Assembly (NCBI RefSeq): GCF_002277955.1
Contig: NZ_CP018477.1
Coordinates: 3,803,206 to 3,867,205, forward strand
Length of the DNA stretch: 64,000 nucleotides
Source: Thermogutta terrifontis
GTDB lineage: Bacteria > Planctomycetota > Planctomycetia > Pirellulales > Thermoguttaceae
Direction of reading: 5' to 3'
A program made the translations under genes and the position numbers. Shown piece by piece: positions 1 through 64,000 of the stretch. The notes beneath the pieces are model-generated. The model was not told the DNA's origin. It searched no databases and saw only the letters and a list, made by a program, of their open reading frames with translations. Numbering within the stretch: the stretch's first letter is position 1; each line of letters starts with the position of its first letter.

Positions 1-27
1 TATCCGAAAAAACACCATCCTGCCACA

Positions 28-918
28 CTACCCTTCTGACAGCGGCGGCTGGGACACCAAGAATTGCCGCAGTCGCCCCATCACAGCCTCTTGAGGGATC
101 GCGCCTTCCCCCAGCATGTAAATACACCTTGCGGCAAAAGTCACTCCTTTTTCAATCCCTCCCGGCAAAATCTCGTACCCACGAATTACCGGCATATTTC
201 CCGCAACAGTCTGCACGGGCGGGATGATCTGCCACTCGGAAAGCTCCCGCGGATGTACCGGCGAGCCGTCCAGAGGGTGGACCCAACCCAACAACCACGC
301 GCTGCCCGGCAGCCGCCACGCTGCAACATCGAATGCAAGCTCGTGTTGATTCCCGCCAAGCGCAAGTCTGCTCGGGACAAAAGGAATTGCGGAATTTTTC
401 AAATCCTCGGAACACACGCGGATTTGCCCTAGAATTTCAGTCGAGAGAACATCAATTTCGTCGAGCAGGACCACATCGGGTTGCGTTTCCCCAACTTCCG
501 TACGCATCAGAAGAACGGCCTCCAGGACTGCGATCTGGGATGTTGGCGGAACATCGCCACGATCGCAACTCGAATCAGAAGCAGACGTTGTTTCCCGAGA
601 CACGGTCACGACAAGGGAGAGATGAAAAAACTCCTTTGTCGCATGTCGAAATCGCACCAAGCATCGGCCGTCTGTGGTGGGGAAAAACTCTTCCAGCACA
701 AACCTTGGCTCGAGCCTCCCTTGTGATTTGCGGAGAATGCGACAAATAACGCTTCGGCCAATTTGTTCCCCGGAGCCTTCACCGCCCGGTTTTTGAAAAA
801 CAACGAGAAACCCCTGTTCCGGTTGGCTCGCAGTGAAGGAAATCCGCCCCCACCCGGTATTCCAAACGCATTGCGTATTCGCAACCACGCAGTGGACACG
901 TTGCGGTTGGCTGTTCAT
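28..918 (-). CDS. hypothetical protein
   Basis: I do not recognise this 296-residue protein. It has no clear signal peptide or long membrane segment. The frame extends upstream to a TTG at 948, but the ATG at 918 (protein start MNSQPQRV) is preferred because the extra residues look unstructured. Single Cys residues are scattered and form no zinc motif. It stands alone, reading away from the tRNA-Cys gene, with over 300 non-coding bases upstream. A cytoplasmic role is an inference from the absence of export signals. Confidence 0.6.
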   Translation of the reverse strand: MNSQPQRVHCVVANTQCVWNTGWGRISFTASQPEQGFLVVFQKPGGEGSGEQIGRSVICRILRKSQGRLEPRFVLEEFFPTTDGRCLVRFRHATKEFFHLSLVVTVSRETTSASDSSCDRGDVPPTSQIAVLEAVLLMRTEVGETQPDVVLLDEIDVLSTEILGQIRVCSEDLKNSAIPFVPSRLALGGNQHELAFDVAAWRLPGSAWLLGWVHPLDGSPVHPRELSEWQIIPPVQTVAGNMPVIRGYEILPGGIEKGVTFAARCIYMLGEGAIPQEAVMGRLRQFLVSQPPLSEG

Positions 919-1260
919 CGGATTTTCCACTCTACTGCAATACTGCAATTAATCACCATTTTTTAGAGAATCTTCTGGGAACCTGGCTGGAATTCTCGGC
1001 CGGTTTCCCTGCCGGTCGGCTTCCGCGACGCTTGGGGCACCGCAATTGATTATCGGCCCGTGATGCCACGCCACGCAATTGGTGGGTACGAAATACGAAA
1101 CCGCGACCGCTACAAAAACAGGCGAACTCGCCGTTGTTGAAAAAGTCAGTGAAATGAGCCAATCCGCCAGGGGAAATTTTTATTCGCGGTTAACACATTT
1201 TTGAGCGGACAGGTCTAGGCGTCCGAAACTTGAGACCATATAATAGCCAAAAAAGCAAGT
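919..1260. other. intergenic region with tRNA-Cys promoter
   Basis: No gene is seen here. A perfect TATAAT at 1239-1244 lies about 17 bases before the tRNA-Cys start and is the probable -10 box; no good -35 box stands at the matching distance. The rest shows nothing I can interpret. Confidence 0.5.
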
Positions 1261-1333
1261 GGCGCCGTAGCCAAGCGGCTAAGGCAGCGGATTGCAAATC
1301 CGCCATTCGCCGGTTCGAATCCGGCCGGCGCCT
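1261..1333 (+). tRNA. tRNA-Cys (GCA)
   Basis: The sequence folds as a full cloverleaf. The 7-bp acceptor stem is GGCGCCG with CGGCGCC. The anticodon loop TTGCAAA gives anticodon GCA, and the T arm is GCCGG-TTCGAAT-CCGGC. The discriminator base is T and no CCA is encoded. The 3' part from 1285 onward is duplicated at 7889, which marks this tRNA as the integration site of the element that follows. The gene stays intact because the element supplies an identical 3' end. Confidence 0.95.
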
Positions 1334-1396
1334 CTCCACAGCGGAAAACGAAAACCCCGTGATTTCCCGCGTAAGTGACGGATTTCACGGGGTTTT
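1285..1396 (+). repeat. attL: left direct repeat of the integrated element
   Basis: Bases 1285-1341 are identical to 7889-7945 (57 bp). With three mismatches (1342, 1369, 1379) the match extends to 1396/8000, so 109 of 112 bases agree. The perfect part covers the anticodon arm to the 3' end of tRNA-Cys plus a few bases. This is the classic arrangement for tyrosine-integrase elements that use a tRNA 3' end as attB. The offset between copies is 6604 bp, the predicted length of the excised circle. Confidence 0.93.
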
Positions 1397-1397
1397 T
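1351..1397 (+). terminator. Rho-independent terminator after tRNA-Cys, element-borne copy
   Basis: AAAACCCCGTGA (1351-1362) pairs with TCACGGGGTTTT (1385-1396) as a 12-bp stem, followed by a T. If recombination happened in the perfect repeat upstream, this copy belongs to the mobile element, and the host original is the copy at 7955-8000. Confidence 0.8.
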
Positions 1398-1475
1398 GAT
1401 TTCGCCACAATGTTCTGGCAGAAAAACTGTGCATGTCAGTTAGAGACAGAAAAAACCACGTAGAGTAACCAAGAA

Positions 1476-1496
1476 GTGCAACCATAAGTGCAACCA
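1476..1496 (+). promoter_or_regulatory. candidate integrase arm-type site, left end
   Basis: Two copies of GTGCAACCA are separated by TAA. The identical 21-bp block occurs at 7817-7837 near the other end of the element, in the same orientation. Paired short direct repeats just inside both att cores are typical of arm-type binding sites for the N-terminal domain of tyrosine integrases. The function is inferred from position and repetition. Confidence 0.6.
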
Positions 1497-1602
1497 AAAA
1501 CTCCCCCTTTGTACACCGCCCATGCGTTCACTGTCCTTGTGAACATCACCAGATTGCATGGGATGACTAGCGTCTATCGCGGGGTTTCAGAAAAGCACCG
1601 GC

Positions 1603-2838
1603 CTACGTGTTCCCCTGGACACTGTCCTTTTGGTTATCGCCACTACGGGTGGGCAGGGCTACGTCTAGCCGACGGACAGTTTCCCCAAGATCGGTGATGC
1701 CCAACTTGGTGTAGGTCTTGGCCGTTAGCTTCGGGTCACTGTGCCGCATCAACGCTTGGGCTGTTTGAAGATTCACGCCCACCCGGGCTAACAGTGTGGC
1801 ATAGGTACCGCGGAGAGAATGGAAGTCCAGCCGTCCACTTTCAGTTTCCACCGGGATGCCCGCTTCCTCTAAGTCCAGGGCAATCATCTTGGCCGCCTTC
1901 ACGTACCACGTCCCGGGCCAGAGTCGGGTAGCCGGGGCGGGAATCGTTGCCCGAGTTCTCAGCCAGTCCCGAAGATATTCCGCAACGTTAGCAGGAAGCG
2001 GGATCGTATCCTGTCGCTTGTTTTTGGCGTAAGCCGCCTCCACGGTAACCGTCGGAGGGTTGCTATCCAGGGCTAACGCCCCCCGCGTCAAACTAGCCAG
2101 CTCCGATGCCCGGAATCCGGAGTAACTGGCCAACAGATACAGGGCCGCCCTGTCCCGCCCCGTTAGTCCCCGGAAAATCCGCGGGCTTCTCTCGGCGGCT
2201 TCCATCAGCCGGCGCAATTCATCGGTGGACAGTGCCCTTCGTTTCACCCGCCTATCCACTTCAGCGTTCCAGCGGGAGAGTCCAGCCAGTGGATCATCGG
2301 GCAGCTTGGAGTGTTTCCACAACCACCGGGAAAACATCTTGCACGCAACAAGATGGTGGTTGCGGGTTTCGGTGCTAACGTCCAGGGAAAGAATGGCGTC
2401 CCGGATAGCTTGCGGGCGAATATCACCGAGAGTTTCGACGTTAGCCACCGAAAACACTTTGCGGATGCGGGAGAGTGTCAGCGTGATATGTTTGGCCGTC
2501 CGCCCCCGGGCCTGCAAGTCACGCTGGAAGTCGGCTAGGTGGTTTTCCACCGATTCCCGAAGAAACTTGTCTGTCGGGTGGATCACCCCGGCTGCCAGTC
2601 GCTCCGCGTCCCGCTCCAGCTCCGCCGCATAGGCTAGGGTTGCCTTTTTGTCCGTGTAGCCGGGGAATTCCTTCACTTGCCCGTTGGGAAGCCGCAACCG
2701 GATGTACCACTTGCGGGATTGCTCTTTCACCTTTTCGACGGGCTTCCCTTGTTTGATGAGTCGCCGGGCTTCCGCCGCCGTCACCCGTTCCCCTTGGTGG
2801 AGCCAACGGGTTACCGTCTTTTTGAAGATGAACGCCAT
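1603..2838 (-). CDS. tyrosine recombinase / integrase
   Basis: A site-specific recombinase of 411 residues that would integrate and excise the element at tRNA-Cys. The catalytic set is visible: Arg243 in GFRASELASL, His340 and Arg343 in HSLR, His366 in MRHSDP, and the nucleophile Tyr376 in KTYTKLG. The N-terminal part (about 1-100) fits an arm-binding and SAM-like core-binding region. The ATG at 2838 has AAGGGG seven bases upstream. It lies closest to attL, the usual place for an integrase, and is the last gene of a minus-strand array starting near 6461, separated from its upstream neighbour by 160 bases. Confidence 0.95.
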   Translation of the reverse strand: MAFIFKKTVTRWLHQGERVTAAEARRLIKQGKPVEKVKEQSRKWYIRLRLPNGQVKEFPGYTDKKATLAYAAELERDAERLAAGVIHPTDKFLRESVENHLADFQRDLQARGRTAKHITLTLSRIRKVFSVANVETLGDIRPQAIRDAILSLDVSTETRNHHLVACKMFSRWLWKHSKLPDDPLAGLSRWNAEVDRRVKRRALSTDELRRLMEAAERSPRIFRGLTGRDRAALYLLASYSGFRASELASLTRGALALDSNPPTVTVEAAYAKNKRQDTIPLPANVAEYLRDWLRTRATIPAPATRLWPGTWYVKAAKMIALDLEEAGIPVETESGRLDFHSLRGTYATLLARVGVNLQTAQALMRHSDPKLTAKTYTKLGITDLGETVRRLDVALPTRSGDNQKDSVQGNT

Positions 2839-2998
2839 ACCGGTACCCCTTCACAGAAAACCATACCCCGACAGAAAAACGGGGCGGGAAGCCGGGGGTA
2901 CAGCGGCTTGTCGGGCGTCCCCTATCCCGCCCCCAAGAGTCTGCCTTATCCTACAGAAGCCGGATGCCTATTGCAATGCGTCCCAACGTTTCCACCCA

Positions 2999-3427
2999 TT
3001 AGCCGCGGGCCGTGACGTTAGCCACCGACGGTTCCGCCATCCTTCCGCATTGCGGGCAACGCCACTCATTCCAGAAGTGAAAATCCACCAGAACCGCAAC
3101 CAGAAAGCCGCACCCCGGGCACTCTGACGCTCTTGCCCGGGTGATCTTGAAACCGAGGGCCATATCTGCCCACCAGGGCGGCAATTCAACGCCTTTCGGC
3201 CAACCGCGGGGCTTCGTCAGCCGGCGCTTGAATTCCCGGTAGAAGGGCGTTAGGGCGTCCAGAACCTCTTGAGTGACCGGCCTTTCACCGGGGAGTGAAT
3301 GCCACACTTCCACCACGCCATCCGGGCGGAGCCGGAGCCGGTAGCCGCCCCGGAGTAGCCAGCTCACCGCTTCCTGGAAATCTTTGAACGTGAGCGGGGA
3401 AGTCTCTGTCCGTGCGGATATTCTCAT
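2999..3427 (-). CDS. small protein with C-terminal zinc-ribbon-like motif
   Basis: A 142-residue protein of unknown function. Near the C-terminus CPGC and CPQC are separated by about 18 residues, a C-X2-C...C-X2-C arrangement typical of a zinc ribbon that binds nucleic acid or protein. The N-terminal half contains a short segment resembling substrate or docking regions seen next to replication proteins, but I cannot name a family. Its ATG overlaps the stop of the upstream gene by four bases (ATGA), so the two are probably translationally coupled. It belongs to the element's replication-side operon. Confidence 0.75.
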   Translation of the reverse strand: MRISARTETSPLTFKDFQEAVSWLLRGGYRLRLRPDGVVEVWHSLPGERPVTQEVLDALTPFYREFKRRLTKPRGWPKGVELPPWWADMALGFKITRARASECPGCGFLVAVLVDFHFWNEWRCPQCGRMAEPSVANVTARG

Positions 3428-3906
3428 GGCGTCAACTCTCCGTCATGAGCGTACTGGATCGCTTCCCTAACGAATCGCTCCGCGGCCTTGGGCCAATCCA
3501 CGGGATCGATCTTGAGCAACCGGCAGGCGTCCAGTAGCAGGGCAACCGCGGAGTCGTGGAAAGTGTCGTAGAGTTCGAAGAGAGCCGGGAAGTCCACGGG
3601 CTGCGCCGGCGTCCCCGTTGGCATGAGAACGTATCCCGGGCCGTATTCGCTTGGTTGCAACCGGATGGAATATCCCGCGTCCCAGAGTTTGTGAAGTAAC
3701 AGCCAACCGCCCACTTCCTCTTTGTGGCCCAGCAGGATGGCCACTTCCTCCGCCGTTAACGCCCCGGGCTTCACGCCAAGCCGAAGTTTGCCGTTTTCCC
3801 ATACCACCTTAACACCAGGACGATTCAGCCAGTGAAGGAAGTACGGGGGGCTTTCCGTTTTGATCACCGGGACAGGGTCCAGGGCTTGATGTCGTCTAAC
3901 ACTCAT
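3424..3906 (-). CDS. element protein with TubC-N-like N-terminal segment
   Basis: A 160-residue protein. Residues about 20-60 (WENGKLRLGV...GALTAEEVAILLGHKEEV) resemble the small TubC N-terminal docking-domain fold, which is also common in proteins encoded beside DUF3987 genes on integrated elements. This match is by eye. The rest is not recognised. The frame begins at a TTG at 3918, but the ATG at 3906 with GGAGGG just upstream is the better start. It follows the DUF3987 gene by 12 bases and overlaps the next gene by ATGA, so it belongs to the same transcript. Confidence 0.75.
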   Translation of the reverse strand: MSVRRHQALDPVPVIKTESPPYFLHWLNRPGVKVVWENGKLRLGVKPGALTAEEVAILLGHKEEVGGWLLLHKLWDAGYSIRLQPSEYGPGYVLMPTGTPAQPVDFPALFELYDTFHDSAVALLLDACRLLKIDPVDWPKAAERFVREAIQYAHDGELTP

Positions 3907-3918
3907 GCGCCCTCCCAA

Positions 3919-5901
3919 TCAATAATCCAGCCAAACTTCAGCGTCCTCTTCAGCCGCTTCCGCCAGTCGGCGATTCAGTTCGTCGATATCCACCACGGGA
4001 TGTTGGGGCTGTCCAGAGTGCCCGGAATTCGTCCCGCCACTTTCGGGGGGTATAGGATTCAAAGCGTCCTGCTGATCAACCCCGTTTTTCGGCGCATCAC
4101 CAACATCACCATCACCACAACCTCGTAAAAGCCGGGTTTTGGAAGGTTTTGGTGATGTGGTGATGTGGTGATGGAGTATAAACACGCTTTTAGGCCTACC
4201 CCCCCTTTGGCCAGCGGGTGGCTCTTCCCAGTGACCTAAGCCGGCCTTGACCAGTTCATTGAGTGCCTCTTCAGCTTCCAGTCGCTTTCCGCGGAATCGC
4301 CAAAGCCCATGCGTTAGGTCCCGCACCGTCACTTTGCCGCCATGCCTGGCAATCCACTCGACCAGCTCTTCCTGCTGGTTCCCCTCAGCTCCACGCGCCA
4401 GGATGTCATAAATCCGGGCAGTCTCGGCCTTGTGCCATTCGGTCAGCGTGATCGCCCGGGCCATGGATTCCGCATCAATGACGTTGGGATTCACGCTCTC
4501 ACCCGCCGCCCAGCGCACAAGATGAAGAATCAATCCCAGCCGGAGCGGAATTTCTTCCAGTTTTGAGAATGCCGCGGCCAAATCACCGGTTAAGTCGATC
4601 AACTCTTGGTTGTGTTGGTTGTAAAAGCACTCATAAGCGGCTTTCGCTTGTGGGCCAAGCCTCACAATCTTCGGGCATGGTTCGCCGTCGGGGTCATAGT
4701 CAAAGTCGAGGTTAAGTAACCGGTCGAATACACGACCGACGTCCGCTCGTACACTTTCTGGCACTGTTTGTTCGTTCCATATCCTCAGCCGTTGCGGGGG
4801 CCACGTTAAAAGGAAACGGGCCAAAAGTCCGTTCTCACGTAAGGCCAACGTAAACACGCGTTGCAATGTGCCGGGCTGAATACCGCCGGTAATCGACACC
4901 GCCGAGTAAGGGACGTAGATTGTTTCCCTTGTTCGGCGGTCTACGATGTGGGGTGTTGCGTTGTAACACGACAGCCAAAAGGGGGCATCCCCGCCTCGGG
5001 TGTTAGTGTACCGATCGAAACTGGCGATCCATCCGGCCAACTCGTCACGGGCCAGCAGAAGGCCACGTGGGTTGGCTTGTAAGATCGGCGCGATCGCCTC
5101 CACGGTGGTATCTTTGACGAGAATGCGCCGCGCCATCGGTTCCTTGGGTTCCTCTGGTGGTTCGCCGGAATCTTTCGCTCTCTTCCACTCGGCCAGTGCC
5201 TTTTCATAGGCCAACAGGTTCACCTTGTACTGTTGCCGTTGTGCCTTGTATTCCTTTGACCAGGTCTTTTCTCGGGCGTGCAACCACTGGAGGGCGAAAT
5301 TTAAGGACGGGCTCTTCAGTGAACCGGATTTGCACATGAAGGCCGTCCAAAGAATGGGCGGAACGCGCCAGTTTTCAGCGTCGCCACCTTTGGCTTCAAG
5401 CATCCGCGTCAGGCCAATGGCAGCTCCGCAAGCGGTCAAGAGGGGTAGGGCCACGAAGGATGGATCAGCGCACATGCTTTCCGCTGCCAGCTTCACGAAG
5501 TCGGACAGCGGGCGGGGTAGGGTATCGACGGGGTAGGGTTGCCACGTGGGGGCTGGCGGTAATGCGTCGCCGTCCAATTCTGATTGTGTAGCGGTGGGTA
5601 ACCGTTCCGGTGGTGTTTCCACCGGCGCACTTGCGGGCTTGGTTACCGGGGCCTCCGCTGGCCGGGAGTCTCGCTCTTTGGTCTTCGCTTCATTAACCGC
5701 TTCCTGGATCACGTTCAACGTGTCCCCCCGAGCGATGCCAAATTCCTGGTAGAAACGCTCGGCCAGCTCCCGCCAAGCTTTGCGATCCTTTGCTGGAACA
5801 GAATGGGTGATCGGTTTGGGAAGAGGACCGCCTTTGAGTGTTACCACAATTTCGCCGTTGCTTGCTGTGGCACTTAGTGTTGCTGAATCGTGATCAGGCA
5901 T
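3919..5901 (-). CDS. DUF3987 family protein (primase/helicase-like)
   Basis: A 660-residue protein matching the DUF3987 family, found in phages, satellites and integrated plasmids and thought to act in replication. A P-loop-like segment GSLKSP (193-198) and an acidic LLLARDELAGW (281-291) fit a Walker A/Walker B-type pair. Residues 75-125 form a Pro/Ala-rich linker. About 85 low-complexity residues at the C-terminus include HHHITTSP, whose coding DNA forms a long hairpin. It overlaps the upstream gene by 8 bp. The protein is the likely replication initiator or helicase of the element; its biochemistry is not established by the sequence. Confidence 0.85.
   Translation of the reverse strand: MPDHDSATLSATASNGEIVVTLKGGPLPKPITHSVPAKDRKAWRELAERFYQEFGIARGDTLNVIQEAVNEAKTKERDSRPAEAPVTKPASAPVETPPERLPTATQSELDGDALPPAPTWQPYPVDTLPRPLSDFVKLAAESMCADPSFVALPLLTACGAAIGLTRMLEAKGGDAENWRVPPILWTAFMCKSGSLKSPSLNFALQWLHAREKTWSKEYKAQRQQYKVNLLAYEKALAEWKRAKDSGEPPEEPKEPMARRILVKDTTVEAIAPILQANPRGLLLARDELAGWIASFDRYTNTRGGDAPFWLSCYNATPHIVDRRTRETIYVPYSAVSITGGIQPGTLQRVFTLALRENGLLARFLLTWPPQRLRIWNEQTVPESVRADVGRVFDRLLNLDFDYDPDGEPCPKIVRLGPQAKAAYECFYNQHNQELIDLTGDLAAAFSKLEEIPLRLGLILHLVRWAAGESVNPNVIDAESMARAITLTEWHKAETARIYDILARGAEGNQQEELVEWIARHGGKVTVRDLTHGLWRFRGKRLEAEEALNELVKAGLGHWEEPPAGQRGGRPKSVFILHHHITTSPKPSKTRLLRGCGDGDVGDAPKNGVDQQDALNPIPPESGGTNSGHSGQPQHPVVDIDELNRRLAEAAEEDAEVWLDY
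4095..4172. repeat. imperfect inverted repeat of CATCACC units inside the DUF3987 gene
   Basis: ATCACC-type units at 4095-4121 face GGTGAT-type units at 4145-4172. About 24 of 27 positions can pair with small bulges, around a 23-base loop. It lies in the 3' part of the coding region and encodes a His/Thr-rich stretch. It could be a DNA or mRNA hairpin, an iteron cluster, or chance repetition of His codons. Confidence 0.6.
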
Positions 5902-6256
5902 TTACTAGGCTCCGTATTAAGGTTGCGTAGTCCTCAGCGTCTATAAACTCACTCGGTCTAACCGGGCGGAGGTTTTCTGATGCGAGAACCGCCCCGGGAA
6001 GCAATAAATCGCGCATGGTCTTGGGAATCTGCTGCGCGATGAAATCCTCCCCTAGTAGCTCCGCTTGCGGATCGTCAAGGAATGCGATGGGCGGAACGAC
6101 AATCCGGGCGGTGACGACCTCCCGGGGTGCCCGCACCTCCAGAGTCCAAGGGCCGTTCTCGCGAACCGGCGGCCACGCTACCACTAACACCGGGATGCGT
6201 TGATTACCCCGCGGTTTTGGCGGTGTACGGCGAAGCGTAACCTGTCGCTCAGCCAT
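5894..6256 (-). CDS. hypothetical element protein
   Basis: A 120-residue protein not recognised. The N-terminus is basic (TLRRTPPKPRG), followed by two beta-rich stretches (PVLVVAWPPV and TARIVVPPIAFL). No catalytic motif, membrane segment or cysteine pair is visible. It overlaps the AlpA-like gene upstream by 8 bp and the DUF3987 gene downstream by 8 bp. This tight packing implies co-translation with both and a role in regulation or replication of the element. Confidence 0.75.
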   Translation of the reverse strand: MAERQVTLRRTPPKPRGNQRIPVLVVAWPPVRENGPWTLEVRAPREVVTARIVVPPIAFLDDPQAELLGEDFIAQQIPKTMRDLLLPGAVLASENLRPVRPSEFIDAEDYATLIRSLVNA

Positions 6257-6461
6257 TGCCCCCTCCCTGCCGTTTTCGGCGATTGTCTTTGGCGGAAAGC
6301 CACTGCTGGACGGCTGCCCATTCCCATCGGACGGTGCGTTTCGTCAACCGCACTGGCTCCGGCAACCGGCCGGCGCTGACCAGCCGGAACAGCGTCCGCC
6401 GGGAGATGCCAAGACATCGTGCCAGCTCTGTGGGGGACATAAACGCGCTGTGTTCATTCAT
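6249..6461 (-). CDS. AlpA/excisionase-like helix-turn-helix protein
   Basis: A 70-residue DNA-binding protein of the MerR-like HTH_17/AlpA type. The pattern MSPTELARCLGISRRTLFRLVSAGRLPEPVRL, then a Trp-containing wing (WEWAAVQQWL), is characteristic: helix-turn-helix at residues 9-30 and wing at about 35-55. Such proteins act as excisionases or as activators of integrase on prophages and islands. The ATG at 6461 has AAGGGAG seven bases upstream. As first gene of the six-gene minus-strand array, just downstream of the repeat cluster at 6516-6631, it is the likely switch of the element. Confidence 0.88.
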   Translation of the reverse strand: MNEHSAFMSPTELARCLGISRRTLFRLVSAGRLPEPVRLTKRTVRWEWAAVQQWLSAKDNRRKRQGGGNG

Positions 6462-6515
6462 GGACTAACTCCCTTTGAACAAGTGATGTTGCACACCTCT
6501 ATAAGAAAGTCCCCC

Positions 6516-6631
6516 GGCGCGCACCAAAAGCGCGCACCAGATCGAAAATGAAAACGCGTAAGTTGCGGTGGGATAAGAAGATACGATTTCGGTTATTTCA
6601 GAATGTGCGCACCGCGCGCGCACCGCGCACT
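6516..6631. repeat. cluster of GCGCGCACC repeats: candidate operator or iteron origin
   Basis: GCGCGCACC occurs at 6517-6525, 6530-6538 and 6616-6624. A one-base variant (GTGCGCACC) is at 6605-6613 and a partial copy starts at 6625. Within pairs the copies are 13 and 11 bases apart, near one helical turn. The two pairs flank an AT-richer stretch (6540-6604). The cluster lies in the only sizeable gap between the element's two transcription units, upstream of the AlpA-like gene. Confidence 0.6.
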
Positions 6632-6668
6632 CGGTAACAGTTGGGAGAGAAGGTGCTTCGTGAAGAGG

Positions 6669-7586
6669 TTAGTCGTCGCGGTCGTAATGTTCGCCCCGTG
6701 CTACCAGCCGGCAGCGACGCTCTTCAATTTCCACTTCCTTCTGGTGGGTGCGATGTTCTTTCCACCATCGTGTCTTGCGAATCGCCGACGCCGAGACCCC
6801 CAACGCCTGTGCTAACGAGCGTAAGGAAGCGCTTATCGGAATTGGTAAGATAGCGTTAAGCTTCCGCAGCTTGTCATCTACGTTTAAGGTTGAGTCGTTG
6901 ATGATGTCCGCCAACTGCCGCATGCACTCTTTGCCTTTATCGGGGGCGTAAATGCGCATGAGTCGCATAGCGTCGGGTTCCGCCGTCGCGTCGCCCGTGA
7001 CCGCGGCCAGATTTCCGGGTCGTGATCCAACTTTCTTACCAGCGTCGGCTTCAAGTTGAGTGACGATCCCCAGAATCCGCGCGGCATAGCCGTCAAATTC
7101 CTGTGCAACCGCGATTTCCCCGTTGGCTTTTAACCATGCCTGCCAGTCCAACAGCGTGCATTTGATGGCGTCCAACACGGGTGGCGACACTTGCGTGTAC
7201 AAGCCAACGTAACCGCCGATAGGACTCCACTCAGCATCCTCAGCTCTGGATACAAGACCTGTCAGAGGGCCCGGCGGTTGCAACGAGAGCGACCAGGTCT
7301 TGCCCATCCGCCGGATCGTCCAGGGCGTGATGCCATAAGCCCGTAGCGTCTCAGCGGCATCTTCCAGAAGCCCGACGAGATAACAAACAGCCTCGGACAC
7401 CACTTCGGACACGTGCGCCACCCCACGTGACATGAGACACCACAACGCAACAAAGTGGGCGGGCAGCCCGTGTGGCGGCGGGGGTTCGGGCCATGGTTCC
7501 CTAGCCCGCCCATATCCCTTCTGTATTTTCCGCGCCGTTTTCGGGACGTCAACATACTGGAGATATTCCATTAACCCACACATCAT
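6669..7586 (-). CDS. unknown element protein with C-terminal helix-turn-helix-like segment
   Basis: A 305-residue protein I cannot assign. The frame is open to a GTG at 7649, but ATG 7586 with a G-rich ribosome-binding stretch eight bases upstream is preferred. A segment near the C-terminus (SLRSLAQALGVSASAIRKTRWW) has the spacing of a helix-turn-helix, followed by a charged tail. It is transcribed toward the repeat cluster, separately from the six-gene array. It is the only sizeable gene of the element without a replication or integration role apparent, so it may be cargo or a regulator. Confidence 0.7.
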   Translation of the reverse strand: MMCGLMEYLQYVDVPKTARKIQKGYGRAREPWPEPPPPHGLPAHFVALWCLMSRGVAHVSEVVSEAVCYLVGLLEDAAETLRAYGITPWTIRRMGKTWSLSLQPPGPLTGLVSRAEDAEWSPIGGYVGLYTQVSPPVLDAIKCTLLDWQAWLKANGEIAVAQEFDGYAARILGIVTQLEADAGKKVGSRPGNLAAVTGDATAEPDAMRLMRIYAPDKGKECMRQLADIINDSTLNVDDKLRKLNAILPIPISASLRSLAQALGVSASAIRKTRWWKEHRTHQKEVEIEERRCRLVARGEHYDRDD

Positions 7587-7708
7587 ATTGGGGACCCCCC
7601 TATAGGCTGAATTTGCGTGCGCGCGGCTGCCGCTGCGGTTTGGCGGCACGTCGCTAGATTTTTCACCCCCTACCCCCCGCCATCGCCAAAGGGTTAGCCA
7701 GTCGGCTT

Positions 7709-7872
7709 ACGTTAGGTGGTTAGTGGGAACCAGGGCAAGTGTGTCGGTAGGTCTTGGATGCGAAACCTAACATGCAAACACGTTAGGTGAGAGTCACCAT
7801 CCCCGCTGAAAAAGCGGTGCAACCATAAGTGCAACCACGCCGATGGGGCATCGTACATTGCGTTCCTAACGT
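7709..7872. repeat. ACGTTAGG repeats at the right end of the element
   Basis: ACGTTAGGTG occurs at 7709-7718 and 7780-7789. An inverted ACCTAAC lies at 7765-7771, forming a small dyad with 7782-7788. An inverted ACGTTAGG lies at 7865-7872. They surround the right arm site and could bind an excisionase or repressor. No gene is seen between 7650 and 7888. Confidence 0.45.
7817..7837 (+). promoter_or_regulatory. candidate integrase arm-type site, right end
   Basis: Exact copy of the 21-bp block at 1476-1496 (GTGCAACCA twice, separated by TAA), about 50 bases inside the attR core. Confidence 0.6.
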
Positions 7873-7888
7873 CACTTACGTAATCGTA

Positions 7889-8000
7889 CAGCGGATTGCA
7901 AATCCGCCATTCGCCGGTTCGAATCCGGCCGGCGCCTCTCCACAGTGGAAAACGAAAACCCCGTGATTTCCCACGTAAGTGATGGATTTCACGGGGTTTT
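7889..8000 (+). repeat. attR: tRNA-Cys 3' fragment and host terminator
   Basis: Bases 7889-7945 repeat 1285-1341 exactly and include the anticodon stem-loop, T arm and acceptor 3' strand of tRNA-Cys. Without a 5' half it cannot fold as a tRNA. The match continues with three substitutions to 8000 through a terminator hairpin (arms 7955-7966 and 7989-8000). If crossover occurred in the core, this is the original downstream flank of the host tRNA-Cys gene, now stranded 6.6 kb away. Confidence 0.93.
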
Positions 8001-8017
8001 CTGGCTTACTGTGTCAG

Positions 8018-8090
8018 CACGCCCGGAGGGATTCGAACCCCCAACCGGCGGATTAGAAATCCGCTGCTCTATCCCTTGAGCTACGGGCGC
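8018..8090 (-). tRNA. tRNA-Arg (UCU)
   Basis: The reverse strand folds as a cloverleaf. The acceptor is GCGCCCG with CGGGCGT (first pair G-T), the anticodon loop TTTCTAA gives anticodon TCT, and the T arm contains TTCGAAT. The discriminator is G and CCA is not encoded. It lies 17 bases beyond attR in the opposite orientation to tRNA-Cys, so before insertion the two tRNA genes were convergent neighbours sharing the terminator. Confidence 0.95.
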
Positions 8091-8569
8091 TTTGCCTCTC
8101 GAATCCTGGAGCCTTCAGTAATTCTACGCGATAACGCTCCGACACTACGTTTGAGGCTGTGCGAAACGCGATTTGCGCTGTGTTTTCTCGGGCGAATTGG
8201 TGCTTCCGTCTCTTCCTTTTCCTTGATGGCCAACGGGTGTGTGCCGGGTAAACAACGCGTTCCCAGACGCCACACCGAGCGGTTTTTTGGAAATCCCATG
8301 CTGACGCCCCCGCCTGATAACCGCCGCTGCCAGGCCGCCGTGCTCGAAATGGCCCATCCCGTCCGTCCCGCCACAAATCGTGCGCGATGGTGATTGCTTT
8401 CCCGACTGAGCATCGCGGCTGGCCGAAGACTCGCCGCAATCACGCCACTCATTGCACGGTAGGTCCCTGTTGTTGCTGTGTGGCGGTAGGAAAGCCGTCG
8501 GCAAGGACGTGGTCAACACTGTGTTTCAAATTATCGAGCGCCGCCATGCTTGACAAGGGTGGTGCGTGC
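8091..8569. other. intergenic region, no gene seen
   Basis: Several overlapping open frames of 100-130 codons occur on both strands, but none has convincing composition, a recognisable motif or a good start. I treat the region as non-coding. Confidence 0.4.
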
Positions 8570-8598
8570 TTGTTCGACCGGTATTCGTAAGGTATTAT
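8570..8598 (+). promoter_or_regulatory. candidate promoter of the DUF1559 gene
   Basis: TTGTTC (8570-8575) and TATTAT (8593-8598) are 17 bases apart. This places the transcript start near 8604 and favours the ATG at 8660 over the one at 8597 for the gene downstream. Confidence 0.4.
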
Positions 8599-8659
8599 GC
8601 ACCGACAAAACTCGACATTGACGAGCTATGCGGCGAAACAAGTTTCCAGGACTGAAAGC

Positions 8660-9574
8660 ATGAAAGTGGGCTTCACGCTGGTGGAACTTCTTGTTGTGCT
8701 GACGATTGTGGCGCTCCTCACGGCACTGCTTCTGCCAGCAGTTCAAAGTGCCCGAGAGGCGGCCAGGCGGGCCCAGTGTGGCAATAATCTCAAACAATTG
8801 ACGCTGGGCATGCACCACTATCACGATCAGATCGGGGCATTTCCTTTTGGATTCAGCACCCTGGAGCAATCCTGGCACGCGATGTTGTTGCCCTACATTG
8901 AGCAGGAGGCACTGTATCGCACGCTCATTTTTCAGGAGTCGGGTCCAGGGAACTGGGACTCAGGATCGGCCAACACGAAAGCGTGTCAGACAGTGATTCC
9001 AGTTTTTCGATGTCCCAGCTTGCCGCTCCCGGAGCATGTGGATCACGATATCCCCCAGCGGGTGCCCAATAGCTACAACGGAATTGCTTCGTCCTCGGCG
9101 GCATCGGATGATCTGAGCACCGTACCTGCTGGCTATCCGCGAGTCGCGTTGGAGCAAATCGATCTAGATGGCATGCTGTATGGAAACAGTGCAATTCGGA
9201 TGGCAGACGTGACGGATGGAACCAGCCACACCGTGCTTTTCGGCGAAATGCACACCAATCCGGATTTCCAGAAAGACGGGCAGTCAATGGATTACTGGCA
9301 GATTGGCTTGCCTCACACCGCGACGTGGTTGCCCGGTGGAATCGGTGGGACAGAATACTCCGAAGCGCTCGCTTCTACCTTGGTGCCTGTCAATGGCTGG
9401 AAAGACTCGACGCTACCGGGCATGGTGATGGAACTGGGATGTGGAAGCTACCATCCTGGCGGAGCGATGTTCGGCTTCGTCGACGGCTCTGTAAGATTCT
9501 TGAGCGAAACAGTGGATCATCAACTTTATCGCAGTCTGGGCTCTCGTAACGGGCAAGAGACAACCTGGCCGTGA
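8660..9574 (+). CDS. DUF1559 domain protein with prepilin-type N-terminus
   Basis: A 304-residue protein of the planctomycete DUF1559 family. It opens with a type IV prepilin-like methylation motif (GFTLVELLVV) and a hydrophobic helix, then the family hallmark AREAARRAQCGNNLKQL. The end has FGFVDGSVRFLSETVD, matching the typical H-X9-DG module of this family. Such proteins are thought to be processed by a prepilin peptidase and sit in the envelope. The start at 8660 puts the motif at residue 4; an upstream ATG at 8597 would add 21 residues. It is monocistronic, with its own promoter and a strong terminator. Confidence 0.9.
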   Translation: MKVGFTLVELLVVLTIVALLTALLLPAVQSAREAARRAQCGNNLKQLTLGMHHYHDQIGAFPFGFSTLEQSWHAMLLPYIEQEALYRTLIFQESGPGNWDSGSANTKACQTVIPVFRCPSLPLPEHVDHDIPQRVPNSYNGIASSSAASDDLSTVPAGYPRVALEQIDLDGMLYGNSAIRMADVTDGTSHTVLFGEMHTNPDFQKDGQSMDYWQIGLPHTATWLPGGIGGTEYSEALASTLVPVNGWKDSTLPGMVMELGCGSYHPGGAMFGFVDGSVRFLSETVDHQLYRSLGSRNGQETTWP

Positions 9575-9635
9575 CAGCGACCGGACCTCGACCGGGTACC
9601 GCGTTAGGCTTGCAGACACGAGAGTTAACCAGCAG

Positions 9636-9675
9636 CAAGGGTGACGGTGTACAGAAAAAGTCACCGTCACCCTTG
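9636..9675. terminator. bidirectional hairpin terminator
   Basis: Perfect 14-bp stem: CAAGGGTGACGGTG (9636-9649) pairs with CACCGTCACCCTTG (9662-9675) around a 12-base loop. It lies between two convergent genes (DUF1559 and the oxidoreductase). No long T-run is present. Confidence 0.7.
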
Positions 9676-9752
9676 TTCGATGGTGAATGAATCTGACTTG
9701 TCCCGGGGCTTTGGGATACTAGCCGCTTGGTAAGTTCGGTCGTATCACGGGA

Positions 9753-11141
9753 TCAATATTCGCGATCTGTTTTGAGTCCCGGCATCGGGACTGGATAGCG
9801 TCCGTCGGGACCCAATTGGAGGGGGGCCGGCGAATCCATCGTCAATTGGTCAAGGCCCGGCGCCATCTCATGCGGACAGTTGAGCATTTCTTCGTAGGTA
9901 ATTTCGCGACCGGTGTGGGCAGACATTCGACCCATCGACGTGACAAGACTCGCTTTCACGCCGCGTTCGGCTTCGTTATGGGGCTTGTCATCGAGGATGG
10001 CGTCGATGAGGGCGTTCCATTCGTTCTGATAGGGGTCGCGTTCTTCTGGTGGAACTTTGGATTCCCACTCCAAAACGGACATATCGGGCGACTGTCCCTT
10101 AAAGATGCGGGAGGGCAGGCCGCAGTCTCCGTTGGCGGACACGAGCGCCGAGCCTTTGGACCCGTGGATATAGCTGTAGTAGACGTTGTCCGCTCCCGCC
10201 ATGCAGCGGCCATCGAAGCAGAATTTTGTTCCATCCGCGTAGGTGTACTCCACAGCGTAGACGTCAAAGTTCTGATCGATGTAGGGTACACCCTCAGGGC
10301 TCGTCTTGTAATGTCGGCCACCCAGCCCCATGGCTTTGACGGGCCAATCGTTTTTCATCCAGGCAAGGTGATCGATAATGTGGATGTAGAAATCACTGTA
10401 GCAACCACCGCTGGCCCAGAGGAAACTGTGGAATCGTCTCACCTGGTAAAGCAATTCGCTGATGCCCTCGGGCTTGGGCGTGGAGGCGAAATATCCGATC
10501 GGGCCGTGCATGCGGTAGCCCCGCTCGAAGATAATGTCGCCGATGGCACCATCCTGAAGACGTTTGTATAGTTCTTGCAGAGCGCGACTGTGGCGGGACA
10601 TCAATCCCACGCCGACTTTGAGGTTTTTCTCCACGGACTTCTTAGCCAGCTCTAACATGCGCTTGCTGGTTGGACCGTCGACAGTCACCGGCTTTTCCAT
10701 GAAAACATGGAGGTTCTTCTCGATCGCGTAGGTAAAGTGCACCCAGCGGAATGCAGGGGGCGTGGCGAAGATGGCCACATCGCCGGGGCGCAGGCAATCC
10801 ATGGCCTTTCGGTAGGCGTCAAATCCGATGAATTTGCGATCATCCGGAACGTCCACCTGGTCCCCGAATTGCTTCTTGAGGTTTTCGTAACTTGAATTGA
10901 GACGGTCCTGGAAAACATCCGCCATGGCGACGAGCTTAATCGGGACTCGCTTGACCGACATGGCATTCGCCGCTGCACCAGTACCACGGCCGCCACACCC
11001 GATGAGTGCGATCCGAATGGTGTTATCCTCCGCAGCATGGACGTGGGGCACAATTGCGGCACTGACGGCCGTGGCCGCAGCCAGTTGGCCTGTGGTTTTG
11101 AGAAATTCACGCCGTGACGACTTTGAGACGTGGTCTGACAT
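9753..11141 (-). CDS. Tat-exported Gfo/Idh/MocA family oxidoreductase
   Basis: A 462-residue NAD(P)-dependent sugar or inositol dehydrogenase-type protein. The N-terminus carries a twin-arginine signal (SRREFLK then an Ala-rich stretch ending HVHA). The Rossmann motif IALIGCGGRGTG follows, then EKPVTVDGP, the family's EKP motif with catalytic-site lysine. The C-terminal half fits the alpha/beta substrate domain. The ATG at 11141 has GGAGG eight bases upstream; the frame runs further but without support. Planctomycetes have many such Tat-exported paralogues. The substrate is unknown. Confidence 0.92.
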   Translation of the reverse strand: MSDHVSKSSRREFLKTTGQLAAATAVSAAIVPHVHAAEDNTIRIALIGCGGRGTGAAANAMSVKRVPIKLVAMADVFQDRLNSSYENLKKQFGDQVDVPDDRKFIGFDAYRKAMDCLRPGDVAIFATPPAFRWVHFTYAIEKNLHVFMEKPVTVDGPTSKRMLELAKKSVEKNLKVGVGLMSRHSRALQELYKRLQDGAIGDIIFERGYRMHGPIGYFASTPKPEGISELLYQVRRFHSFLWASGGCYSDFYIHIIDHLAWMKNDWPVKAMGLGGRHYKTSPEGVPYIDQNFDVYAVEYTYADGTKFCFDGRCMAGADNVYYSYIHGSKGSALVSANGDCGLPSRIFKGQSPDMSVLEWESKVPPEERDPYQNEWNALIDAILDDKPHNEAERGVKASLVTSMGRMSAHTGREITYEEMLNCPHEMAPGLDQLTMDSPAPLQLGPDGRYPVPMPGLKTDREY

Positions 11142-11465
11142 TGCGAGCAACCTCCACATGTGAGTTAGACGAACATTTAGTGAAAGAAAAACTTTAAGCC
11201 TTCCCAAAAGGGGTGCTACAGCTGTTCTGCCTTCTCGTATTTTGGGGCCGACGTTATAGCAGCACAGAAACCTGCCTGCCGCCTTGTATTGTCGTCGGCC
11301 GATCGTGGCTGTCAACCTGGTGATTTGTATCCTTCGGCAAAGATTTTCACCATTTCGGCTGGTCTATCGAAACCCACATCAAACGTGGCCCACCAAGAAA
11401 AGATTCCTTGGGCCGGGATGAGCACGAGCCGCGAAGCCAAGCGCGGTGGGGACTGGCGAATTTCC
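11142..11465. other. intergenic region
   Basis: 324 bases between the oxidoreductase start and the coaD stop. It must hold the oxidoreductase promoter, but no clear boxes are seen, and no gene. Confidence 0.4.
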
Positions 11466-11984
11466 TCACCGCGGCGTGCGGGCAGAGGCTGCCAATTTGG
11501 CCCGCAGGGCCGTGACAACCGGCGGCGGCAGAAAACGGGAAAGTTCCTCATCGGAGGCAATCGGGGCAATTTCCTTGATAAGAGAGCTGGAAACATGGGC
11601 GAGTTCGCCGTCGGCAATCATGAAAAGTGTTTCCACATCCGGGGCGAGGCGGCGGTTGGCCATCATCATGGTGATTTCTGCGGCTATATCGGTGATGGGA
11701 CGGACTCCCCGGATCATGATTTTCGCGCCACACTCGCGAACAAAATTGACAGCCAAACCGCGGAACGTGCGAATCTCGATGTTGGTCAAATGGGGCGTGG
11801 ATTGCCGTATAAGCTCTTCGCGTTCTCTAGCATCAAACATGGGAAATTTATGGATATTCACCCCGATACCCACGATGAGCCGGTCGAACAACCGGCTGGC
11901 TCGTTCCATCACATTGAGGTGTCCAAGAGTGATGGGGTCGAAAGACCCGGGGTAGACCGCGATCCGAGGATCGAGTTGCGACAT
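11466..11984 (-). CDS. coaD: phosphopantetheine adenylyltransferase
   Basis: Catalyses the fourth step of coenzyme A synthesis, adenylating 4'-phosphopantetheine. The nucleotidyltransferase T-X-G-H motif is in YPGSFDPITLGHLNV near the N-terminus, and the conserved V-S-S-S-L-I-K segment is near the C-terminus. At 172 residues it matches the family (about 160). ATG 11984 is chosen because the family starts directly before the IAVYPGSFDP strand; upstream residues in the frame are not conserved in type. The coaX pantothenate kinase, an earlier step, lies 3.8 kb away but not in the same operon. Confidence 0.96.
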   Translation of the reverse strand: MSQLDPRIAVYPGSFDPITLGHLNVMERASRLFDRLIVGIGVNIHKFPMFDAREREELIRQSTPHLTNIEIRTFRGLAVNFVRECGAKIMIRGVRPITDIAAEITMMMANRRLAPDVETLFMIADGELAHVSSSLIKEIAPIASDEELSRFLPPPVVTALRAKLAASARTPR

Positions 11985-12113
11985 GGCTGGGACTCCGATC
12001 AGACGATGGCGAGTTGACTTCCAACCGATTATATTACGAAAAAACTTGCGTCCACGCACCCACGGTGCGGAGACTGAAGGTCCGAATTGGTCACTTTCTG
12101 CGGAGGACTAACC

Positions 12114-13880
12114 ATGGCAGCTTCGCGATGCTCAGGTGGCCGTCGCCAGGTCATTGTGCGCTGGTGGAATATCGCGTTAGGCGCTTTTGTTCTTGTCACA
12201 GGTGCTGGACCCGCCCATGGCGAGCGCCAAATGGAGAAGCTGGACCGAGGATTTGTCGCCGTGCAGGCCGGGCCCCGTGCTGTTTATCTTACCTGGCGTT
12301 TGCTCCGCGAGGACCCGCACGACATCGCTTTCAATCTCTATCGTCAGAATCAGGAGGGTGCAGCGGTCGTTCGGCTCAATAAGGAACCCATCATCCGGAC
12401 GTGTGACTTTGTGGATGACGGCGTCGCAGCGGGGACTTATCGCTATATTTTGCGGGCTGTAAAACAGGGGCAGGAGAGGCGGGAAGAAAGTTCCTCGTCC
12501 TTGACGGTTGGGGAAAAAGCCCGGCCTTACTTGTCCATCAAGCTCGACGGCAATTACACGTTCCAAAAGGTTGGAATCGCTGATTTGGATGGAGACGGCA
12601 GTCTGGATGTTGTCATCAAACAACCAAATCAGAACATCGATCCCTACGAAGCTTACTGGAAGCCAAGTCCCGGCACTTACAAACTGGAGGCCTACACTTT
12701 GGCTGGCAAGATGTTGTGGCGATATGATCTTGGCTGGGCCATTGAACAGGGGATCTGGTACTCGCCCTATATCGTGTACGACCTGGATGGCGATGGAAAG
12801 GCCGAAGTGGCCGTGAAAACAGGCGAGGGAGACCCACGGGGTCCCGATGGCCGCGTGCAGGGTGGGCCGGAGTATCTGACCATTCTCGACGGAGCGACAG
12901 GAAAACCCGTCACCCGTGTTGCCTGGCCGCCCCGGGAGATGTTCCCCAGCTACAACTATGCTTCGCGCAATCAACTGGCGGTGGCGTACCTCGATGGCAA
13001 AAGACCAGCGCTTATTGTCCTGCGCGGTACATACAACGTCATGGTGGCGATCGCATATCGGTATGAAAAGGGGCAACTTTCGGAAATCTGGCGATGGGAT
13101 AATCGAGGACTGGAAAGAAAGTTCCAAGGACAGGGAGCCCACTGCACGCAAGCCGCCGATGTCGATGGGGATGGCAGGGACGAAATCATCTTGGGATCAC
13201 TCGTGCTGGATGACGACGGAAAACCGTTATGGAGCACAGGGCTTGGCCATCCTGACCACGCGTACGTCGGCGATCTGAATCCCGAACGCCCCGGAATGGA
13301 AATTTACTATGGAATAGAAACCCGCCAGCAGAAAAATGGCATGTGCATGGTGGATGCAAAGACGGGCGAGATTCTATGGGGATACGATGGTCCGACACGC
13401 CACGTTCACAGTCACGGGATGTGCAGCGACATTGATCCCCGCTATCCGGGGGCGGAGTGCTACAGTGCCGACACCGACCCGAACAAGGACTTCGCCTGGG
13501 CGAAGCTGTGGAGTGCTCAGGGCAAGGTGATCAGCGAGGAAAACCTGGCTGGATTCGGCCCCTGGGTGGCATATTGGGACGCCGACCCCTATCGAGAACT
13601 CATCATTGGGTCTCGCATCCGGAAGTACTATCCGTCTCAGGAACTTGAGCCGCGACTGGAAGGAAGTTACGTCGCCACAGTGGATCTGGTGGGCGACTGG
13701 CGAGAAGAGATTATCACAACAATACCGGGCGAAATCAGAATCTATGTGACGACTATTCCGGCTGTGGACAGACGCCCAAGTCTGTTCCAGGATCCACTCT
13801 ACCGATTGGATGTGGCAATGGCGGCGATGGGCTACTATCAACCACCGTTGACCAGTTACGACCTTGCGTCCCAGAAGTGA
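12114..13880 (+). CDS. secreted rhamnogalacturonan lyase, PL11 type
   Basis: A 588-residue polysaccharide lyase of the PL11 (YesW/YesX) type, cleaving the rhamnogalacturonan I backbone of pectin. After a signal peptide (hydrophobic segment ending GPAHG) come a fibronectin-like N-terminal domain and a beta-propeller with repeated calcium-binding segments: DLDGDGSLDV, DLDGDGKAEV, DVDGDGRDEI. ATG 12114 has GGAGG ten bases upstream and directly precedes the signal peptide; the frame begins 27 bases earlier. It is monocistronic, with no sugar transporter or regulator nearby. Action in the periplasm or outside is inferred from the signal. Confidence 0.9.
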   Translation: MAASRCSGGRRQVIVRWWNIALGAFVLVTGAGPAHGERQMEKLDRGFVAVQAGPRAVYLTWRLLREDPHDIAFNLYRQNQEGAAVVRLNKEPIIRTCDFVDDGVAAGTYRYILRAVKQGQERREESSSSLTVGEKARPYLSIKLDGNYTFQKVGIADLDGDGSLDVVIKQPNQNIDPYEAYWKPSPGTYKLEAYTLAGKMLWRYDLGWAIEQGIWYSPYIVYDLDGDGKAEVAVKTGEGDPRGPDGRVQGGPEYLTILDGATGKPVTRVAWPPREMFPSYNYASRNQLAVAYLDGKRPALIVLRGTYNVMVAIAYRYEKGQLSEIWRWDNRGLERKFQGQGAHCTQAADVDGDGRDEIILGSLVLDDDGKPLWSTGLGHPDHAYVGDLNPERPGMEIYYGIETRQQKNGMCMVDAKTGEILWGYDGPTRHVHSHGMCSDIDPRYPGAECYSADTDPNKDFAWAKLWSAQGKVISEENLAGFGPWVAYWDADPYRELIIGSRIRKYYPSQELEPRLEGSYVATVDLVGDWREEIITTIPGEIRIYVTTIPAVDRRPSLFQDPLYRLDVAMAAMGYYQPPLTSYDLASQK

Positions 13881-14127
13881 TCACTGCCCGCATGTCCTCA
13901 CCGGCCGATCCTCCGGCGCACCTGTTACCCACAAAGATTCGTCGTCCTGGGGTGACGCACCTGATACAATTCACCAGGCTCCGAGCAGCGGGAGTATCCA
14001 GGGTGATCAGGCTTTCTTCCGGGGCCTGTTGAGGTAGTACCGTTCGGGCGAAGACGAGCCGAGGCGAACAGATGAAGTCGGGACCAGGGTCGGGTCCTTC
14101 CGTTTGATGCGTCAGGAGTGAGTGCAG

Positions 14128-14928
14128 ATGATGCTTCCTGTTAACGAGCTGCGTCACCTCGCCGAGCAATTGAAGAGCGGTCAGCTCGATGTCGATCGTT
14201 TCGTCGAGGCATGCCAAAAGTGGGGAATTGCCGATGTTGGTGAGGCCCAGGTTGATTTGGATCGGCAGCGTAGATGCGGTTTCCCCGAAGTGGTATACGG
14301 ACAGGGCAAAACAGTGGAGGCGTTGCGAAAGATTTTTCACGCCCTTCTCGAAAACGGCGTGGATGTTTTCGCAACGCGGATTTCGCCAGAAAAGGCCGAG
14401 GTCCTGCTTCGGGAATTTCCTGCTGGCCGGTATAACGCGGTGGCAGGTACTTTCCGCATTCCGAAACAGGAGCCGCCAACCGACGCCGAGCCCCGAGGAA
14501 TTGTAACCGTGGTTACTGCCGGAACCAGCGATCTACCCGTGGCCGAGGAAGCGCGGGAAACAGCTCTCTGGACAGGTGCCGAAGTTCGTCTGGTCCAGGA
14601 CGTGGGAGTCGCAGGGCCTCACCGGCTGCGGGCCAATCTTCATCTCCTTGAGGATGCTGACGCCGTGGTGGTTGTGGCGGGAATGGAGGGAGCACTTCCC
14701 AGTGTGGTTGGGGGCTTCGTGTCCTGTCCGGTGATTGGCGTACCCACCAGCGTTGGATATGGCGCCAGCTTTGGAGGCGTCTCGGCCTTGTTGAGTATGC
14801 TCAATAGTTGTGCCGCAAATGTGGTGGTGGTGAACATCGACGCGGGTTTCAAAGGTGGCTATGTGGCAGGGTTGATCGCTAAGAACAGTGCGCGGCGGCG
14901 CGCTTTGTTGAAGTCTGCGGAAAAATGA
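14128..14928 (+). CDS. larB: nickel-pincer cofactor biosynthesis protein LarB
   Basis: A 266-residue LarB/PurE-like carboxylase/hydrolase that turns nicotinic acid adenine dinucleotide into pyridinium-3,5-biscarboxylic acid mononucleotide, the first step to the nickel-pincer cofactor of lactate racemase. The C-terminal half carries the PurE-like core (GIVTVVTAGTSDLPVAEE, then VVAGMEGALPSVVGG and PVIGVPTSVGYG). AGGAG lies nine bases before ATG 14128. Its stop overlaps the next gene's start by ATGA. larC, larE and larA are not in the window, so the pathway must be completed elsewhere or the product used otherwise. Confidence 0.92.
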   Translation: MMLPVNELRHLAEQLKSGQLDVDRFVEACQKWGIADVGEAQVDLDRQRRCGFPEVVYGQGKTVEALRKIFHALLENGVDVFATRISPEKAEVLLREFPAGRYNAVAGTFRIPKQEPPTDAEPRGIVTVVTAGTSDLPVAEEARETALWTGAEVRLVQDVGVAGPHRLRANLHLLEDADAVVVVAGMEGALPSVVGGFVSCPVIGVPTSVGYGASFGGVSALLSMLNSCAANVVVVNIDAGFKGGYVAGLIAKNSARRRALLKSAEK

Positions 14929-15836
14929 ACGAAAAAGGCTTTGGCGAGAATCTCCCCTTACCCGTGCTCCCGGTGCGACCTCGGGATGCCCATAAAGGCC
15001 GGTTTGGGACGGTCCTTATTGTAGGTGGCAGTTTGGGAATGTCGGGGGCGGCAGGGCTTGCTGGTTTGGCGGCTCTACGCGGAGGCGCGGGCCTCGTAAG
15101 AGTTGCAACGCCGGCACCGGTGCTCGCGATTGTTGCCTCCTACGAGCGCTCATACACCACAATACCGCTTGAAGCAGACAAGCACGGGCGGATCTCGCTG
15201 CGGGCTTGCGAGGGGGTTATGGAGGCTGCCGCTGAGGCGGACTGGATTGCGTTGGGACCGGGACTGGGACGGTCCCTCGGACTTTCCCGGCTTGTGACCC
15301 GCGTGTATTCGGAACTGAGCAAACCGCTTGTGCTGGATGCGGATGGTCTGAATGCCCTTGCCCGGGAAAACGGCCAACTACCACGGCCGGGCGGTCCGCG
15401 GGTGTTGACGCCCCATCCGGGAGAATTCCGTCGGCTGGTCGGACCCTCCGGAGATACGCGCCGACCTATTGAGGAACGCTGGCAGCTCGCCCGACAACAA
15501 GCGGCCAACTGGGGGGTGGTTCTGGTTTACAAGGGGCACCCCACGCTGGTTACGGATGGAACGCGCTGCTACGTCAACACAACCGGCAACCCGGGCATGG
15601 CCACCGGCGGTTCAGGAGATGTTCTCACGGGGTTAATTGCGGCCTTGGGGGCGCAGGGGCTGGAGCCGTTCGCGGCTGCCCAACTTGCTGTGTACCTTCA
15701 CGGTCTGGCGGGGGATCTGGCGGCAGCGGAGCTCTCGGAAGAGGCTATGATCGCTTCGGATTTGATCGATTACCTGCCCCGGGCTTTTCAGGAATATCGC
15801 AAAGTGCTCTCCGGCGGTCAGGAGTCGTCGCGTTGA
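14925..15836 (+). CDS. nnrD: ADP-dependent NAD(P)H-hydrate dehydratase
   Basis: Repairs hydrated NADH and NADPH (NADHX/NADPHX) with ADP hydrolysis. A ribokinase-like fold of 303 residues: GTVLIVGGSLGMSGAA near the N-terminus, VLTPHPGEFRRL in the middle, and GNPGMATGGSGDVLTG, the anion-hole/catalytic-Asp segment of the family. The N-terminal epimerase (NnrE) half is absent, so this is the single-domain form. Coupled to larB by a four-base overlap; its 3' end overlaps convergent coaX by 19 bp. Confidence 0.93.
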   Translation: MNEKGFGENLPLPVLPVRPRDAHKGRFGTVLIVGGSLGMSGAAGLAGLAALRGGAGLVRVATPAPVLAIVASYERSYTTIPLEADKHGRISLRACEGVMEAAAEADWIALGPGLGRSLGLSRLVTRVYSELSKPLVLDADGLNALARENGQLPRPGGPRVLTPHPGEFRRLVGPSGDTRRPIEERWQLARQQAANWGVVLVYKGHPTLVTDGTRCYVNTTGNPGMATGGSGDVLTGLIAALGAQGLEPFAAAQLAVYLHGLAGDLAAAELSEEAMIASDLIDYLPRAFQEYRKVLSGGQESSR

Positions 15837-16636
15837 GTGTGGTGTGCCAGGTAGTGGTAGACTGTCAGCGCGATCCCTGAAAGGGTCAGGTGCTCCACGT
15901 ATTGGGCCGAACCGCCCAGCAGGCTGGCCAGGAGTGCCCCGCCCCCGCCGGTCACGAACACATCCGGCTGATCAGAAAAGTTACTGGCTTGCCGGGAAAT
16001 CAGCTCGCGAACGGTGCCCACCATACCCCAGAACACTCCCGCAGCCATGGCCTCTTGGGTGTTTCGGCCAATCGGCGGCGGAGGTGAGGTCCAGAGGGTA
16101 TCGATCTGCGGAAGCAGGTCTGTAAATTCATAGAGGGCTCGCGCGGCAATGCCCGGTCCGCAGGCGATGGCGCCGCCCTCGAAACTGCCTTGCGGGCTGA
16201 GCACGTCCACCGTAATCGCCGTGCCCACGTCCACAACAATCGCGGGATACCCAGGTCGGCGCAAAGCCTCTGCCGCCACCGCCGCCGCGAGTCGGTCGAT
16301 TCCCACCCGATCGGGATGGGGAAGCGACACAGGGATCGGAATCTCCTGAGAGGTGAGGAGAAATACCTTTTCGGACGCGCGACGGAGACGCAAAAATTCT
16401 ACGAGCTCGGTGGTCGCTGAGCGGTTAACGCTGGCAATCCACCAGGTGATCGTACCTGGTTGCTCGGGGACCGACTTCAGGCCCTCTTCGAGAGCGCTCC
16501 ACTGCCCCGTTGCTGGTAGGATGGAAATAACCTGCTCAGGAACGGGCAACCGGGCAGATGATGGCTGCCACGGAAAGCGACCACACTTGATTCGGGTATT
16601 GCCGATATCCACGGCAAAGAAGTAGTGTCGATCCAT
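15818..16636 (-). CDS. coaX: type III pantothenate kinase
   Basis: Phosphorylates pantothenate, the first committed step to coenzyme A. A 272-residue ASKHA-fold enzyme with AVDIGNTRIKCGRF (phosphate 1), VDVGTAITVD, and GGAIACGPGIAARAL, all hallmarks of CoaX. The frame is open to a GTG at 16654, but ATG 16636 places the first strand at the usual distance. It converges with nnrD with a 19-bp overlap of the 3' ends. With coaD in the same window, two CoA steps are covered but not in one operon. Confidence 0.94.
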   Translation of the reverse strand: MDRHYFFAVDIGNTRIKCGRFPWQPSSARLPVPEQVISILPATGQWSALEEGLKSVPEQPGTITWWIASVNRSATTELVEFLRLRRASEKVFLLTSQEIPIPVSLPHPDRVGIDRLAAAVAAEALRRPGYPAIVVDVGTAITVDVLSPQGSFEGGAIACGPGIAARALYEFTDLLPQIDTLWTSPPPPIGRNTQEAMAAGVFWGMVGTVRELISRQASNFSDQPDVFVTGGGGALLASLLGGSAQYVEHLTLSGIALTVYHYLAHHTQRDDS

Positions 16637-16728
16637 CGATGGTGCAATCCCCACTCAGGTGCCACAACAACTCGGTGTAAACTTATGAGAATTATGATTG
16701 ATGCTGAGATGCTTGTGCAAGCGCCTGC

Positions 16729-17760
16729 CTAACCGATGGGGATCTTGGGAAAAGTGGCGGACTGTGCGGACCGCTGATCCGTTAAAGTTTGCCAAATCGT
16801 TTCCGCCAAAACGTTGAGGTTTTCGCCGGTCACCGCTGAGATTTTGAGCACGGGTTTTTGCAGGATGTTCTGGAGCTCCTGCCGCACACGCTCCGCGCTT
16901 GGCAGATCGGCCTTCGTCACAACGACGATTTCCGGTCTGGTAATGAGCCCAGGGTCGAATTTTTCCAGTTCAAACCGAATATTGCGGTAAGTTGTGATAG
17001 GGTCGGTGCCGTCATAGGGTTCCGGCTCCACCAAGTGAACAAGAATTCCTGAGCGCTGAATGTGGCGAAGAAACTCGTGGCCCAACCCGGCACCCCGATG
17101 GGCTCCCTCGATCAGCCCGGGGATATCCGCCATGACGAAGCTCCGCTCCATGTCGAGCACGACGCGTCCCAAGTGCGGATGCTTGGTGGTGAACGGATAA
17201 TTGGCGACTTTGGGCCTGGCCCGCGTCATCCGGCTCAGCAAAGTGCTTTTGCCGGCATTTGGCTTGCCGACCAATCCCACGTCAGCAATCAGACGCAGCT
17301 CCAGTCGCAAATGGCGGGCTTCGCCTTCAGTTCCCGGGGTAGCCTCGCGCGGTGCACGGTTGGTGGGGGATTTGAAAGCCGCGTTTCCTTTGCCGCCTTT
17401 TCCGCCCCGGGCCACCACCACGCGATCTCCCGGCCGAGAAAGGTCTTTCAAAAGCAGATTGTGGGTCTTGTCAAAAACCAGTGTGCCGGGCGGAACAGTG
17501 AGGATCAGGTCGTTACCCGAGCGCCCGTGGCACAGAGCCGGTCCCCCGCGCTCGCCGTCTTCGGCGATCCAATGTTTCCGATGAGCCAGCGCTGCCAGAC
17601 TATCGACGCCCTCCTGGGCAACCAGAATGACGCTTCCCCCGTCCCCGCCGTCACCTCCATCGGGCCCCCCTTTCGGGACATATTTTTCCCGGCGGAAGCT
17701 GACGCAGCCGTCTCCTCCGCGACCTCCTTTTACGAAAATTTCCACTTCATCCACAAACAT
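16729..17760 (-). CDS. obgE: GTPase ObgE/CgtA
   Basis: A ribosome-associated GTPase acting in 50S assembly. The Gly-rich Obg domain covers about residues 1-158. The G domain has GKPNAGKST (G1), the G2 TT pair, [19 protein letters not shown] (G3) and TKAD (G4). It has 343 residues and lacks the extra C-terminal OCT domain. rpmA lies upstream on the same strand as usual, but a terminator separates them, so obgE probably has its own promoter or depends on readthrough. Confidence 0.96.
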
Positions 17761-17848
17761 TGTTCCGGCTTGTCATTCTTCGAGAAGAGAGCAACGCCCA
17801 AGTGGAGATTCCGACCAGACTGATCTGTATCTTCAAACGTGGGCGCAC

Positions 17849-17873
17849 AAAAAAGGGACCACAATGCGGTCCC
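17849..17873 (-). terminator. Rho-independent terminator between rpmA and obgE
   Basis: Read on the minus strand, GGGACCGC pairs with the G-U-tolerant TGGTCCC side across a short loop, followed directly by six T residues. It stands 110 bases after the rpmA stop and about 90 before the obgE start. Confidence 0.75.
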
Positions 17874-17983
17874 GGGGGTACACTTGGGAATCTGAATGAC
17901 AGGTGGGCACAGCGCAATAAGGCCGCCTTTTACCTGGCTTGCTTATTTTTGCCTCAAACCCGAGGCCAAGGCCAATCGACCGG

Positions 17984-18235
17984 TCAGTTCAACGCGGTCA
18001 CGACGTTGACCCGGCGGCCGCCACGGTCAAACTTGACGTACCCATCTACTAGGGCGTAGAGCGTATAGTCGCGCCCAACCCCCACATTATTGCCGGGATG
18101 AAACTTGGTACCAAGTTGTCGCACCAGGATCGTCCCGGCTTTGACGAACTGTCCCCCGAAAAATTTCACCCCGCGGTATTGGGGGTTTGAATCCCGCCCG
18201 TTACGGCTTGATCCTTGGCCTTTCTTGTGCGCCAT
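17984..18235 (-). CDS. rpmA: 50S ribosomal protein L27
   Basis: Large-subunit protein at the peptidyl-transferase centre. The 83 residues begin [20 protein letters not shown] and continue GVKFFGG and [15 protein letters not shown], classic L27. The N-terminus has no Firmicutes-type cleavable extension. AAGGAAG lies upstream of the ATG. The usual upstream partner rplU (L21) is not present between here and the next gene. Confidence 0.97.
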
Positions 18236-18312
18236 GTCGTGCCTGCTTCCTTGATACGCATCACCCGTGAAAATATGTTAGAAAACCCTCAAGACCCATC
18301 GTTCCTTCATTG

Positions 18313-19305
18313 TTAACGATAGATCCACGCGTAGTCAACCGTCCCGGGCTGACCAAATCTGATCGCGTCTTCCCGAAGGATGAACTCGTCCCCGGGGCGC
18401 CAAAAGTTGAGCTGGAGGATCTTCCGCTCAAACCGGCGGCCTTGGCCGATTGGGTCTCCCGCTTTGTAAGCACCCGGTGGGTCTTGCCAACGGTAGGCGT
18501 TCGACAGTCCGACTACTAATATCGAAAACTTGTCGATGGACGGATCCACGTCCTCCCAGGTGGCCACCCCCCAAATTGACTGGCCTACCGCCAGCTCTCG
18601 CGTGGATACCTGGGTCGAATCGTAGAAGTTGATGTTGGAGTCTTCCCGCATCTGGATAGGTTGCTTGGCAAGCGGAATGACTCGGTCGGGATACCTCTTG
18701 ATGCCAGAGGGCGTCTCTGCTTCCAAATAAAAAGTGGGCACGAATCTGACCGGGATGTCCACTGAATCAACGCGGTAGGTGCCGTCGTCTTCAGGCACCG
18801 GGCGGAGAGCTCCCCCGCGATTCGTCACCTTATAGATCAAATACCAGATTGTCTTTCGCTGAAGCTTGCCACTGGGCTGCGGAAGATCGACCTGAATCAG
18901 ACGCGGGAGCTTGAACTGAAATTCCAGACAGTACACCTCGCGTCGAAAGTCCACCCCTTTGGCCCACTCCAATTGTGGATCGGCGGTGACCAACTCAACG
19001 ATATCCTGGCGGTTGTGGGTCTCATCCACTTGAACATCGGGCGGGATTGTGATCAACACGCCAGGCGCCAGGCGACGCGGCGGACCGAGGATCTGCTCCG
19101 GAATCGGCATGGCTTCAGGCTGCTTCTCGGCCGGGGAGGGTGTCACGGGTTGCGCGGGCTGATTCTCGGCAGCCTGTGCACCGTTTTGCGGATTGGCGTT
19201 GTCCTCAGCCAGGGCAACCACGCCCAGTACGGCAATTAAGAGCGCGCTCAAGAGGAGACCAAACAAACGCCCAATACGCCAACGCTGTCGATCATGCCAG
19301 CACAT
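18313..19305 (-). CDS. secreted hypothetical protein
   Basis: A 330-residue protein with an N-terminal hydrophobic segment (IGRLFGLLLSALLIAVLGVVALA) that fits a signal peptide or anchor, followed by a Gln/Pro/Asn-rich linker of about 40 residues. The remainder is beta-rich with no motif I can name. ATG 19305 is chosen because GAGG lies eight bases before it; the frame extends to 19392. No operon partner: 77 bases separate it from rpmA downstream. Envelope location is inferred from the signal. Confidence 0.75.
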   Translation of the reverse strand: MCWHDRQRWRIGRLFGLLLSALLIAVLGVVALAEDNANPQNGAQAAENQPAQPVTPSPAEKQPEAMPIPEQILGPPRRLAPGVLITIPPDVQVDETHNRQDIVELVTADPQLEWAKGVDFRREVYCLEFQFKLPRLIQVDLPQPSGKLQRKTIWYLIYKVTNRGGALRPVPEDDGTYRVDSVDIPVRFVPTFYLEAETPSGIKRYPDRVIPLAKQPIQMREDSNINFYDSTQVSTRELAVGQSIWGVATWEDVDPSIDKFSILVVGLSNAYRWQDPPGAYKAGDPIGQGRRFERKILQLNFWRPGDEFILREDAIRFGQPGTVDYAWIYR

Positions 19306-19564
19306 GCCAGACGCCTCGTCAGACATACCAGCGGGTGGAGCCACCCGCCATTCCGGAAAATAACCACACTCCCACAACTCACCAACCAGCAAGAATCCGC
19401 CGCGGACCTCAGCCGCCGGCCTGGGTAAATTCCGTAGAGCTTTCTTTTACCTAGTGTAATCAACACTGAAGACGGTGCCAAATTGCGGCCCGAAATGGAT
19501 TCCTAAGCCATTAACAACGGCGGTGCAAGGAGGGCGACGAACTTCTCAGAACTCCTTTTTAGCT

Positions 19565-20176
19565 TCAGGTCCGGAGGGCTTCCAGTTCCCGGAGACGACT
19601 GAGCACCTTGTCTTCCGGTTCCTCGGTCCCTTGCGAGACTGCCGACATGTACTCATCTTCCCATTTTTCCACATAACCTCGCAGATCGAGTAATTCCGAG
19701 GGTTCGAGATGATCAATGAAGAGAATTCCATCAAGGTGGTCGAGCTCGTGCTGGAACGCCCGTGCGAGAAGGCCGGTGACTCGCCAGCAGATTTCCTCCC
19801 CCTGCAGGTTGTACGCGAGAATATCGATTTCTTTCGATCGTCGCACGGTCCCCCTCAAATCAGGGAGACTGAGGCACCCCTCCTCGCCTTGCTCGAATCC
19901 TTTTCGACGAAGGATGACTGGATTTAAGAATACAAGCTCTTCCTTCTTTTCGTTCGGGTCCGCCGTCAAATTGATGACAAAAAGACGGTAAGGAAGGTTA
20001 ACCTGGTTGGCAGCTAGTCCAATTCCGTTCGCCTCGTACATAAGGTCGAACATTCTTCGGACAATATCGCCCAGTTCTCGATCCACCCGCTTGACTGGTT
20101 TTGACTTGTACCGCAGGGCAGGGTGGGGATATTTCACGATTTTGAGTTGATTGACGAGTTCGCTCATCTTGACCAT
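19565..20176 (-). CDS. def: peptide deformylase
   Basis: Removes the N-formyl group from new proteins. A 203-residue metalloenzyme with the three family motifs: GIGLAANQV (motif 1), EEGCLSLP (motif 2, metal-ligand Cys) and FQHELDHLDG (motif 3, HExxH). About 30 residues follow the usual end, a charged C-terminal tail. A second ATG nine bases downstream (MSELVNQL) has a better-spaced AGGTG. fmt is not adjacent. Confidence 0.95.
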   Translation of the reverse strand: MVKMSELVNQLKIVKYPHPALRYKSKPVKRVDRELGDIVRRMFDLMYEANGIGLAANQVNLPYRLFVINLTADPNEKKEELVFLNPVILRRKGFEQGEEGCLSLPDLRGTVRRSKEIDILAYNLQGEEICWRVTGLLARAFQHELDHLDGILFIDHLEPSELLDLRGYVEKWEDEYMSAVSQGTEEPEDKVLSRLRELEALRT

Positions 20177-20398
20177 TCACCTGGACTTGTAAGGCTTGCG
20201 ATCCCGGCTTCGTTTTTTCGCAACCGTCTTTTACAAGAATCGCCACGGGGCTTTGGCAAAATCACGTTCAATGCCGTTGGCGTTTCGCGTCAGATTTTGC
20301 AATTATATCTTTTCGCCGTTACGTCTGGGCAGATTTTTCCAGTGGGAGGCCGAATCGCGTTATAATAGCAGGGAAAACCTTAACAACGTTTCGCGGAC

Positions 20399-21430
20399 AT
20401 GTTCACGCACAGTCCAGGCGCAGCAGAGGAGTCTGAAACCCTGAAATTCCGGGAGGGGAAGCAGGGTAATCCGCGATTCTGGTATTCGTTCGCAATTTCC
20501 ACGGCCTTCCACGCGATCCTTTTCGCTCTACTTTTCCTCTGGTTCCGGCCTTCCGCGACCCATGGTTTGACAGAGGAAAGCGTCCGCGAGGTTGGTATAG
20601 CGCTCAAATACCAGGACGGACCACGGGATTATTACGTTGACGAGTCTGGACAGATCGGCCAGGACCAGGCAGCAGAGGGGGGTTCGGAAGCCGGTTCCGG
20701 GCGTCCGACCCTGGAGGAAATTTTGCCATCGGTTCAGGAGGTCGCCACCGCGGAGGTCCTACCGCGAAAGGGTTTTCAGATTTTGGGACCATCGAGCCTT
20801 CCAGAGACAGGGGCCGGGCAGGCAGGGGGCGAAGGAGGCCTCTTTGCCGGAGGCGGCGGCTTCGGTCGGCAACCGGGGCCTCCGGGAACAGCTTCGTTAT
20901 TTGGAATTCGCTCACCGGGTTACAAATTCGTGTACGTGTTTGACCGCTCAGGCAGCATGGGAGGGTCGGGAAGAACAGCCCTTAGCTTCGCCAAACGCGA
21001 GCTCGTCGCCAGCATTCAGTCACTCGACAAGACGCAACAGTTCGAGATCATTTTTTACAACGAGCGGCCCACGCTGTTCAACCCTTCTGGCCAGCCTGGG
21101 CGGCTCGCCTTCGCCACAGATGAAAACAAAGCCCGAGCGATTCGTTTCATTCAGTCCATCACGGCGGGTGGGGGGACGCAGCACGACGCGGCTCTCCTGG
21201 CCGCCATTCAGCTCCGACCGGACGTGATCTTCTTTCTGACAGATGCCGACGAGCCGCGGCTATCCGAAGCGAAGCTGGCACAGATTCATCGATGGGCAAA
21301 TGGAATTGTCATTCACGCCGTTGAATTCGGGACCGGTCCGGAGAGCACGTCCGACAACTTTCTTAAGCGGATCGCCAGACAGAATGGTGGCCAGTACGTG
21401 TACATCGACATTACTCAGGCGATCCGCTGA
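20399..21430 (+). CDS. membrane-anchored von Willebrand factor A domain protein
   Basis: A 343-residue protein with one membrane segment near residues 25-45 (FAISTAFHAILFALLFLWF), a Gly/Ala-rich linker, and a C-terminal VWA domain from about 175. The MIDAS motif DRSGSM is intact, with the later Thr-like and Asp (FFLTDADEP) positions present. VWA domains bind metal and partner proteins. No AAA+ ATPase of the MoxR type is adjacent. No strong ribosome-binding site is seen before the ATG. Confidence 0.85.
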   Translation: MFTHSPGAAEESETLKFREGKQGNPRFWYSFAISTAFHAILFALLFLWFRPSATHGLTEESVREVGIALKYQDGPRDYYVDESGQIGQDQAAEGGSEAGSGRPTLEEILPSVQEVATAEVLPRKGFQILGPSSLPETGAGQAGGEGGLFAGGGGFGRQPGPPGTASLFGIRSPGYKFVYVFDRSGSMGGSGRTALSFAKRELVASIQSLDKTQQFEIIFYNERPTLFNPSGQPGRLAFATDENKARAIRFIQSITAGGGTQHDAALLAAIQLRPDVIFFLTDADEPRLSEAKLAQIHRWANGIVIHAVEFGTGPESTSDNFLKRIARQNGGQYVYIDITQAIR

Positions 21431-21556
21431 GCACTGCGTTTTCTGGGACGTGAGGAAAGTTTTTAGGAATCTGCCCCGCGTGCAAAAACGTTCTCTGGTG
21501 CGCAAATAAATTGTGTTCGATTTCTCGATTTGTGTGAATGGTTTGTAAGGACCACC

Positions 21557-22756
21557 ATGCAACGTCGGATATGTAAAAGAAACGCTTTTCTTGGGTGTGT
21601 GATCCTTGTCTTGTTGTGCGAACCGGGAGCCGGGGCGGACGGAACGGGTTCACTTTCGGGCTTGCAGAGTTTATCTGCGGTTTCGGCACGGGACCGTCGT
21701 GTTTCGCCCGTGAAAATTGAGACAGATCAAAGTGCGGTGGAAAAAGCGGTTGAGGAATTCGTCGAGATCAGAGCTGGAGAGGGGCGAGTTCAACGCTGGC
21801 GTGGGGAGATTGTCAATTTCTCGGGAACGGGGTTGATTCTCAGGCTCAGTGATGGAACGGAAAAGCACTTTCCGGTGGAGAGAGTGGTGTCTTATTCGCC
21901 TAACAGCTCGTCGCTGTACCGTGAGGCGAACAAGCGATTAGCGGAAGGTGCTGTCACAGAAGCGCTGGGCCTGTTTGTGCGTGCACGGACAGCGGAATCC
22001 CGAGAGTGGCGGCGGCGTGAAATCACCGCGGATATCGTACGATGTTACCACGCGCTGGGAGACTACGTCCGTGCGGGTGAAGAGTTTGTGGATCGATTGG
22101 TCGTGCTTGATCCCCAGTCGCCGTTTGTCTGGTGTGTGCCGCTGGCATGGTTTCCCGAGGAGACTTTGGCCTTGGCGGAACCGCGGGCCAGAAACTGGTT
22201 GAACTCGGATCTGGCATGGGTTCAGCTCCTCGCAGCGAGTTACCTTCTCGATTCGCCGGCGGCCTCTCAAGCGGTGACAGTTCTTGACAGACTGCGATCT
22301 TCGACCGATGAAACTATGGCGATCCTTGCTTCAGCTCAGTTGTGGCGAAGGGGGTGGCAATCGGTTCAGCCCAATCAATTATCCCAATGGGAGAATGTAA
22401 TCGAGAGGCTCCCCGGCCGGTTGAAGTCGGGCCCCTGCTATCTTCTGGGATTGGCTTGGAAGCAGCAGGGAGCTTTTGATAGGGCAATGGTGTGGTTGCT
22501 GAGACCGCCGTTTTTGTGGCCGGAGAACCGTCGCGTGGCGGCACGATCTCTGTGGGAAGCAGCCGAACTTGCCGGTAAGTCACCACCGTCCAGTAGCCCC
22601 GATTCGGCTGCTGGGTCTGACCATCAGCACGAATATCAGGCGATCGTAAAGGAACTTGTTGAGAGATTTCCGGAATCACCGTGGGCTGCGCAAGTGCGTG
22701 CGGCAATCAGGTCAAACTCTTTGGAAAGTGGGTCTCCGGTACGTGACGGCCCATGA
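21557..22756 (+). CDS. secreted protein with TPR-like repeats
   Basis: A 399-residue protein with a signal peptide (RNAFLGCVILVLLCEPGAGA). Residues about 75-110 form a small beta module (GEIVNFSGTGLILRLSDGTEKHF) resembling a PRC/SH3-like fold. The rest is helical with TPR-like periodicity (EANKRLAEGAVTEALGLFVRA, CYHALGDYVRAGEEFVDRL). The start at 21557 has AAGGA five bases upstream. It lies 126 bases after the VWA gene on the same strand, so the two may share a transcript and a job in the envelope. Function unknown. Confidence 0.8.
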   Translation: MQRRICKRNAFLGCVILVLLCEPGAGADGTGSLSGLQSLSAVSARDRRVSPVKIETDQSAVEKAVEEFVEIRAGEGRVQRWRGEIVNFSGTGLILRLSDGTEKHFPVERVVSYSPNSSSLYREANKRLAEGAVTEALGLFVRARTAESREWRRREITADIVRCYHALGDYVRAGEEFVDRLVVLDPQSPFVWCVPLAWFPEETLALAEPRARNWLNSDLAWVQLLAASYLLDSPAASQAVTVLDRLRSSTDETMAILASAQLWRRGWQSVQPNQLSQWENVIERLPGRLKSGPCYLLGLAWKQQGAFDRAMVWLLRPPFLWPENRRVAARSLWEAAELAGKSPPSSSPDSAAGSDHQHEYQAIVKELVERFPESPWAAQVRAAIRSNSLESGSPVRDGP

Positions 22757-23315
22757 GAGCTCGCGGGCCGATTCAAAACCTCGAACGGTTCGCACCTGGA
22801 AACTTTGTAGCAGGGGCATTTTTCCCGTGCCGCTGGGACAAAAGCATTTGCGGTTCGAGACGCCGTGTCTCCTCCACTGTGGTCATTCAAATTCCGTGAG
22901 CGCATGATATGTTATGGCCAACATTTGGAAGTTATAACCGCACGCCTGGTCTATTTCCTCTTTCTTTACCGAATCCGTAAGAGTCTGAAGGCCTAATCTG
23001 GGGTAGGGGCGATTCATGAATGGCCCTTACAACACGTCGTGCCCATGCCATCGCGGCGGTTTTTGGAAAAGTGGGGATGAACCAAGACCGCACCCGATTT
23101 GGCAAGATCCGAAATATTTCCTAAAATGGAAACCTCGGAGAGAGGAACGCTTTCTGACGCTTGTTGTGAAAGACAGGTTCCGCGCGGGGATGGCAATTTG
23201 CTGTGGCATCTCAGCGCGAGCAAACGCGCGGCGAACCTCTTCACGGGAAATGTGATGGGCGGAAAGGTCGGGGGAATGGTAGGGATTGCAGTGCATAGGC
23301 AGCGGGGGTGGTGCC
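22757..23315. other. intergenic region with a palindromic repeat
   Basis: 559 bases without a convincing gene. The only structure I see is the palindrome at 23005-23028. The region 22757-22990 shows nothing I can interpret. Confidence 0.45.
23005..23028. repeat. dispersed palindromic repeat, copy 1
   Basis: GGGC...GCCC arms around ATTCATGAAT, a 20-bp palindrome with one mismatched pair, preceded by GTAG. It closely resembles the perfect palindrome at 33306-33325. Both copies are intergenic. Confidence 0.6.
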
Positions 23316-23810
23316 ATGTCCATGTTTGAGGATAGTCGCTATCAATGGCGGGAGACATGCTTTGTGTACTTTGCCCGACAGCGTCGGCCAACACTGCAAA
23401 GCGTGGTCAAAGCCCTTCAAGAGGTGGGCCCGCAATATCAAATTCTCAATCCCCAGGCGGATGAGAAGGGGAGGTTTGAGTCAATTACCGTGGTGGCCCC
23501 GGATGCTTATTCTGCCATGGATATCTGCTACGTGGAGGGCCCAGAGGTTCAGGAAGACGTTGAAAAGCAGATCAAGGAATTGAATTCTCCTGATCTGACG
23601 CCGGAAGAAAAACAGCGGCTGGGAGCGCTGCGACATTGTGACGCCCGCTTCGATATCCTCCATTTCGAACAGTTGGATGAAGAGTGGGGAGAAGATGAGG
23701 ACGAGCCGGGCGACCTCTTCGATCCGAGTGCCCTCATCGTCGTCCTGGAGTTGCTCACCCGCATGACCTCCGGGGTTGCTATCGACCCACAATCGGGGAT
23801 GGTCATTTAA
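23316..23810 (+). CDS. conserved-looking acidic hypothetical protein
   Basis: A 164-residue acidic protein, not recognised. It opens MSMFEDSRYQWRETCFVYF; the centre (PDAYSAMDICYVEG) has alternating hydrophobics, and it carries a very acidic stretch (DEEWGEDEDEPGDLFDP). No signal peptide or membrane segment. ATG 23316 is preferred, with a G-rich stretch upstream; the frame starts 30 bases earlier. It precedes the elongation-factor gene by 83 bases on the same strand and may be co-transcribed with it. Confidence 0.75.
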   Translation: MSMFEDSRYQWRETCFVYFARQRRPTLQSVVKALQEVGPQYQILNPQADEKGRFESITVVAPDAYSAMDICYVEGPEVQEDVEKQIKELNSPDLTPEEKQRLGALRHCDARFDILHFEQLDEEWGEDEDEPGDLFDPSALIVVLELLTRMTSGVAIDPQSGMVI

Positions 23811-23893
23811 TGGATTTTGATGGGGCAAATTGAGACAAAAACGGTACAGGATTGGTGGTCGAACCTCAAAACGCAAGGAAATCAGTGCTGCCT

Positions 23894-24460
23894 ATGCCAC
23901 TGGCCAAAGACATTAAACGCGGGATGATTGTTACTTATCAGGATGCCCCGTGCTTAATTGAATCGGTGCAGGTTCAAACGCCCAGTGCACGGGGAGCGGC
24001 CACGCTCTACAAGTTTCGGGCGCGGAATTTGATCACCAAGCAAAAGGTGGATATTTCGCTGAAGGGCACGGAAGGGCTGGAAGAAGCGAATTTCGAGCGA
24101 CGACCGGTCACCTACATGTATGCGGACGCTCAGGAGGTGCACTTTCTCGATTCGCAAGATTTCAACGAGTACGTGCTCCCACGCGAGGCCCTGGAAGAGG
24201 AATTAAAGTATCTCAAGGAAGGGCTGGAAGGGCTTTTTGTTTTGATTTACGAAGGACAGTGGGTGGGAATCCAGTTGCCTGTAGCGGTTGAACTAAAGGT
24301 GGTCCAATGCGATCCTTACGTCCGGGGGGCATCGGCCACGGGGCGCACCAAACCGGCGGTTTTGGAAACCGGTTTGGTCATTCAAGTGCCCGAGTACATT
24401 TCGGAAGGAGAGACCGTGAAGGTAGACACGCGAAGCGGCGAATTCCTCTCTCGCGTGTAA
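23894..24460 (+). CDS. efpL: elongation factor P-like protein EfpL (YeiP)
   Basis: A ribosome-binding factor that relieves stalling at proline and other difficult motifs. The 188-residue protein has the three-domain EF-P layout. It fits the YeiP/EfpL branch, with TPSARGAATLYKFRA at the domain I loop and GASATGRTKPAVLETGLVIQVPEY in domain III. The tip residue is Arg33, the same position as in E. coli EfpL, not the modifiable lysine of canonical EF-P, so no EpmA-type modification is expected. The start at 23894 gives MPLAKDIKRG, matching the family N-terminus. Confidence 0.9.
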   Translation: MPLAKDIKRGMIVTYQDAPCLIESVQVQTPSARGAATLYKFRARNLITKQKVDISLKGTEGLEEANFERRPVTYMYADAQEVHFLDSQDFNEYVLPREALEEELKYLKEGLEGLFVLIYEGQWVGIQLPVAVELKVVQCDPYVRGASATGRTKPAVLETGLVIQVPEYISEGETVKVDTRSGEFLSRV

Positions 24461-24599
24461 GACTTCGCAGAATGTTACAGATTTGCTGCGAGAAGTCCGT
24501 TTTTTTGTGATGAATACGGTTTCCCTGTGAGGCCCTCATTGATCCCACCGAATTACACCACACCTACCAAAAGGGGCCTGTCAAGTTATAAATATCGCA

Positions 24600-27500
24600 C
24601 TACCGGCCCCGACTACTTCCGGTCCTTGGAGTGAATCCACGATTGCCCGACGACGGCGACGATGAGAATCCACGGCTGCCAAATGGTGAGAAACCACCAA
24701 AGGAGGTGCCTCCAAATCCTCGAAATCCCCCAAAGCCGCCCTGGAACGGGAATCCACCTTGGGGCCCACGATTGGAAGAGGAGGAACTCGATGTGCTTGT
24801 CGTAGTCGTTGTTCCGCGACTGGAGCTTGCTCCCCTGATTTGGACGCCGCTCCCGAGCAAAGCGGAAAGGGCAGCACTGACCGATTCCGCACTCGCTTTG
24901 TGAAGGGTCACCACCTCGGTGGTTTCCTCCGAGTCGGTTATCGCCTTTTGATCGAGTTGTTCGACGAGTTGGCGGACTTCGTTGAGAAGTCTCTCAGGTG
25001 CGGACACAATGAGCGAGTTGGTTCGCGTATCCACTCCGATCGACATTTTTTCCTGCTCTTGCTGCGGCTGACTCCGTCCCCCCGGTCCACCTCGACCGCC
25101 ACGGAGGAGTTGGATGATTTCCTGGGGGCTGGGTGGACGATTGGCGCCTCCCGCCGTCACCAGTCGGTCCTGGTATACAGTCCGTAAGATTTGTGCGATC
25201 TCTTCCGCCTGAGTATTCTTGACCGGGATGATAACCGTTTTGGGTTGGACGGCGACATCCTGCGGACTGTCAGGTTGATCCAGGACACGCAGAATCTCTT
25301 CGATGAGTTGCAGGTCCTGCGGGTAGGCCTGCACAATCAGGGCGTTGAGTCTGGAATCTGGGGTGATTTGAACCCGAGTGGTGGTCCGCGAGCTGGTTGT
25401 TGAGGAACTGCTGGAACCACCGGTATCCGCCCCGAGAAGGCTCCCCACCAAACCACCGCCTACTTCTCCAAATGCAGCCCGGGCAATTTCACTGATGAGT
25501 GAGCCACCGGTGGAACCACTCGTGGTGAGCGTTCCTCCACCGAGGATCTGATCAAGGGTGGAAGCCACCACTTCCGCCTTCGAATGTTTGAGATAGTAAA
25601 CCACGAGTTCAGGGGTCGTCTGTTGCGCGGCGGCTGTCTGGTTACTTACCATCCTCCGGACCAAGTCTTCGAACTGATTCAGAGCTTCGGGATCCTGACT
25701 CGCGATCACCAGTCCTTCAGGCGTCACCGCCACGATGATCGGCGGTGCACCGCCGGTCGGTTGCGAACCGGGCGCCGTAGCACCGGAAGGCCCGACTGGT
25801 GTTGTGGAGGAGGCTTGCGGCGGGGAACCCGCCGGCGGGTTGCTGGCCGGGACTGGGGCTTGATCCCCAGTCGAAACGGGTGACTGGCCTCCTCCGCTGG
25901 CCGGCTGTTCCGCGGAGGGAGGAGAGGCCGGTGTTGCCGATTGTTGTGAGGCCTGAGAGGTCGGCTCTGGCTGGCTGGCGGGTTCTGTGGAAGGGGCGTT
26001 CCCCGTTTCTTCAACAAGGGCCACTAATTGCGTTTTGACCCACGGCGTTGACCGATACGACCCGGTAACGGTCAGATCCTCCGTCATATCGATTTCATCC
26101 TGATCTTGTTCCGGACCTTCCCAGAAAGTGGAACGAGACCACTCCCGTCCTCTGTCCCGTTCGCCTCCATGATCGTGCCGTTCGCTGCCCTCACGATTCC
26201 AATCACCTCGTCGGTCGAAGAAGCCACCTGGCGGACCCCAGCCCCAGGGACGGAAGAAGGGCGGTTGACCACTAGGTTGGCCCGGAGGCGCACTCCCCGG
26301 TTGGGGCTGAGATGATGGTGTGCTGCTTCCGGAGGGACTGGATGCAGAGGACGTTGTAGAACTGCTCGAGCCGGAGCTCTTGCCGCTACTCAATCCGAGC
26401 ACGAGCCGCCTGGCCGGTACCGCCGCGAGGGGGAGCGGTATCCGCGTCGACTCGATACCGTTAGAAGATTGGTTTCCCTCGCCACCAGCGTTCGCACCCG
26501 GCGATGAACCCTGAGACGGGTTGCTGTTCGATTCCGAAGGAACCACCGACCGAATGATCTGAAGCCGATTTCCGCGAAATTGCGGCCAAACATTTTGCAA
26601 CTGCTCCAGGACGGCCTGAGCTGTGGCAGCGTCCATCGGAATTGTCCGCATCAGATTCACCGTGCCCGGCGGACCATCCGCGCTCGGTTCGCCCATCTTG
26701 ACCAACAGTTGCTTAATCTGCTCAATTTGAGTCTTTGTACCCCTCACCAGGAGCATTCTTGTGGTAATGTCGGCGTCCACAGTCGGCGCGTTCGAGGCGG
26801 GAGAGTCGCCACTGCCCCCGAAAAGCTTATTAATCGCCAGAACGGCCAGTTGCGGATCGACGACGCGCAGCGGTATCACCTCCACCTGGCCCACTTCGCC
26901 CTGCATTTGCTGAAGCGTTGCCCGAATTGTCGCGTGTTGCGCCGGTCGCGCCCAGGCTACGAGCGCTCCCGTTTTTGGGTCGATGGCAATTCGCACATCC
27001 GGCATCCCGGCGAGAAGGGTTTGCAGCACCTGGAGAACCATTTGCGGATCGGCGGAGGTGATCGGGTAAACTTCCAACTGTGGCGTGCTTTCCAGCCGAC
27101 TTGCCGGACTTTCGGAGCTCGGATCCAGCGCTTTGAGCACCTCTGCGAACCGATCCAGCATTTCGGGAGTACCTGTCACCAGAATCCTGCTGCCACTGGG
27201 ATCAAGGGCAAATCGGAGAGAACCGTCGGGCGCAGCGGTCTGATCGGGGGGAATCTGAAACATCTGGCGGATGATGCTCAACACCTGATCAACCGTATAC
27301 GGGTTGATCTTGAAGGTTCGTACCGTTCCGGTGGCTGCGTCCGGGTTCTCAATGGCCTCGATCATCCGCCGGATCGTTTTCAGTCGGCCGGCAGTCTCCG
27401 TAACGAGAATTTGCCGGGCTTTTGCCAGAACAACGACCGACCCCTGTGGTCCAAGCAGTTTCTTGACCTCTTGCTCGGCTTCTTCGGGCGTCATCTTGCG

Positions 27501-29087
27501 AAGCTGGAACAGGCAGCTTACCATCTCGTAATCGCCGCGGGAGTCCAGGTCTTCCGGCATCACGCGATCAACAAGATTGGAGGGAACGCCGTCTTCGATA
27601 TTGAGGAGCATGAGCATCCGCTCGCGCCGGATGAGAACGTAGCCTTTCGTCAAAAGCACACTATTCAGCAAATCGATGGCCTCCGCCGGGGTGAATTCGT
27701 GATCGTCCACATAGTTGAAAGTTCCCGGCGGCGGAGCATCCATGACGAGGGACAGGCCAGCCTGCTGGGCAAGCCACTCCAGGACATCTTTCCATGGCTG
27801 GTAACGGAAATTGAATCGCAACTTCACGTCCCGCGGGGGCAGCTGCGGAAATTGAGTCTGCGAGGCGGTCGGGGTCGGCTGACTTGGTGGAGTGGCCAAC
27901 CCTGTCTGAGCACCCATCTGTGGTGAGCTTGCCACCCCGGGCGACGGTGCGGACGAGGCCGGCACCGGGGAAGATAACGCTCCAGTTGTCTCCGCGCCGG
28001 GCGAAGCAGGACTCGGGGAATGCCCATCAGCTTGGGGCGTTATTTCACTCGATTGTGGGGGAGCAGGTTGACCGGATGGTGTCGCACCCACAGCCGATGG
28101 AGGTAGACTGGGGGAGCCGCCCTGGGACGGAGCAACCGGAGTCGCCGAAGAGGCTCCTGCTTTTTCTGGAGTCGGAGGGCTCGGAGGCATCTCGGGTGCG
28201 ACGGGTGGGGTCACTCCACCTTCCGCGGGAACCACTGCCGCTGTGCCAGTTGTTGGAGCTGGCCCACTTTGCGGTGGAGCAATGGGGGCCTCGGGGTGGG
28301 GTTCCTTACCGGCTGGCCGCACTTCCGAAGCGGGACTTTCAGCGGGCGTATGGCTCCGGTGTTCCCCTGGGCTTGACGCTGGTGGTGGACCCTCTGCCGG
28401 GGACGCAACCGGGGGCTGTTCTGGGGATTGGCTACCGGGTTGACCTTCTGTCGGTCTGGGCGCGGCTTCCGAGGCTCCCGGTTCGGACTTCACAAGTTCT
28501 CCCATCAAAATCGCGCGAAGCGTTTTACGCTGGTTCTCGTTTAGCACCCCGACGGCCGAACTTTCCGAGGTTTCTCCCGACGCTGGACTGGCCGATCGTT
28601 CCGCCAGGGCCTTTGTCAGGGCTGCCCTTTGCTCTTCGGTCAGGCCAAGTCTGTCTGCGATAACGGGGTCCGCAAAGAATTTCTCGCCCAATCGCTTCAG
28701 ACGGATCTGCTCCAGCTTTGCCCGCTGTTGTGTGCTCAGCACAGCGAGTCCCTCATTCTCGATTTTGCGACGGAACTGGGCAAGCTTAGCGCTTCGTTCC
28801 TGTGGAGGTAGATCTTTCAAATCAGAAAGCGTGGTTAGGATTTCGGCTTCTGCATTGTTGATGAGTTCGTTCAATTGCTTGAGCTGATTTTCGGTGAGCC
28901 CGATTTCCTTACCCACCTCGGGCTCCACCGCATAAGCAAGTACCCCCACCACCTCGTATTCCGCCGCTGAGGTAGCAGAAAACTGGTTGCCCACAAGCGC
29001 GAGGAGGAAACCGATGGCCAGCGCCATTCGCTTTGCGGCGACCCCACCGCACACCAGCCGTAACATGTCAGCGATCTGCATCGCCAT
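24600..29087 (-). CDS. giant secretin-N (NolW) repeat protein without a secretin barrel
   Basis: A 1495-residue exported protein. Order: signal-like N-terminus and a helical region (about 1-200); a Pro/Ser/Gly-rich linker (200-415); an STN-like segment (418-500); then NolW/secretin-N-type modules near 523-580, 590-655, 672-730 and 735-800. Another low-complexity stretch follows (about 850-1130), then modules near 1160-1270 and 1282-1376. It ends in a Ser-, Thr- and Gly/Phe-rich tail. The modules follow the beta-alpha-beta pattern with ILVTGT- or SLIVSAP-type strands. The C-terminal outer-membrane barrel of true secretins is absent, and no other type II secretion gene is nearby. A periplasmic scaffold is inferred. 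Confidence 0.85.
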   Translation of the reverse strand: MAMQIADMLRLVCGGVAAKRMALAIGFLLALVGNQFSATSAAEYEVVGVLAYAVEPEVGKEIGLTENQLKQLNELINNAEAEILTTLSDLKDLPPQERSAKLAQFRRKIENEGLAVLSTQQRAKLEQIRLKRLGEKFFADPVIADRLGLTEEQRAALTKALAERSASPASGETSESSAVGVLNENQRKTLRAILMGELVKSEPGASEAAPRPTEGQPGSQSPEQPPVASPAEGPPPASSPGEHRSHTPAESPASEVRPAGKEPHPEAPIAPPQSGPAPTTGTAAVVPAEGGVTPPVAPEMPPSPPTPEKAGASSATPVAPSQGGSPSLPPSAVGATPSGQPAPPQSSEITPQADGHSPSPASPGAETTGALSSPVPASSAPSPGVASSPQMGAQTGLATPPSQPTPTASQTQFPQLPPRDVKLRFNFRYQPWKDVLEWLAQQAGLSLVMDAPPPGTFNYVDDHEFTPAEAIDLLNSVLLTKGYVLIRRERMLMLLNIEDGVPSNLVDRVMPEDLDSRGDYEMVSCLFQLRKMTPEEAEQEVKKLLGPQGSVVVLAKARQILVTETAGRLKTIRRMIEAIENPDAATGTVRTFKINPYTVDQVLSIIRQMFQIPPDQTAAPDGSLRFALDPSGSRILVTGTPEMLDRFAEVLKALDPSSESPASRLESTPQLEVYPITSADPQMVLQVLQTLLAGMPDVRIAIDPKTGALVAWARPAQHATIRATLQQMQGEVGQVEVIPLRVVDPQLAVLAINKLFGGSGDSPASNAPTVDADITTRMLLVRGTKTQIEQIKQLLVKMGEPSADGPPGTVNLMRTIPMDAATAQAVLEQLQNVWPQFRGNRLQIIRSVVPSESNSNPSQGSSPGANAGGEGNQSSNGIESTRIPLPLAAVPARRLVLGLSSGKSSGSSSSTTSSASSPSGSSTPSSQPQPGSAPPGQPSGQPPFFRPWGWGPPGGFFDRRGDWNREGSERHDHGGERDRGREWSRSTFWEGPEQDQDEIDMTEDLTVTGSYRSTPWVKTQLVALVEETGNAPSTEPASQPEPTSQASQQSATPASPPSAEQPASGGGQSPVSTGDQAPVPASNPPAGSPPQASSTTPVGPSGATAPGSQPTGGAPPIIVAVTPEGLVIASQDPEALNQFEDLVRRMVSNQTAAAQQTTPELVVYYLKHSKAEVVASTLDQILGGGTLTTSGSTGGSLISEIARAAFGEVGGGLVGSLLGADTGGSSSSSTTSSRTTTRVQITPDSRLNALIVQAYPQDLQLIEEILRVLDQPDSPQDVAVQPKTVIIPVKNTQAEEIAQILRTVYQDRLVTAGGANRPPSPQEIIQLLRGGRGGPGGRSQPQQEQEKMSIGVDTRTNSLIVSAPERLLNEVRQLVEQLDQKAITDSEETTEVVTLHKASAESVSAALSALLGSGVQIRGASSSRGTTTTTSTSSSSSSNRGPQGGFPFQGGFGGFRGFGGTSFGGFSPFGSRGFSSSPSSGNRGFTPRTGSSRGR

Positions 29088-29413
29088 TTTCCCCGATCCT
29101 ACCGAAAATGCCAGCCGAAAGTCCGGCCAATTTCCGACGTGGGCAGCTTACCGTTTGCTCGCTGCCTCCCTTTCCATGATACACAGCTTGTCGCGAATAT
29201 TTGCCACGAAAAACTCTTGATAGGCGCGCAGTAACCCTTGTCATGACATCCCAAAACTGTAAACATCTTCGCGCCGGGAAAGTTCCGAAAATGTGGTCAG
29301 GCCGCGAGGGCACCCCCAAGCTTGTACCCCTCAGCACCCAATTTATGCCCCAAAGTATGGGGGTATCGGGTTTCGGGGCCTCGCGACCTTTTTGGGTGGC
29401 CCGTGTGATGGAA
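29088..29413. other. intergenic region
   Basis: 326 bases between the start of the giant NolW protein and the stop of the ABC permease. I see no gene; a short open frame crosses it without support. It probably contains the promoter of the NolW gene. Confidence 0.4.
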
Positions 29414-31237
29414 TCAGAATTCGAGGCGTTCGAAATGCCGCATGCCCACGTAAAGCGAGACAACCATCGTTAGCAACGTCGTCAACCCCGCCAGCACCGG
29501 GCCATAAGTGAGCCATGCCACTACGAGCGGGCTGAGTGAAATTCTAGCGGTTACCGTGGGCAGGAGGAATGAACTTTCGGCAATCATGCGGATATGCACC
29601 GGCAGGGCCGCCAGCACAAGGATCACGAGGATAAAGAACGTACTGAGCACGAGATTCACCGTCCCACCAAAGCCAGAGGCAATGCGGGCGGCGGAAAATG
29701 CACGAAAATTGGGGAACCGGGCCCCCAGCCCCACGGCAATGCCCGTCAGGCCAAGACAGCACAAAAACATGGCCCACTGGTGAGCGAGGAACACGTACGG
29801 TTCCACGTTGAGCATGGCATCGCTGAGAAAGACCAGCACCGCGCAGGGCAGAGGACAGAGCACAAGCGCGAATCCAAGTTTGCTCCACAGGATAGCCCGC
29901 CGCGAAATGGGCATCAGGCCCAGCACCCAAAAACGCGGCCCTTCGAGACTGATCAGGGGGAAAACAAATCGCGTAGTGAACGTGGTCAGAAGTAGGGCCA
30001 CTACTGCCACATTGAGAAAGCTCACAAGATTGACCCATGCAAAGTAAAACTGCTCGTAGTAAAAACGGCGTAAGTTCAGGAAGTAAAACACCAGAAGCCC
30101 CACGAACACGAGCAATTGGGACCATTGCACTGGATCACGGCGGAAAAGCCGGATGTCCTTCAGGATGAGCTGCCGGGCGAACAAGGGAATGCCTCGGAAT
30201 TCCTCAAGGACCAATCGGTCGAACAAATTTTGTCGCCGGATGGCACGCTTTTCCAACCGAGATGCCAGAGCCAGGTAGGCAGGCTGATAGATCTTCCCCG
30301 CCAACTGGACACAACACCACTGAAGAAAAAGCGCATTGGCCAGGATCAGGAGGAAAAACATCACGCCATCTTTATAATTACCGGCCGCCATGGCCAGCAG
30401 ACCGGACGCCAACCACCAACTGGGGAGCAGTCGAAATTGCGTGATGCTCAGCCGGTCAAGAGTTCTTTCGAGCCACTGAACATTCAAAAACTGGTTGCGG
30501 GGAAGCCGACTGATCCACTGAAAGAGGACGAAAAGCCCAACAACCGCAACCACAATGGTCACGACAATCAGCATCCTTCGCAACTTGGGGATAAACCGAG
30601 CAAGCAGCAAACAGACGAAGGCTCCCCCGGCTGCCGGAATATAGACAAAGCTCACAAGATAAGGAACCATCGCCACATAGAAGGGCCAGTCTGCCTTCAC
30701 AACCTGGGCATATCCTAAAAGGAGGGGAGTGGACAGAATGATGAACGCCCAACTGCTAAGCAGTACAGTCTCCGCATATTTGGTGAGGAAAATTCGTTCA
30801 AAGCGCACAGGCTGCGTCATGAGGAAGGCGGTGTCCGGAGCACGAAATAATCCGCTGTGCAACAGGATTGCCCCGGAAATCATGAGCATGATCGTGAGGG
30901 CCATGAAAAAGGTGCCGAACACATAGCGGACTGTCTGTTCGACCAGATCCGCGTAAGGGATCGTGGTTTCCAGGAATTGAAACCCCTCCGCGAAAAGTGC
31001 CAACAACCCCAGCCACAGTCCACCGCCCAAAATGACAACCAGCCATACTCGAAACCACGCCTGACTTAACGTCTGTCTGACCAGCGTGCGTGCTGTCAGT
31101 AGCAGCACCTTGCGGAACAAGGCCGCTTCCAATCGCGGCGAGATAAGGGCTATCGCGTTTTCCCGGGTAGGTTCCGTGAAGCGGCTTCTCTCGGCCATCG
31201 CTGCGAATTGATTCTCGGACATACTCACGTCATTCAT
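29414..31237 (-). CDS. ABC-2 type exporter permease
   Basis: A 607-residue integral membrane protein with about 12 hydrophobic segments, of the putative ABC exporter type. The first segment follows an amphipathic N-terminus (WLVVILGGGLWLGLLALFAEG), and paired segments recur to the C-terminus (VLAGLTTLLTMVVSLYVG). It is the last gene of a three-gene minus-strand operon with the ATPase gene 12 bases upstream. The substrate is unknown. The operon's first gene may be an accessory subunit. Confidence 0.85.
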   Translation of the reverse strand: MNDVSMSENQFAAMAERSRFTEPTRENAIALISPRLEAALFRKVLLLTARTLVRQTLSQAWFRVWLVVILGGGLWLGLLALFAEGFQFLETTIPYADLVEQTVRYVFGTFFMALTIMLMISGAILLHSGLFRAPDTAFLMTQPVRFERIFLTKYAETVLLSSWAFIILSTPLLLGYAQVVKADWPFYVAMVPYLVSFVYIPAAGGAFVCLLLARFIPKLRRMLIVVTIVVAVVGLFVLFQWISRLPRNQFLNVQWLERTLDRLSITQFRLLPSWWLASGLLAMAAGNYKDGVMFFLLILANALFLQWCCVQLAGKIYQPAYLALASRLEKRAIRRQNLFDRLVLEEFRGIPLFARQLILKDIRLFRRDPVQWSQLLVFVGLLVFYFLNLRRFYYEQFYFAWVNLVSFLNVAVVALLLTTFTTRFVFPLISLEGPRFWVLGLMPISRRAILWSKLGFALVLCPLPCAVLVFLSDAMLNVEPYVFLAHQWAMFLCCLGLTGIAVGLGARFPNFRAFSAARIASGFGGTVNLVLSTFFILVILVLAALPVHIRMIAESSFLLPTVTARISLSPLVVAWLTYGPVLAGLTTLLTMVVSLYVGMRHFERLEF

Positions 31238-31249
31238 CGGGAGTAAGCC

Positions 31250-32182
31250 TCACTGCTGGTTCGGACGTGTTTCGGTCGCGAGAACGCCGTTCTGACTTGA
31301 TGATTCAAGAAACTCCCGAGTCACTTCGCATGCGGAATAGTCGCTCTCCTTTTGCGAGGACGTGCCCCGCTCGCGGTTGCCGATCAACGAGGATGTCATA
31401 CCGACATCACCCACAGACGTTCCGATCGCCGGCGAGGAAAAAGAATTGGTTTCCTGCCGCTCCTCGGCCGTGAGCTGGAGAAATATCTCTTCCAGCGAAG
31501 CGTGATCGCTAGCCCGGGCTGATCGCAACTCCTCCACGGTTCCCACAAAAATCAGTTTGCCGTGATGTATGATTCCGATGCGATCGGCAATTTCTTCGGC
31601 GATGCTCAATGTGTGGGTGGACATGAACACAGCCGTGCCCGCCGCCGCTCGTTCGCGGAGCAGATCTTTCACCAGTTTGGTACTTCGCGGATCGAGCCCC
31701 ACTGTGGGTTCGTCCAGAACGATCACTTTGGGATCATGGAGGACGGCGGCCGCAAACACGACTCTTTGCCGCATACCATGGGAATAAGTCTCGGTAAGTT
31801 CGTCGAGAAAATCACCAATTTCAAAACGCGCCACTTCGCGCTCAATTCGGGCGGCTAGTTCGCGACGGGATAATCCGCGGAGCTGCCCTACAAACTCAAG
31901 GAATTCTCGGCCGGTCAGTTTGTCGTACAGGTAGGGCTGGTCCGGCACGTAACCGATGCATTGGGCCGCCAGTCGATCGCGCCCGGTTGCGTCGTATCCG
32001 CATACCGAGACCCGTCCCTCGGTGGGCCGGAGAAGTCCCACCAGCATGCGGATGGTCGTGGTTTTGCCCGCGCCATTCGGCCCTAGAAAGGCAAACACTT
32101 CGCCCGGGGGAATATGGAGATCAAGTTGAGAGACAGCGAGTTTTTCGCCGTACCGCTTACTGACATTCCAGAAGTCAATCAT
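31250..32182 (-). CDS. ABC transporter ATP-binding protein
   Basis: A 310-residue ATPase powering the permease downstream. Walker A is GPNGAGKTT, the Q-loop lies in IGYVPDQPYLYDKLTGREFL, the signature is a variant (YSHGMRQRV instead of LSGGQ), and Walker B is VIVLDEPTVGLDP. The last 70 residues form a Ser/Thr-rich tail. ATG 32182 has GGAGGAAG nine bases upstream and overlaps the upstream gene's stop by 8 bp, which points to translational coupling. Confidence 0.93.
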   Translation of the reverse strand: MIDFWNVSKRYGEKLAVSQLDLHIPPGEVFAFLGPNGAGKTTTIRMLVGLLRPTEGRVSVCGYDATGRDRLAAQCIGYVPDQPYLYDKLTGREFLEFVGQLRGLSRRELAARIEREVARFEIGDFLDELTETYSHGMRQRVVFAAAVLHDPKVIVLDEPTVGLDPRSTKLVKDLLRERAAAGTAVFMSTHTLSIAEEIADRIGIIHHGKLIFVGTVEELRSARASDHASLEEIFLQLTAEERQETNSFSSPAIGTSVGDVGMTSSLIGNRERGTSSQKESDYSACEVTREFLESSSQNGVLATETRPNQQ

Positions 32183-33113
32183 GTGATCTGCCTTCCTCCG
32201 CAGGTTGTGCTTTCTCCAGTCGCTGGGCCAGAGTTTTGGCCTGAGCGTCACTCAGTCGGACGAGAACGAGGTAACCATCGCCCACCTTCGCTTCTTGTCG
32301 AAGGACCCTTCCGGAGGGCTCCACCCACAACCGGCCCCGCGGTGAAGAATGAGCACTCACAGTCTGGGCAGGGTCATTACGATAAACCACCACCCAGCAG
32401 GGACGGCGGCTGCCTTCCCACAAGATCATGTCGCGCCCCTCCACCTTGGCGTGGATGACATCGATGGGGTTTCCCGAAACAGCCTGATGAGGCAACGGAA
32501 CGGGGCTGTAAATCTCAACCGTCCACTGCTGCCCTTCCCGTAAACCCGGTAGGCTTGCCTGGGGTGAGAACGAATCGGTGAGGATCGCGTCATTCCGAAA
32601 GGGGAGTTCTGTGGAATACATGAAGCTGCCACTTTGCAGCACCAGTTGAATCTGGCCTTTATCCACCGTACCACGAACAATCGCCAGCGATTCGGATACC
32701 CCCGGAGTTCGCAAGCGTGTCTGGAACGAGGAGAGTCTTTTGAGGGGGTCGAAGAAAAGGGTGGTCTCTACCTCTAAGCGCATCTTGAGGCCGGTGTCCG
32801 GCCCCCCCAATGCCTGCCACACGACCGGGAAAATCTCATGAACGGGTAATTCCCGGAATCGCACGAGATGACGCAGTTCGGTCACCTGTTCGTCAGAAAC
32901 GGTCGTCTTGCTGACGGCCCAGCCGATTTCCCGCTCTCTCCAGAGAATCTTCCATCCCACCAGGCGATCCTGCTGATAGGCGTCGACGATCTCCTGCGAC
33001 TTGGGTGGCGACCCCAGGAGAAAAGTCGGGAGGATCTTATCACGGATAAGCCAGCCCATGGTGGCCAGCCAGAAGCCGACCACCATGACTGCGTACCACC
33101 GACTGAAAATCAT
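32175..33113 (-). CDS. membrane-anchored hypothetical protein of the ABC operon
   Basis: A 312-residue protein with an N-terminal hydrophobic segment (AVMVVGFWLATMGWLI) that fits a signal anchor; the remainder is predicted outside the membrane. No domain is recognised; it is beta-rich. ATG 33113 has GGAG ten bases upstream, while the frame opens with a TTG at 33122. Being the first gene of the operon and coupled to the ATPase suggests an accessory component, such as a periplasmic partner of the exporter. Confidence 0.8.
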   Translation of the reverse strand: MIFSRWYAVMVVGFWLATMGWLIRDKILPTFLLGSPPKSQEIVDAYQQDRLVGWKILWREREIGWAVSKTTVSDEQVTELRHLVRFRELPVHEIFPVVWQALGGPDTGLKMRLEVETTLFFDPLKRLSSFQTRLRTPGVSESLAIVRGTVDKGQIQLVLQSGSFMYSTELPFRNDAILTDSFSPQASLPGLREGQQWTVEIYSPVPLPHQAVSGNPIDVIHAKVEGRDMILWEGSRRPCWVVVYRNDPAQTVSAHSSPRGRLWVEPSGRVLRQEAKVGDGYLVLVRLSDAQAKTLAQRLEKAQPAEEGRSHD

Positions 33114-33815
33114 AAGCGCCAACGCTCCCGCAGAATAAGTTTTACCGGCTTACCATCCCTCTATGATTTTACCAGTGCAGAATGGCAAAGCATACGCGAG
33201 AACCCCGTCAACCCCCCGGAGTATACGGCGCGTCACTCAGGCAAGATGCTGAGCCATCCCCATTTTGGCAAGGAACCATGCTATGCCCCGGGCAAACTGT
33301 TGTAGGGGCAATTCATGAATTGCCCGCACCAGTGGCGTGGCTCGGGTGGAACCGGCCTTCCACTCCCTCGCATGATTCACGTGCAACCGGGACGCTCAAT
33401 CCGCGTGGAACCCGGGTCTATTGGAAGGACACCTTCCACGCCGTGCGGTAAACCTCGGAGGGGCACGCCTGTCGTGCCCGATGAGGAGGGATGGGCATTC
33501 GATCGGTGGTGATCGGACCTGACAAGCAGGTCCCTCCGGACCGTCGAATTGGCGCGAACCGGCGTGGACGTCCGCGCCCTCATCGCCAAAGGAAAAGGTG
33601 GAATGTCTTACGGGAACATGGTGAAGCCACCGAAAACTGCCAGGCATGCTCCGGTAGTCCTTGGAGCAAGAAACTGCCCGTACTGTTCAGAATTCAGACG
33701 GCTCCGAATTGGCGCGGGGGTTGATCTCGGCGTAAATGGGAAATAGGAAAGCTGACGCGACGGCAGCAGGGCATGACAGCGACGTTGGTGAGTTCTATTG
33801 ACGAAGAGCGATCTC
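33114..33815. other. intergenic region with several palindromic repeats
   Basis: About 700 bases without a convincing gene. It contains a perfect 20-bp palindrome and two 7-bp-stem hairpins with five-base loops (see the repeat entry). The remaining DNA has open frames in several phases but no motif or start I can support. Confidence 0.5.
33306..33533. repeat. repeat cluster: palindrome and two REP-like hairpins
   Basis: 33306-33325 is a perfect palindrome (GGGCAATTCA and its complement). 33461-33479 is GGGCACG, CCTGT loop, CGTGCCC. 33515-33533 is GGACCTG, ACAAG loop, CAGGTCC. The last two share the stem length, the loop length and C-rich DNA just downstream. The first matches 23005-23028. 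They look like dispersed REP/BIME-type elements. Confidence 0.6.
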
Positions 33816-34550
33816 ATGGCAAACAACATCGATCCGGTGGCCGTGGTAACAGGTGGTGGAAGCGGAATTGGGCTGGCGGTGGCGGAATCGCTCGCCGGGG
33901 AGGGCTTTCGAGTAGCGATCTTGGGCCGTAATCCTGCTCGGTTGGAAAGTGCCGTCAAGAATTCCCGGTACGCGGATCGCCTTCGGGCATTTCCGTGCGA
34001 CGTGGTGGATCGACAAAGGGTCAACACGACGTTTTCCGCCATCCGCGAGCAACTGGGCGTTCCCAAGGTTTTGGTCAATTCAGCGGGGATCAACGTCGCC
34101 AATCGCAGTATGGCGGTCCTTTCCCCGGACGATTGGGATCGCATTCTCGCCGTTCATGCAACCGGGACATTTAACTGCATGCAGGCCGTTCTGCCGATGA
34201 TGCGCGAGCAGCGCGACGGCCTGATCATCAATATTTCGTCTATCGCCGGAAAGCGGGCCCTGGAACTGGCTGGCCCGGCGTATTGTGCGGGAAAATTTGC
34301 GATGACGGCCCTGGGCATGGCCGCGGGACTGGAGGAACGCCACAACGGCATTCGGATCACGAATATCTATCCGGGCGAAGTGAACACGCCCATTTTGGAG
34401 CAGCGCCCAACCCCTGTTCCCGAGGAGCAGCGCCGTCGCATGTTGCAGCCTGAAGATGTGGCCCAGGTGGTTCTCACCATTGTTCGTCTTCCGCCGCGTG
34501 CCCATGTTTGGGAGGTGGTCCTGACCCCGCTGTACCAGGCCTATGCCTAG
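33816..34550 (+). CDS. short-chain dehydrogenase/reductase
   Basis: A 244-residue classical SDR enzyme. The NAD(P)-binding motif is TGGGSGIG near the N-terminus, followed by the NSAG-type motif, the catalytic Ser in NISSIAGKRA, and YCAGK (Tyr-X3-Lys). The Arg in ILGRNPARL after the second strand suggests NADP preference, as an inference. The start at 33816 (MANNIDP) replaces a TTG 18 bases upstream. It lies 66 bases before yacG on the same strand. The substrate is unknown. Confidence 0.93.
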   Translation: MANNIDPVAVVTGGGSGIGLAVAESLAGEGFRVAILGRNPARLESAVKNSRYADRLRAFPCDVVDRQRVNTTFSAIREQLGVPKVLVNSAGINVANRSMAVLSPDDWDRILAVHATGTFNCMQAVLPMMREQRDGLIINISSIAGKRALELAGPAYCAGKFAMTALGMAAGLEERHNGIRITNIYPGEVNTPILEQRPTPVPEEQRRRMLQPEDVAQVVLTIVRLPPRAHVWEVVLTPLYQAYA

Positions 34551-34616
34551 TTGGGGCTGTTTCGTGAAACAAAACAAAGCGGATGGACTTTCTGAACCGG
34601 TTCGCACTGAAACACG

Positions 34617-34811
34617 ATGGCTAAGTTAAGGTGCCCCATTTGCGGCAAACAATTCGATCCGGAGACCACGGACGCGATGCCGTTTTGCAGCCGCCGCTGC
34701 AAACTCATCGACCTTCGCCGCTGGCTCGATGAGGAGTACGGATTGCCGATGCCACGCGATGCTGACGAAGACGAGGAAGATGAGTGGAAGGTGCCGGAGG
34801 ACGAGGAATAG
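34617..34811 (+). CDS. yacG: DNA gyrase inhibitor YacG
   Basis: A 64-residue zinc protein that inhibits gyrase by binding GyrB. The four zinc ligands are CPICG and CSRRC, with the RCKLIDLRRWLDEEY segment of the family between 26 and 40. The C-terminal 20 residues are strongly acidic. It lies alone after the SDR gene; coaE, its neighbour in Proteobacteria, is not present. The converging gene downstream begins 54 bases later. Confidence 0.93.
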   Translation: MAKLRCPICGKQFDPETTDAMPFCSRRCKLIDLRRWLDEEYGLPMPRDADEDEEDEWKVPEDEE

Positions 34812-34864
34812 GTCAAGCGTTGAGGTCTCTGGTCGTCCGTTTCCGACATCCGCGCCGCCATGGT

Positions 34865-36538
34865 TTAAGGCGAGTTCTCGCTGGCGGACGCCGGAAGTTG
34901 AATGAGTCTGGCCAGCCAAACGCCCTGGCAAGAAAACTCGCTGACGACCGGCTGTTGCCGAATTTCCTCGGGAATTTGATCAAGGTCTGCTCGGCGATGG
35001 TACATAACCATCCACCTGGCGTTTTTGGGAGGTGTTTTTGCGCCCGCTGGCCATCCTACTACCACCATTTCTTTCTCCGCCAGGGCAGGCGAGCCAAGCA
35101 AGATGCCGGCCGCCTGATAGGGGGCCAAACTCGGCCCAAAGACCAGCGTCTCTCCTTTATTGGCACGTTGAGCGGCAGCTGCCAATAGGGGTTCTGTGAG
35201 CGCATCGCCCCAGTAATTCACTTCGAATCCCAGCCGCTCGGCGCCGGCCAGTCCACCCACCAGCAGATTGTAGTAGCTCAACCAAGCTGGTCTGAACGCC
35301 ACCACACCGACCGCCTGGAGCGCAAACAAACTGCCCAGCACGAAGTGCGGGCCGTAACGGAAACAGTGCCATGTCATCCGCGATATCCATTCCCAGATCA
35401 ATTGGGTGCCCCTCCCCACAAGCAATGACCACATGGAATACACCGGAAGAAACAGTCGAACGCCATCGTACACGGGCACCCTGGGTGCTGTGAAAATCGC
35501 CAGGAAGAACACGATCGTGCCCAAAAAAAGGAAATCCGCGGCATCCATCTGGGGAACAAATGTTGAAACCCTGCCTTGAGGCGAGCGAGGCAACCAGTTT
35601 GAGAAGATGGCGATGCTACCCGCGATGAGCAAACCAACCGGCACTGTGACGAGAAACATGACCCAGGCGTAATGTCTGGGAACAAGGGTATCGTCCCATA
35701 CGCGGCCGAGGTAGAAAACGTGGATGGGGGTTCGCTGCGTGCTTGTTGAGAGGTACAGCCTGAGGTGCTCGAATGTGTCAAACCAAAGCCACGGCCAGCC
35801 GATGTAGAAGATCAAAAGCCCGCTGGCCAGCCAGCAAAAGGCGGGAACAACCCCTTTTGAACGTCGTTGCCAGACAATCCAGACCAGAATGGGTAGTCCG
35901 CACAGCAATCCGTGAAAACGTGTCAGCAGGGCCAGTCCCCACACGGAACCCGCCAGCGCGAATGCCCACCACCGCCCGCTTCGCTCTGCCACAACCACAG
36001 CCAGGACCGCAGCCGTGCACATCAGTACCGTGATGGCGTCAAGCGCGGCGAGATGGGAGTGTCCAAACAATCGAGGCATGAAAACGAGAGAACAACCCGC
36101 CGCAAGCCCCCCAATAAGCCCATACCGATGGACGCCCGCCCAACATATGAGAAACACCAACACTCCGAAACACACAGCGGTGCCGAACCGGGCCGGGGTG
36201 ATGGCCAGTTGGGAGAGCTCCTGGGGGGCTGGATCAAACAGCCAGTGGAACCATCCAAGGATCCAGTTTCCCAGAGGTGGATGGACCGGTGGGCCCTCCG
36301 GCGACCAGGCGAAGGTTTCTTTGACACACTCCCGGGTAAAAAACCGTGATCCATGACGCAGCAGCGAGGCCACCAGCCGCTTGCCGTAACCCACGTGATA
36401 AAGTTCATCGCAGGTGACGCCTGGTCCTCCTCGTTCTATCGCCACATCATGGATCGTCAGTGCGGTGATGCCGATAGCCACCGCCAGTGCGGCAGCCAGC
36501 CTGGCGTACGGCGGAACAGGAGAAGAGGGCTCAGACAT
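34865..36538 (-). CDS. GT39-like membrane mannosyltransferase
   Basis: A 557-residue polytopic membrane protein, about 10 membrane segments, resembling the dolichyl-phosphate-mannose/ArnT (PMT) glycosyltransferase superfamily. The first extracytoplasmic loop has CDELYH, matching the conserved acidic pair of that superfamily. Periodic hydrophobic segments follow; the C-terminus is mainly soluble. Such enzymes move sugars from lipid donors to lipid or protein acceptors. It is alone, 44 bases from dcd. Confidence 0.78.
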   Translation of the reverse strand: MSEPSSPVPPYARLAAALAVAIGITALTIHDVAIERGGPGVTCDELYHVGYGKRLVASLLRHGSRFFTRECVKETFAWSPEGPPVHPPLGNWILGWFHWLFDPAPQELSQLAITPARFGTAVCFGVLVFLICWAGVHRYGLIGGLAAGCSLVFMPRLFGHSHLAALDAITVLMCTAAVLAVVVAERSGRWWAFALAGSVWGLALLTRFHGLLCGLPILVWIVWQRRSKGVVPAFCWLASGLLIFYIGWPWLWFDTFEHLRLYLSTSTQRTPIHVFYLGRVWDDTLVPRHYAWVMFLVTVPVGLLIAGSIAIFSNWLPRSPQGRVSTFVPQMDAADFLFLGTIVFFLAIFTAPRVPVYDGVRLFLPVYSMWSLLVGRGTQLIWEWISRMTWHCFRYGPHFVLGSLFALQAVGVVAFRPAWLSYYNLLVGGLAGAERLGFEVNYWGDALTEPLLAAAAQRANKGETLVFGPSLAPYQAAGILLGSPALAEKEMVVVGWPAGAKTPPKNARWMVMYHRRADLDQIPEEIRQQPVVSEFSCQGVWLARLIQLPASASENSP

Positions 36539-36581
36539 AAACGACCTGCGCCTGCGAAAAATTCAATTGCCCAGGAGCCCG

Positions 36582-37160
36582 TCAACCGTGAATCTCTTCG
36601 ATGCCAAACGGCAAATTGGATCGCGGCTTGTTGCACAAATCGGGATTTAATTCTTTGAACAGGAGGCTCGGCTGAATGTCTTGATTGTCCTGGTACTTGT
36701 CGCTCTTGTACTCCTCGTACTCGCCCTTAATCTCATGATAAAAGATTTGACAGATCGGAACGCCGGGATATATGCGAACCGGCTGAATCGCGAACATTTC
36801 AAGGGTCCAGTAACCACGAAAACCCACGTCCCCAAAACCAGCAGTCACGTGGACGAAAAGCCCCAGACGGCCGACTGAGGAGCGGCCTTCAATCATCGGC
36901 ACGTAGCCATATGTTTCGGTTCGCTCCACCGTCCGACCGAGATAAAGCTGGTGGGGGGTCAACACGAGACCTTCTTCCGGGATGATAAGCCGTCGCACGC
37001 GATTGGGTTTTCGCATGTCGAGGACCACTTCCTCGTAGATCATCAGCTCGTTGTGGAGGGTCAAATCGTAACTGTTGGAGTTCAACCTCGCGGGATTAAA
37101 CGGTTCGATGATGATCTTCTTACCCAGTTGTGCCAGAATCTCTTTTCCAGAAAGGATCAT
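36582..37160 (-). CDS. dcd: dCTP deaminase
   Basis: Makes dUTP from dCTP (or dUMP in the bifunctional form), feeding thymidylate synthesis. 192 residues; the conserved core is EGRSSVGRLGLFVHVTAGFG, including RSS, G-R-L-G and the active-site Glu in the following GYWTLE. GGAGAG lies four bases before the ATG. The neighbouring nth gene, for base repair, is transcribed the same way 120 bases upstream. Whether it is the bifunctional type cannot be told from reading alone. Confidence 0.94.
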   Translation of the reverse strand: MILSGKEILAQLGKKIIIEPFNPARLNSNSYDLTLHNELMIYEEVVLDMRKPNRVRRLIIPEEGLVLTPHQLYLGRTVERTETYGYVPMIEGRSSVGRLGLFVHVTAGFGDVGFRGYWTLEMFAIQPVRIYPGVPICQIFYHEIKGEYEEYKSDKYQDNQDIQPSLLFKELNPDLCNKPRSNLPFGIEEIHG

Positions 37161-37279
37161 GGTCTCTCCTCAGTCAGTCTGCGCTCCACAATAAACTGCC
37201 TTGTTTTGTTCAGCAACCTGGGCAGCGAATCAAACAGGTCCGCACAGCCCATGCAAACGCAAACGCAGAACACTGATTT

Positions 37280-38008
37280 TCAGCTCTCGCGACGACTTCG
37301 GGAAGTAGCCCGCTTCCCTCTCTTGGACTCAGACGAGCTGTCGGTCTTCCCCGGACTCTTCGTGTTTCCTTCCACCCCGATTTTTGGGCAAAAACTGTTC
37401 ATGGGACATTCGCTGCAGCGGGGCTTTTTCGCGGTGCAATATTTCCGACCATGCTTGATCATCCGATGACCGAAAGGGATCCACTGATCCTGGGGAACGA
37501 GCCGCATGAGGTCCTGTTCAATCTTCTCCGGGTCTTTCTCAGTGGTGAGGCCCAACCGCTGACTGATGCGTGCGACGTGGGTGTCCACAACCACTCCCGA
37601 AGGGATTCCATAAGCGGTTCCCAGGACGACGTTGGCTGTTTTTCTTCCCACGCCGGGGAGCGTGACCAGATCGTCCATCGAGGGAGGAACCTTCCCGCCA
37701 TATTTTTCATCCAGAATTCGGCAGCATTCCTGAATATTTCGGGCCTTGTTCCGATAAAAACCGGTACTCTGAATGTCCTTTTCCAATTCAGTCAATGGCA
37801 CGGTCGCGTAGTCCCGGGCGGTGCGATACTTTCTGAAGAGGTCTTTTGTCACCTGATTGACGCGTTCATCCGTGCACTGGGCGGAAAGTATTGTCGCCAC
37901 CAAAAGCTCCAAGGGATTGGTAAAATTGAGCGAGCAGGATGCGTCAGGAAACTCTTTCTCGAGTACTTCCAGGACTCGCCGAATGCGTTGCGTGGGACCA
38001 GCAGCCAT
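37280..38008 (-). CDS. nth: endonuclease III
   Basis: A bifunctional DNA glycosylase/AP lyase that removes oxidised pyrimidines. The helix-hairpin-helix LPGVGRKTANVV with the catalytic Lys and the Asp in VVDTHVARIS are visible. The 4Fe-4S ligands are Cys-X6-Cys-X2-Cys-X5-Cys (CTAKKPRCSECPMNSFC). Length is 242, with about 30 extra Ser/Lys-rich C-terminal residues. The frame runs up to 38512, but that stretch has no similarity; ATG 38008 fits the family start. An alternative start is 38107. Confidence 0.95.
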   Translation of the reverse strand: MAAGPTQRIRRVLEVLEKEFPDASCSLNFTNPLELLVATILSAQCTDERVNQVTKDLFRKYRTARDYATVPLTELEKDIQSTGFYRNKARNIQECCRILDEKYGGKVPPSMDDLVTLPGVGRKTANVVLGTAYGIPSGVVVDTHVARISQRLGLTTEKDPEKIEQDLMRLVPQDQWIPFGHRMIKHGRKYCTAKKPRCSECPMNSFCPKIGVEGNTKSPGKTDSSSESKRGKRATSRSRRES

Positions 38009-38296
38009 TGCTATCCAGGATCTCCTTGGTGTGGACACCGTAATTCTGGGAGCACTCCCGACCCAGTGCCTTGGGTGTGCAAGAAAGCCCTCGCTGAATT
38101 TTGACATTGTCCCCTGGAGTTTACCGTTGTCAAGCGAGTTTGGGCGCGAAATTCGCTTCTCGTGCTGCCTGAGAGCAGTCAGACGGTAACCAGGACGCCT
38201 GTTATTCTCGGGCAGCGGCAAGACGCGGTCAGGAGTCGACAAAACGGTCAGGTGGTGGTTGGGACCCCTGTGGACCAGTCTGAAGGGCAATGACAC

Positions 38297-38746
38297 ATGG
38301 ATCATCAAGCCCTCTTCTTGATGGGAGTGAAGCTTTTCAACGCAGGAGAGTTTTTCGAGGCCCACGAAGTTTGGGAGGAAGTTTGGAGGGAAAGCGAGGA
38401 GCCGGATCGGTCTTTTTATCAGGGATTGATTCAGTTTGCGGTGGCCCTCGCGCACCTGGAACGGGGGAACCAGGTGGGATTTGAGCGCCTGGTTCAGCGG
38501 GCAGAAGAGCACTTGGCGGGATTTCCAGCCTCATTTGGGGGCATTCGCCTGGGCGAGCTGCGACGGCAGGTTGCGGAGCTGGTTCAATGGGTGGCAGACC
38601 TAAAACCCGGCCATCAGCCATATCCGAGGGGGGATTCTTGCCATACGCTTAGGGAAAACGAAACTTCCCTTGCTAACATGTCGATTCTCGCGTTGATTTC
38701 CGGGGTGAAAATAACGCTTGACGGTGAGGCCACACCTCAAAGCTGA
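38297..38746 (+). CDS. DUF309 family protein
   Basis: 149 residues of the DUF309 family. The signature is FNAGEFFEAHEVWEEVWRESEEPDRSFYQGLIQFAVAL near the N-terminus, with conserved Glu and His in a helical bundle. The function of the family is unknown. The C-terminal third (from about residue 105) is not conserved in type. GAAGGG lies ahead of the ATG. It diverges from nth and stands alone; the next 770 bases have no clear gene. Confidence 0.88.
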   Translation: MDHQALFLMGVKLFNAGEFFEAHEVWEEVWRESEEPDRSFYQGLIQFAVALAHLERGNQVGFERLVQRAEEHLAGFPASFGGIRLGELRRQVAELVQWVADLKPGHQPYPRGDSCHTLRENETSLANMSILALISGVKITLDGEATPQS

Positions 38747-39053
38747 TCGGGTCGGCATTTCTAAGCTTGATCGTCTTATAACACGTAATAAGCATAATGT
38801 GTGAATCTTTGGTTGGAATTGTGCTCATCCGTGGTATGTCTTCTTGTGTGCAGTAAGACCCCGCATCACATACGGCCGGGAGCTGCTTGAGGTGCGTCCG
38901 CGGCACTCGGAAAGGATCACTGGGATTGCCTTGGTTACCGACGGGCTTTCCGGGAATTCTCAGATCGGCCGTTCCCTGAACCGGGGCTTGCAAAGGTTAT
39001 CGGTTTTGGAGATACTGAAAAGCGTGAGGTCGAAAAGACCGGCGCTCAGGTTA
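38747..39053. other. intergenic region upstream of the structured-RNA promoter
   Basis: About 307 bases with no gene that I can support. It leads up to a near-consensus promoter. Confidence 0.4.
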
Positions 39054-39083
39054 TTGACAAATCCCGCCGATACTTCATACAAT
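39054..39083 (+). promoter_or_regulatory. near-consensus sigma-70-type promoter
   Basis: TTGACA at 39054-39059 and TACAAT at 39078-39083, 18 bases apart. It predicts a transcript start near 39090, 427 bases ahead of the next coding start, so it makes either a long leader or a separate RNA. Confidence 0.6.
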
Positions 39084-39089
39084 GAGGCT

Positions 39090-39440
39090 TAGACTGGGCG
39101 GGGAGGGAGTACGGTCTACGCCCTAGTTGGGCCCGCTTTGCCTGTGATCGGCTGGGGTCGCTCAATCGGGCTTGCCAAGGCGGCACGTTTCGAAATTGTC
39201 CTACCGTAGTTATCCGCCTTGTCTGTAGTTCCGTCGGTGCAAGTCAACTCCGCACAGGCGAACATTGCTTGCGTTCAGAGACTCGGCAGGCAGACCGTTT
39301 TGTCCAGCTAAGGTCTGCTCTACCGATGTCGATCACACGGTAGTAAAGCCTGCTGAGAAAGTCCCCACTGGGGGACCACTGCCAAAAGTTGGCAGGGCAA
39401 CTGTGTTTTGGGGCGATGGCGAACCATTTCGTCGCCAAGA
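39090..39440 (+). ncRNA. candidate structured RNA or long leader
   Basis: Many stems follow the promoter: 7 bp at 39177-39183/39214-39220; 7 bp (GCAGACC/GGTCTGC) at 39290-39296/39312-39318; CTACCG/CGGTAG at 39320-39343; GTCCCC/GGGGAC at 39361-39376; CTGCCA/TGGCAG at 39379-39395; and GGCGA/TCGCC with an inner TGG-CGAA-CCA near 39411-39436. I could not match it to RNase P RNA, tmRNA, SRP RNA or a common riboswitch. The end point is arbitrary. Confidence 0.4.
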
Positions 39441-39516
39441 ATATTGTGGTCGGTAGTGTTGGTGTCAGGTGTCTGTTTGTGGTTCTTGCGAGTGAACCTA
39501 GAAAGAGAGGTGTCCC

Positions 39517-39732
39517 ATGCGAAACGTCTTCGATGCCATTAGCGAATTCGGTCACGATGAGGATTTCGATCCTGTTCCCACTGAAGAGTTTGTTCCCACC
39601 GATGCTCCTGCGGGTTCTCGGGCTAAATTGGAAGTGCTGGCGGAGCGTGTCCGGAAAGGCCTTCCGCTTTGGCATCCATTGGATCGAAGTGACTACAGCG
39701 GCCTGACCGGCGCTGTCGAGCCGCGCGACTGA
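39517..39732 (+). CDS. small hypothetical protein
   Basis: 71 residues. The N-terminal half is acidic (EFGHDEDFDPVPTEEF), then a basic helix (SRAKLEVLAERVRKGLPLWHPLDRSDYSGL) whose form suggests a small planctomycete family; I recall similar small proteins, but this is memory, not a search. GAGAGG precedes the ATG at the usual distance. It follows the stem-rich region and may be translated from that long transcript. No known function. Confidence 0.65.
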   Translation: MRNVFDAISEFGHDEDFDPVPTEEFVPTDAPAGSRAKLEVLAERVRKGLPLWHPLDRSDYSGLTGAVEPRD

Positions 39733-39903
39733 GGCTTGTTTTTCGCGAACCGCCCGAGAGCCCGCCGAGTTCTCCTCTGTCCCTGGTGTCGTTCTTCGAA
39801 CCGACCGGACAGACGTTGCTCGGCGGGTTTGTCTTTTCTTGGCAGGTTAAACAGGTCGGAAAGGTTAGATTGGAAATGGCGAAGACGCCGCTCCCGCGGA
39901 AAG

Positions 39904-40203
39904 CTAGGGGAGAGATGGCGGTTCCACCGGTGCGCGGGCTACGAGATACCGCTCTCCTGCCGCGTTGTAAAAAAGTACATCCTGCCTCTCCAGGTCCCAA
40001 ATGGCCATAACTTTCATGAGCCGGGGACCCTGCACACAAAAAAGGGCTGCACAAGGAGCCCCCTTGCGAAAGAAGTAGCTCTCCTGCATCGGAAAAATCC
40101 CCGGCTCCAGTTGATTGGTTTCACAGAGGGTCTGATACACAAATTGCCGAACTTGTTCAGGAATGTCCGGCACATGCTGGAGAGGTTGACGCGGTGCAAT
40201 CAT
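39904..40203 (-). CDS. small hypothetical protein
   Basis: A 99-residue protein, unassigned. The core PEQVRQFVYQTLCETNQLEPGIFPM, then KGAPCAALFCVQGPRLMKVMAIWD and NAAGERYLVARA, is compact and looks like a real fold. It could be a planctomycete-specific family. ATG 40203 is preferred over the TTG at 40263. A plus-strand frame of 198 codons overlaps it, but with Arg/Cys-rich, implausible composition. Confidence 0.6.
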   Translation of the reverse strand: MIAPRQPLQHVPDIPEQVRQFVYQTLCETNQLEPGIFPMQESYFFRKGAPCAALFCVQGPRLMKVMAIWDLERQDVLFYNAAGERYLVARAPVEPPSLP

Positions 40204-40449
40204 GGGATGCTCATCTGGATGCTGCTGGGCAGGCTTGTGCAGGAAGCTCGGCTCCGGTGCCAAAAGGTTGGAAGCCAGGATATGTCACTTATCGACCATC
40301 CTGCCGAACCATCTTTCGCCCAACCGGGATGAGACGCTCTGCGGGAGTTACGGGAAATAAATGAACAATTCCCGTCGCGCAAATTCGACCAACCAGGAAA
40401 AACCAGGTTGGTCAGCGGGTAGGCGGTTATGTCCTGACGGGGCGATTCC

Positions 40450-43400
40450 TCACGAGGCGGCCACCAGCGGTCCGAGCTTTCGGGCCAGTTCGTCAAAATG
40501 GGATCGTTCCAGGGGATGGAGAGATTCTTTTTTCAGTCCCAATTTGACACCTGCCTGAAAAGCCTCAGCCGCCTCTTTGTTTTTCCCAAGTTGGGCCAGT
40601 GCTTGGGCGGCGTGGAAATAAAGAATTCCTGAAGGCTGGTCGTCCAGCGCTTCCTGAAGGATGGCGGTTGCCTGTTGCGGTTTGCCCTGCGCCATCAAAA
40701 CCATGGCATAAGTATCGAGAAGATTGGCACCTGGGCCCGCTATGTTGATGGCTGTTTTGATGAGCTTTTCAGCCTCGTCGACGCTTGCCTTGCGAAGCGC
40801 CAAAATGGCGGCAAGGTTATTGAGGGCGATGATGTTTTTGGGATCTCGTTTGAGGACTTCGCGATATGCTTGTTCGCTTTCCGGAATGCGCTCCTGCAAT
40901 CCATAAAAGTCGCCGAGAAGCAAAAGAAGAGATAGCGGTCGGTCGTGTTTTTGAAGGGCAGCGAGAACAATCCTTTCCACGCGGTCAGCAGCCGTCCGGT
41001 CTTGGTACACACGCCCCATGATGACCGTGGTGGCCACCCGCACGAGCGCCAAGTCGGCACTCTCCCAATTTTTTTCCAGCAGATCGAGCGACTCAGCCAG
41101 GCGGTCATGGCGGGCGAGGAAGGCAGCCAAAAGTACCGCTGCCTCGGGGTTCTTGTCCACGAACCGACGATAGATCGCTTCTGCAGTGGCGACGAAGCGC
41201 TTGGCCTCGTCGGGCTTGCCGATACGGGCGAGATAACCTGCGAGATATTCTGCCGTATCTCCTGCCAAAGCCCAACGAATCTGCTGGAGCCGTTCTTCCT
41301 CAGAAAGGGTTTGGGAATTGGCTTCCCCGGACGGCGTGCCGGTTGCAACCGTTTTTTCGCTATGCTGTTGGGAAGATGACGCATCAGACAGTTGTCCCGG
41401 CGACTTTTCGTCTGTCTGGTTGGCAAAGTCTTCGAGTAACTTGAGTGCCTCGTCGGAGCGGCCCTGCATCGTCCATAATCGAGCGCGGAGCGCCACCACG
41501 TTCATGTCGTCCGGGACCAGTTTTTCGAGCTGGCCAAGCCAGATCTCGGCCTCCGATGTTTGCGACTGATCAAGGAGGAATGTAACGTAGCGACGGACAT
41601 ACCGGGGTTCGTTGCCGTGTGACGCCAGGAGTGTCCGCATATGTCGGGCAGCGTTGGAGATGTCTCCGTCGGCCATGTAGAGCTGGGCCAAAATAAATCG
41701 ATCTTCGGGCGTCGCGGCACTGTACTCGTTGACGACTTTTTCCAGAAGTTGGCGACCCTCGATTCGCTTTTTACGCTGTGGGTGAGCACTTAACAGAAGG
41801 GCCTCCGCACGAAGGTCCTGAATCGAGGGCTGCTGACCAGCCGTCCGGTTCTGCCGAATAAGTTCCAGTCCTTTTTGAAGGTTCTCGTATCCTCCCTGCG
41901 CTGCAAGCAGGAGAGCCATGCTCCGCCGTCCCCAGACGACGTCCGTTTCGGGAGCCTGAACCTGTCCACTTGTGATTCTTTCCAACTGGGCGCGGGCCGA
42001 GTCAGCACGGCCGGTCCGCAGGTAGAATTCCGCCACCTGCCGAATGATTGCGGGGTTGTCGGGTGCGATGGCGAGCGCCTCCTGGTACTGCTTTTCCGCC
42101 TCGTCGATCTGGCCGAGCACTTCGAAGACCTGGGCCATCACAAGCGGCGCGATCCCGCCTTCAATTCTCTGCCGTGCTTCATCGACAGTCTGCTTGGCTT
42201 TGATTTGATCGCCGATCCTTGCGTAGAACTGTACCAGTGCCACCCATGCATCAGTGGATTGGGGTGCCAGCTCGACCCCTTTGCGAAATTCTTTTTCAGC
42301 TTCCGCAAGAGCCGCGTCTGCCTCAGCGGTGCGCCCTTCTGCTCGATAACGCAGCCCCAGGACAGCCTGTACTGTGGCGTACCAGACGTGATCACGGTAA
42401 TCCTGGGAGGTTGACGCTGCCCGTCTTGCCAGCTCGAGCGCCCGCTCGTAATCTTCCAATCGCAGAGAGACCGTGGAGGCCAGGCGTTCCAGATCCGACG
42501 AGAAGGGTGCCTGCTGCTCTTCCAGGGTGCGGATGATCTTATCGGCCTCCAGGAAACGCTGCTCCCCATAAAGTAACTGCACAAGTCGCCGCGCCGTCAC
42601 AATGCTGCGATCCCCCAAGCTGATGGCTCGGCTGTAGGCATTGATGGCAGCGGTGGTATCTCCGAGCAGATCGTAGATTTGTCCCTGAAGGGCGGGTACC
42701 CGCATCCAGTTCGGCCGGAGCACGCTCGCCCTTGCCAGATGGTCCAGGGCCTGTCGGAGTTGATCGCGGTTTTCACCTTTGGACTCGAGAAACAGCCGAA
42801 CGGCTTCACCGTAATGCCAGATAGGCCCGCGTCCTTCGATCCGCGCGATCTCGTCGAGAACGGGCTTCAAACTGGCCACATCCTGGGCCCGAATGGCCAA
42901 GTCGAAAAGGAGCAACCGCACTTTCAGATTGTTCGGCGCCAGACGGCTCAGTTCATCGCACCACTGTCGGGCGGCATCAAAATCAGAGAACTGGATTGAA
43001 TAGCCCACCAGAACGCTCAAGACTCGCTGGCGATCTTGGTCGGGGAGCTTCTCGGCAGCCCTGGCGATGTCGCGAAATACTTTTTTGGCTTGTTCTTCGC
43101 CGGCGCGGGCAGCAAGCCGAGCCCGGGTGACCAGAATGTCGGCCGATTCTCCGAACTTTGCGGTTAGCTCCTGAAGCAGTTTTTCGGCTTCTGTGAACTG
43201 CCCTCGATGCTGGTCCAGTGCCACTCTGGCTAGCCCAACTTCCACGCGGTCCGGATTATCTTTTTGAGCCTGTTGAAGAATTTTTTCGGCTTCCTGGGGT
43301 TGATTGTCGGCAACAGCGATTTCCGCTCGCAGCACAGCAGCCTGGGCCCGAACTTGCGGATCTTTTTCCAGCACGCTTAGAAGTTGGGTGACCTCTTGCC

Positions 43401-44820
43401 AGTTTCGCTGAGTCCGGGGTTGGCCCAAATTCTTCAGGATAAGCAGCCGGCAAAGGTCAAGTACAACAGCCGACGTCGCTTTCCCCATCGTCACCAGAGC
43501 GCGATAATCTTCAATCGCGTCGTCCACGCGCCCCAATTCGAGAAACGCCGCCGCCCGCCCCAGCCGGGCCTGTGGCCAAAGGGGGTCTTGGGTGGCAGCT
43601 TTTGAGTACGACGCCAGACTCTGGTCCATGTTGCCCATCTGGGCATAACACAGCCCCAGGTAAAAATCCACTTGTTTAAGCAGGTCGGGCACATTGGTCA
43701 GGTCCGGCCGGATGACTTCCAATTTGCGCGCGGCCTCAAACCATTGACCGCGGGCCAGAAGCAATCGGGCTCTCAACCATTCCAGCCGCGAGAGCGGGTA
43801 CCGAGTTTGACTCAGCTCTTCGATGGCTTTTTCGGCGTTTTTTTCATCTCCCTGATTGAGACTCATCTCGGCCAGGTTGGCCAAGACCGCTGCCTTGTCG
43901 CTCACTTTGGTCAATGCATTCTGAAGAGTGGCCAGGCCCTCATTCGGCTGTCCCTGCGCTGCCTGAATTGCGGCGAGCAACGTGTAACCGTCCGCTCGCT
44001 GGGGATCCAACGCGATGGCTTTCTCCGCCCAAGCGCGAGCAAGATCGAGCTGCTCGAGCCGCCGAGCGCAGTCCGCGCCAAGAATAAGAAAATCCACATC
44101 ATCGCTCTTCTTGGCCAAAATTTCCTTGGTATATTGCAGAGCCTGATCGTATCGATCGGACTGGTAGTAGTAAACGGCCGCTGTTCGCAGCGCTTCCTCA
44201 TTCTTTACCGCGGCCAGCATCTTGCTGATCCACTCGTCGGCCTTCTGCGGATCCTTGAGCTCGGGATCATAACGATAGATTCCCGCGAGTTGGGCATAAG
44301 CCTCCGCCAGCTCCGGTCGTAAACTGATGGCTTTGTCAAGAGTTCGCACCGCTTCTCTCGATTGGCCGAGGCCACGCTGGCACCGGGCGAGCTTCGTTAA
44401 TAACTCGGCATCATCGGGATTCACTTTAAGCAGATATTGGTTGAGATGTTCCTCCGCATCGCGAAAACGTCCTATGTTGAGAAGCACATCCACGAGCATC
44501 CTGCGGGCTTCGGTACGCTCCGGGTCCTGCCGCAAAACCGTTTCCAACCGAAAATAGGCAGGCCCGTATGCGCGAAGCTCAATAAGCAGTTCCGCGAATT
44601 GCTGCTGAGCATCCAGGTCCTGTGGCACGAGTTCCGTGTACCACTGGAAGTTTTTCGCCGCGACGTCACGGCGACCCTCTTTCAAGGCGGCTTGTGCCCG
44701 TTCAAGAAAGACCCGGGCATTTCTTCGCAGTTGGTAACCGTGCAGGAAATACGTGCCCGTTCCCAGCAGAATGACCACTGCAACGAGAATGACGACGAAG
44801 CGCTTGTTGATCTTTCTCAT
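40450..44820 (-). CDS. giant membrane-anchored TPR protein
   Basis: A 1456-residue protein with an N-terminal membrane anchor (RFVVILVAVVILLGTGTYFLHGY) and then tetratricopeptide repeats across almost the whole chain, with the usual A-X-A-Y pattern (LAEAYAQLAGIYRYDP, ALNNLAAILALRKASVDEAEKL). There is one Ser/Gln/Thr-rich gap near residue 1140. No catalytic domain is present. It resembles the PEP-CTERM-type and exopolysaccharide-assembly TPR scaffolds, but no such system is in the window. Protein interaction at the cytoplasmic membrane, probably facing outward, is inferred. A hairpin at 40387-40413 follows the stop. Confidence 0.88.
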   Translation of the reverse strand: MRKINKRFVVILVAVVILLGTGTYFLHGYQLRRNARVFLERAQAALKEGRRDVAAKNFQWYTELVPQDLDAQQQFAELLIELRAYGPAYFRLETVLRQDPERTEARRMLVDVLLNIGRFRDAEEHLNQYLLKVNPDDAELLTKLARCQRGLGQSREAVRTLDKAISLRPELAEAYAQLAGIYRYDPELKDPQKADEWISKMLAAVKNEEALRTAAVYYYQSDRYDQALQYTKEILAKKSDDVDFLILGADCARRLEQLDLARAWAEKAIALDPQRADGYTLLAAIQAAQGQPNEGLATLQNALTKVSDKAAVLANLAEMSLNQGDEKNAEKAIEELSQTRYPLSRLEWLRARLLLARGQWFEAARKLEVIRPDLTNVPDLLKQVDFYLGLCYAQMGNMDQSLASYSKAATQDPLWPQARLGRAAAFLELGRVDDAIEDYRALVTMGKATSAVVLDLCRLLILKNLGQPRTQRNWQEVTQLLSVLEKDPQVRAQAAVLRAEIAVADNQPQEAEKILQQAQKDNPDRVEVGLARVALDQHRGQFTEAEKLLQELTAKFGESADILVTRARLAARAGEEQAKKVFRDIARAAEKLPDQDRQRVLSVLVGYSIQFSDFDAARQWCDELSRLAPNNLKVRLLLFDLAIRAQDVASLKPVLDEIARIEGRGPIWHYGEAVRLFLESKGENRDQLRQALDHLARASVLRPNWMRVPALQGQIYDLLGDTTAAINAYSRAISLGDRSIVTARRLVQLLYGEQRFLEADKIIRTLEEQQAPFSSDLERLASTVSLRLEDYERALELARRAASTSQDYRDHVWYATVQAVLGLRYRAEGRTAEADAALAEAEKEFRKGVELAPQSTDAWVALVQFYARIGDQIKAKQTVDEARQRIEGGIAPLVMAQVFEVLGQIDEAEKQYQEALAIAPDNPAIIRQVAEFYLRTGRADSARAQLERITSGQVQAPETDVVWGRRSMALLLAAQGGYENLQKGLELIRQNRTAGQQPSIQDLRAEALLLSAHPQRKKRIEGRQLLEKVVNEYSAATPEDRFILAQLYMADGDISNAARHMRTLLASHGNEPRYVRRYVTFLLDQSQTSEAEIWLGQLEKLVPDDMNVVALRARLWTMQGRSDEALKLLEDFANQTDEKSPGQLSDASSSQQHSEKTVATGTPSGEANSQTLSEEERLQQIRWALAGDTAEYLAGYLARIGKPDEAKRFVATAEAIYRRFVDKNPEAAVLLAAFLARHDRLAESLDLLEKNWESADLALVRVATTVIMGRVYQDRTAADRVERIVLAALQKHDRPLSLLLLLGDFYGLQERIPESEQAYREVLKRDPKNIIALNNLAAILALRKASVDEAEKLIKTAINIAGPGANLLDTYAMVLMAQGKPQQATAILQEALDDQPSGILYFHAAQALAQLGKNKEAAEAFQAGVKLGLKKESLHPLERSHFDELARKLGPLVAAS

Positions 44821-45073
44821 GCGATGGAGGCCCCATCAAACCTTCGCAGCTTTACCTACCTGGCATATGACGATCGATTGCACCACCGCACCCAATCCGC
44901 CCGGCTTATTTTGACCCGATCTGTGGCATGGCAGGCGCCATACGTGTATTCCCGGCGGCAATGCAGTCTTCGTCCATTATAGCTTGCCGGGACATCGCAA
45001 GCATCTTGTAACCGTCCGCTGCGTTCCTGAGCGCCGCGGCTTACCAGGTGGGTCTCGCACCCTTCAAAATCCC

Positions 45074-46504
45074 CTAAAATGGGGCATCCTCCGCAAAGTC
45101 GCCGTAGGCAACTTCGCTATACTCAGCAGGGGCTGCATTTTCGAATCGCGTGAATTCCTCACGCCAGACAAGTTTCACATCCCCGACCGGACCATTACGC
45201 TGCTTGGCCACAATCACCTCAGCCAACCCGCACAATCCCCGAGCTTGGGCTTCCTCTCGGGTGTGGTAATACTCTTCGCGATGGACAAACATCACCACGT
45301 CGGCGTCCTGCTCGATGGCGCCCGACTCGCGAAGATGACTCAATCGGGGCCGGTTGTCTTTGACAACTTCCGTCTGACGATTGAGCTGGGCGAGGCACAA
45401 AATAGGAATTTTCAGTTCCCGGGCGAGAGTTTTGAGACGCCGCGTGATTTTTGCCACCTGTTCCTGACGGGGATCCTTGGGGTTATCTGGCTCGATCAAT
45501 TGCAAATAGTCGATGACAATGAGTCGCAAGCCCTCGCGTCGTTTGAGGCGTCTGGCTACCGCAGCGATTTCGGTTACCGTACGGCTTGGCGAGTCATCGA
45601 TGAGCAACTTTCCGCGGCTCAGTTCACCGGCGGCTCGGACAAGTTTTTCCCTGTCTTCCGCGGAAAGAAAACCACTGCGAAACTTATGCCCGTTTATTTT
45701 TCCCCGCGAGCAAAGCATTCGCTGAATCAATTCCAAGCGAGACATTTCCAGGCTGACGAAAAGCGTTGTCAAGCCCGCGTCCACCGACACATGCTCCGCA
45801 ATATTCGTGGCGAGGGCTGTTTTCCCCATACTTGGCCGGGCAGCCAGAATGATGAGCTCGGAATCGTGCAGGCCCCCGGTCAGTTTGTCGAGATCGGTGA
45901 AGCCCGTCGGCACCCCGGTAGCCTCACCCTGCATGCGCCGGTCGATCATTTGAAACGCCTCAAAGAGCACGTCGCTCACCGGCACGACATCCCCTGTGGA
46001 TCGGCGGTCACGAACTGCCAGGATCCGCTCTTCGGCACGATTGAGGATTTCCCGCGGCTCGAGACTCAAATCGAATGCGTCACGCACGATGTCCGTACCG
46101 GCTTGAATCAATGCTCGCAGAAACGCGTGGTTGCGCACTATTTCTGCGTAGTAGACAGCATGGCTAGCCACCGCTACGGACTGGGCAATTTCTGCGAGAT
46201 ATGGGGCCCCGCCAACTGTTTCGAATTCCCCGTGCCGCCGCAACTCTTCGACCAGGAGCATCAGGTCGATTGTGCGGTTCGCCGCGTGCATCTCGAGGAG
46301 CCGAGCATAAATCCGCCGATGGGCGTCCACATAAAAGTCTTCTGGCACGAGCACTGTGGCCACATCGTCCAGCGTCCGCGGGTCAAGCAAGACGCTCCCC
46401 AGCACAGCCCTTTCCGCCTCAACACTATGAGGGGGAACACGCCCCGCCAGCTCCCCCAGCGGGCCTTGTGTGCCTCGTTCCTGCCGTGAAGCCTCAGTCG
46501 CCAC
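45074..46504 (-). CDS. dnaB: replicative DNA helicase DnaB
   Basis: The hexameric replication-fork helicase. 476 residues: N-terminal domain (PPHSVEAERAVLGSVLLDPRTLDDV), then the RecA-like C-terminal domain with Walker A ARPSMGKTAL, Walker B in LRLIVIDYLQLI, and the later QLNRQTE segment. The start is a GTG at 46504 with GGAGGG five bases upstream. No intein is seen and the length is normal. It lies 250 bases from the TPR gene on the same strand and is probably transcribed alone. Confidence 0.97.
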   Translation of the reverse strand: MATEASRQERGTQGPLGELAGRVPPHSVEAERAVLGSVLLDPRTLDDVATVLVPEDFYVDAHRRIYARLLEMHAANRTIDLMLLVEELRRHGEFETVGGAPYLAEIAQSVAVASHAVYYAEIVRNHAFLRALIQAGTDIVRDAFDLSLEPREILNRAEERILAVRDRRSTGDVVPVSDVLFEAFQMIDRRMQGEATGVPTGFTDLDKLTGGLHDSELIILAARPSMGKTALATNIAEHVSVDAGLTTLFVSLEMSRLELIQRMLCSRGKINGHKFRSGFLSAEDREKLVRAAGELSRGKLLIDDSPSRTVTEIAAVARRLKRREGLRLIVIDYLQLIEPDNPKDPRQEQVAKITRRLKTLARELKIPILCLAQLNRQTEVVKDNRPRLSHLRESGAIEQDADVVMFVHREEYYHTREEAQARGLCGLAEVIVAKQRNGPVGDVKLVWREEFTRFENAAPAEYSEVAYGDFAEDAPF

Positions 46505-46809
46505 GGTTCCCTCCGTTATGGTGTGCCATTATTTTCAAGGAAAATAAAGAATAGGTTTATGCGGTTCGAATTGTCGTTTACCGGATCATCTCCTTCCGTC
46601 ACTCTATTCGTCCCCGGGCGAATCGACAAGCAGGCAACCGGAGACACGCGAGGCTTGTCGTCTCATTGACCACATTTCCAAAAAGAACGGGCAGGACCGC
46701 TGGGGGGAAACGGCCTGCCCAATGGGAGCACGCAGCGTCGCGCCACATGCTCACGTCAATTGTTCTAACGCGTCGCTTTCTCCAAGCCGATGCTCAAAAA
46801 CTGCATCCA
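46505..46809. other. intergenic region, dnaB upstream
   Basis: 305 bases. It contains the terminator at 46681-46720 and, between that and 46504, whatever promoter serves dnaB. No gene is seen. Confidence 0.45.
46681..46720 (-). terminator. Rho-independent terminator
   Basis: On the minus strand GGGCAGG...CCTGCCC (46720-46714 with 46695-46689), with further inner pairing, is followed by a T-rich run (TTCTTTTT). It stops transcription of the methylase gene before dnaB. Confidence 0.7.
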
Positions 46810-47721
46810 TCAGTGCGTTGATACACTCGCCCCACTGCTCACCGATTGCATTGCCGGTGCATTTGACACCGACGTGGTGGCAGGAGACTTCTGCCGATAG
46901 GTGAGAAAATCACCAACGTAGATTAAATACTCAAAGGGCAGAGATTTCGGATCCACTTTGTCCCGGATCGTGGCGAGTGTGCCCTCGATCACGTCCTCCT
47001 TCTCCTGATAGCCAGCGTATTTGACGATAGCCACAGGCGTGTCCGGCGGATAATGGGTTTTGAGCTTCTCAATGAAGTAGTCGAACTCCGCACGCATCGT
47101 GAAAATGACCATGGTGGCTCGATGGACGGAGAGACTTTCCACCGTATCTGTTTTTCCTGGCCAATCGTTAGCGGTGAGGATCACCGATTTGGTTTTCGGG
47201 GCGTTCGTGACGCCTCGGCGAAGCGCGGCATTACCAGCGTTGAAACAACTCACTCCCGGTACAACCACCGGGTTTAGATCGGTAAACTCTTCCAGACACC
47301 AGGCCCATGGCCCGTAAATGAGAGGGTCCCCACTATCGAGAATGGCCACCACTTTTCCCTGGCCGACGGCCTGCCGCACCTGCGAGATGAACGCGTTCCT
47401 TTTCTCCGCCAGAGCCCGGGCGCGCGGTTGCTCCGCCTCGGGAAGTGAGTTGATGTCCTGCCCATAGTACTCAAAAAGTCGCCAGTAACCCGTGATAACC
47501 TGCTTTCCGGTCAAATAATCGGAGAATTTCTTTTCCAATCCGTCGGTGCAGTAGATTACGTCGGCATGGCGGATGGCTTCCACTGCCCGCAGCGTGATGA
47601 GATCCGGATCACCAGGCCCAACTCCGACCAGGTAAAGGGAACTTCGGGGAAGCTCGGCGAAAACGCTCCAGCTCCAACCGATCCAGCACACCCACAACAA
47701 AATTGTCAGCGGTCTTTTCAT
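46810..47721 (-). CDS. tetrapyrrole methylase family protein with an export signal
   Basis: 303 residues of the SAM-dependent tetrapyrrole (corrin/porphyrin) methylase fold. The family motifs are in order: LYLVGVGPGDPDLITLRA at the N-terminal side, GDPLIYGPWAW, and VVPGVSCFNAGNAALRRG. Unexpectedly, it starts with a clean signal peptide (PLTILLWVCWIGWSWSVFAEL). GAGGG precedes the ATG closely. Known family members act in the cytoplasm where SAM is available, so export is odd; it may be membrane-tethered by an uncleaved signal, or have lost catalysis. No other cobalamin gene is near. Confidence 0.85.
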   Translation of the reverse strand: MKRPLTILLWVCWIGWSWSVFAELPRSSLYLVGVGPGDPDLITLRAVEAIRHADVIYCTDGLEKKFSDYLTGKQVITGYWRLFEYYGQDINSLPEAEQPRARALAEKRNAFISQVRQAVGQGKVVAILDSGDPLIYGPWAWCLEEFTDLNPVVVPGVSCFNAGNAALRRGVTNAPKTKSVILTANDWPGKTDTVESLSVHRATMVIFTMRAEFDYFIEKLKTHYPPDTPVAIVKYAGYQEKEDVIEGTLATIRDKVDPKSLPFEYLIYVGDFLTYRQKSPATTSVSNAPAMQSVSSGASVSTH

Positions 47722-47970
47722 AACTCACCCTCGCACTTTCTCAGGAGATTTCAGGAAGCGTCGTGTGCATCAAACTGGTGCGGCTGCTGTTCCACCTTTT
47801 GCACGCGACACTTCCTCACTTCGGGAAGAAACACTTTAGCCAACTGTCCAATGGTGCTCGCTTGCTCTGGGTCAGGATCCTGCCAGTGTTACTTCTTGTG
47901 AAAAGATAACACCAATGCGCAAGAGCGACAAGGGGGCAATCTCACTAACAGAAATGTATCGCGGCAAAGC

Positions 47971-48576
47971 TCAGGATACTGCGGCAGATTCGCCTGGCGG
48001 AAATTCGCGCGCCAGCTGGCTGATCTGTTTGAATTCGGCAGTCCCCGCGCGAATGCACCATTCAAACAGCGCGGCCTCCGTAGTTGTGATGACGGCGCCC
48101 GCCAACTCCATCCGGCGCAGAGCGATCTCGTAATCTATTCGGTGCCGCGATCCCACCGCATCTGCCGCGACGTACACCCGCCAGCCTGACGCAAGAAAGT
48201 CCAGCACCGTTTGCTGAACGCACACATGCGTCTCGATGCCGCAGACGAGGAGACGGCTCAGCCCCGCTTGTTCTGCTTCTTCGAAGAGTGACCAGCATTC
48301 CCGGCAACTGAACATGAGTTTTTCCGGAATTGGCCCGAGTCGTTCCCGCAGCGGCGATACCGTTGGCCCCAGGCCCTTGGGGTACTGTTCCGTTGCCAGG
48401 ATGCGAATACCAAGAATCCTCGCGGCATCGAGAAGCCGCCTGATGTTCCAGACCACCTTTTGATGATCGTGGATATGGGGGACGAGCTTTTCCTGGACAT
48501 CAATGACCAGGAGACCAGTGTCCTGGGGAGACATCAACTCCGGGCTTCGAGGAGGAATTCTCGTCGGTTCTGACAT
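47971..48576 (-). CDS. isochorismatase-family hydrolase
   Basis: A 201-residue cysteine hydrolase of the isochorismatase/nicotinamidase-like family. The catalytic triad is visible: Asp in LLVIDVQEKLV, Lys in PEKLMFS, and Cys in CGIETHVCVQQTVLDF, preceded by the cis-peptide-type GIETH. The substrate cannot be told; nicotinamidase proper usually has a metal-binding D-X-H, not seen here. It has its own transcription unit between the methylase and the M16 peptidase. Confidence 0.9.
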   Translation of the reverse strand: MSEPTRIPPRSPELMSPQDTGLLVIDVQEKLVPHIHDHQKVVWNIRRLLDAARILGIRILATEQYPKGLGPTVSPLRERLGPIPEKLMFSCRECWSLFEEAEQAGLSRLLVCGIETHVCVQQTVLDFLASGWRVYVAADAVGSRHRIDYEIALRRMELAGAVITTTEAALFEWCIRAGTAEFKQISQLAREFPPGESAAVS

Positions 48577-48858
48577 GCGGCACTCGGTGTCATGCTCATT
48601 GGTAGCACTGACAAATCAGCAGGAAATTATGGCTTATAATATCAAACACACCGGCCTGCGGACAAGAAGTGGGGCCGAACGACACCCCAAACCGCAAAAA
48701 TCCCGGTTCGCGGGCCCTTGTTTGAGGTGGCGGCGATTCACGACCATGATCACAGCCCGCCGTGGGTGGACGTTGAAACCCCGAGCGTAATAATGAACAG
48801 GTTAAACTCGAACGGGCTCAGGCCCACCGGAAGAGCTTGTAACGAGGGAGATCACCCG

Positions 48859-51585
48859 ATGACGATGAAAACACTGGGTCAATTGAACGTGGTGCGGCAC
48901 GGACGGTTTTGGTTGTTTCTCGGTCTCAGCGTGATCGCAATGGTGAGTATGAACACTCTTGGAATGTCCCAATCTCCATCGGAAACTGACGACGGTGTCC
49001 CCACAATCACAAAGCGTCAGGTTTACCCGCAGGGTGTGACAGTGGCGGAACTCTCTAATGGGCTGACCATCATCGTCCAGGAGAACCACACGGTACAGGC
49101 AGCGACCGTGCGGTGTTATGTCAGGTACACCGGAAGCGTTTACGAAGCCGAACATATGGGGGCGGGACTCAGCCACGTTCTGGAACATGTTGTGGCCGGT
49201 GGAACCACAACTAAGCGGACGGAGAAGGAGATCGCCGCGATCATCGACCGATTTGGGGGCAAGACCAACGCGTATACCACCACGAATTTCACCTGCTATT
49301 ACATCGATTGTCCAGCACGCCACGTCAAGGAAGTCATCGAATTGCTGGCTGATTCCATGCAGCGGGTGGCATTCGAACCCAAGGAATTTGAGCGAGAACT
49401 GAAGGTCGTCAAGCAAGAGCTGGCCGACGGGGAAGTCAGCCGCTCCCGCGTGCTCTGGAAATTGCTCAATCAAACACTCTATTTGGTGCACCCAGCCCGA
49501 CATCCGGTTATCGGATATCTGGACGTTCTCAATCACACGAGCAACGAGGCCATCATCCAGTTCTATCGGGCCCGTTACACCCCCAATAATCAGGTCTTTG
49601 TCGTGGTGGGCGATGTTCAGACGGATGCCGTCATTCAGCAGATCGCAGAACAGTATCGCGGAATTCCCCGTGCCGCGGAGACATACATCCCGTTGGAAGA
49701 GGAACCGGCGCAACTGAGTCCGCGGCGAGCTGTTCGGGAGATGGAAGGAGACGCCACGGACATTGCCATCGCCTGGCCCACTGTGAAGTTGACCGATCCC
49801 GACCTTTATCCCCTCGATGTTCTGGCGGATATCCTGGCCCGCGGCGAATCGTCACGCCTGGTTCGGCGGTTGCAACGAGAGAAGCCCCTCGCTCTCCGCG
49901 TCGATGCAGCCAGTGCGACGCCGGAGTATGTCCGAGGATGGTTTGGAATCCTGGCGACCTGTCCGCCAGAAAATTATGAGGAAGTCCGACGCATCATTCT
50001 CGAAGAAGTGTATCGTCTTCGCGATGAACTGGTTCCCGAGAATGAACTTGCCCGGGCCAAAAAGAAAAAAGTTTCCGATTGGATCTTCGAAAGAGAGAGT
50101 CTGCAGGCCACCGCGGAAAGTCTTGCACGAAGCTATCTCGCCACCGGCGATCCGCTCTTCGACAAGCTCTATACAGAACGCATTCAATCGGTCACCAGTG
50201 AGCAACTTCGGGAAGTGGCACGCAAGTATTTCGTTCCGGATCGGCTCAACGAAGTCGTCATTGCGCCATTGGGACGCGCACCCAAAACCGCATCCGAGGG
50301 CATGCAAAGCGAAGAATCAGACATACGACTCGTTCGTTTGCCGAATGGATTGCGCGTGCTGGTCAAGCGGCAGGCCCGATTGCCGATCGTCACCATGCAG
50401 GTGGCCATTCTTGGCGGCAATCTCCTGGATACGCCCGAAACGGCAGGCAGAACGGCACTGCTTGCGGGAATGCTCGACAAGGGGACTCGCCACTACACGG
50501 CGGACCAGATTGCCGAACTGTTCGACGACCTGGATGCCCGCGTGGGCTTTCTCCCTAGTCGCAACACGGTTGTCGCCAGTCTGAACATTTTGAAAGAGAA
50601 TTTCGCGAAGGCGGGAGACCTGGTGACGGAATGTTTGCTGGAACCCCGATTTGATGAGGGTGAATTTGCCAAAGTCAAGAAACTGGTCTTGGATGCGATC
50701 GCTCAGCGAAGTGCGATTCCACAGGCGGAAGCGCAGGAGCTTTTCGCGGACTTACTTCCAGCAGATTCACCTTATCACATTCTGATCGGTGGAAAGCGGG
50801 AAACTGTGGAGCGACTCTCGCTGGATGACATCAAGCAGTACCATCGAGTGCTGCTCAATCCAGCGAACATGGTCGTCGCGGTGTTCGGTGATATCAATCC
50901 CGACGAAGCGGTGCGCCTGGTAGAGAAGTGGTACGGTCAGCTCTCACCGCCCGCAGATGCCCCCAAGATCAGTTTCGATCGCAATAACGCCATACCCCAG
51001 GTTGTTACCGGACACAAGCAAGTCCAGAAACCGACGGCCGTGCTGGTGATGGGGTATCCCGGGCCGAGCATTCGCGATGAGGCAGACTACACCGCGATGA
51101 TGGTCCTCGACACGATCATGTCGGGATATGATTACCCGGGCGGCTGGTTGCATGAGGAACTTCGCGGGGCAGGGCTGGTTTACGGAGTCCATGCCCTTCA
51201 ATTGACCGGGCCGGCACCGGGTTACTTCGTGATCATGGCTCAAACGAGACCGGAGACACTGGCTGAGGTGGTTCAGCGGGTGCTGAAGAATGTGGAGAAG
51301 GCCAAACAGGGCGAGATCACTGAGGAGGAGTTCGAGCGGGCGAAAGAATTGCTCATCTCCTACCATGCTCAGCAGAACATCACCATCGCAGCGCGGGCCA
51401 CCCAGGCTGCGCTCGATGAACTGTACGGGCTTGGATATGACTACGACAAGAAATTTGATGAGCGGGTCAAGGCGGTGACGCTGGAGGATGTCAAACGAGT
51501 CGCCAGGAAATACTTTGGCCCATTCGTGCTGGCAACCGTTTCACCCGCACAGTCATTTGAGCTTCCCACCTCGCAAAACCGGTAG
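48859..51585 (+). CDS. M16 family zinc peptidase, two-domain, exported
   Basis: 908 residues with a signal peptide or anchor (FWLFLGLSVIAMVSM). The first M16 half has the inverted zinc motif HVLEH near residue 105 and the third ligand Glu region downstream (ERELKVVKQELADGE). The second half (from about 490, VRLPNGLRVLVKRQ) has the fold but lacks HxxEH, so one active and one inactive half form the typical clam. GAGGGAG precedes ATG 48859; an ATG six bases later is equally good. A periplasmic protease or processing enzyme is inferred. Confidence 0.92.
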   Translation: MTMKTLGQLNVVRHGRFWLFLGLSVIAMVSMNTLGMSQSPSETDDGVPTITKRQVYPQGVTVAELSNGLTIIVQENHTVQAATVRCYVRYTGSVYEAEHMGAGLSHVLEHVVAGGTTTKRTEKEIAAIIDRFGGKTNAYTTTNFTCYYIDCPARHVKEVIELLADSMQRVAFEPKEFERELKVVKQELADGEVSRSRVLWKLLNQTLYLVHPARHPVIGYLDVLNHTSNEAIIQFYRARYTPNNQVFVVVGDVQTDAVIQQIAEQYRGIPRAAETYIPLEEEPAQLSPRRAVREMEGDATDIAIAWPTVKLTDPDLYPLDVLADILARGESSRLVRRLQREKPLALRVDAASATPEYVRGWFGILATCPPENYEEVRRIILEEVYRLRDELVPENELARAKKKKVSDWIFERESLQATAESLARSYLATGDPLFDKLYTERIQSVTSEQLREVARKYFVPDRLNEVVIAPLGRAPKTASEGMQSEESDIRLVRLPNGLRVLVKRQARLPIVTMQVAILGGNLLDTPETAGRTALLAGMLDKGTRHYTADQIAELFDDLDARVGFLPSRNTVVASLNILKENFAKAGDLVTECLLEPRFDEGEFAKVKKLVLDAIAQRSAIPQAEAQELFADLLPADSPYHILIGGKRETVERLSLDDIKQYHRVLLNPANMVVAVFGDINPDEAVRLVEKWYGQLSPPADAPKISFDRNNAIPQVVTGHKQVQKPTAVLVMGYPGPSIRDEADYTAMMVLDTIMSGYDYPGGWLHEELRGAGLVYGVHALQLTGPAPGYFVIMAQTRPETLAEVVQRVLKNVEKAKQGEITEEEFERAKELLISYHAQQNITIAARATQAALDELYGLGYDYDKKFDERVKAVTLEDVKRVARKYFGPFVLATVSPAQSFELPTSQNR

Positions 51586-51669
51586 CAGTTTCTTCTCCGG
51601 CGTGCTGGAGAAGCGGACTTTCAGGACCGAGCCGCTCCGGAGACGTGAAGTCAACAATTTCCACCATGT

Positions 51670-51707
51670 AAAAAAACGCCGGCCAACCGAGGCCCTCGGT
51701 TGGCCGG
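51670..51707 (-). terminator. strong Rho-independent terminator for the porin gene
   Basis: 14-bp perfect stem (CCGGCCAACCGAGG, 51679-51692, with 51694-51707), then on the minus strand a run of seven T residues. It lies 29 bases beyond the stop of the porin-like gene and also between it and the M16 gene, which converge. Confidence 0.88.
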
Positions 51708-51735
51708 TGGAAACCGTCTGAGGAGTACTCGGGAA

Positions 51736-53115
51736 TCAGAACCCGTAGCGGACCATCACCTCAAATCGAGTGCTGTCGGCAGGGTCCTTGGCTACCCAGT
51801 TTGTTTTCCATTGCTGCACCTCGAAACCCAGGATGAATTGCTTCGTCACATCATAGGTGACATTCGCAAAATAGAATTGGTTGTAACTCCGCTGTCCGGG
51901 GCTGAGGTCCTGATTGAACGGATCGTCGATCGAATAACCCGCATGGCTGTGAAGTCGCTCTGTCCAGTCGTACCACACGTCCACCCAACCGCCAGTGGCC
52001 CGGATGGTATTTCCCCGTGCGAGATTGACACCCTGAACAATTCCACCTAAGTAAGCACCGAGGTTTTCCCCGGTAAAGAACTCGCCCTGGACCCCAAATC
52101 GCGGTGTGATGGGATATTTCACATCCACATTGAAGGACCAAGTTCGGAAGTCTTCCTCGGTGACTGGTGGGCCGGGAAGGTAGAACATCTGCTCACCGAT
52201 GTGACCCGAAATGCCAAACTCCAGGGGGCGGTAGCCGGGGCCCCGTGGCCCGACGGTAAAACCTAATCGACCTTCAACGACGGGCCACTCGGCGTGCTCG
52301 GCCACCACATTACCGCCAATCTCGGATGCGATGTCGGCATTGATGGATGCCTGTGCTGTGACGAGCAGTACGTCAGAGAAATGGTAGTAGCGCTCAGCGC
52401 GAAACTGGGCGCGCCGATATCCGATGTTTCCAGCCCCCCAGCCTACTGAATACATGATCGTGCCCGGAAGCAGAGGTGAAATGACGTCCCAGGTCTGACC
52501 CGCCAACAGGCGGAAGTACTCGTTTTTCACCTCGACATAGGCGTGACGAAGCAGAACGCTCCCACGGTTTTCCGTCTGAAACGCTCCTTGAAAGTCGAAT
52601 TCCACTTTTCCGCCGGTCTGGGCACATCCAAACCGCGGCAGCATCGGTCCAACAAAGTCAATACCCAGCCGGGTTGACTTGCCGTCCACGTGCCAGGCTC
52701 CTTCCGGACGATCGTCTGGCGAAAATACATAGAGCGTATAATCCCCCATATTGGAGTGAAGTGTCTCATAGGAAGTACTCGCCCAAAGGTACCCATACGG
52801 AATGATCTGGATGTCCCCTTTGGTCCAGGCGAGCTTTTTCATTTCCGCCCGAATCTCATCCATCGAGGGAGCCGCGGGCTGAGCTGCTTCCGTTTCAAAT
52901 GCCACCGGATCACCGGTCACCCGCGGCAGGGCTACTGGTTGAGTCGCCTGAAGCGCTTCCAATTCCGCACGCAGACGCTGGGTTTCTTCTTCGAGCTGGC
53001 GAAGACGGGCCTCTGTCAGATCGTCAAACTCGCCAGCCAACGCTGCTGGAGGAGAAGCCAGCCCTCCTGCAATAAGCAGCAGAAGTAAAAGCTTAATCCC
53101 GGAAGCTCGACACAT
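51736..53115 (-). CDS. porin-like outer-membrane protein
   Basis: 459 residues with a signal peptide (IKLLLLLLIAGGLASPPAALA), a coiled-coil segment (EARLRQLEEETQRLRAELEAL, about 32-55), and a long beta-rich body with alternating aromatic residues that ends in a terminal Phe (VMVRYGF). This matches DcaP-like or related trimeric porins. AGGAG precedes the ATG. Monocistronic with its own terminator. The substrate is unknown; an outer membrane is implied. Confidence 0.8.
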   Translation of the reverse strand: MCRASGIKLLLLLLIAGGLASPPAALAGEFDDLTEARLRQLEEETQRLRAELEALQATQPVALPRVTGDPVAFETEAAQPAAPSMDEIRAEMKKLAWTKGDIQIIPYGYLWASTSYETLHSNMGDYTLYVFSPDDRPEGAWHVDGKSTRLGIDFVGPMLPRFGCAQTGGKVEFDFQGAFQTENRGSVLLRHAYVEVKNEYFRLLAGQTWDVISPLLPGTIMYSVGWGAGNIGYRRAQFRAERYYHFSDVLLVTAQASINADIASEIGGNVVAEHAEWPVVEGRLGFTVGPRGPGYRPLEFGISGHIGEQMFYLPGPPVTEEDFRTWSFNVDVKYPITPRFGVQGEFFTGENLGAYLGGIVQGVNLARGNTIRATGGWVDVWYDWTERLHSHAGYSIDDPFNQDLSPGQRSYNQFYFANVTYDVTKQFILGFEVQQWKTNWVAKDPADSTRFEVMVRYGF

Positions 53116-53566
53116 GGGGAACTCCTTTTCCCAAAAACTGGTGAGGTGTTAACCATCCCTGAACACCGCTGAGAGCCGCGGATCTGCTCGACGAAGACGG
53201 GACTGGGCCAATTCCCTGAAACCCTTTCCCGGTGCGCAAAACCAAACCCGCTGCAAAGGCCGCCGCGGAGCGTCGTCGCCCGCAATCGCGACAGAACCGT
53301 TAACTCATCCAATTCCGTCGCGTTTCGCATTGTTCTTACAGGAGTAATCGTCAGTAAAAAGCGCGCCTTGGATTCAGGCGGGAGAAGTTCTGTCAGAATC
53401 GAATCGCGAAAAGGCAGCATCGGGGTAAATTTTGTCGAAAAATGCGAAAACTTACGCCGGCGGGTTTAAAGTTTCGCTGGAACTCTCTAATGCCGGTTAC
53501 AATGCGCCGCCTATGACTAGGAAAACTGCGCAGAGCGGGCAACTTGGTGGGAATGAAAGACCCAAC
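53116..53566. other. intergenic region
   Basis: 451 bases containing the porin promoter region and reaching the stop of the glycosyltransferase. No gene, repeat or clear promoter box is seen. Confidence 0.4.
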
Positions 53567-54475
53567 TCAAGAATGGGCCAATTCAACACGCGAGGATGAA
53601 TCCGCACCGATTCCTGTATCGAAAGTGACGTCAGACCGTTTCGGAAGGTGTGCGAAGGCATCGTTCTCGGCTGCCGAACTTCCGCGTGTTAGTTCTGCTG
53701 TACGCGGATGTGCGATCGCCCAAAGTTTCAGGTAAGTTTGAAAAGTGGTGACGGCATTATCAACAGCGACAAGAAAACCGCCCATCCCATCCAGAAACCC
53801 CATTTTGACTATGAACGACTTGACAAAGGCCGTGATCGGACGCAACGTCAAGTCCCACAATCGCGCACGTTTGCCCCGCTTCCACTTTTCCAAAGCCCCT
53901 ACAGTGGAGTATCGGTTCTTCTTTTGATACCACCTGTCCAAACAGGTGCATGTCCAGTGCTCAAGGCGCCCTTGCAAGATGCCAACTCTGCCTGTCGAAA
54001 CCACAACTTTTTCGTGGATGGCCCCTGCGTCGTAATTGGCGACGGATTTTCGAAACAGGCGGACAACCTTGTGATTCCAAGCTCCGTGCCTGATGCGATA
54101 GCCGAGGTAATAGTGGTCAAATCCTACGAGAAATGCGTCTGGACAATCGCTTTTTGAAAGCACTTTGTCAATTTCCCGACGCAACGCCGGTGTCATCCGT
54201 TCATCGGCGTCCAGGACAAGAACCCAATCGTGCCGACACTGGTTGACCGCCCAGCCTTTGAACGAGCCAAAGCTGATGAATTCGCGCTGGATTAACCGAC
54301 ACAATCGGGGATGCGCAGTGCAGAAATCGTGAGCGATGGCCAGTGTTTTGTCAGTCGAACCGCTGTCCGCGATCAGGATTTCATCTGCCCAGCCGAGTAC
54401 AGATTGGACGCACGCCGCTAAGTGGTGCTCCTCGTCTTTACAGGGGATGACCACGCTGATCGGTGGCCGATGCAT
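53567..54475 (-). CDS. glycosyltransferase family 2 (LPS-core type)
   Basis: 302 residues. GT-A fold with ISVVIPCKDEEHHLAACV, the ADSGSTDKT loop and the metal-binding DADERM. It resembles the WaaE/KdtX-type beta-glycosyltransferases of LPS core. AGGAG lies right before the ATG. It follows waaF on the same strand with an 18-base gap, so the two form an operon for LPS core assembly at the cytoplasmic face of the membrane. Confidence 0.88.
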   Translation of the reverse strand: MHRPPISVVIPCKDEEHHLAACVQSVLGWADEILIADSGSTDKTLAIAHDFCTAHPRLCRLIQREFISFGSFKGWAVNQCRHDWVLVLDADERMTPALRREIDKVLSKSDCPDAFLVGFDHYYLGYRIRHGAWNHKVVRLFRKSVANYDAGAIHEKVVVSTGRVGILQGRLEHWTCTCLDRWYQKKNRYSTVGALEKWKRGKRARLWDLTLRPITAFVKSFIVKMGFLDGMGGFLVAVDNAVTTFQTYLKLWAIAHPRTAELTRGSSAAENDAFAHLPKRSDVTFDTGIGADSSSRVELAHS

Positions 54476-54493
54476 TCTCCTCTCCCGACGGTA

Positions 54494-55549
54494 TCACGCC
54501 ACGCTTCGAAATTGTGTCCGGCTGATGTATGGCAAAACAGCCTGGAACACCATATCCGGTGATAACTCCTCCATACAACGGTGATGGCCTAACGGGCAAC
54601 GCGGCTGCCCGCAGGGGACGCAGTCCAGCGAGACTTGGAGGTCGATCGATTCCACGGTCGGATTTGCCGTTACCACCGGCCAGGTCGGACCAAAGAGGGT
54701 GACGACCGGCTTGCCCAACGCAGCCGCCATATGGCGGGGACCGCTATCGGTAGAAACCATTGCCGTACAACGGTGAAGACACGATTTGAGCGTCTGCAAA
54801 TCCAGAGGTTGATCTGCCATTGAAACGACTTTGGGGTGGGACACTTCCCTGGCGATGCGGCGAACGACTTCGCGTTCGCGGTGACCACAAACAAAGAGCA
54901 CCCACGCGGGCGTACTGGTCACGATGCGGCGGGCAAGCTCGACGAAATGAGCGGGCGGCCAGCATTTGGATGCTCCAAACGCGCCCCCCACGTGCATGGC
55001 GATCACAGGCCCGTGAGTGGGCAGGTTCAGGTCTTTCCAAACTCGATCGGCGCACACTTCCCCCCAGAGGCTCAATGGAAGTTCCAGGCGCCGATCGTCG
55101 CTGTCCGCGCCAATTGCCCGGGCCAGTCCGAGATAATAGTCCACCATCGGTACCCGCCGGATTTGTCCCCCATCCCGCGGCACCGGCAACGCGTGCGTCA
55201 AAAGTGCAGCGCGACCATCCCGAGCATAACCGATTCGTTCTGGAATTCCTCCAGCCACGGCCAGCAGAGCCGTTCTCAGGCTGTTCGTGAATAGGATCGC
55301 TTGGTCCCAACGAACAGTTCGCAGTCTTTGGATGGTGGCGAAGGTATCAAAACGAGGATCATCTGTTCGTGGATCGTAATACCAGAATTCGTTGATCCAG
55401 TTAGATCCCGAGAGTAGCCCAGCCAGATTGGGACGCGTAATACCGACGATTCTTGCCCCGGGGCCAAATCTGGCGCGAATGGCCCGAATGGCGGGCACAG
55501 CCATGACCAAATCACCCAGCCAATTGGGAAGAAACAGGCAAATGTTCAT
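54494..55549 (-). CDS. waaF: ADP-heptose:LPS heptosyltransferase (WaaF type)
   Basis: 351 residues, family GT9. MNICLFLPNWLGDLVMAVPAIRAIRARFG is the typical N-terminus of heptosyltransferases, and STDSGPRHMAAALGKPVVTLFGPT is the nucleotide-sugar site near the C-terminus. ATG 55549 has GGGAGG five bases upstream; the frame extends 75 bases beyond without support. Transfers heptose to the inner LPS core. Adjacent to GT2 and divergent from the LpxL-like gene. Confidence 0.92.
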   Translation of the reverse strand: MNICLFLPNWLGDLVMAVPAIRAIRARFGPGARIVGITRPNLAGLLSGSNWINEFWYYDPRTDDPRFDTFATIQRLRTVRWDQAILFTNSLRTALLAVAGGIPERIGYARDGRAALLTHALPVPRDGGQIRRVPMVDYYLGLARAIGADSDDRRLELPLSLWGEVCADRVWKDLNLPTHGPVIAMHVGGAFGASKCWPPAHFVELARRIVTSTPAWVLFVCGHREREVVRRIAREVSHPKVVSMADQPLDLQTLKSCLHRCTAMVSTDSGPRHMAAALGKPVVTLFGPTWPVVTANPTVESIDLQVSLDCVPCGQPRCPLGHHRCMEELSPDMVFQAVLPYISRTQFRSVA

Positions 55550-55840
55550 GGGGACCTCCCTGTCCTCGGCTGCCGGCCGACACAGCAGCGCCGTGTTAGA
55601 CCATGCAGCCGTCCATTTTTGCAATTCCCTCCCTTTTTCGGAAGGCTAATTTTTCAGATTCCTTGCGGGCATACCCAGAACCAGTCAATTTCTCTTGCCT
55701 GGTTTCCATTCGGAGTGGTATCTTTCAGGCCAATGCGCAGCAGGTGGGAAGATGGACAATTTGACCGGTCTTCCCACCGCTCCCGAATTGTTTTTTTGCA
55801 ACACACATCGCAGAGAGCCTCTTGCCTGATTGCCGCCCCG

Positions 55841-56809
55841 ATGAGTCATTTGACACGTTTTGGTCATTATCTTGTGTGTGTGATTGTGCGATGGCTGATC
55901 ATTCTGGCCCAGGCTGTGCCGCTGCAGGTGGGAAACGCTCTTGCCCGTGCACTCGCCTGGCTGTTTACGCGGGTGCTTCGCGTGCGCTACCAGGTGGCCG
56001 ATGATAACCTCCGCCACGCGTTTCCATCGCTTTCGCCCGAAGCGAGAAGAGACTTAATCGAGCGAATGTGGCACCATCTTTTTTTGATGGTGATGGAAGT
56101 GGCTCATACTCCGCGTGTGCTTCACGAGGAGAACTGGCGCCGGTTTGTGGATCTCAAGAACGTCCGGGAATTGGTGAAAAGACTTCTCGAGGATCGGCCT
56201 GTCATTCTCGTCACCGGTCATTTTGGCAATTTTGAATTCGGCGGGTATATGCTGGGTTTGCTCGGCTTTCCCACGCACACGGTGGCAAGAACCCTCGACA
56301 ACCCTTTCTTGGACCGATTCGTTAACGCCTTCCGTTCGGCCAGGGGACAGCACATCATTCCGCGAGTCGGTGGGGCAGAGCAAATCGAGGCTGTTCTGCA
56401 GGCCGGCGGCACAATGGCCTTTTTGGCCGACCAGAGCGCTGGGCGAAAAGGATGCTTCGTCCAATTCTTCGGTCGGCCCGCGTCTACTTATAAGGCTATC
56501 GGGCTGCTCTCCCTACAGTACGACGCACCCATTGCGGTCGTGTACGTGAAAAGGCTGGGTCAGCCGATGCGTTTTGAGATGGGAGTCAAAGCGATTCTGG
56601 ATCCGCGGGAGGTCACAGTCCGGGACCCTGTCACTTTCATCACCCAGTGGTACACGACGCAGCTCGAAGAGATTATTCGGGAATCTCCCGAGCAATACTG
56701 GTGGATTCACCGACGGTGGAAGGAACAGCCTCGGGTTAAGAGATGCGCTGCTCCCGAGGACGTCACTGAAAACGAAGTTGATGGTGAATTGGCCCGCAAC
56801 GTGGCCTGA
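55841..56809 (+). CDS. LpxL/HtrB-type lipid A acyltransferase
   Basis: 322 residues of the lysophospholipid/lipid A acyltransferase family. The catalytic H-X4-(D/E) motif is GHFGNFEF, and an N-terminal membrane helix (VCVIVRWLIILAQAVPL) anchors the protein. It also has the DNLRHAFPSLS segment after the helix. The frame goes up to 55619, but the region before MSHLTRF looks non-coding; no strong ribosome-binding site decides between 55841 and 55733. Together with the two genes upstream it suggests hexa- or penta-acylated lipid A. Confidence 0.88.
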   Translation: MSHLTRFGHYLVCVIVRWLIILAQAVPLQVGNALARALAWLFTRVLRVRYQVADDNLRHAFPSLSPEARRDLIERMWHHLFLMVMEVAHTPRVLHEENWRRFVDLKNVRELVKRLLEDRPVILVTGHFGNFEFGGYMLGLLGFPTHTVARTLDNPFLDRFVNAFRSARGQHIIPRVGGAEQIEAVLQAGGTMAFLADQSAGRKGCFVQFFGRPASTYKAIGLLSLQYDAPIAVVYVKRLGQPMRFEMGVKAILDPREVTVRDPVTFITQWYTTQLEEIIRESPEQYWWIHRRWKEQPRVKRCAAPEDVTENEVDGELARNVA

Positions 56810-57034
56810 CTCGTGCCGCGTTTTCCTGATGGATCTGCTTTGGGGCCGCCGCGTCAGCGATGCCCCGTCCTGTGTTTCTCGTCTCGCAATAATCATTTCA
56901 AAGGGTCTCCTGGAGGGGGCTTTTTTTGAGGGAACTGGACTGACTAAAATGGCACCAGTTTTCCTGGTCGCTGGTATGCCCCGAAATTCCCATCTGCTAG
57001 AAGAGCCGGAAGTGGACTAAGGGAGGCTCTATTC

Positions 57035-58315
57035 ATGACACCTCGACAACGCGTGCTCACGGCCCTGGAACATAAGGAACCGGATCGGGTACCGATTGAC
57101 TTTGGGGGACATCGTTCTTCGGGCATTGCCGCGATTGCCTATGCCCGCCTGCGAAAATTCCTGGGACTTCCGGATCGCCCCATCCGGGTCTATGACCCTA
57201 TTCAGCAACTTGCGGTTATCGATGAGGATATTCTCGACCTCTTTCACGTGGACACCATCGAGCTGGGGCGAGCCTTTGCGCAGGAACCCGAGTACTGGGT
57301 GGACTGGGTGTTGCCCGATGGAACCCCCTGTCAGATGCCCAGTTGGGCAGTGCCCGAACGGCGTGACAACGAGTGGGTCCTGCGTGGGCCGAGGGGACGT
57401 ATTCTCGGCCGAATGCCCGATGGGGCCCTTTACTTCGAGCAGTGTTACTGGCCGTTTGCCGAGAAAGACAATCCTGATATGGCGGCAGAGGCCCTGAAAG
57501 ACACAATCTGGTGTGGAATCCCTTCGCCTCCCGGTCCCATTGTGGAAGGACCGGGCGGGCTGGAGCGCCTGCAAAAAGGGGCGAGAAGCCTTCGGCAGAA
57601 AACGGATCGGGCGATCCTCTATCTGTTCGGCGGAAACCTCCTGGAATGTGGGCAATTTCTGTATCGAAACGACAATTTTTACATGCTCCTGGCGGGAGAC
57701 CGATCCCGGGCAGAACGGGTTCTGGATCGGCTCACCGAGGCACATCTGGCCAATCTGGAACGGGTTCTGCCCGTGCTCGACGGCTTGATCGACATTATTG
57801 TTTTCGGAGACGATCTCGGGATGCAGACGGGACCGCAGATCTCCCCGAAAATGTATCGGGAACTGTTCAAACCCCGTCACGCCGCGATGTGGAAGCGTGC
57901 CGAAGAACTGGCCGACGTTAAGGTGATGCTGCACTGTTGTGGAGGGGTTCGCGAACTCCTCGATGATCTGATCGACGCCGGTCTGGATGCCATCAACCCG
58001 GTCCAGATTTCATGCAAGGGTATGGATCCGGAAGGATTAAAACGCGATTTCGGGCGAAGAATCACATTCTGGGGGGGAGGATGCGACACGCATCAAACAC
58101 TGGCGTTTGGCACACCGGCGCAGATCAAAGAACATGTAAGGCAACTCATTCAGATTCTTGCGCCCGGTGGTGGTTTCGTTTTTCAACAGGTCCACAATAT
58201 TCTGGCAGACGTTCCACCCGAGAACATCGTGGCCATGTTTGAAGCTGCCTACGAGTTCGGGGCCTACGAATCGTTAAAGAATGCTCAATCGAAAGTCGTC
58301 TCGCGGTCGGCATAG
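57035..58315 (+). CDS. uroporphyrinogen decarboxylase family protein
   Basis: 426 residues of the URO-D superfamily (PF01208). The N-terminus MTPRQRVLTALEHKEPDRVPIDFGG is the usual start of planctomycete URO-D-like proteins, which are probably methyltransferase-type corrinoid or other enzymes, not true heme enzymes. The barrel continues to residue 410, with CCGGVRELL and NPVQISCKGMDPEGLKRDFG near the end. GGGAGG lies eight bases before the ATG. The actual reaction is unknown; no heme genes are near. Confidence 0.88.
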   Translation: MTPRQRVLTALEHKEPDRVPIDFGGHRSSGIAAIAYARLRKFLGLPDRPIRVYDPIQQLAVIDEDILDLFHVDTIELGRAFAQEPEYWVDWVLPDGTPCQMPSWAVPERRDNEWVLRGPRGRILGRMPDGALYFEQCYWPFAEKDNPDMAAEALKDTIWCGIPSPPGPIVEGPGGLERLQKGARSLRQKTDRAILYLFGGNLLECGQFLYRNDNFYMLLAGDRSRAERVLDRLTEAHLANLERVLPVLDGLIDIIVFGDDLGMQTGPQISPKMYRELFKPRHAAMWKRAEELADVKVMLHCCGGVRELLDDLIDAGLDAINPVQISCKGMDPEGLKRDFGRRITFWGGGCDTHQTLAFGTPAQIKEHVRQLIQILAPGGGFVFQQVHNILADVPPENIVAMFEAAYEFGAYESLKNAQSKVVSRSA

Positions 58316-58591
58316 GTAGATGGGCGAACTTGGCAGGCTTTTGTAATAAATGATTCGCGGTTTCGGGGTTCGCCTCTGGTTCGGCGCGGGACCACTTGCC
58401 CAGTCCGCGCTCGCAACGATTTCGCATCGGGAGCAACTGCATCGCCTGGCCTGAGCAAAAACCCGCTGCAACAGGGTACGTCTTGCACAAGCGTGCCCCT
58501 GCAAAACGACCGCCGAGCAGACTGGTGCCCGCCCGGCGGCCATCGCCAAGTCTTACCCCTGGTCGGTCAGGGTTCGTTCTGCCGCTATATG

Positions 58592-60874
58592 TCAGCCCTC
58601 GACTTTCCGCAAGCGTGGGTAGGTGGTGATCAGGAAATACAGAAGCGGCAGCGCCCCCACCACGATGATGATCGTGTCCGGAATGATGCGCAGGTTGCCC
58701 AGCGTCTGAATGATGGGGAGTTCATAGAAGGCGGCGCTGCGTCCCCACCAGAAACCGTTATCATAGGCATGCCACACCTGCATGACGCCGATGGGCAACA
58801 ATCCCGTGAGGAACATCAGGAACAATCCGCCGTTCAGGCCCCAGAAGCTTATTTGCAGGATGCGGTCGTTCCACGCCTTGTTTTCCGTCAGACCTCTCCA
58901 CGAGAAGAGAATGACAGCGATGGCCAGCATTCCATAAACCCCAAATAGGGCGGTGTGGCCGTGATTGCTCGTGAGATAAGTGGCGTGCTCATAGTAGTTA
59001 ATAATGGGGAGGTTGATGATGAAACCGAACACGCCCGCACCGAGGAAATTCCAAAAGCTGGACGCGGTCAGGAAATACAGCGGCCACCGATAGGGGAATT
59101 CCTGTCCCGCTTCGCGAATGGACTTGTATTCCATCCACGCTCGAACGACGAGCAGAATGAGCGGCACGGGCTCCAGGGAGCTGAACACTCCCCCAATGGC
59201 CAGCCAGAAGCTCGGCCCACCATACCAGAAATAGTGATGGGCGGTGCCCGGGATGCCACTCAGAAAGACCAGGATGGCCGTCAGATAGGCAACTCGCAAA
59301 GCTGAACTGGCTGTCACCAGTCCGAGCGTCACCAGGAACAAGGAAATGACGCCCACACCGAAGAATTCAAAGATACTTTCCACCCAGATGTGCACAACAA
59401 ACCATCGCCAGTAGTCGGCGATCGTGATGTGGGTACCGCGTCCGTAGGCCAGTCCAAAGCCGAAAAAGAGCACCACGAAGACCGCGCTGAGGACGTAAAA
59501 CGTAATCAGGGCGCGGCGATCTTTCTCTTCAGGGTCGGAAGAAGTGCCATTGGACCTGGGCAGAAGCCCTGGGGCGATGCCCCGATACACGACGATAAGC
59601 CAGAAAATCAGTCCCGCAAACAGCAAGATCTGCCAGAGTCGGCCTAACTCAAGGTACTCCCAGCCCTGGTGACCCAGCCAAAACCAAAGATTTCCGCCCA
59701 GCCGGGAAAGGTATCCCTTGATGCCCAGCACCTCCCCCACCAGGCTTCCTACCGCGACGACAAGTGCCGCCACGAAGAGAACATTGACCAGGGCTCGCTG
59801 TCCCGGAGGTTCTCGCCCGCCCACCAAGGGCGCCAGGTAAATGGCGGTTCCCATCCAGGACAGAGCAATCCAAAGGATCGCCAGTTGCAGGTGCCAGGTT
59901 TTGGCCCAGCTATAAGGATACATCTGCCCGACAAGCTCGATATAAAATCTGCCGGGATGAACAGTGTAGTGCGCAAGCAGGCCTCCGTTGAGAATTTGCA
60001 CAATGAAGAGTAGTCCCGCCACCAAGAAAAACTTGGCGGCCGCCCGCTGACTCGGTGTTACGGGTTGCTCGAGCAATCGGTAAGCGGCCTGGACAGCCTG
60101 CGATTCACCATAGAAAAACTGATAGCGGTGCACAATGTAGACTACCAGGCCGAGAACAACGAAGAGCGCGAGAACAGAGAAGATCGAGTAAACCAGGGCT
60201 TCTGTCGAAGCCCGGTTGCCAACGGTGATATCCGAAGGCCAGTTGTTCGTGTAACTGTAGTTCAAACCAGGCCGATTGGTAACGGCCGCCCAGGCGGTCC
60301 AGAAGAAAAACGTTGCCAGGTCCTTGCGCTCTTCGGCCGTAGGAATCGCATTGGGCAGAAAACCGTAGTGAGGATCCCCTTCGGCAAACGTCCGATCCCA
60401 GAAGTGAAGTAACTGTTCAAACGCGTATGCTTGAGCCGGCGTGAGGACCAGCGTTCCGGTGTCTGGCTGGTAGCGATTTTCTTTCAGCTCCCGGATGACT
60501 GTCATGTCCACCTCGTCGAGTTCCTTCCGTGGCGATGGTGGGAGCTGTTTCCAAAGGTCCTGGGAAGGCTCTCCCTTGGCAAGGTGGTAATTGCGGACCA
60601 GGTACCCCATCAGGTGCAGGGTATAGGCTGAGAAATCCATCCCGCGAAGCGAGCCGTGTCCCCAGATACTTCCGTGATCCATCAACCCATACCGCTGGTA
60701 AACGTCTTGACCGCGAAGGATCGCGTCTTTGTCCGCAAGAATCTTTTCGCCGACCACGACTTTCGTTGGGATGGGCGGAACATGGTCTTTGGCGAAGTAT
60801 CCCCCTACAAAGAGGATCGCCATGCTCACAACGAAGCTCACGATCGCCGCGTTGCGCAACCCTTTCGTGCTCAT
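58592..60874 (-). CDS. norZ: quinol-dependent nitric oxide reductase
   Basis: 760 residues: the single-subunit qNOR (NorZ/NorB-fused) of the heme-copper oxidase superfamily, reducing 2 NO to N2O with quinol. The N-terminal extracytoplasmic region (about 30-200) is fused to about 12 membrane segments with the family's buried His ligands (HLQLAILWIALSW, HYFWYG, LTSNHGHTALFG). AAGGAG lies seven bases before the ATG. It is co-oriented with and 93 bases downstream of the hemerythrin gene. The cytochrome c subunit NorC is absent, as expected for the quinol type. Confidence 0.93.
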   Translation of the reverse strand: MSTKGLRNAAIVSFVVSMAILFVGGYFAKDHVPPIPTKVVVGEKILADKDAILRGQDVYQRYGLMDHGSIWGHGSLRGMDFSAYTLHLMGYLVRNYHLAKGEPSQDLWKQLPPSPRKELDEVDMTVIRELKENRYQPDTGTLVLTPAQAYAFEQLLHFWDRTFAEGDPHYGFLPNAIPTAEERKDLATFFFWTAWAAVTNRPGLNYSYTNNWPSDITVGNRASTEALVYSIFSVLALFVVLGLVVYIVHRYQFFYGESQAVQAAYRLLEQPVTPSQRAAAKFFLVAGLLFIVQILNGGLLAHYTVHPGRFYIELVGQMYPYSWAKTWHLQLAILWIALSWMGTAIYLAPLVGGREPPGQRALVNVLFVAALVVAVGSLVGEVLGIKGYLSRLGGNLWFWLGHQGWEYLELGRLWQILLFAGLIFWLIVVYRGIAPGLLPRSNGTSSDPEEKDRRALITFYVLSAVFVVLFFGFGLAYGRGTHITIADYWRWFVVHIWVESIFEFFGVGVISLFLVTLGLVTASSALRVAYLTAILVFLSGIPGTAHHYFWYGGPSFWLAIGGVFSSLEPVPLILLVVRAWMEYKSIREAGQEFPYRWPLYFLTASSFWNFLGAGVFGFIINLPIINYYEHATYLTSNHGHTALFGVYGMLAIAVILFSWRGLTENKAWNDRILQISFWGLNGGLFLMFLTGLLPIGVMQVWHAYDNGFWWGRSAAFYELPIIQTLGNLRIIPDTIIIVVGALPLLYFLITTYPRLRKVEG

Positions 60875-60967
60875 GGTGGCACTCCTTTTTAGCTGCGACT
60901 ATTGAAATCTCGACCCCGCAATGCGTTTCCCCACAAATCTTCGCTGAGTCCTCCAAGCCTTGCGCAT

Positions 60968-61582
60968 TTAATGGCAGCAGAAAAAGCCGCTCGCTTTCGG
61001 CACAGATTCTTTCGCGATGCCCATTTTGGCGAGCAGTTCGTCAGCCAGGGCCGCGTACTTTTCGTGGACGCCTTCGCCCACGTGCTCTTTTTCCGTGGTC
61101 TCAAATTTGGCAAGCATTTCAGCCTGTTCGCTGGCATTCAGCGTTCGCTCGGCAAGAACGAAAAGGATGTTGTCCTCTTTGGAAATGTGCTGGCGGAGGA
61201 GGGTGACATATTGCCGGGCAGCCTCGGCGAATTTTCGAGCGGCCGCCCGCGAATCGGTTTCGGCTGCTTGGATTGCTTCAACCATTTGCCGAATGAGGGC
61301 CCGACCTTGTTCGTGCTCGTAGAGCATGACGCCGGTCGGACCGCCTTCCCGGGGAAATCCCTTGGCCTCAAGGGCGGGAAAGAGGAGGTCTTCCTCCTTG
61401 GCGTGGTGGCAATGGTCGGCGAAATGCCTGAAGAAATCCAGCGCCTGGGATGCGAGTTCCGCATCGATTTTTCCGTTATTCGCCGCATGATCGGCGAGCT
61501 TCTCCAGAACAGCGAGCACCTGCTCAATGACGCGGTGCTCATGGCGGAGAATTTCGGTTGGTGATTGACCGTGGGACGTCAT
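60968..61582 (-). CDS. hemerythrin HHE-domain protein
   Basis: 204 residues. Four-helix bundle with di-iron ligands in order: ILRHEHRVIE, DHCHHAKEEDLLFP, YEHEQGRAL, LLRQHISKEDNILF. Iron proteins of this kind bind O2 or NO, or serve iron-centre repair as YtfE does, but the extra N-terminal ScdA domain of YtfE is missing. The C-terminus ends with CCH. ATG 61582 has GGAGG seven bases upstream. Its position between the Rrf2 regulator and the NO reductase makes an NO-related role likely. Confidence 0.92.
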   Translation of the reverse strand: MTSHGQSPTEILRHEHRVIEQVLAVLEKLADHAANNGKIDAELASQALDFFRHFADHCHHAKEEDLLFPALEAKGFPREGGPTGVMLYEHEQGRALIRQMVEAIQAAETDSRAAARKFAEAARQYVTLLRQHISKEDNILFVLAERTLNASEQAEMLAKFETTEKEHVGEGVHEKYAALADELLAKMGIAKESVPKASGFFCCH

Positions 61583-61647
61583 ATTCGCGCCTCCTATCAA
61601 AAAGTGGAACCTAAACCAAGCGTCAGAGGGTCCAAGAGTAACGCGTT

Positions 61648-61665
61648 AATCACATATGCATATCG
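61648..61665. promoter_or_regulatory. candidate Rrf2/NsrR operator ahead of hemerythrin-norZ
   Basis: The plus strand reads AATCACATATGCATATCG. It agrees at 15 of 18 positions with the complement of 62136-62153 ahead of the regulator gene. It lies in the 110-base gap upstream of the hemerythrin gene, inside the spacer of a weak promoter (minus strand TTGAAA at 61674-61669). The function is inferred from the shared motif and context. Confidence 0.6.
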
Positions 61666-61692
61666 TATTTTCAACCAAAAAATTTTGGATTG

Positions 61693-62118
61693 CTATCCGC
61701 CCATGCAGCACAACGCGCGCTGGTTTTTTACCAACTCGGAAAGTTTCGTTTCCCGCAGAAACCTGAGATACACTTCCCTCACCGTTGCCCAGCGTGCATG
61801 GACCGGGCAAGGAGCCGAATCCGTGCATCGTTCCTGCCCCAGTAGGCACCCCTCCCACCGACTGATTTTGTCGATCGGCTCGACAATGTCGTACAGGGAA
61901 ATGTCGCTCGCCGGTCTGGCCAGCCTGAACCCGCCCCCCTTTCCCTTTTGGGACTCAAGGAGCCCCTCCTCCGCAAGCTTCTGGAGAATCTTTCCCAGAT
62001 AGTTGCGGGGGGCCTTGACCCGGCGCGCAATCTCGTCCGCCCCGAGAAAACTCCCGGGAGGCAGTTCGGCGAGAATCATCAGGGCTGTCGTTGCGTGAAC
62101 CGCGGTTTTTGACATCAT
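61693..62118 (-). CDS. Rrf2 family regulator, NsrR-like
   Basis: 141 residues. Winged helix at 1-80 (TTALMILAELPPGSFLGADEIARR, then RNYLGKILQKLAEEGLLESQKGKGGGFRLAR), followed by three Cys in EGCLLGQERCTDSAPC that fit Fe-S cluster ligation in the IscR/NsrR group. ATG 62118 is chosen over the TTG at 62124; the transcript is expected to start about 25 bases upstream. NO sensing is inferred from the downstream NO reductase and hemerythrin genes. Its own promoter is overlapped by a copy of the shared motif, consistent with autorepression. Confidence 0.9.
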   Translation of the reverse strand: MMSKTAVHATTALMILAELPPGSFLGADEIARRVKAPRNYLGKILQKLAEEGLLESQKGKGGGFRLARPASDISLYDIVEPIDKISRWEGCLLGQERCTDSAPCPVHARWATVREVYLRFLRETKLSELVKNQRALCCMGG

Positions 62119-62135
62119 AGGCAAAGCTCGATTTT

Positions 62136-62178
62136 AGATATCCACATGTGATTATAGCCGTTGAAAACGTCCTGTCAA
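62136..62178 (-). promoter_or_regulatory. consensus promoter of the Rrf2 gene with overlapping operator
   Basis: On the minus strand TTGACA (62178-62173) and TATAAT (62156-62151) are 16 bases apart, both perfect. The motif AATCACATGTGGATATCT (62153-62136) begins inside the -10 box and covers the transcript start, so a bound repressor would block RNA polymerase. Confidence 0.75.
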
Positions 62179-62394
62179 GGCTCGCGCTCAGGCGAACCAG
62201 GAAAATTCTTGATCAAACCGCTTCCCGTCCCCCGGTGCCACGCCATCTGCCGATCCTACCCACGGTGCTTTCAAAGGCATTTGAATTTCCATTATTTCCG
62301 GCGTACATTGGCTTACGGATGGTGTGGTTCTCATTAACATGGGGCGTCCGTTCAAGGTCTTCTTTGGCCCGAACTGAAAACAGGAGGAACGGCG

Positions 62395-62967
62395 ATGTTC
62401 ACGCGAGCTCTTTGTCAGTGGAGCGTCACGGTTGTCGGACTGCTTATGCTGCTATCGTCCGGCGGCTGCAAGGTGGCTTTTTCGACGGGACCGATGGGGC
62501 TGGAGCCGGTTTCACTCAAAGCCGAGGAATGGAACGGAGTATGGACAGTGCCCGGCACAGCGGGCCACGCCGTTGCACGGGTGGTGGATGCGGAAAAAGG
62601 AATCCTTGAAGTGGGCTTCATTCAATCCAACGACCAGGGATTGAGCCTGAAAACGATGAAGCTGTACCTCCGCCAGGCCGGCGATTGGACGTTTCTCTCC
62701 ACGGAAGCGGAAGACAGGCCCGGAAAGTTCATCTGGTGGAAGGTGAAACGTTCGCAAAACACGTTGGTGATGTGGCCGCCACGATGGGACAAGCTGGCTG
62801 CGCTGGTCAAGGCAGGTAAGCTGCCCGGCAAACAGGAAAGTGACACTGTTTTGGTTCTTGACCCGTTGGATAAGGCCCATTACGAGCTTTTCACGTCCGA
62901 AAAAGAAGGTGTACTCGTGGACTGGGAAAATCCTGTGGTCACTGTTTTTGCCCCCTCGCCACAGTGA
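62395..62967 (+). CDS. lipoprotein of unknown function
   Basis: 190 residues. The N-terminus has a lipobox (LLSSGGC) about 25 residues in, after a hydrophobic stretch, so it is a predicted lipoprotein. The body includes a beta-rich domain starting with GVWTVPGTAGHAVARV and ending near 185, not recognised. AGGAGG lies ahead of the ATG. It diverges from the Rrf2 gene with a 277-base spacer containing the latter's promoter. The role is unknown. Confidence 0.8.
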   Translation: MFTRALCQWSVTVVGLLMLLSSGGCKVAFSTGPMGLEPVSLKAEEWNGVWTVPGTAGHAVARVVDAEKGILEVGFIQSNDQGLSLKTMKLYLRQAGDWTFLSTEAEDRPGKFIWWKVKRSQNTLVMWPPRWDKLAALVKAGKLPGKQESDTVLVLDPLDKAHYELFTSEKEGVLVDWENPVVTVFAPSPQ

Positions 62968-63041
62968 AACAGAGGCGATCTCTGGTCACCCAGCACAGCC
63001 CAGTCTGACAAAGCATTATCGTTGTTGATGGGATGGTGGGC

Positions 63042-64000
63042 TTACTCCTTTGGCTCAGCCCATTCGACAATCGACACAACGGCATTGGATTGCGGATTAA
63101 GATTCTTGATCCGCAGGGTGATCTCGCCAGATTGGGTGAAAGATTCATCCAGAGGCAAATCGAGCCATTTCCCGTTATCAAATCCCTGCACTTCCCCAAA
63201 TGATTTGTTATTGATGAGGATCTCCTGGTGACGACCTCCCTGGAAGTGATCGGGGTCGATGACGTACAGGCGGAGGATTCCTCGTCGTTTGGGTGGAACC
63301 GTCAGAGCAATCTGCACTTCCTGTTCGTCGGCTCGGGTGTGAAAGATCGGAAACGGCCAGCCGGTGTAAGCGAATCCACGTACGACCTTTGCGGAGTAGC
63401 CCTCTTGGGCGAAGATAAGTTCTTTTTCCGGTCGGCCACATCGGAGGTGGAGTTTCACCCCTCGTTGTTCCAGGTCTTGGGGGTCTGGAAGTTCTTCTCG
63501 GTCTTTCCAGTTGACCTCTGTCGGAGAGCGTTTCTCCACCGGTGGGAGTGGGGGGAACGCTTCATGAGGCTCGGTCTGGTACCAATAGACTGTGGAAGAT
63601 ATTTCCAGTTCATTTCCCGGCCTGCTGAATTGCTCGCGAAACATGGGGTGCTCGTTCTTTCCAAAGCCTATGGATACCACGAGCGACTTTTGAAATACGA
63701 TTGCGTCCTGAAGGAAGAAACGATAGGCGGCCGCTCCCTCTTTGTGGAAGGGAAACCACCCTGTCAGAAGAAAGGTGTTCTCCTCGGGAGGGAAACCCCA
63801 ACTGAACCCGAATGAGTCTTCGATTCCCTGGAACTCGATTGAGGGCTCAGACTCGCCGTCGATGTAGAATTTCTCGTTTTCATCCACAGGATAACCTGGT
63901 CGTCCCGGTGACCTGACGGTCACGTTCCAACCCATGAACTTGCCCTGACCCTTTGCCACCAGGGCGATATAGTCCTGCTTTCCCAGATTGATCAATTCTT
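63042..64000 (-). CDS. DUF2961/GH172 family protein, 5' end beyond window
   Basis: At least 319 residues, open to the window edge; the TTG at 63995 is an internal codon, so the real start is outside. The motifs MGWNVTVRSPG, ENEKFYIDGESEPSIEFQGIEDSFGFSWGF, and the late beta domain fit DUF2961, now glycoside hydrolase family 172 (arabinofuranosidase/fructofuranosidase type). IEDSFG here replaces the common TEDYFG. The reaction cannot be settled from this part. Carbohydrate use would fit the PL11 lyase elsewhere in the window. Confidence 0.8.
   Translation of the reverse strand, partial: ELINLGKQDYIALVAKGQGKFMGWNVTVRSPGRPGYPVDENEKFYIDGESEPSIEFQGIEDSFGFSWGFPPEENTFLLTGWFPFHKEGAAAYRFFLQDAIVFQKSLVVSIGFGKNEHPMFREQFSRPGNELEISSTVYWYQTEPHEAFPPLPPVEKRSPTEVNWKDREELPDPQDLEQRGVKLHLRCGRPEKELIFAQEGYSAKVVRGFAYTGWPFPIFHTRADEQEVQIALTVPPKRRGILRLYVIDPDHFQGGRHQEILINNKSFGEVQGFDNGKWLDLPLDESFTQSGEITLRIKNLNPQSNAVVSIVEWAEPKE

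Follow-up and report, generated by a model that had tools for sequence, protein, structure and literature searches.

The stem-rich region downstream of the promoter at 39054..39083 (+ strand) in the window (the whole 64,000-nt stretch of Thermogutta terrifontis DNA analyzed) appeared, judging from its sequence, to be a genuine gene-control leader not described before, and not an RNA in its own right: in some relatives, a simpler folded 5′ part is kept, in which a C-rich motif recurs. The feature was taken as real and most likely as an mRNA leader, its transcription being predicted; specifically, the region was probably the regulatory 5′ leader of a single-gene mRNA encoding a 71-aa protein, with a motif in this leader read by a trans-acting factor. 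Together, a strong promoter, a motif recurring near the RNA start, a stem with compensatory changes in relatives, and a family-wide orphan protein made up a defined unit, and since the leader was tied to a conserved orphan protein, the two would be testable together. Regulatory RNA appeared little charted in this strain, because the published Infernal search reported RNase P, SRP, tmRNA, and three riboswitches but no 6S RNA (PMC5673643).

The sigma-70-type promoter TTGACA-18-TACAAT matched the consensus at 11 of 12 positions, and its hexamers and spacing were the same in G001 (a Thermogutta MAG and the second Thermogutta genome compared, G000 being the genome of the window), which confirmed the near-consensus promoter proposed in the initial annotation. 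In a scan with spacers of 16–18, it was the only + strand site of the window with at least 11/12 matches; a second match of at least 11/12 (TTGACA/TATAAT) was located at 62178 on the − strand. The stretch 39011–39053 just 5′ of the promoter was conserved together with the promoter and held the short inverted repeat GGTCGAAAAGACC, and it may be a regulator site. The 5′ leader (39084..39516, +) lay between the promoter and the start codon and measured 433 nt as counted from the −10 box, with a predicted transcription start near 39090; toward its end it carried the Shine-Dalgarno-like GAGAGG (39505..39510, +; read from the sequence and identical in G001). It was followed by the 71-aa protein gene (39517..39732, +), which was conserved, without an assigned function, and had homologues across the family; the small protein gene with its own ribosome-binding site at 39517 was thus real and conserved. 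A conserved hairpin with a T-rich tail closed the unit behind the gene and was read, from sequence and fold, as a probable intrinsic terminator (39761..39840, +): its arms CCCGCCGAG (39761–39769) and CTCGGCGGG (39819–39827) paired with each other ahead of the T-rich tail, and its long loop escaped a short-loop scan that covered loops of 3–8 only. The promoter, GAGAGG, the 71-aa ORF, and the hairpin with its T-rich tail therefore delimited a unit of promoter, leader, gene, and terminator, which would be a single-gene unit read as one transcript.

The sequence comparison was applied to the whole unit in G000 and G001. Identity was 88% in 39011–39083, 56% in 39084–39140, 87% in 39141–39340, 66% in 39341–39425, 71% in 39426–39516, 92% in the gene (DNA), 84% in the 25 bases after the gene, 93% in 39758–39840, and 52% in 39841–39900. 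All 25 bases of 39200–39224, with UCCUACC inside, were identical in the two genomes. The final 65 bases before the gene showed 84–100% identity in 25-base windows, and therefore the well-conserved stretch of about 200 nt was not the sole conserved part of the leader. From conservation and the alignment fold, this stretch was delimited as a closed multi-hairpin RNA domain (39140..39341, +), whose closing stem (39140–39149 with 39331–39341) enclosed four hairpins in the consensus fold. These included (i) a hairpin AAGGCGG/CCGCCUU (39177..39220, +) with UCCUACC (39199–39205) in its loop, and (ii) the longest inner hairpin (39280..39330, +; 39280–39296 with 39312–39330), in which two G-C/G-U type changes relative to G001 kept the pairing.

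The initial annotation had counted at least six stem-loops in the segment. The fold of the 351-nt stretch alone was within the range of its shuffles, 19 of 100 of which equalled or exceeded its stability (z −0.99), so the six stem-loops by themselves were no signal, and the hairpins near 39360 and at 39415–39440 fell where conservation with G001 was poor (13/25 in 39350–39374 and 6/25 in 39425–39449). What stood of that claim was the closed domain: the single-sequence fold of 39138–39342 reached z −2.0 (4/200 shuffles), and the two-genome alignment fold of 39136–39345 reached z −3.5 (1/300), the latter against column shuffles that did not keep dinucleotides and with domain limits chosen after the comparison. 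The alignment fold of the whole leader gave z −2.5 (1/200), and 120-column windows ranged from −0.4 to −4.2. Between the two sequences G000 and G001, a double change occurred in 1 of 53 pairs of the domain, so that covariation inside the domain was not established. The earlier statement that the segment held no open frame of quality was borne out for the conserved part: hidden coding in 39141–39340 was considered and rejected, as one + strand frame was open in both genomes, but the 26 substitutions split 7/8/11 over the codon positions and many residues changed.

The domain occurred as a single copy in G000 and in G001. A search of 119 family genomes, in which 73 gave some match at E up to 1, placed it nowhere else, the best match outside G000 and G001 being 20 bases (E 0.005); the model R3 likewise retrieved no further domain in 40 relatives (best other match E 0.005 in G012, model positions 137–196) and, in 26 loci, no copy beyond those of G000 and G001. 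In an unlikely, though not negligible, alternative, the promoter would also supply the conserved domain as an RNA acting in trans, through a dual-function or cut transcript, and its C-rich loop would pair with G-rich sites in other messages. A closed 200-nt domain better conserved than the flanking leader on both sides would suit such an RNA, and sRNAs of other bacteria are known to pair with ribosome-binding sites through C-rich loops; against it, CCYRCC is not complementary to a Shine-Dalgarno of the GGAGG type, a + strand short-loop scan (a weak test) met no terminator-like site between the domain and the gene, and the relatives' element stayed linked to one gene, which points to action in cis. 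The separate non-coding RNA that the initial annotation had put forward received less support, in view of the missing terminator-like site, the single copy, and the position of all 13 genome matches of the relatives' model R2 (E up to 1e-3) upstream of the 71-aa gene, and its other suggestion, a leader of the 71-residue protein, was better supported, in that promoter, leader, and gene stayed together in relatives and the conserved hairpin with its T-rich tail closed the unit behind the gene; the word "regulatory" in that suggestion is what we infer.

Known RNA families were searched in the same stretch. Rfam 15 gave no family at the gathering threshold in the feature and only two tRNAs in the window, and the statement that the segment matched no recognizable RNA family held in this covariance search; at E up to 10, there were three weak matches in 38700–40000, all far below threshold. 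RNase P was rejected, being found elsewhere in the genome, and neither tRNA nor tmRNA lay in the feature. 6S RNA (RF00013) was rejected as well, its best match having E 8, the fold being multi-branched, and the stretch being part of an mRNA. The 6S RNA shape is a long hairpin with one central bubble; the domain was alike in size (about 200 nt) but differed in shape, had no model match, and belonged to an mRNA. It is highly improbable that the domain is a missed 6S-like or other planctomycete housekeeping RNA: it was present in two genomes only, and it ran on into a coding message with its multi-branched fold, even though room for such an RNA is left by the silence of the Rfam 6S model here and by the published Infernal search of T. 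terrifontis R1, in which no 6S homologue turned up (PMC5673643).

Structured cis-regulatory leaders (riboswitches and protein-binding leaders) were the nearest known kind. They shared with the unit, going by its sequence architecture, an own promoter, a folded leader, and one downstream gene, and some of the relatives here had a covarying stem with conserved nucleotides; the differences were that no ligand is known here, no terminator or anti-SD switch was found, there was no Rfam family, and leader size was very variable. The Rhodopirellula-1 motif figures among published candidate RNAs, with Proteobacteria and Planctomycetes as its taxa; the table marks it "probably" cis-regulatory, calls it ambiguous as RNA, and gives no Rfam accession (PMC2864571). 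That motif was listed also for Proteobacteria; the 71-aa gene was sought within its phylum (9 of 199 genomes). Among the titles and abstract openings retrieved on planctomycete RNA motifs and on small proteins of Pirellulales, none described the leader or the protein. A structured mRNA leader is a well-known kind of element, and this instance of it appears to be new as far as those titles and openings reach, with Rhodopirellula-1 compared by its description only.

The leaders of the orthologous genes were collected from the relatives. A contig search for protein loci yielded 292 loci, of which the best 80 were taken; collapsing the 152 protein-bearing loci on identical last 120 upstream bases left 99, the 96 with at least 550 upstream bases were scanned for promoters, and the 82 resulting leaders became 76 without near-duplicates and 72 long enough for a six-mer count. 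Of the 96 regions, 81 had a promoter with at least 10/12 matches in the 550 bases ahead of the gene, compared with 8 of 96 on the opposite strand, and 66 of those 81 promoters had a spacer of 16 bases. By the best promoter match, the leaders of the 82 loci measured 37 to 512 nt, those of L019 and L026 being about 40 nt, which suggests that the 71-aa gene may do without the leader element.

CCCACC, CCTGCC, and CCTACC were the top enriched six-mers in the 72 non-redundant leaders. YCCYRCC occurred in 32 of the 72 (5–12 in ten shuffles; 9/72 on the other strand) and was missing from the other 40. In 21 of 76 non-redundant leaders, CCYRCC followed the −10 box at a distance of 22–35 nt; in a further comparison it did so in 21 of 80 own leaders but behind none of the 73 additional promoter-like sites in these loci, many of which are surely chance matches. 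UCCUACC, the form present in the Thermogutta loop, occurred also in the leader of G003. Runs of at least five T were seen in the last 60 nt before the ribosome-binding site in 38 of 82 leaders (shuffle mean 24), with no clear excess of terminator hairpins; these are perhaps a U-rich translation enhancer.

A leader without regulatory role, with a 5′-terminal hairpin that just protects the mRNA and a remainder that drifts, was held to be unlikely. Length and structure varied among the relatives, the two leaders of about 40 nt were on record, and the 351 nt of the window folded at chance, all as such drift would have it; mere protection, however, does not call for a particular motif set at a constant spacing behind the promoter, nor does drift agree with 87% identity over 200 nt beside 56% and 66% and with the alignment z of −3.5.

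The stem around the motif was evaluated by swapping 3′ parts between the 21 leaders with CCYRCC. The mean stem was reached in none of 5000 swaps, although for 8 of the 21 leaders taken singly, at least a quarter of the swaps gave a stem as good. With the motif fixed and the rest shuffled, enclosing stems numbered, of 42, 31 against a mean of 29.8 at one threshold, not beyond chance, and 27 against at most 26, 18 against 17, and 10 against 9 at the other three thresholds, narrowly beyond chance. The alignment A5 consisted of 18 rows from 17 loci, one row being a second, off-target match of L161; A6, from a search of 14 loci, dropped this row together with L130, L120, and L049 and had 14 rows, with pair counts similar to those of A5. 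In A6, which was fitted to its model, 9 of 11 stem pairs were changed on both sides, a value reached by none of 500 shuffles, and sliding the pairing partner destroyed this covariation signal. The covariation check proposed in the initial annotation thus gave a positive answer for the shorter element of some relatives, and the domain of the window, known from two genomes with its single double change, offered hardly any ground for it.

The covariance model R1 was built from nine leaders (seed alignments A1 and A3 were unused for the models). Among 146 genomes of the order, R1 gave 14 matches with E up to 0.1, spread over 12 genomes: (i) four adjoined the 71-aa gene, namely those of the seeds G013 and G046 and of the non-seeds G162 (E 2.4e-8) and G037 (E 0.0095), and (ii) ten (E 5e-4 to 0.08), one of them lying at a contig end, had flanks that, as far as fetched, contained no copy of the gene, and these count as background. 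Two of the background matches outscored that of G037, and therefore the case of G037 rests on its place beside the gene. In 58 loci, R1 made nine matches outside the seed, six of them in the leader of the gene. Its successor R2 had a single match in each of 13 genomes out of 396 (E up to 1e-3), always upstream of the 71-aa gene, all 13 being genomes of its training set; four more matches had E 0.017–0.093. R2 gave no match in G000–G003, and with filters off the relatives' model gave no match in L043, the locus of the window, in a search of 14 loci. As the relatives' model did not match the window, the Thermogutta domain was treated as a larger structure of another kind that occupies the corresponding position, and its kinship to the relatives' hairpin is suggested via the UCCUACC motif only.

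Self-contained control within the leader was surveyed by simple scans. In 33 leaders, the motif showed no pairing beyond chance with the ribosome-binding site (mean z −0.13; three at −2 or below) or with the rest of the leader (mean z +0.35). Within the 110 nt preceding the gene, 14 of 80 leaders had terminator-like sites, against a shuffle mean of 8.45 (range 3–15), so that these were not clearly enriched. Accordingly, two candidates were not upheld: a motif that masks the ribosome-binding site, with no excess of pairing, and an attenuator before the gene, with no clear enrichment of terminator-like sites. Leaving the domain out of the prediction made little difference to the accessibility of the Shine-Dalgarno in the window. 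The absence of motif pairing together with that of clear terminator enrichment makes a self-contained switch unlikely within the reach of these simple scans. A riboswitch or attenuator, in which a small molecule bound by the domain would switch a terminator or an anti-SD helix before the gene, was accordingly rated as quite improbable: a long structured leader upstream of one gene and a compact multi-branched domain would be in keeping with it, but the scans for a terminator and for SD masking found no expression platform, and the relatives' leaders differed widely in size.

A motif at a fixed place near the 5′ end would fit recognition by a trans-acting protein or RNA. In the preferred reading, a regulatory leader of the message for the 71-aa protein, a strong housekeeping-type promoter would drive a transcript of about 750 nt ending at the hairpin behind the gene, and the leader would fold while being made. 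In relatives with a recognizable element (21/76), a stem at the 5′ end would present CCYRCC about 15–30 nt from the RNA start; in Thermogutta, a longer leader with a 200-nt multi-hairpin domain would hold UCCUACC in a hairpin loop. A trans-acting factor, either a protein that binds RNA or an sRNA whose seed is of the GGYRGG type, would read the presented motif and set the stability or the translation of the message. The factor, the direction of control, and a job common to the Thermogutta domain and the relatives' hairpin are what we infer. A wider and unlikely, though not negligible, extension would make this a lineage-specific regulatory RNA system of the order: a strongly promoted small message in nearly every genome of the family, whose leader would often present CCYRCC to a dedicated RNA-binding factor (the 71-aa protein may itself be this factor and so regulate its own message), and whose Thermogutta version would have grown into a 200-nt domain also acting in trans.

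With E up to 0.001 as the limit, the 71-aa protein was matched in 110 of the 119 genomes of the family, a count that includes at least two weak best matches (G014, E 2e-11; G069, E 6e-8) and two genomes matched in pieces or at a contig end (G063 and G079). A draw of 199 genomes from the phylum gave nine matches, all in one class: besides the genome of the window, two others belonged to its order, and the remaining six were weak (E 1e-6 to 2e-4) and belonged to its class. Apart from these weak matches, the protein is so far known from one planctomycete order. It was 58–85% identical over 28 relatives, with G-H-D-E and P-L-W-H invariant; several relatives had a second, weakly similar copy. Pfam and NCBIfam held no family for it, and one PHROG match had E 0.1 only; a PDB sequence search gave a best E of 1. 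AlphaFold2 predicted two short helices (mean pLDDT 84 for the best model and 64–80 for the other four), and Foldseek returned no match of the model in the PDB. The protein constituted an orphan family, with no family model or structure explaining its function.

The surroundings of the gene were also compared, and no gene neighbor was common to all its loci. Behind the unit of the window lay a convergent small gene (39904–40263, − strand) with 81% DNA identity to G001, and 11 of 48 loci had a − strand ORF cluster 0.6–1.1 kb downstream, which by eye encoded the same kind of protein. Another − strand ORF cluster, pointing away from the gene, was located about 450–900 bases upstream of it in 19 of 48 relatives' loci; by its look its product may be a YjbQ/UPF0047 protein, and the window has a DUF309 gene in that place. 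One record labelled Candidatus Nealsonbacteria, L148 (JABMRB010001313.1; 5715 bases), encoded the 71-aa planctomycete protein and was equal in length to one contig of G019, a member of the family's genomes; the record looks misnamed or misbinned.
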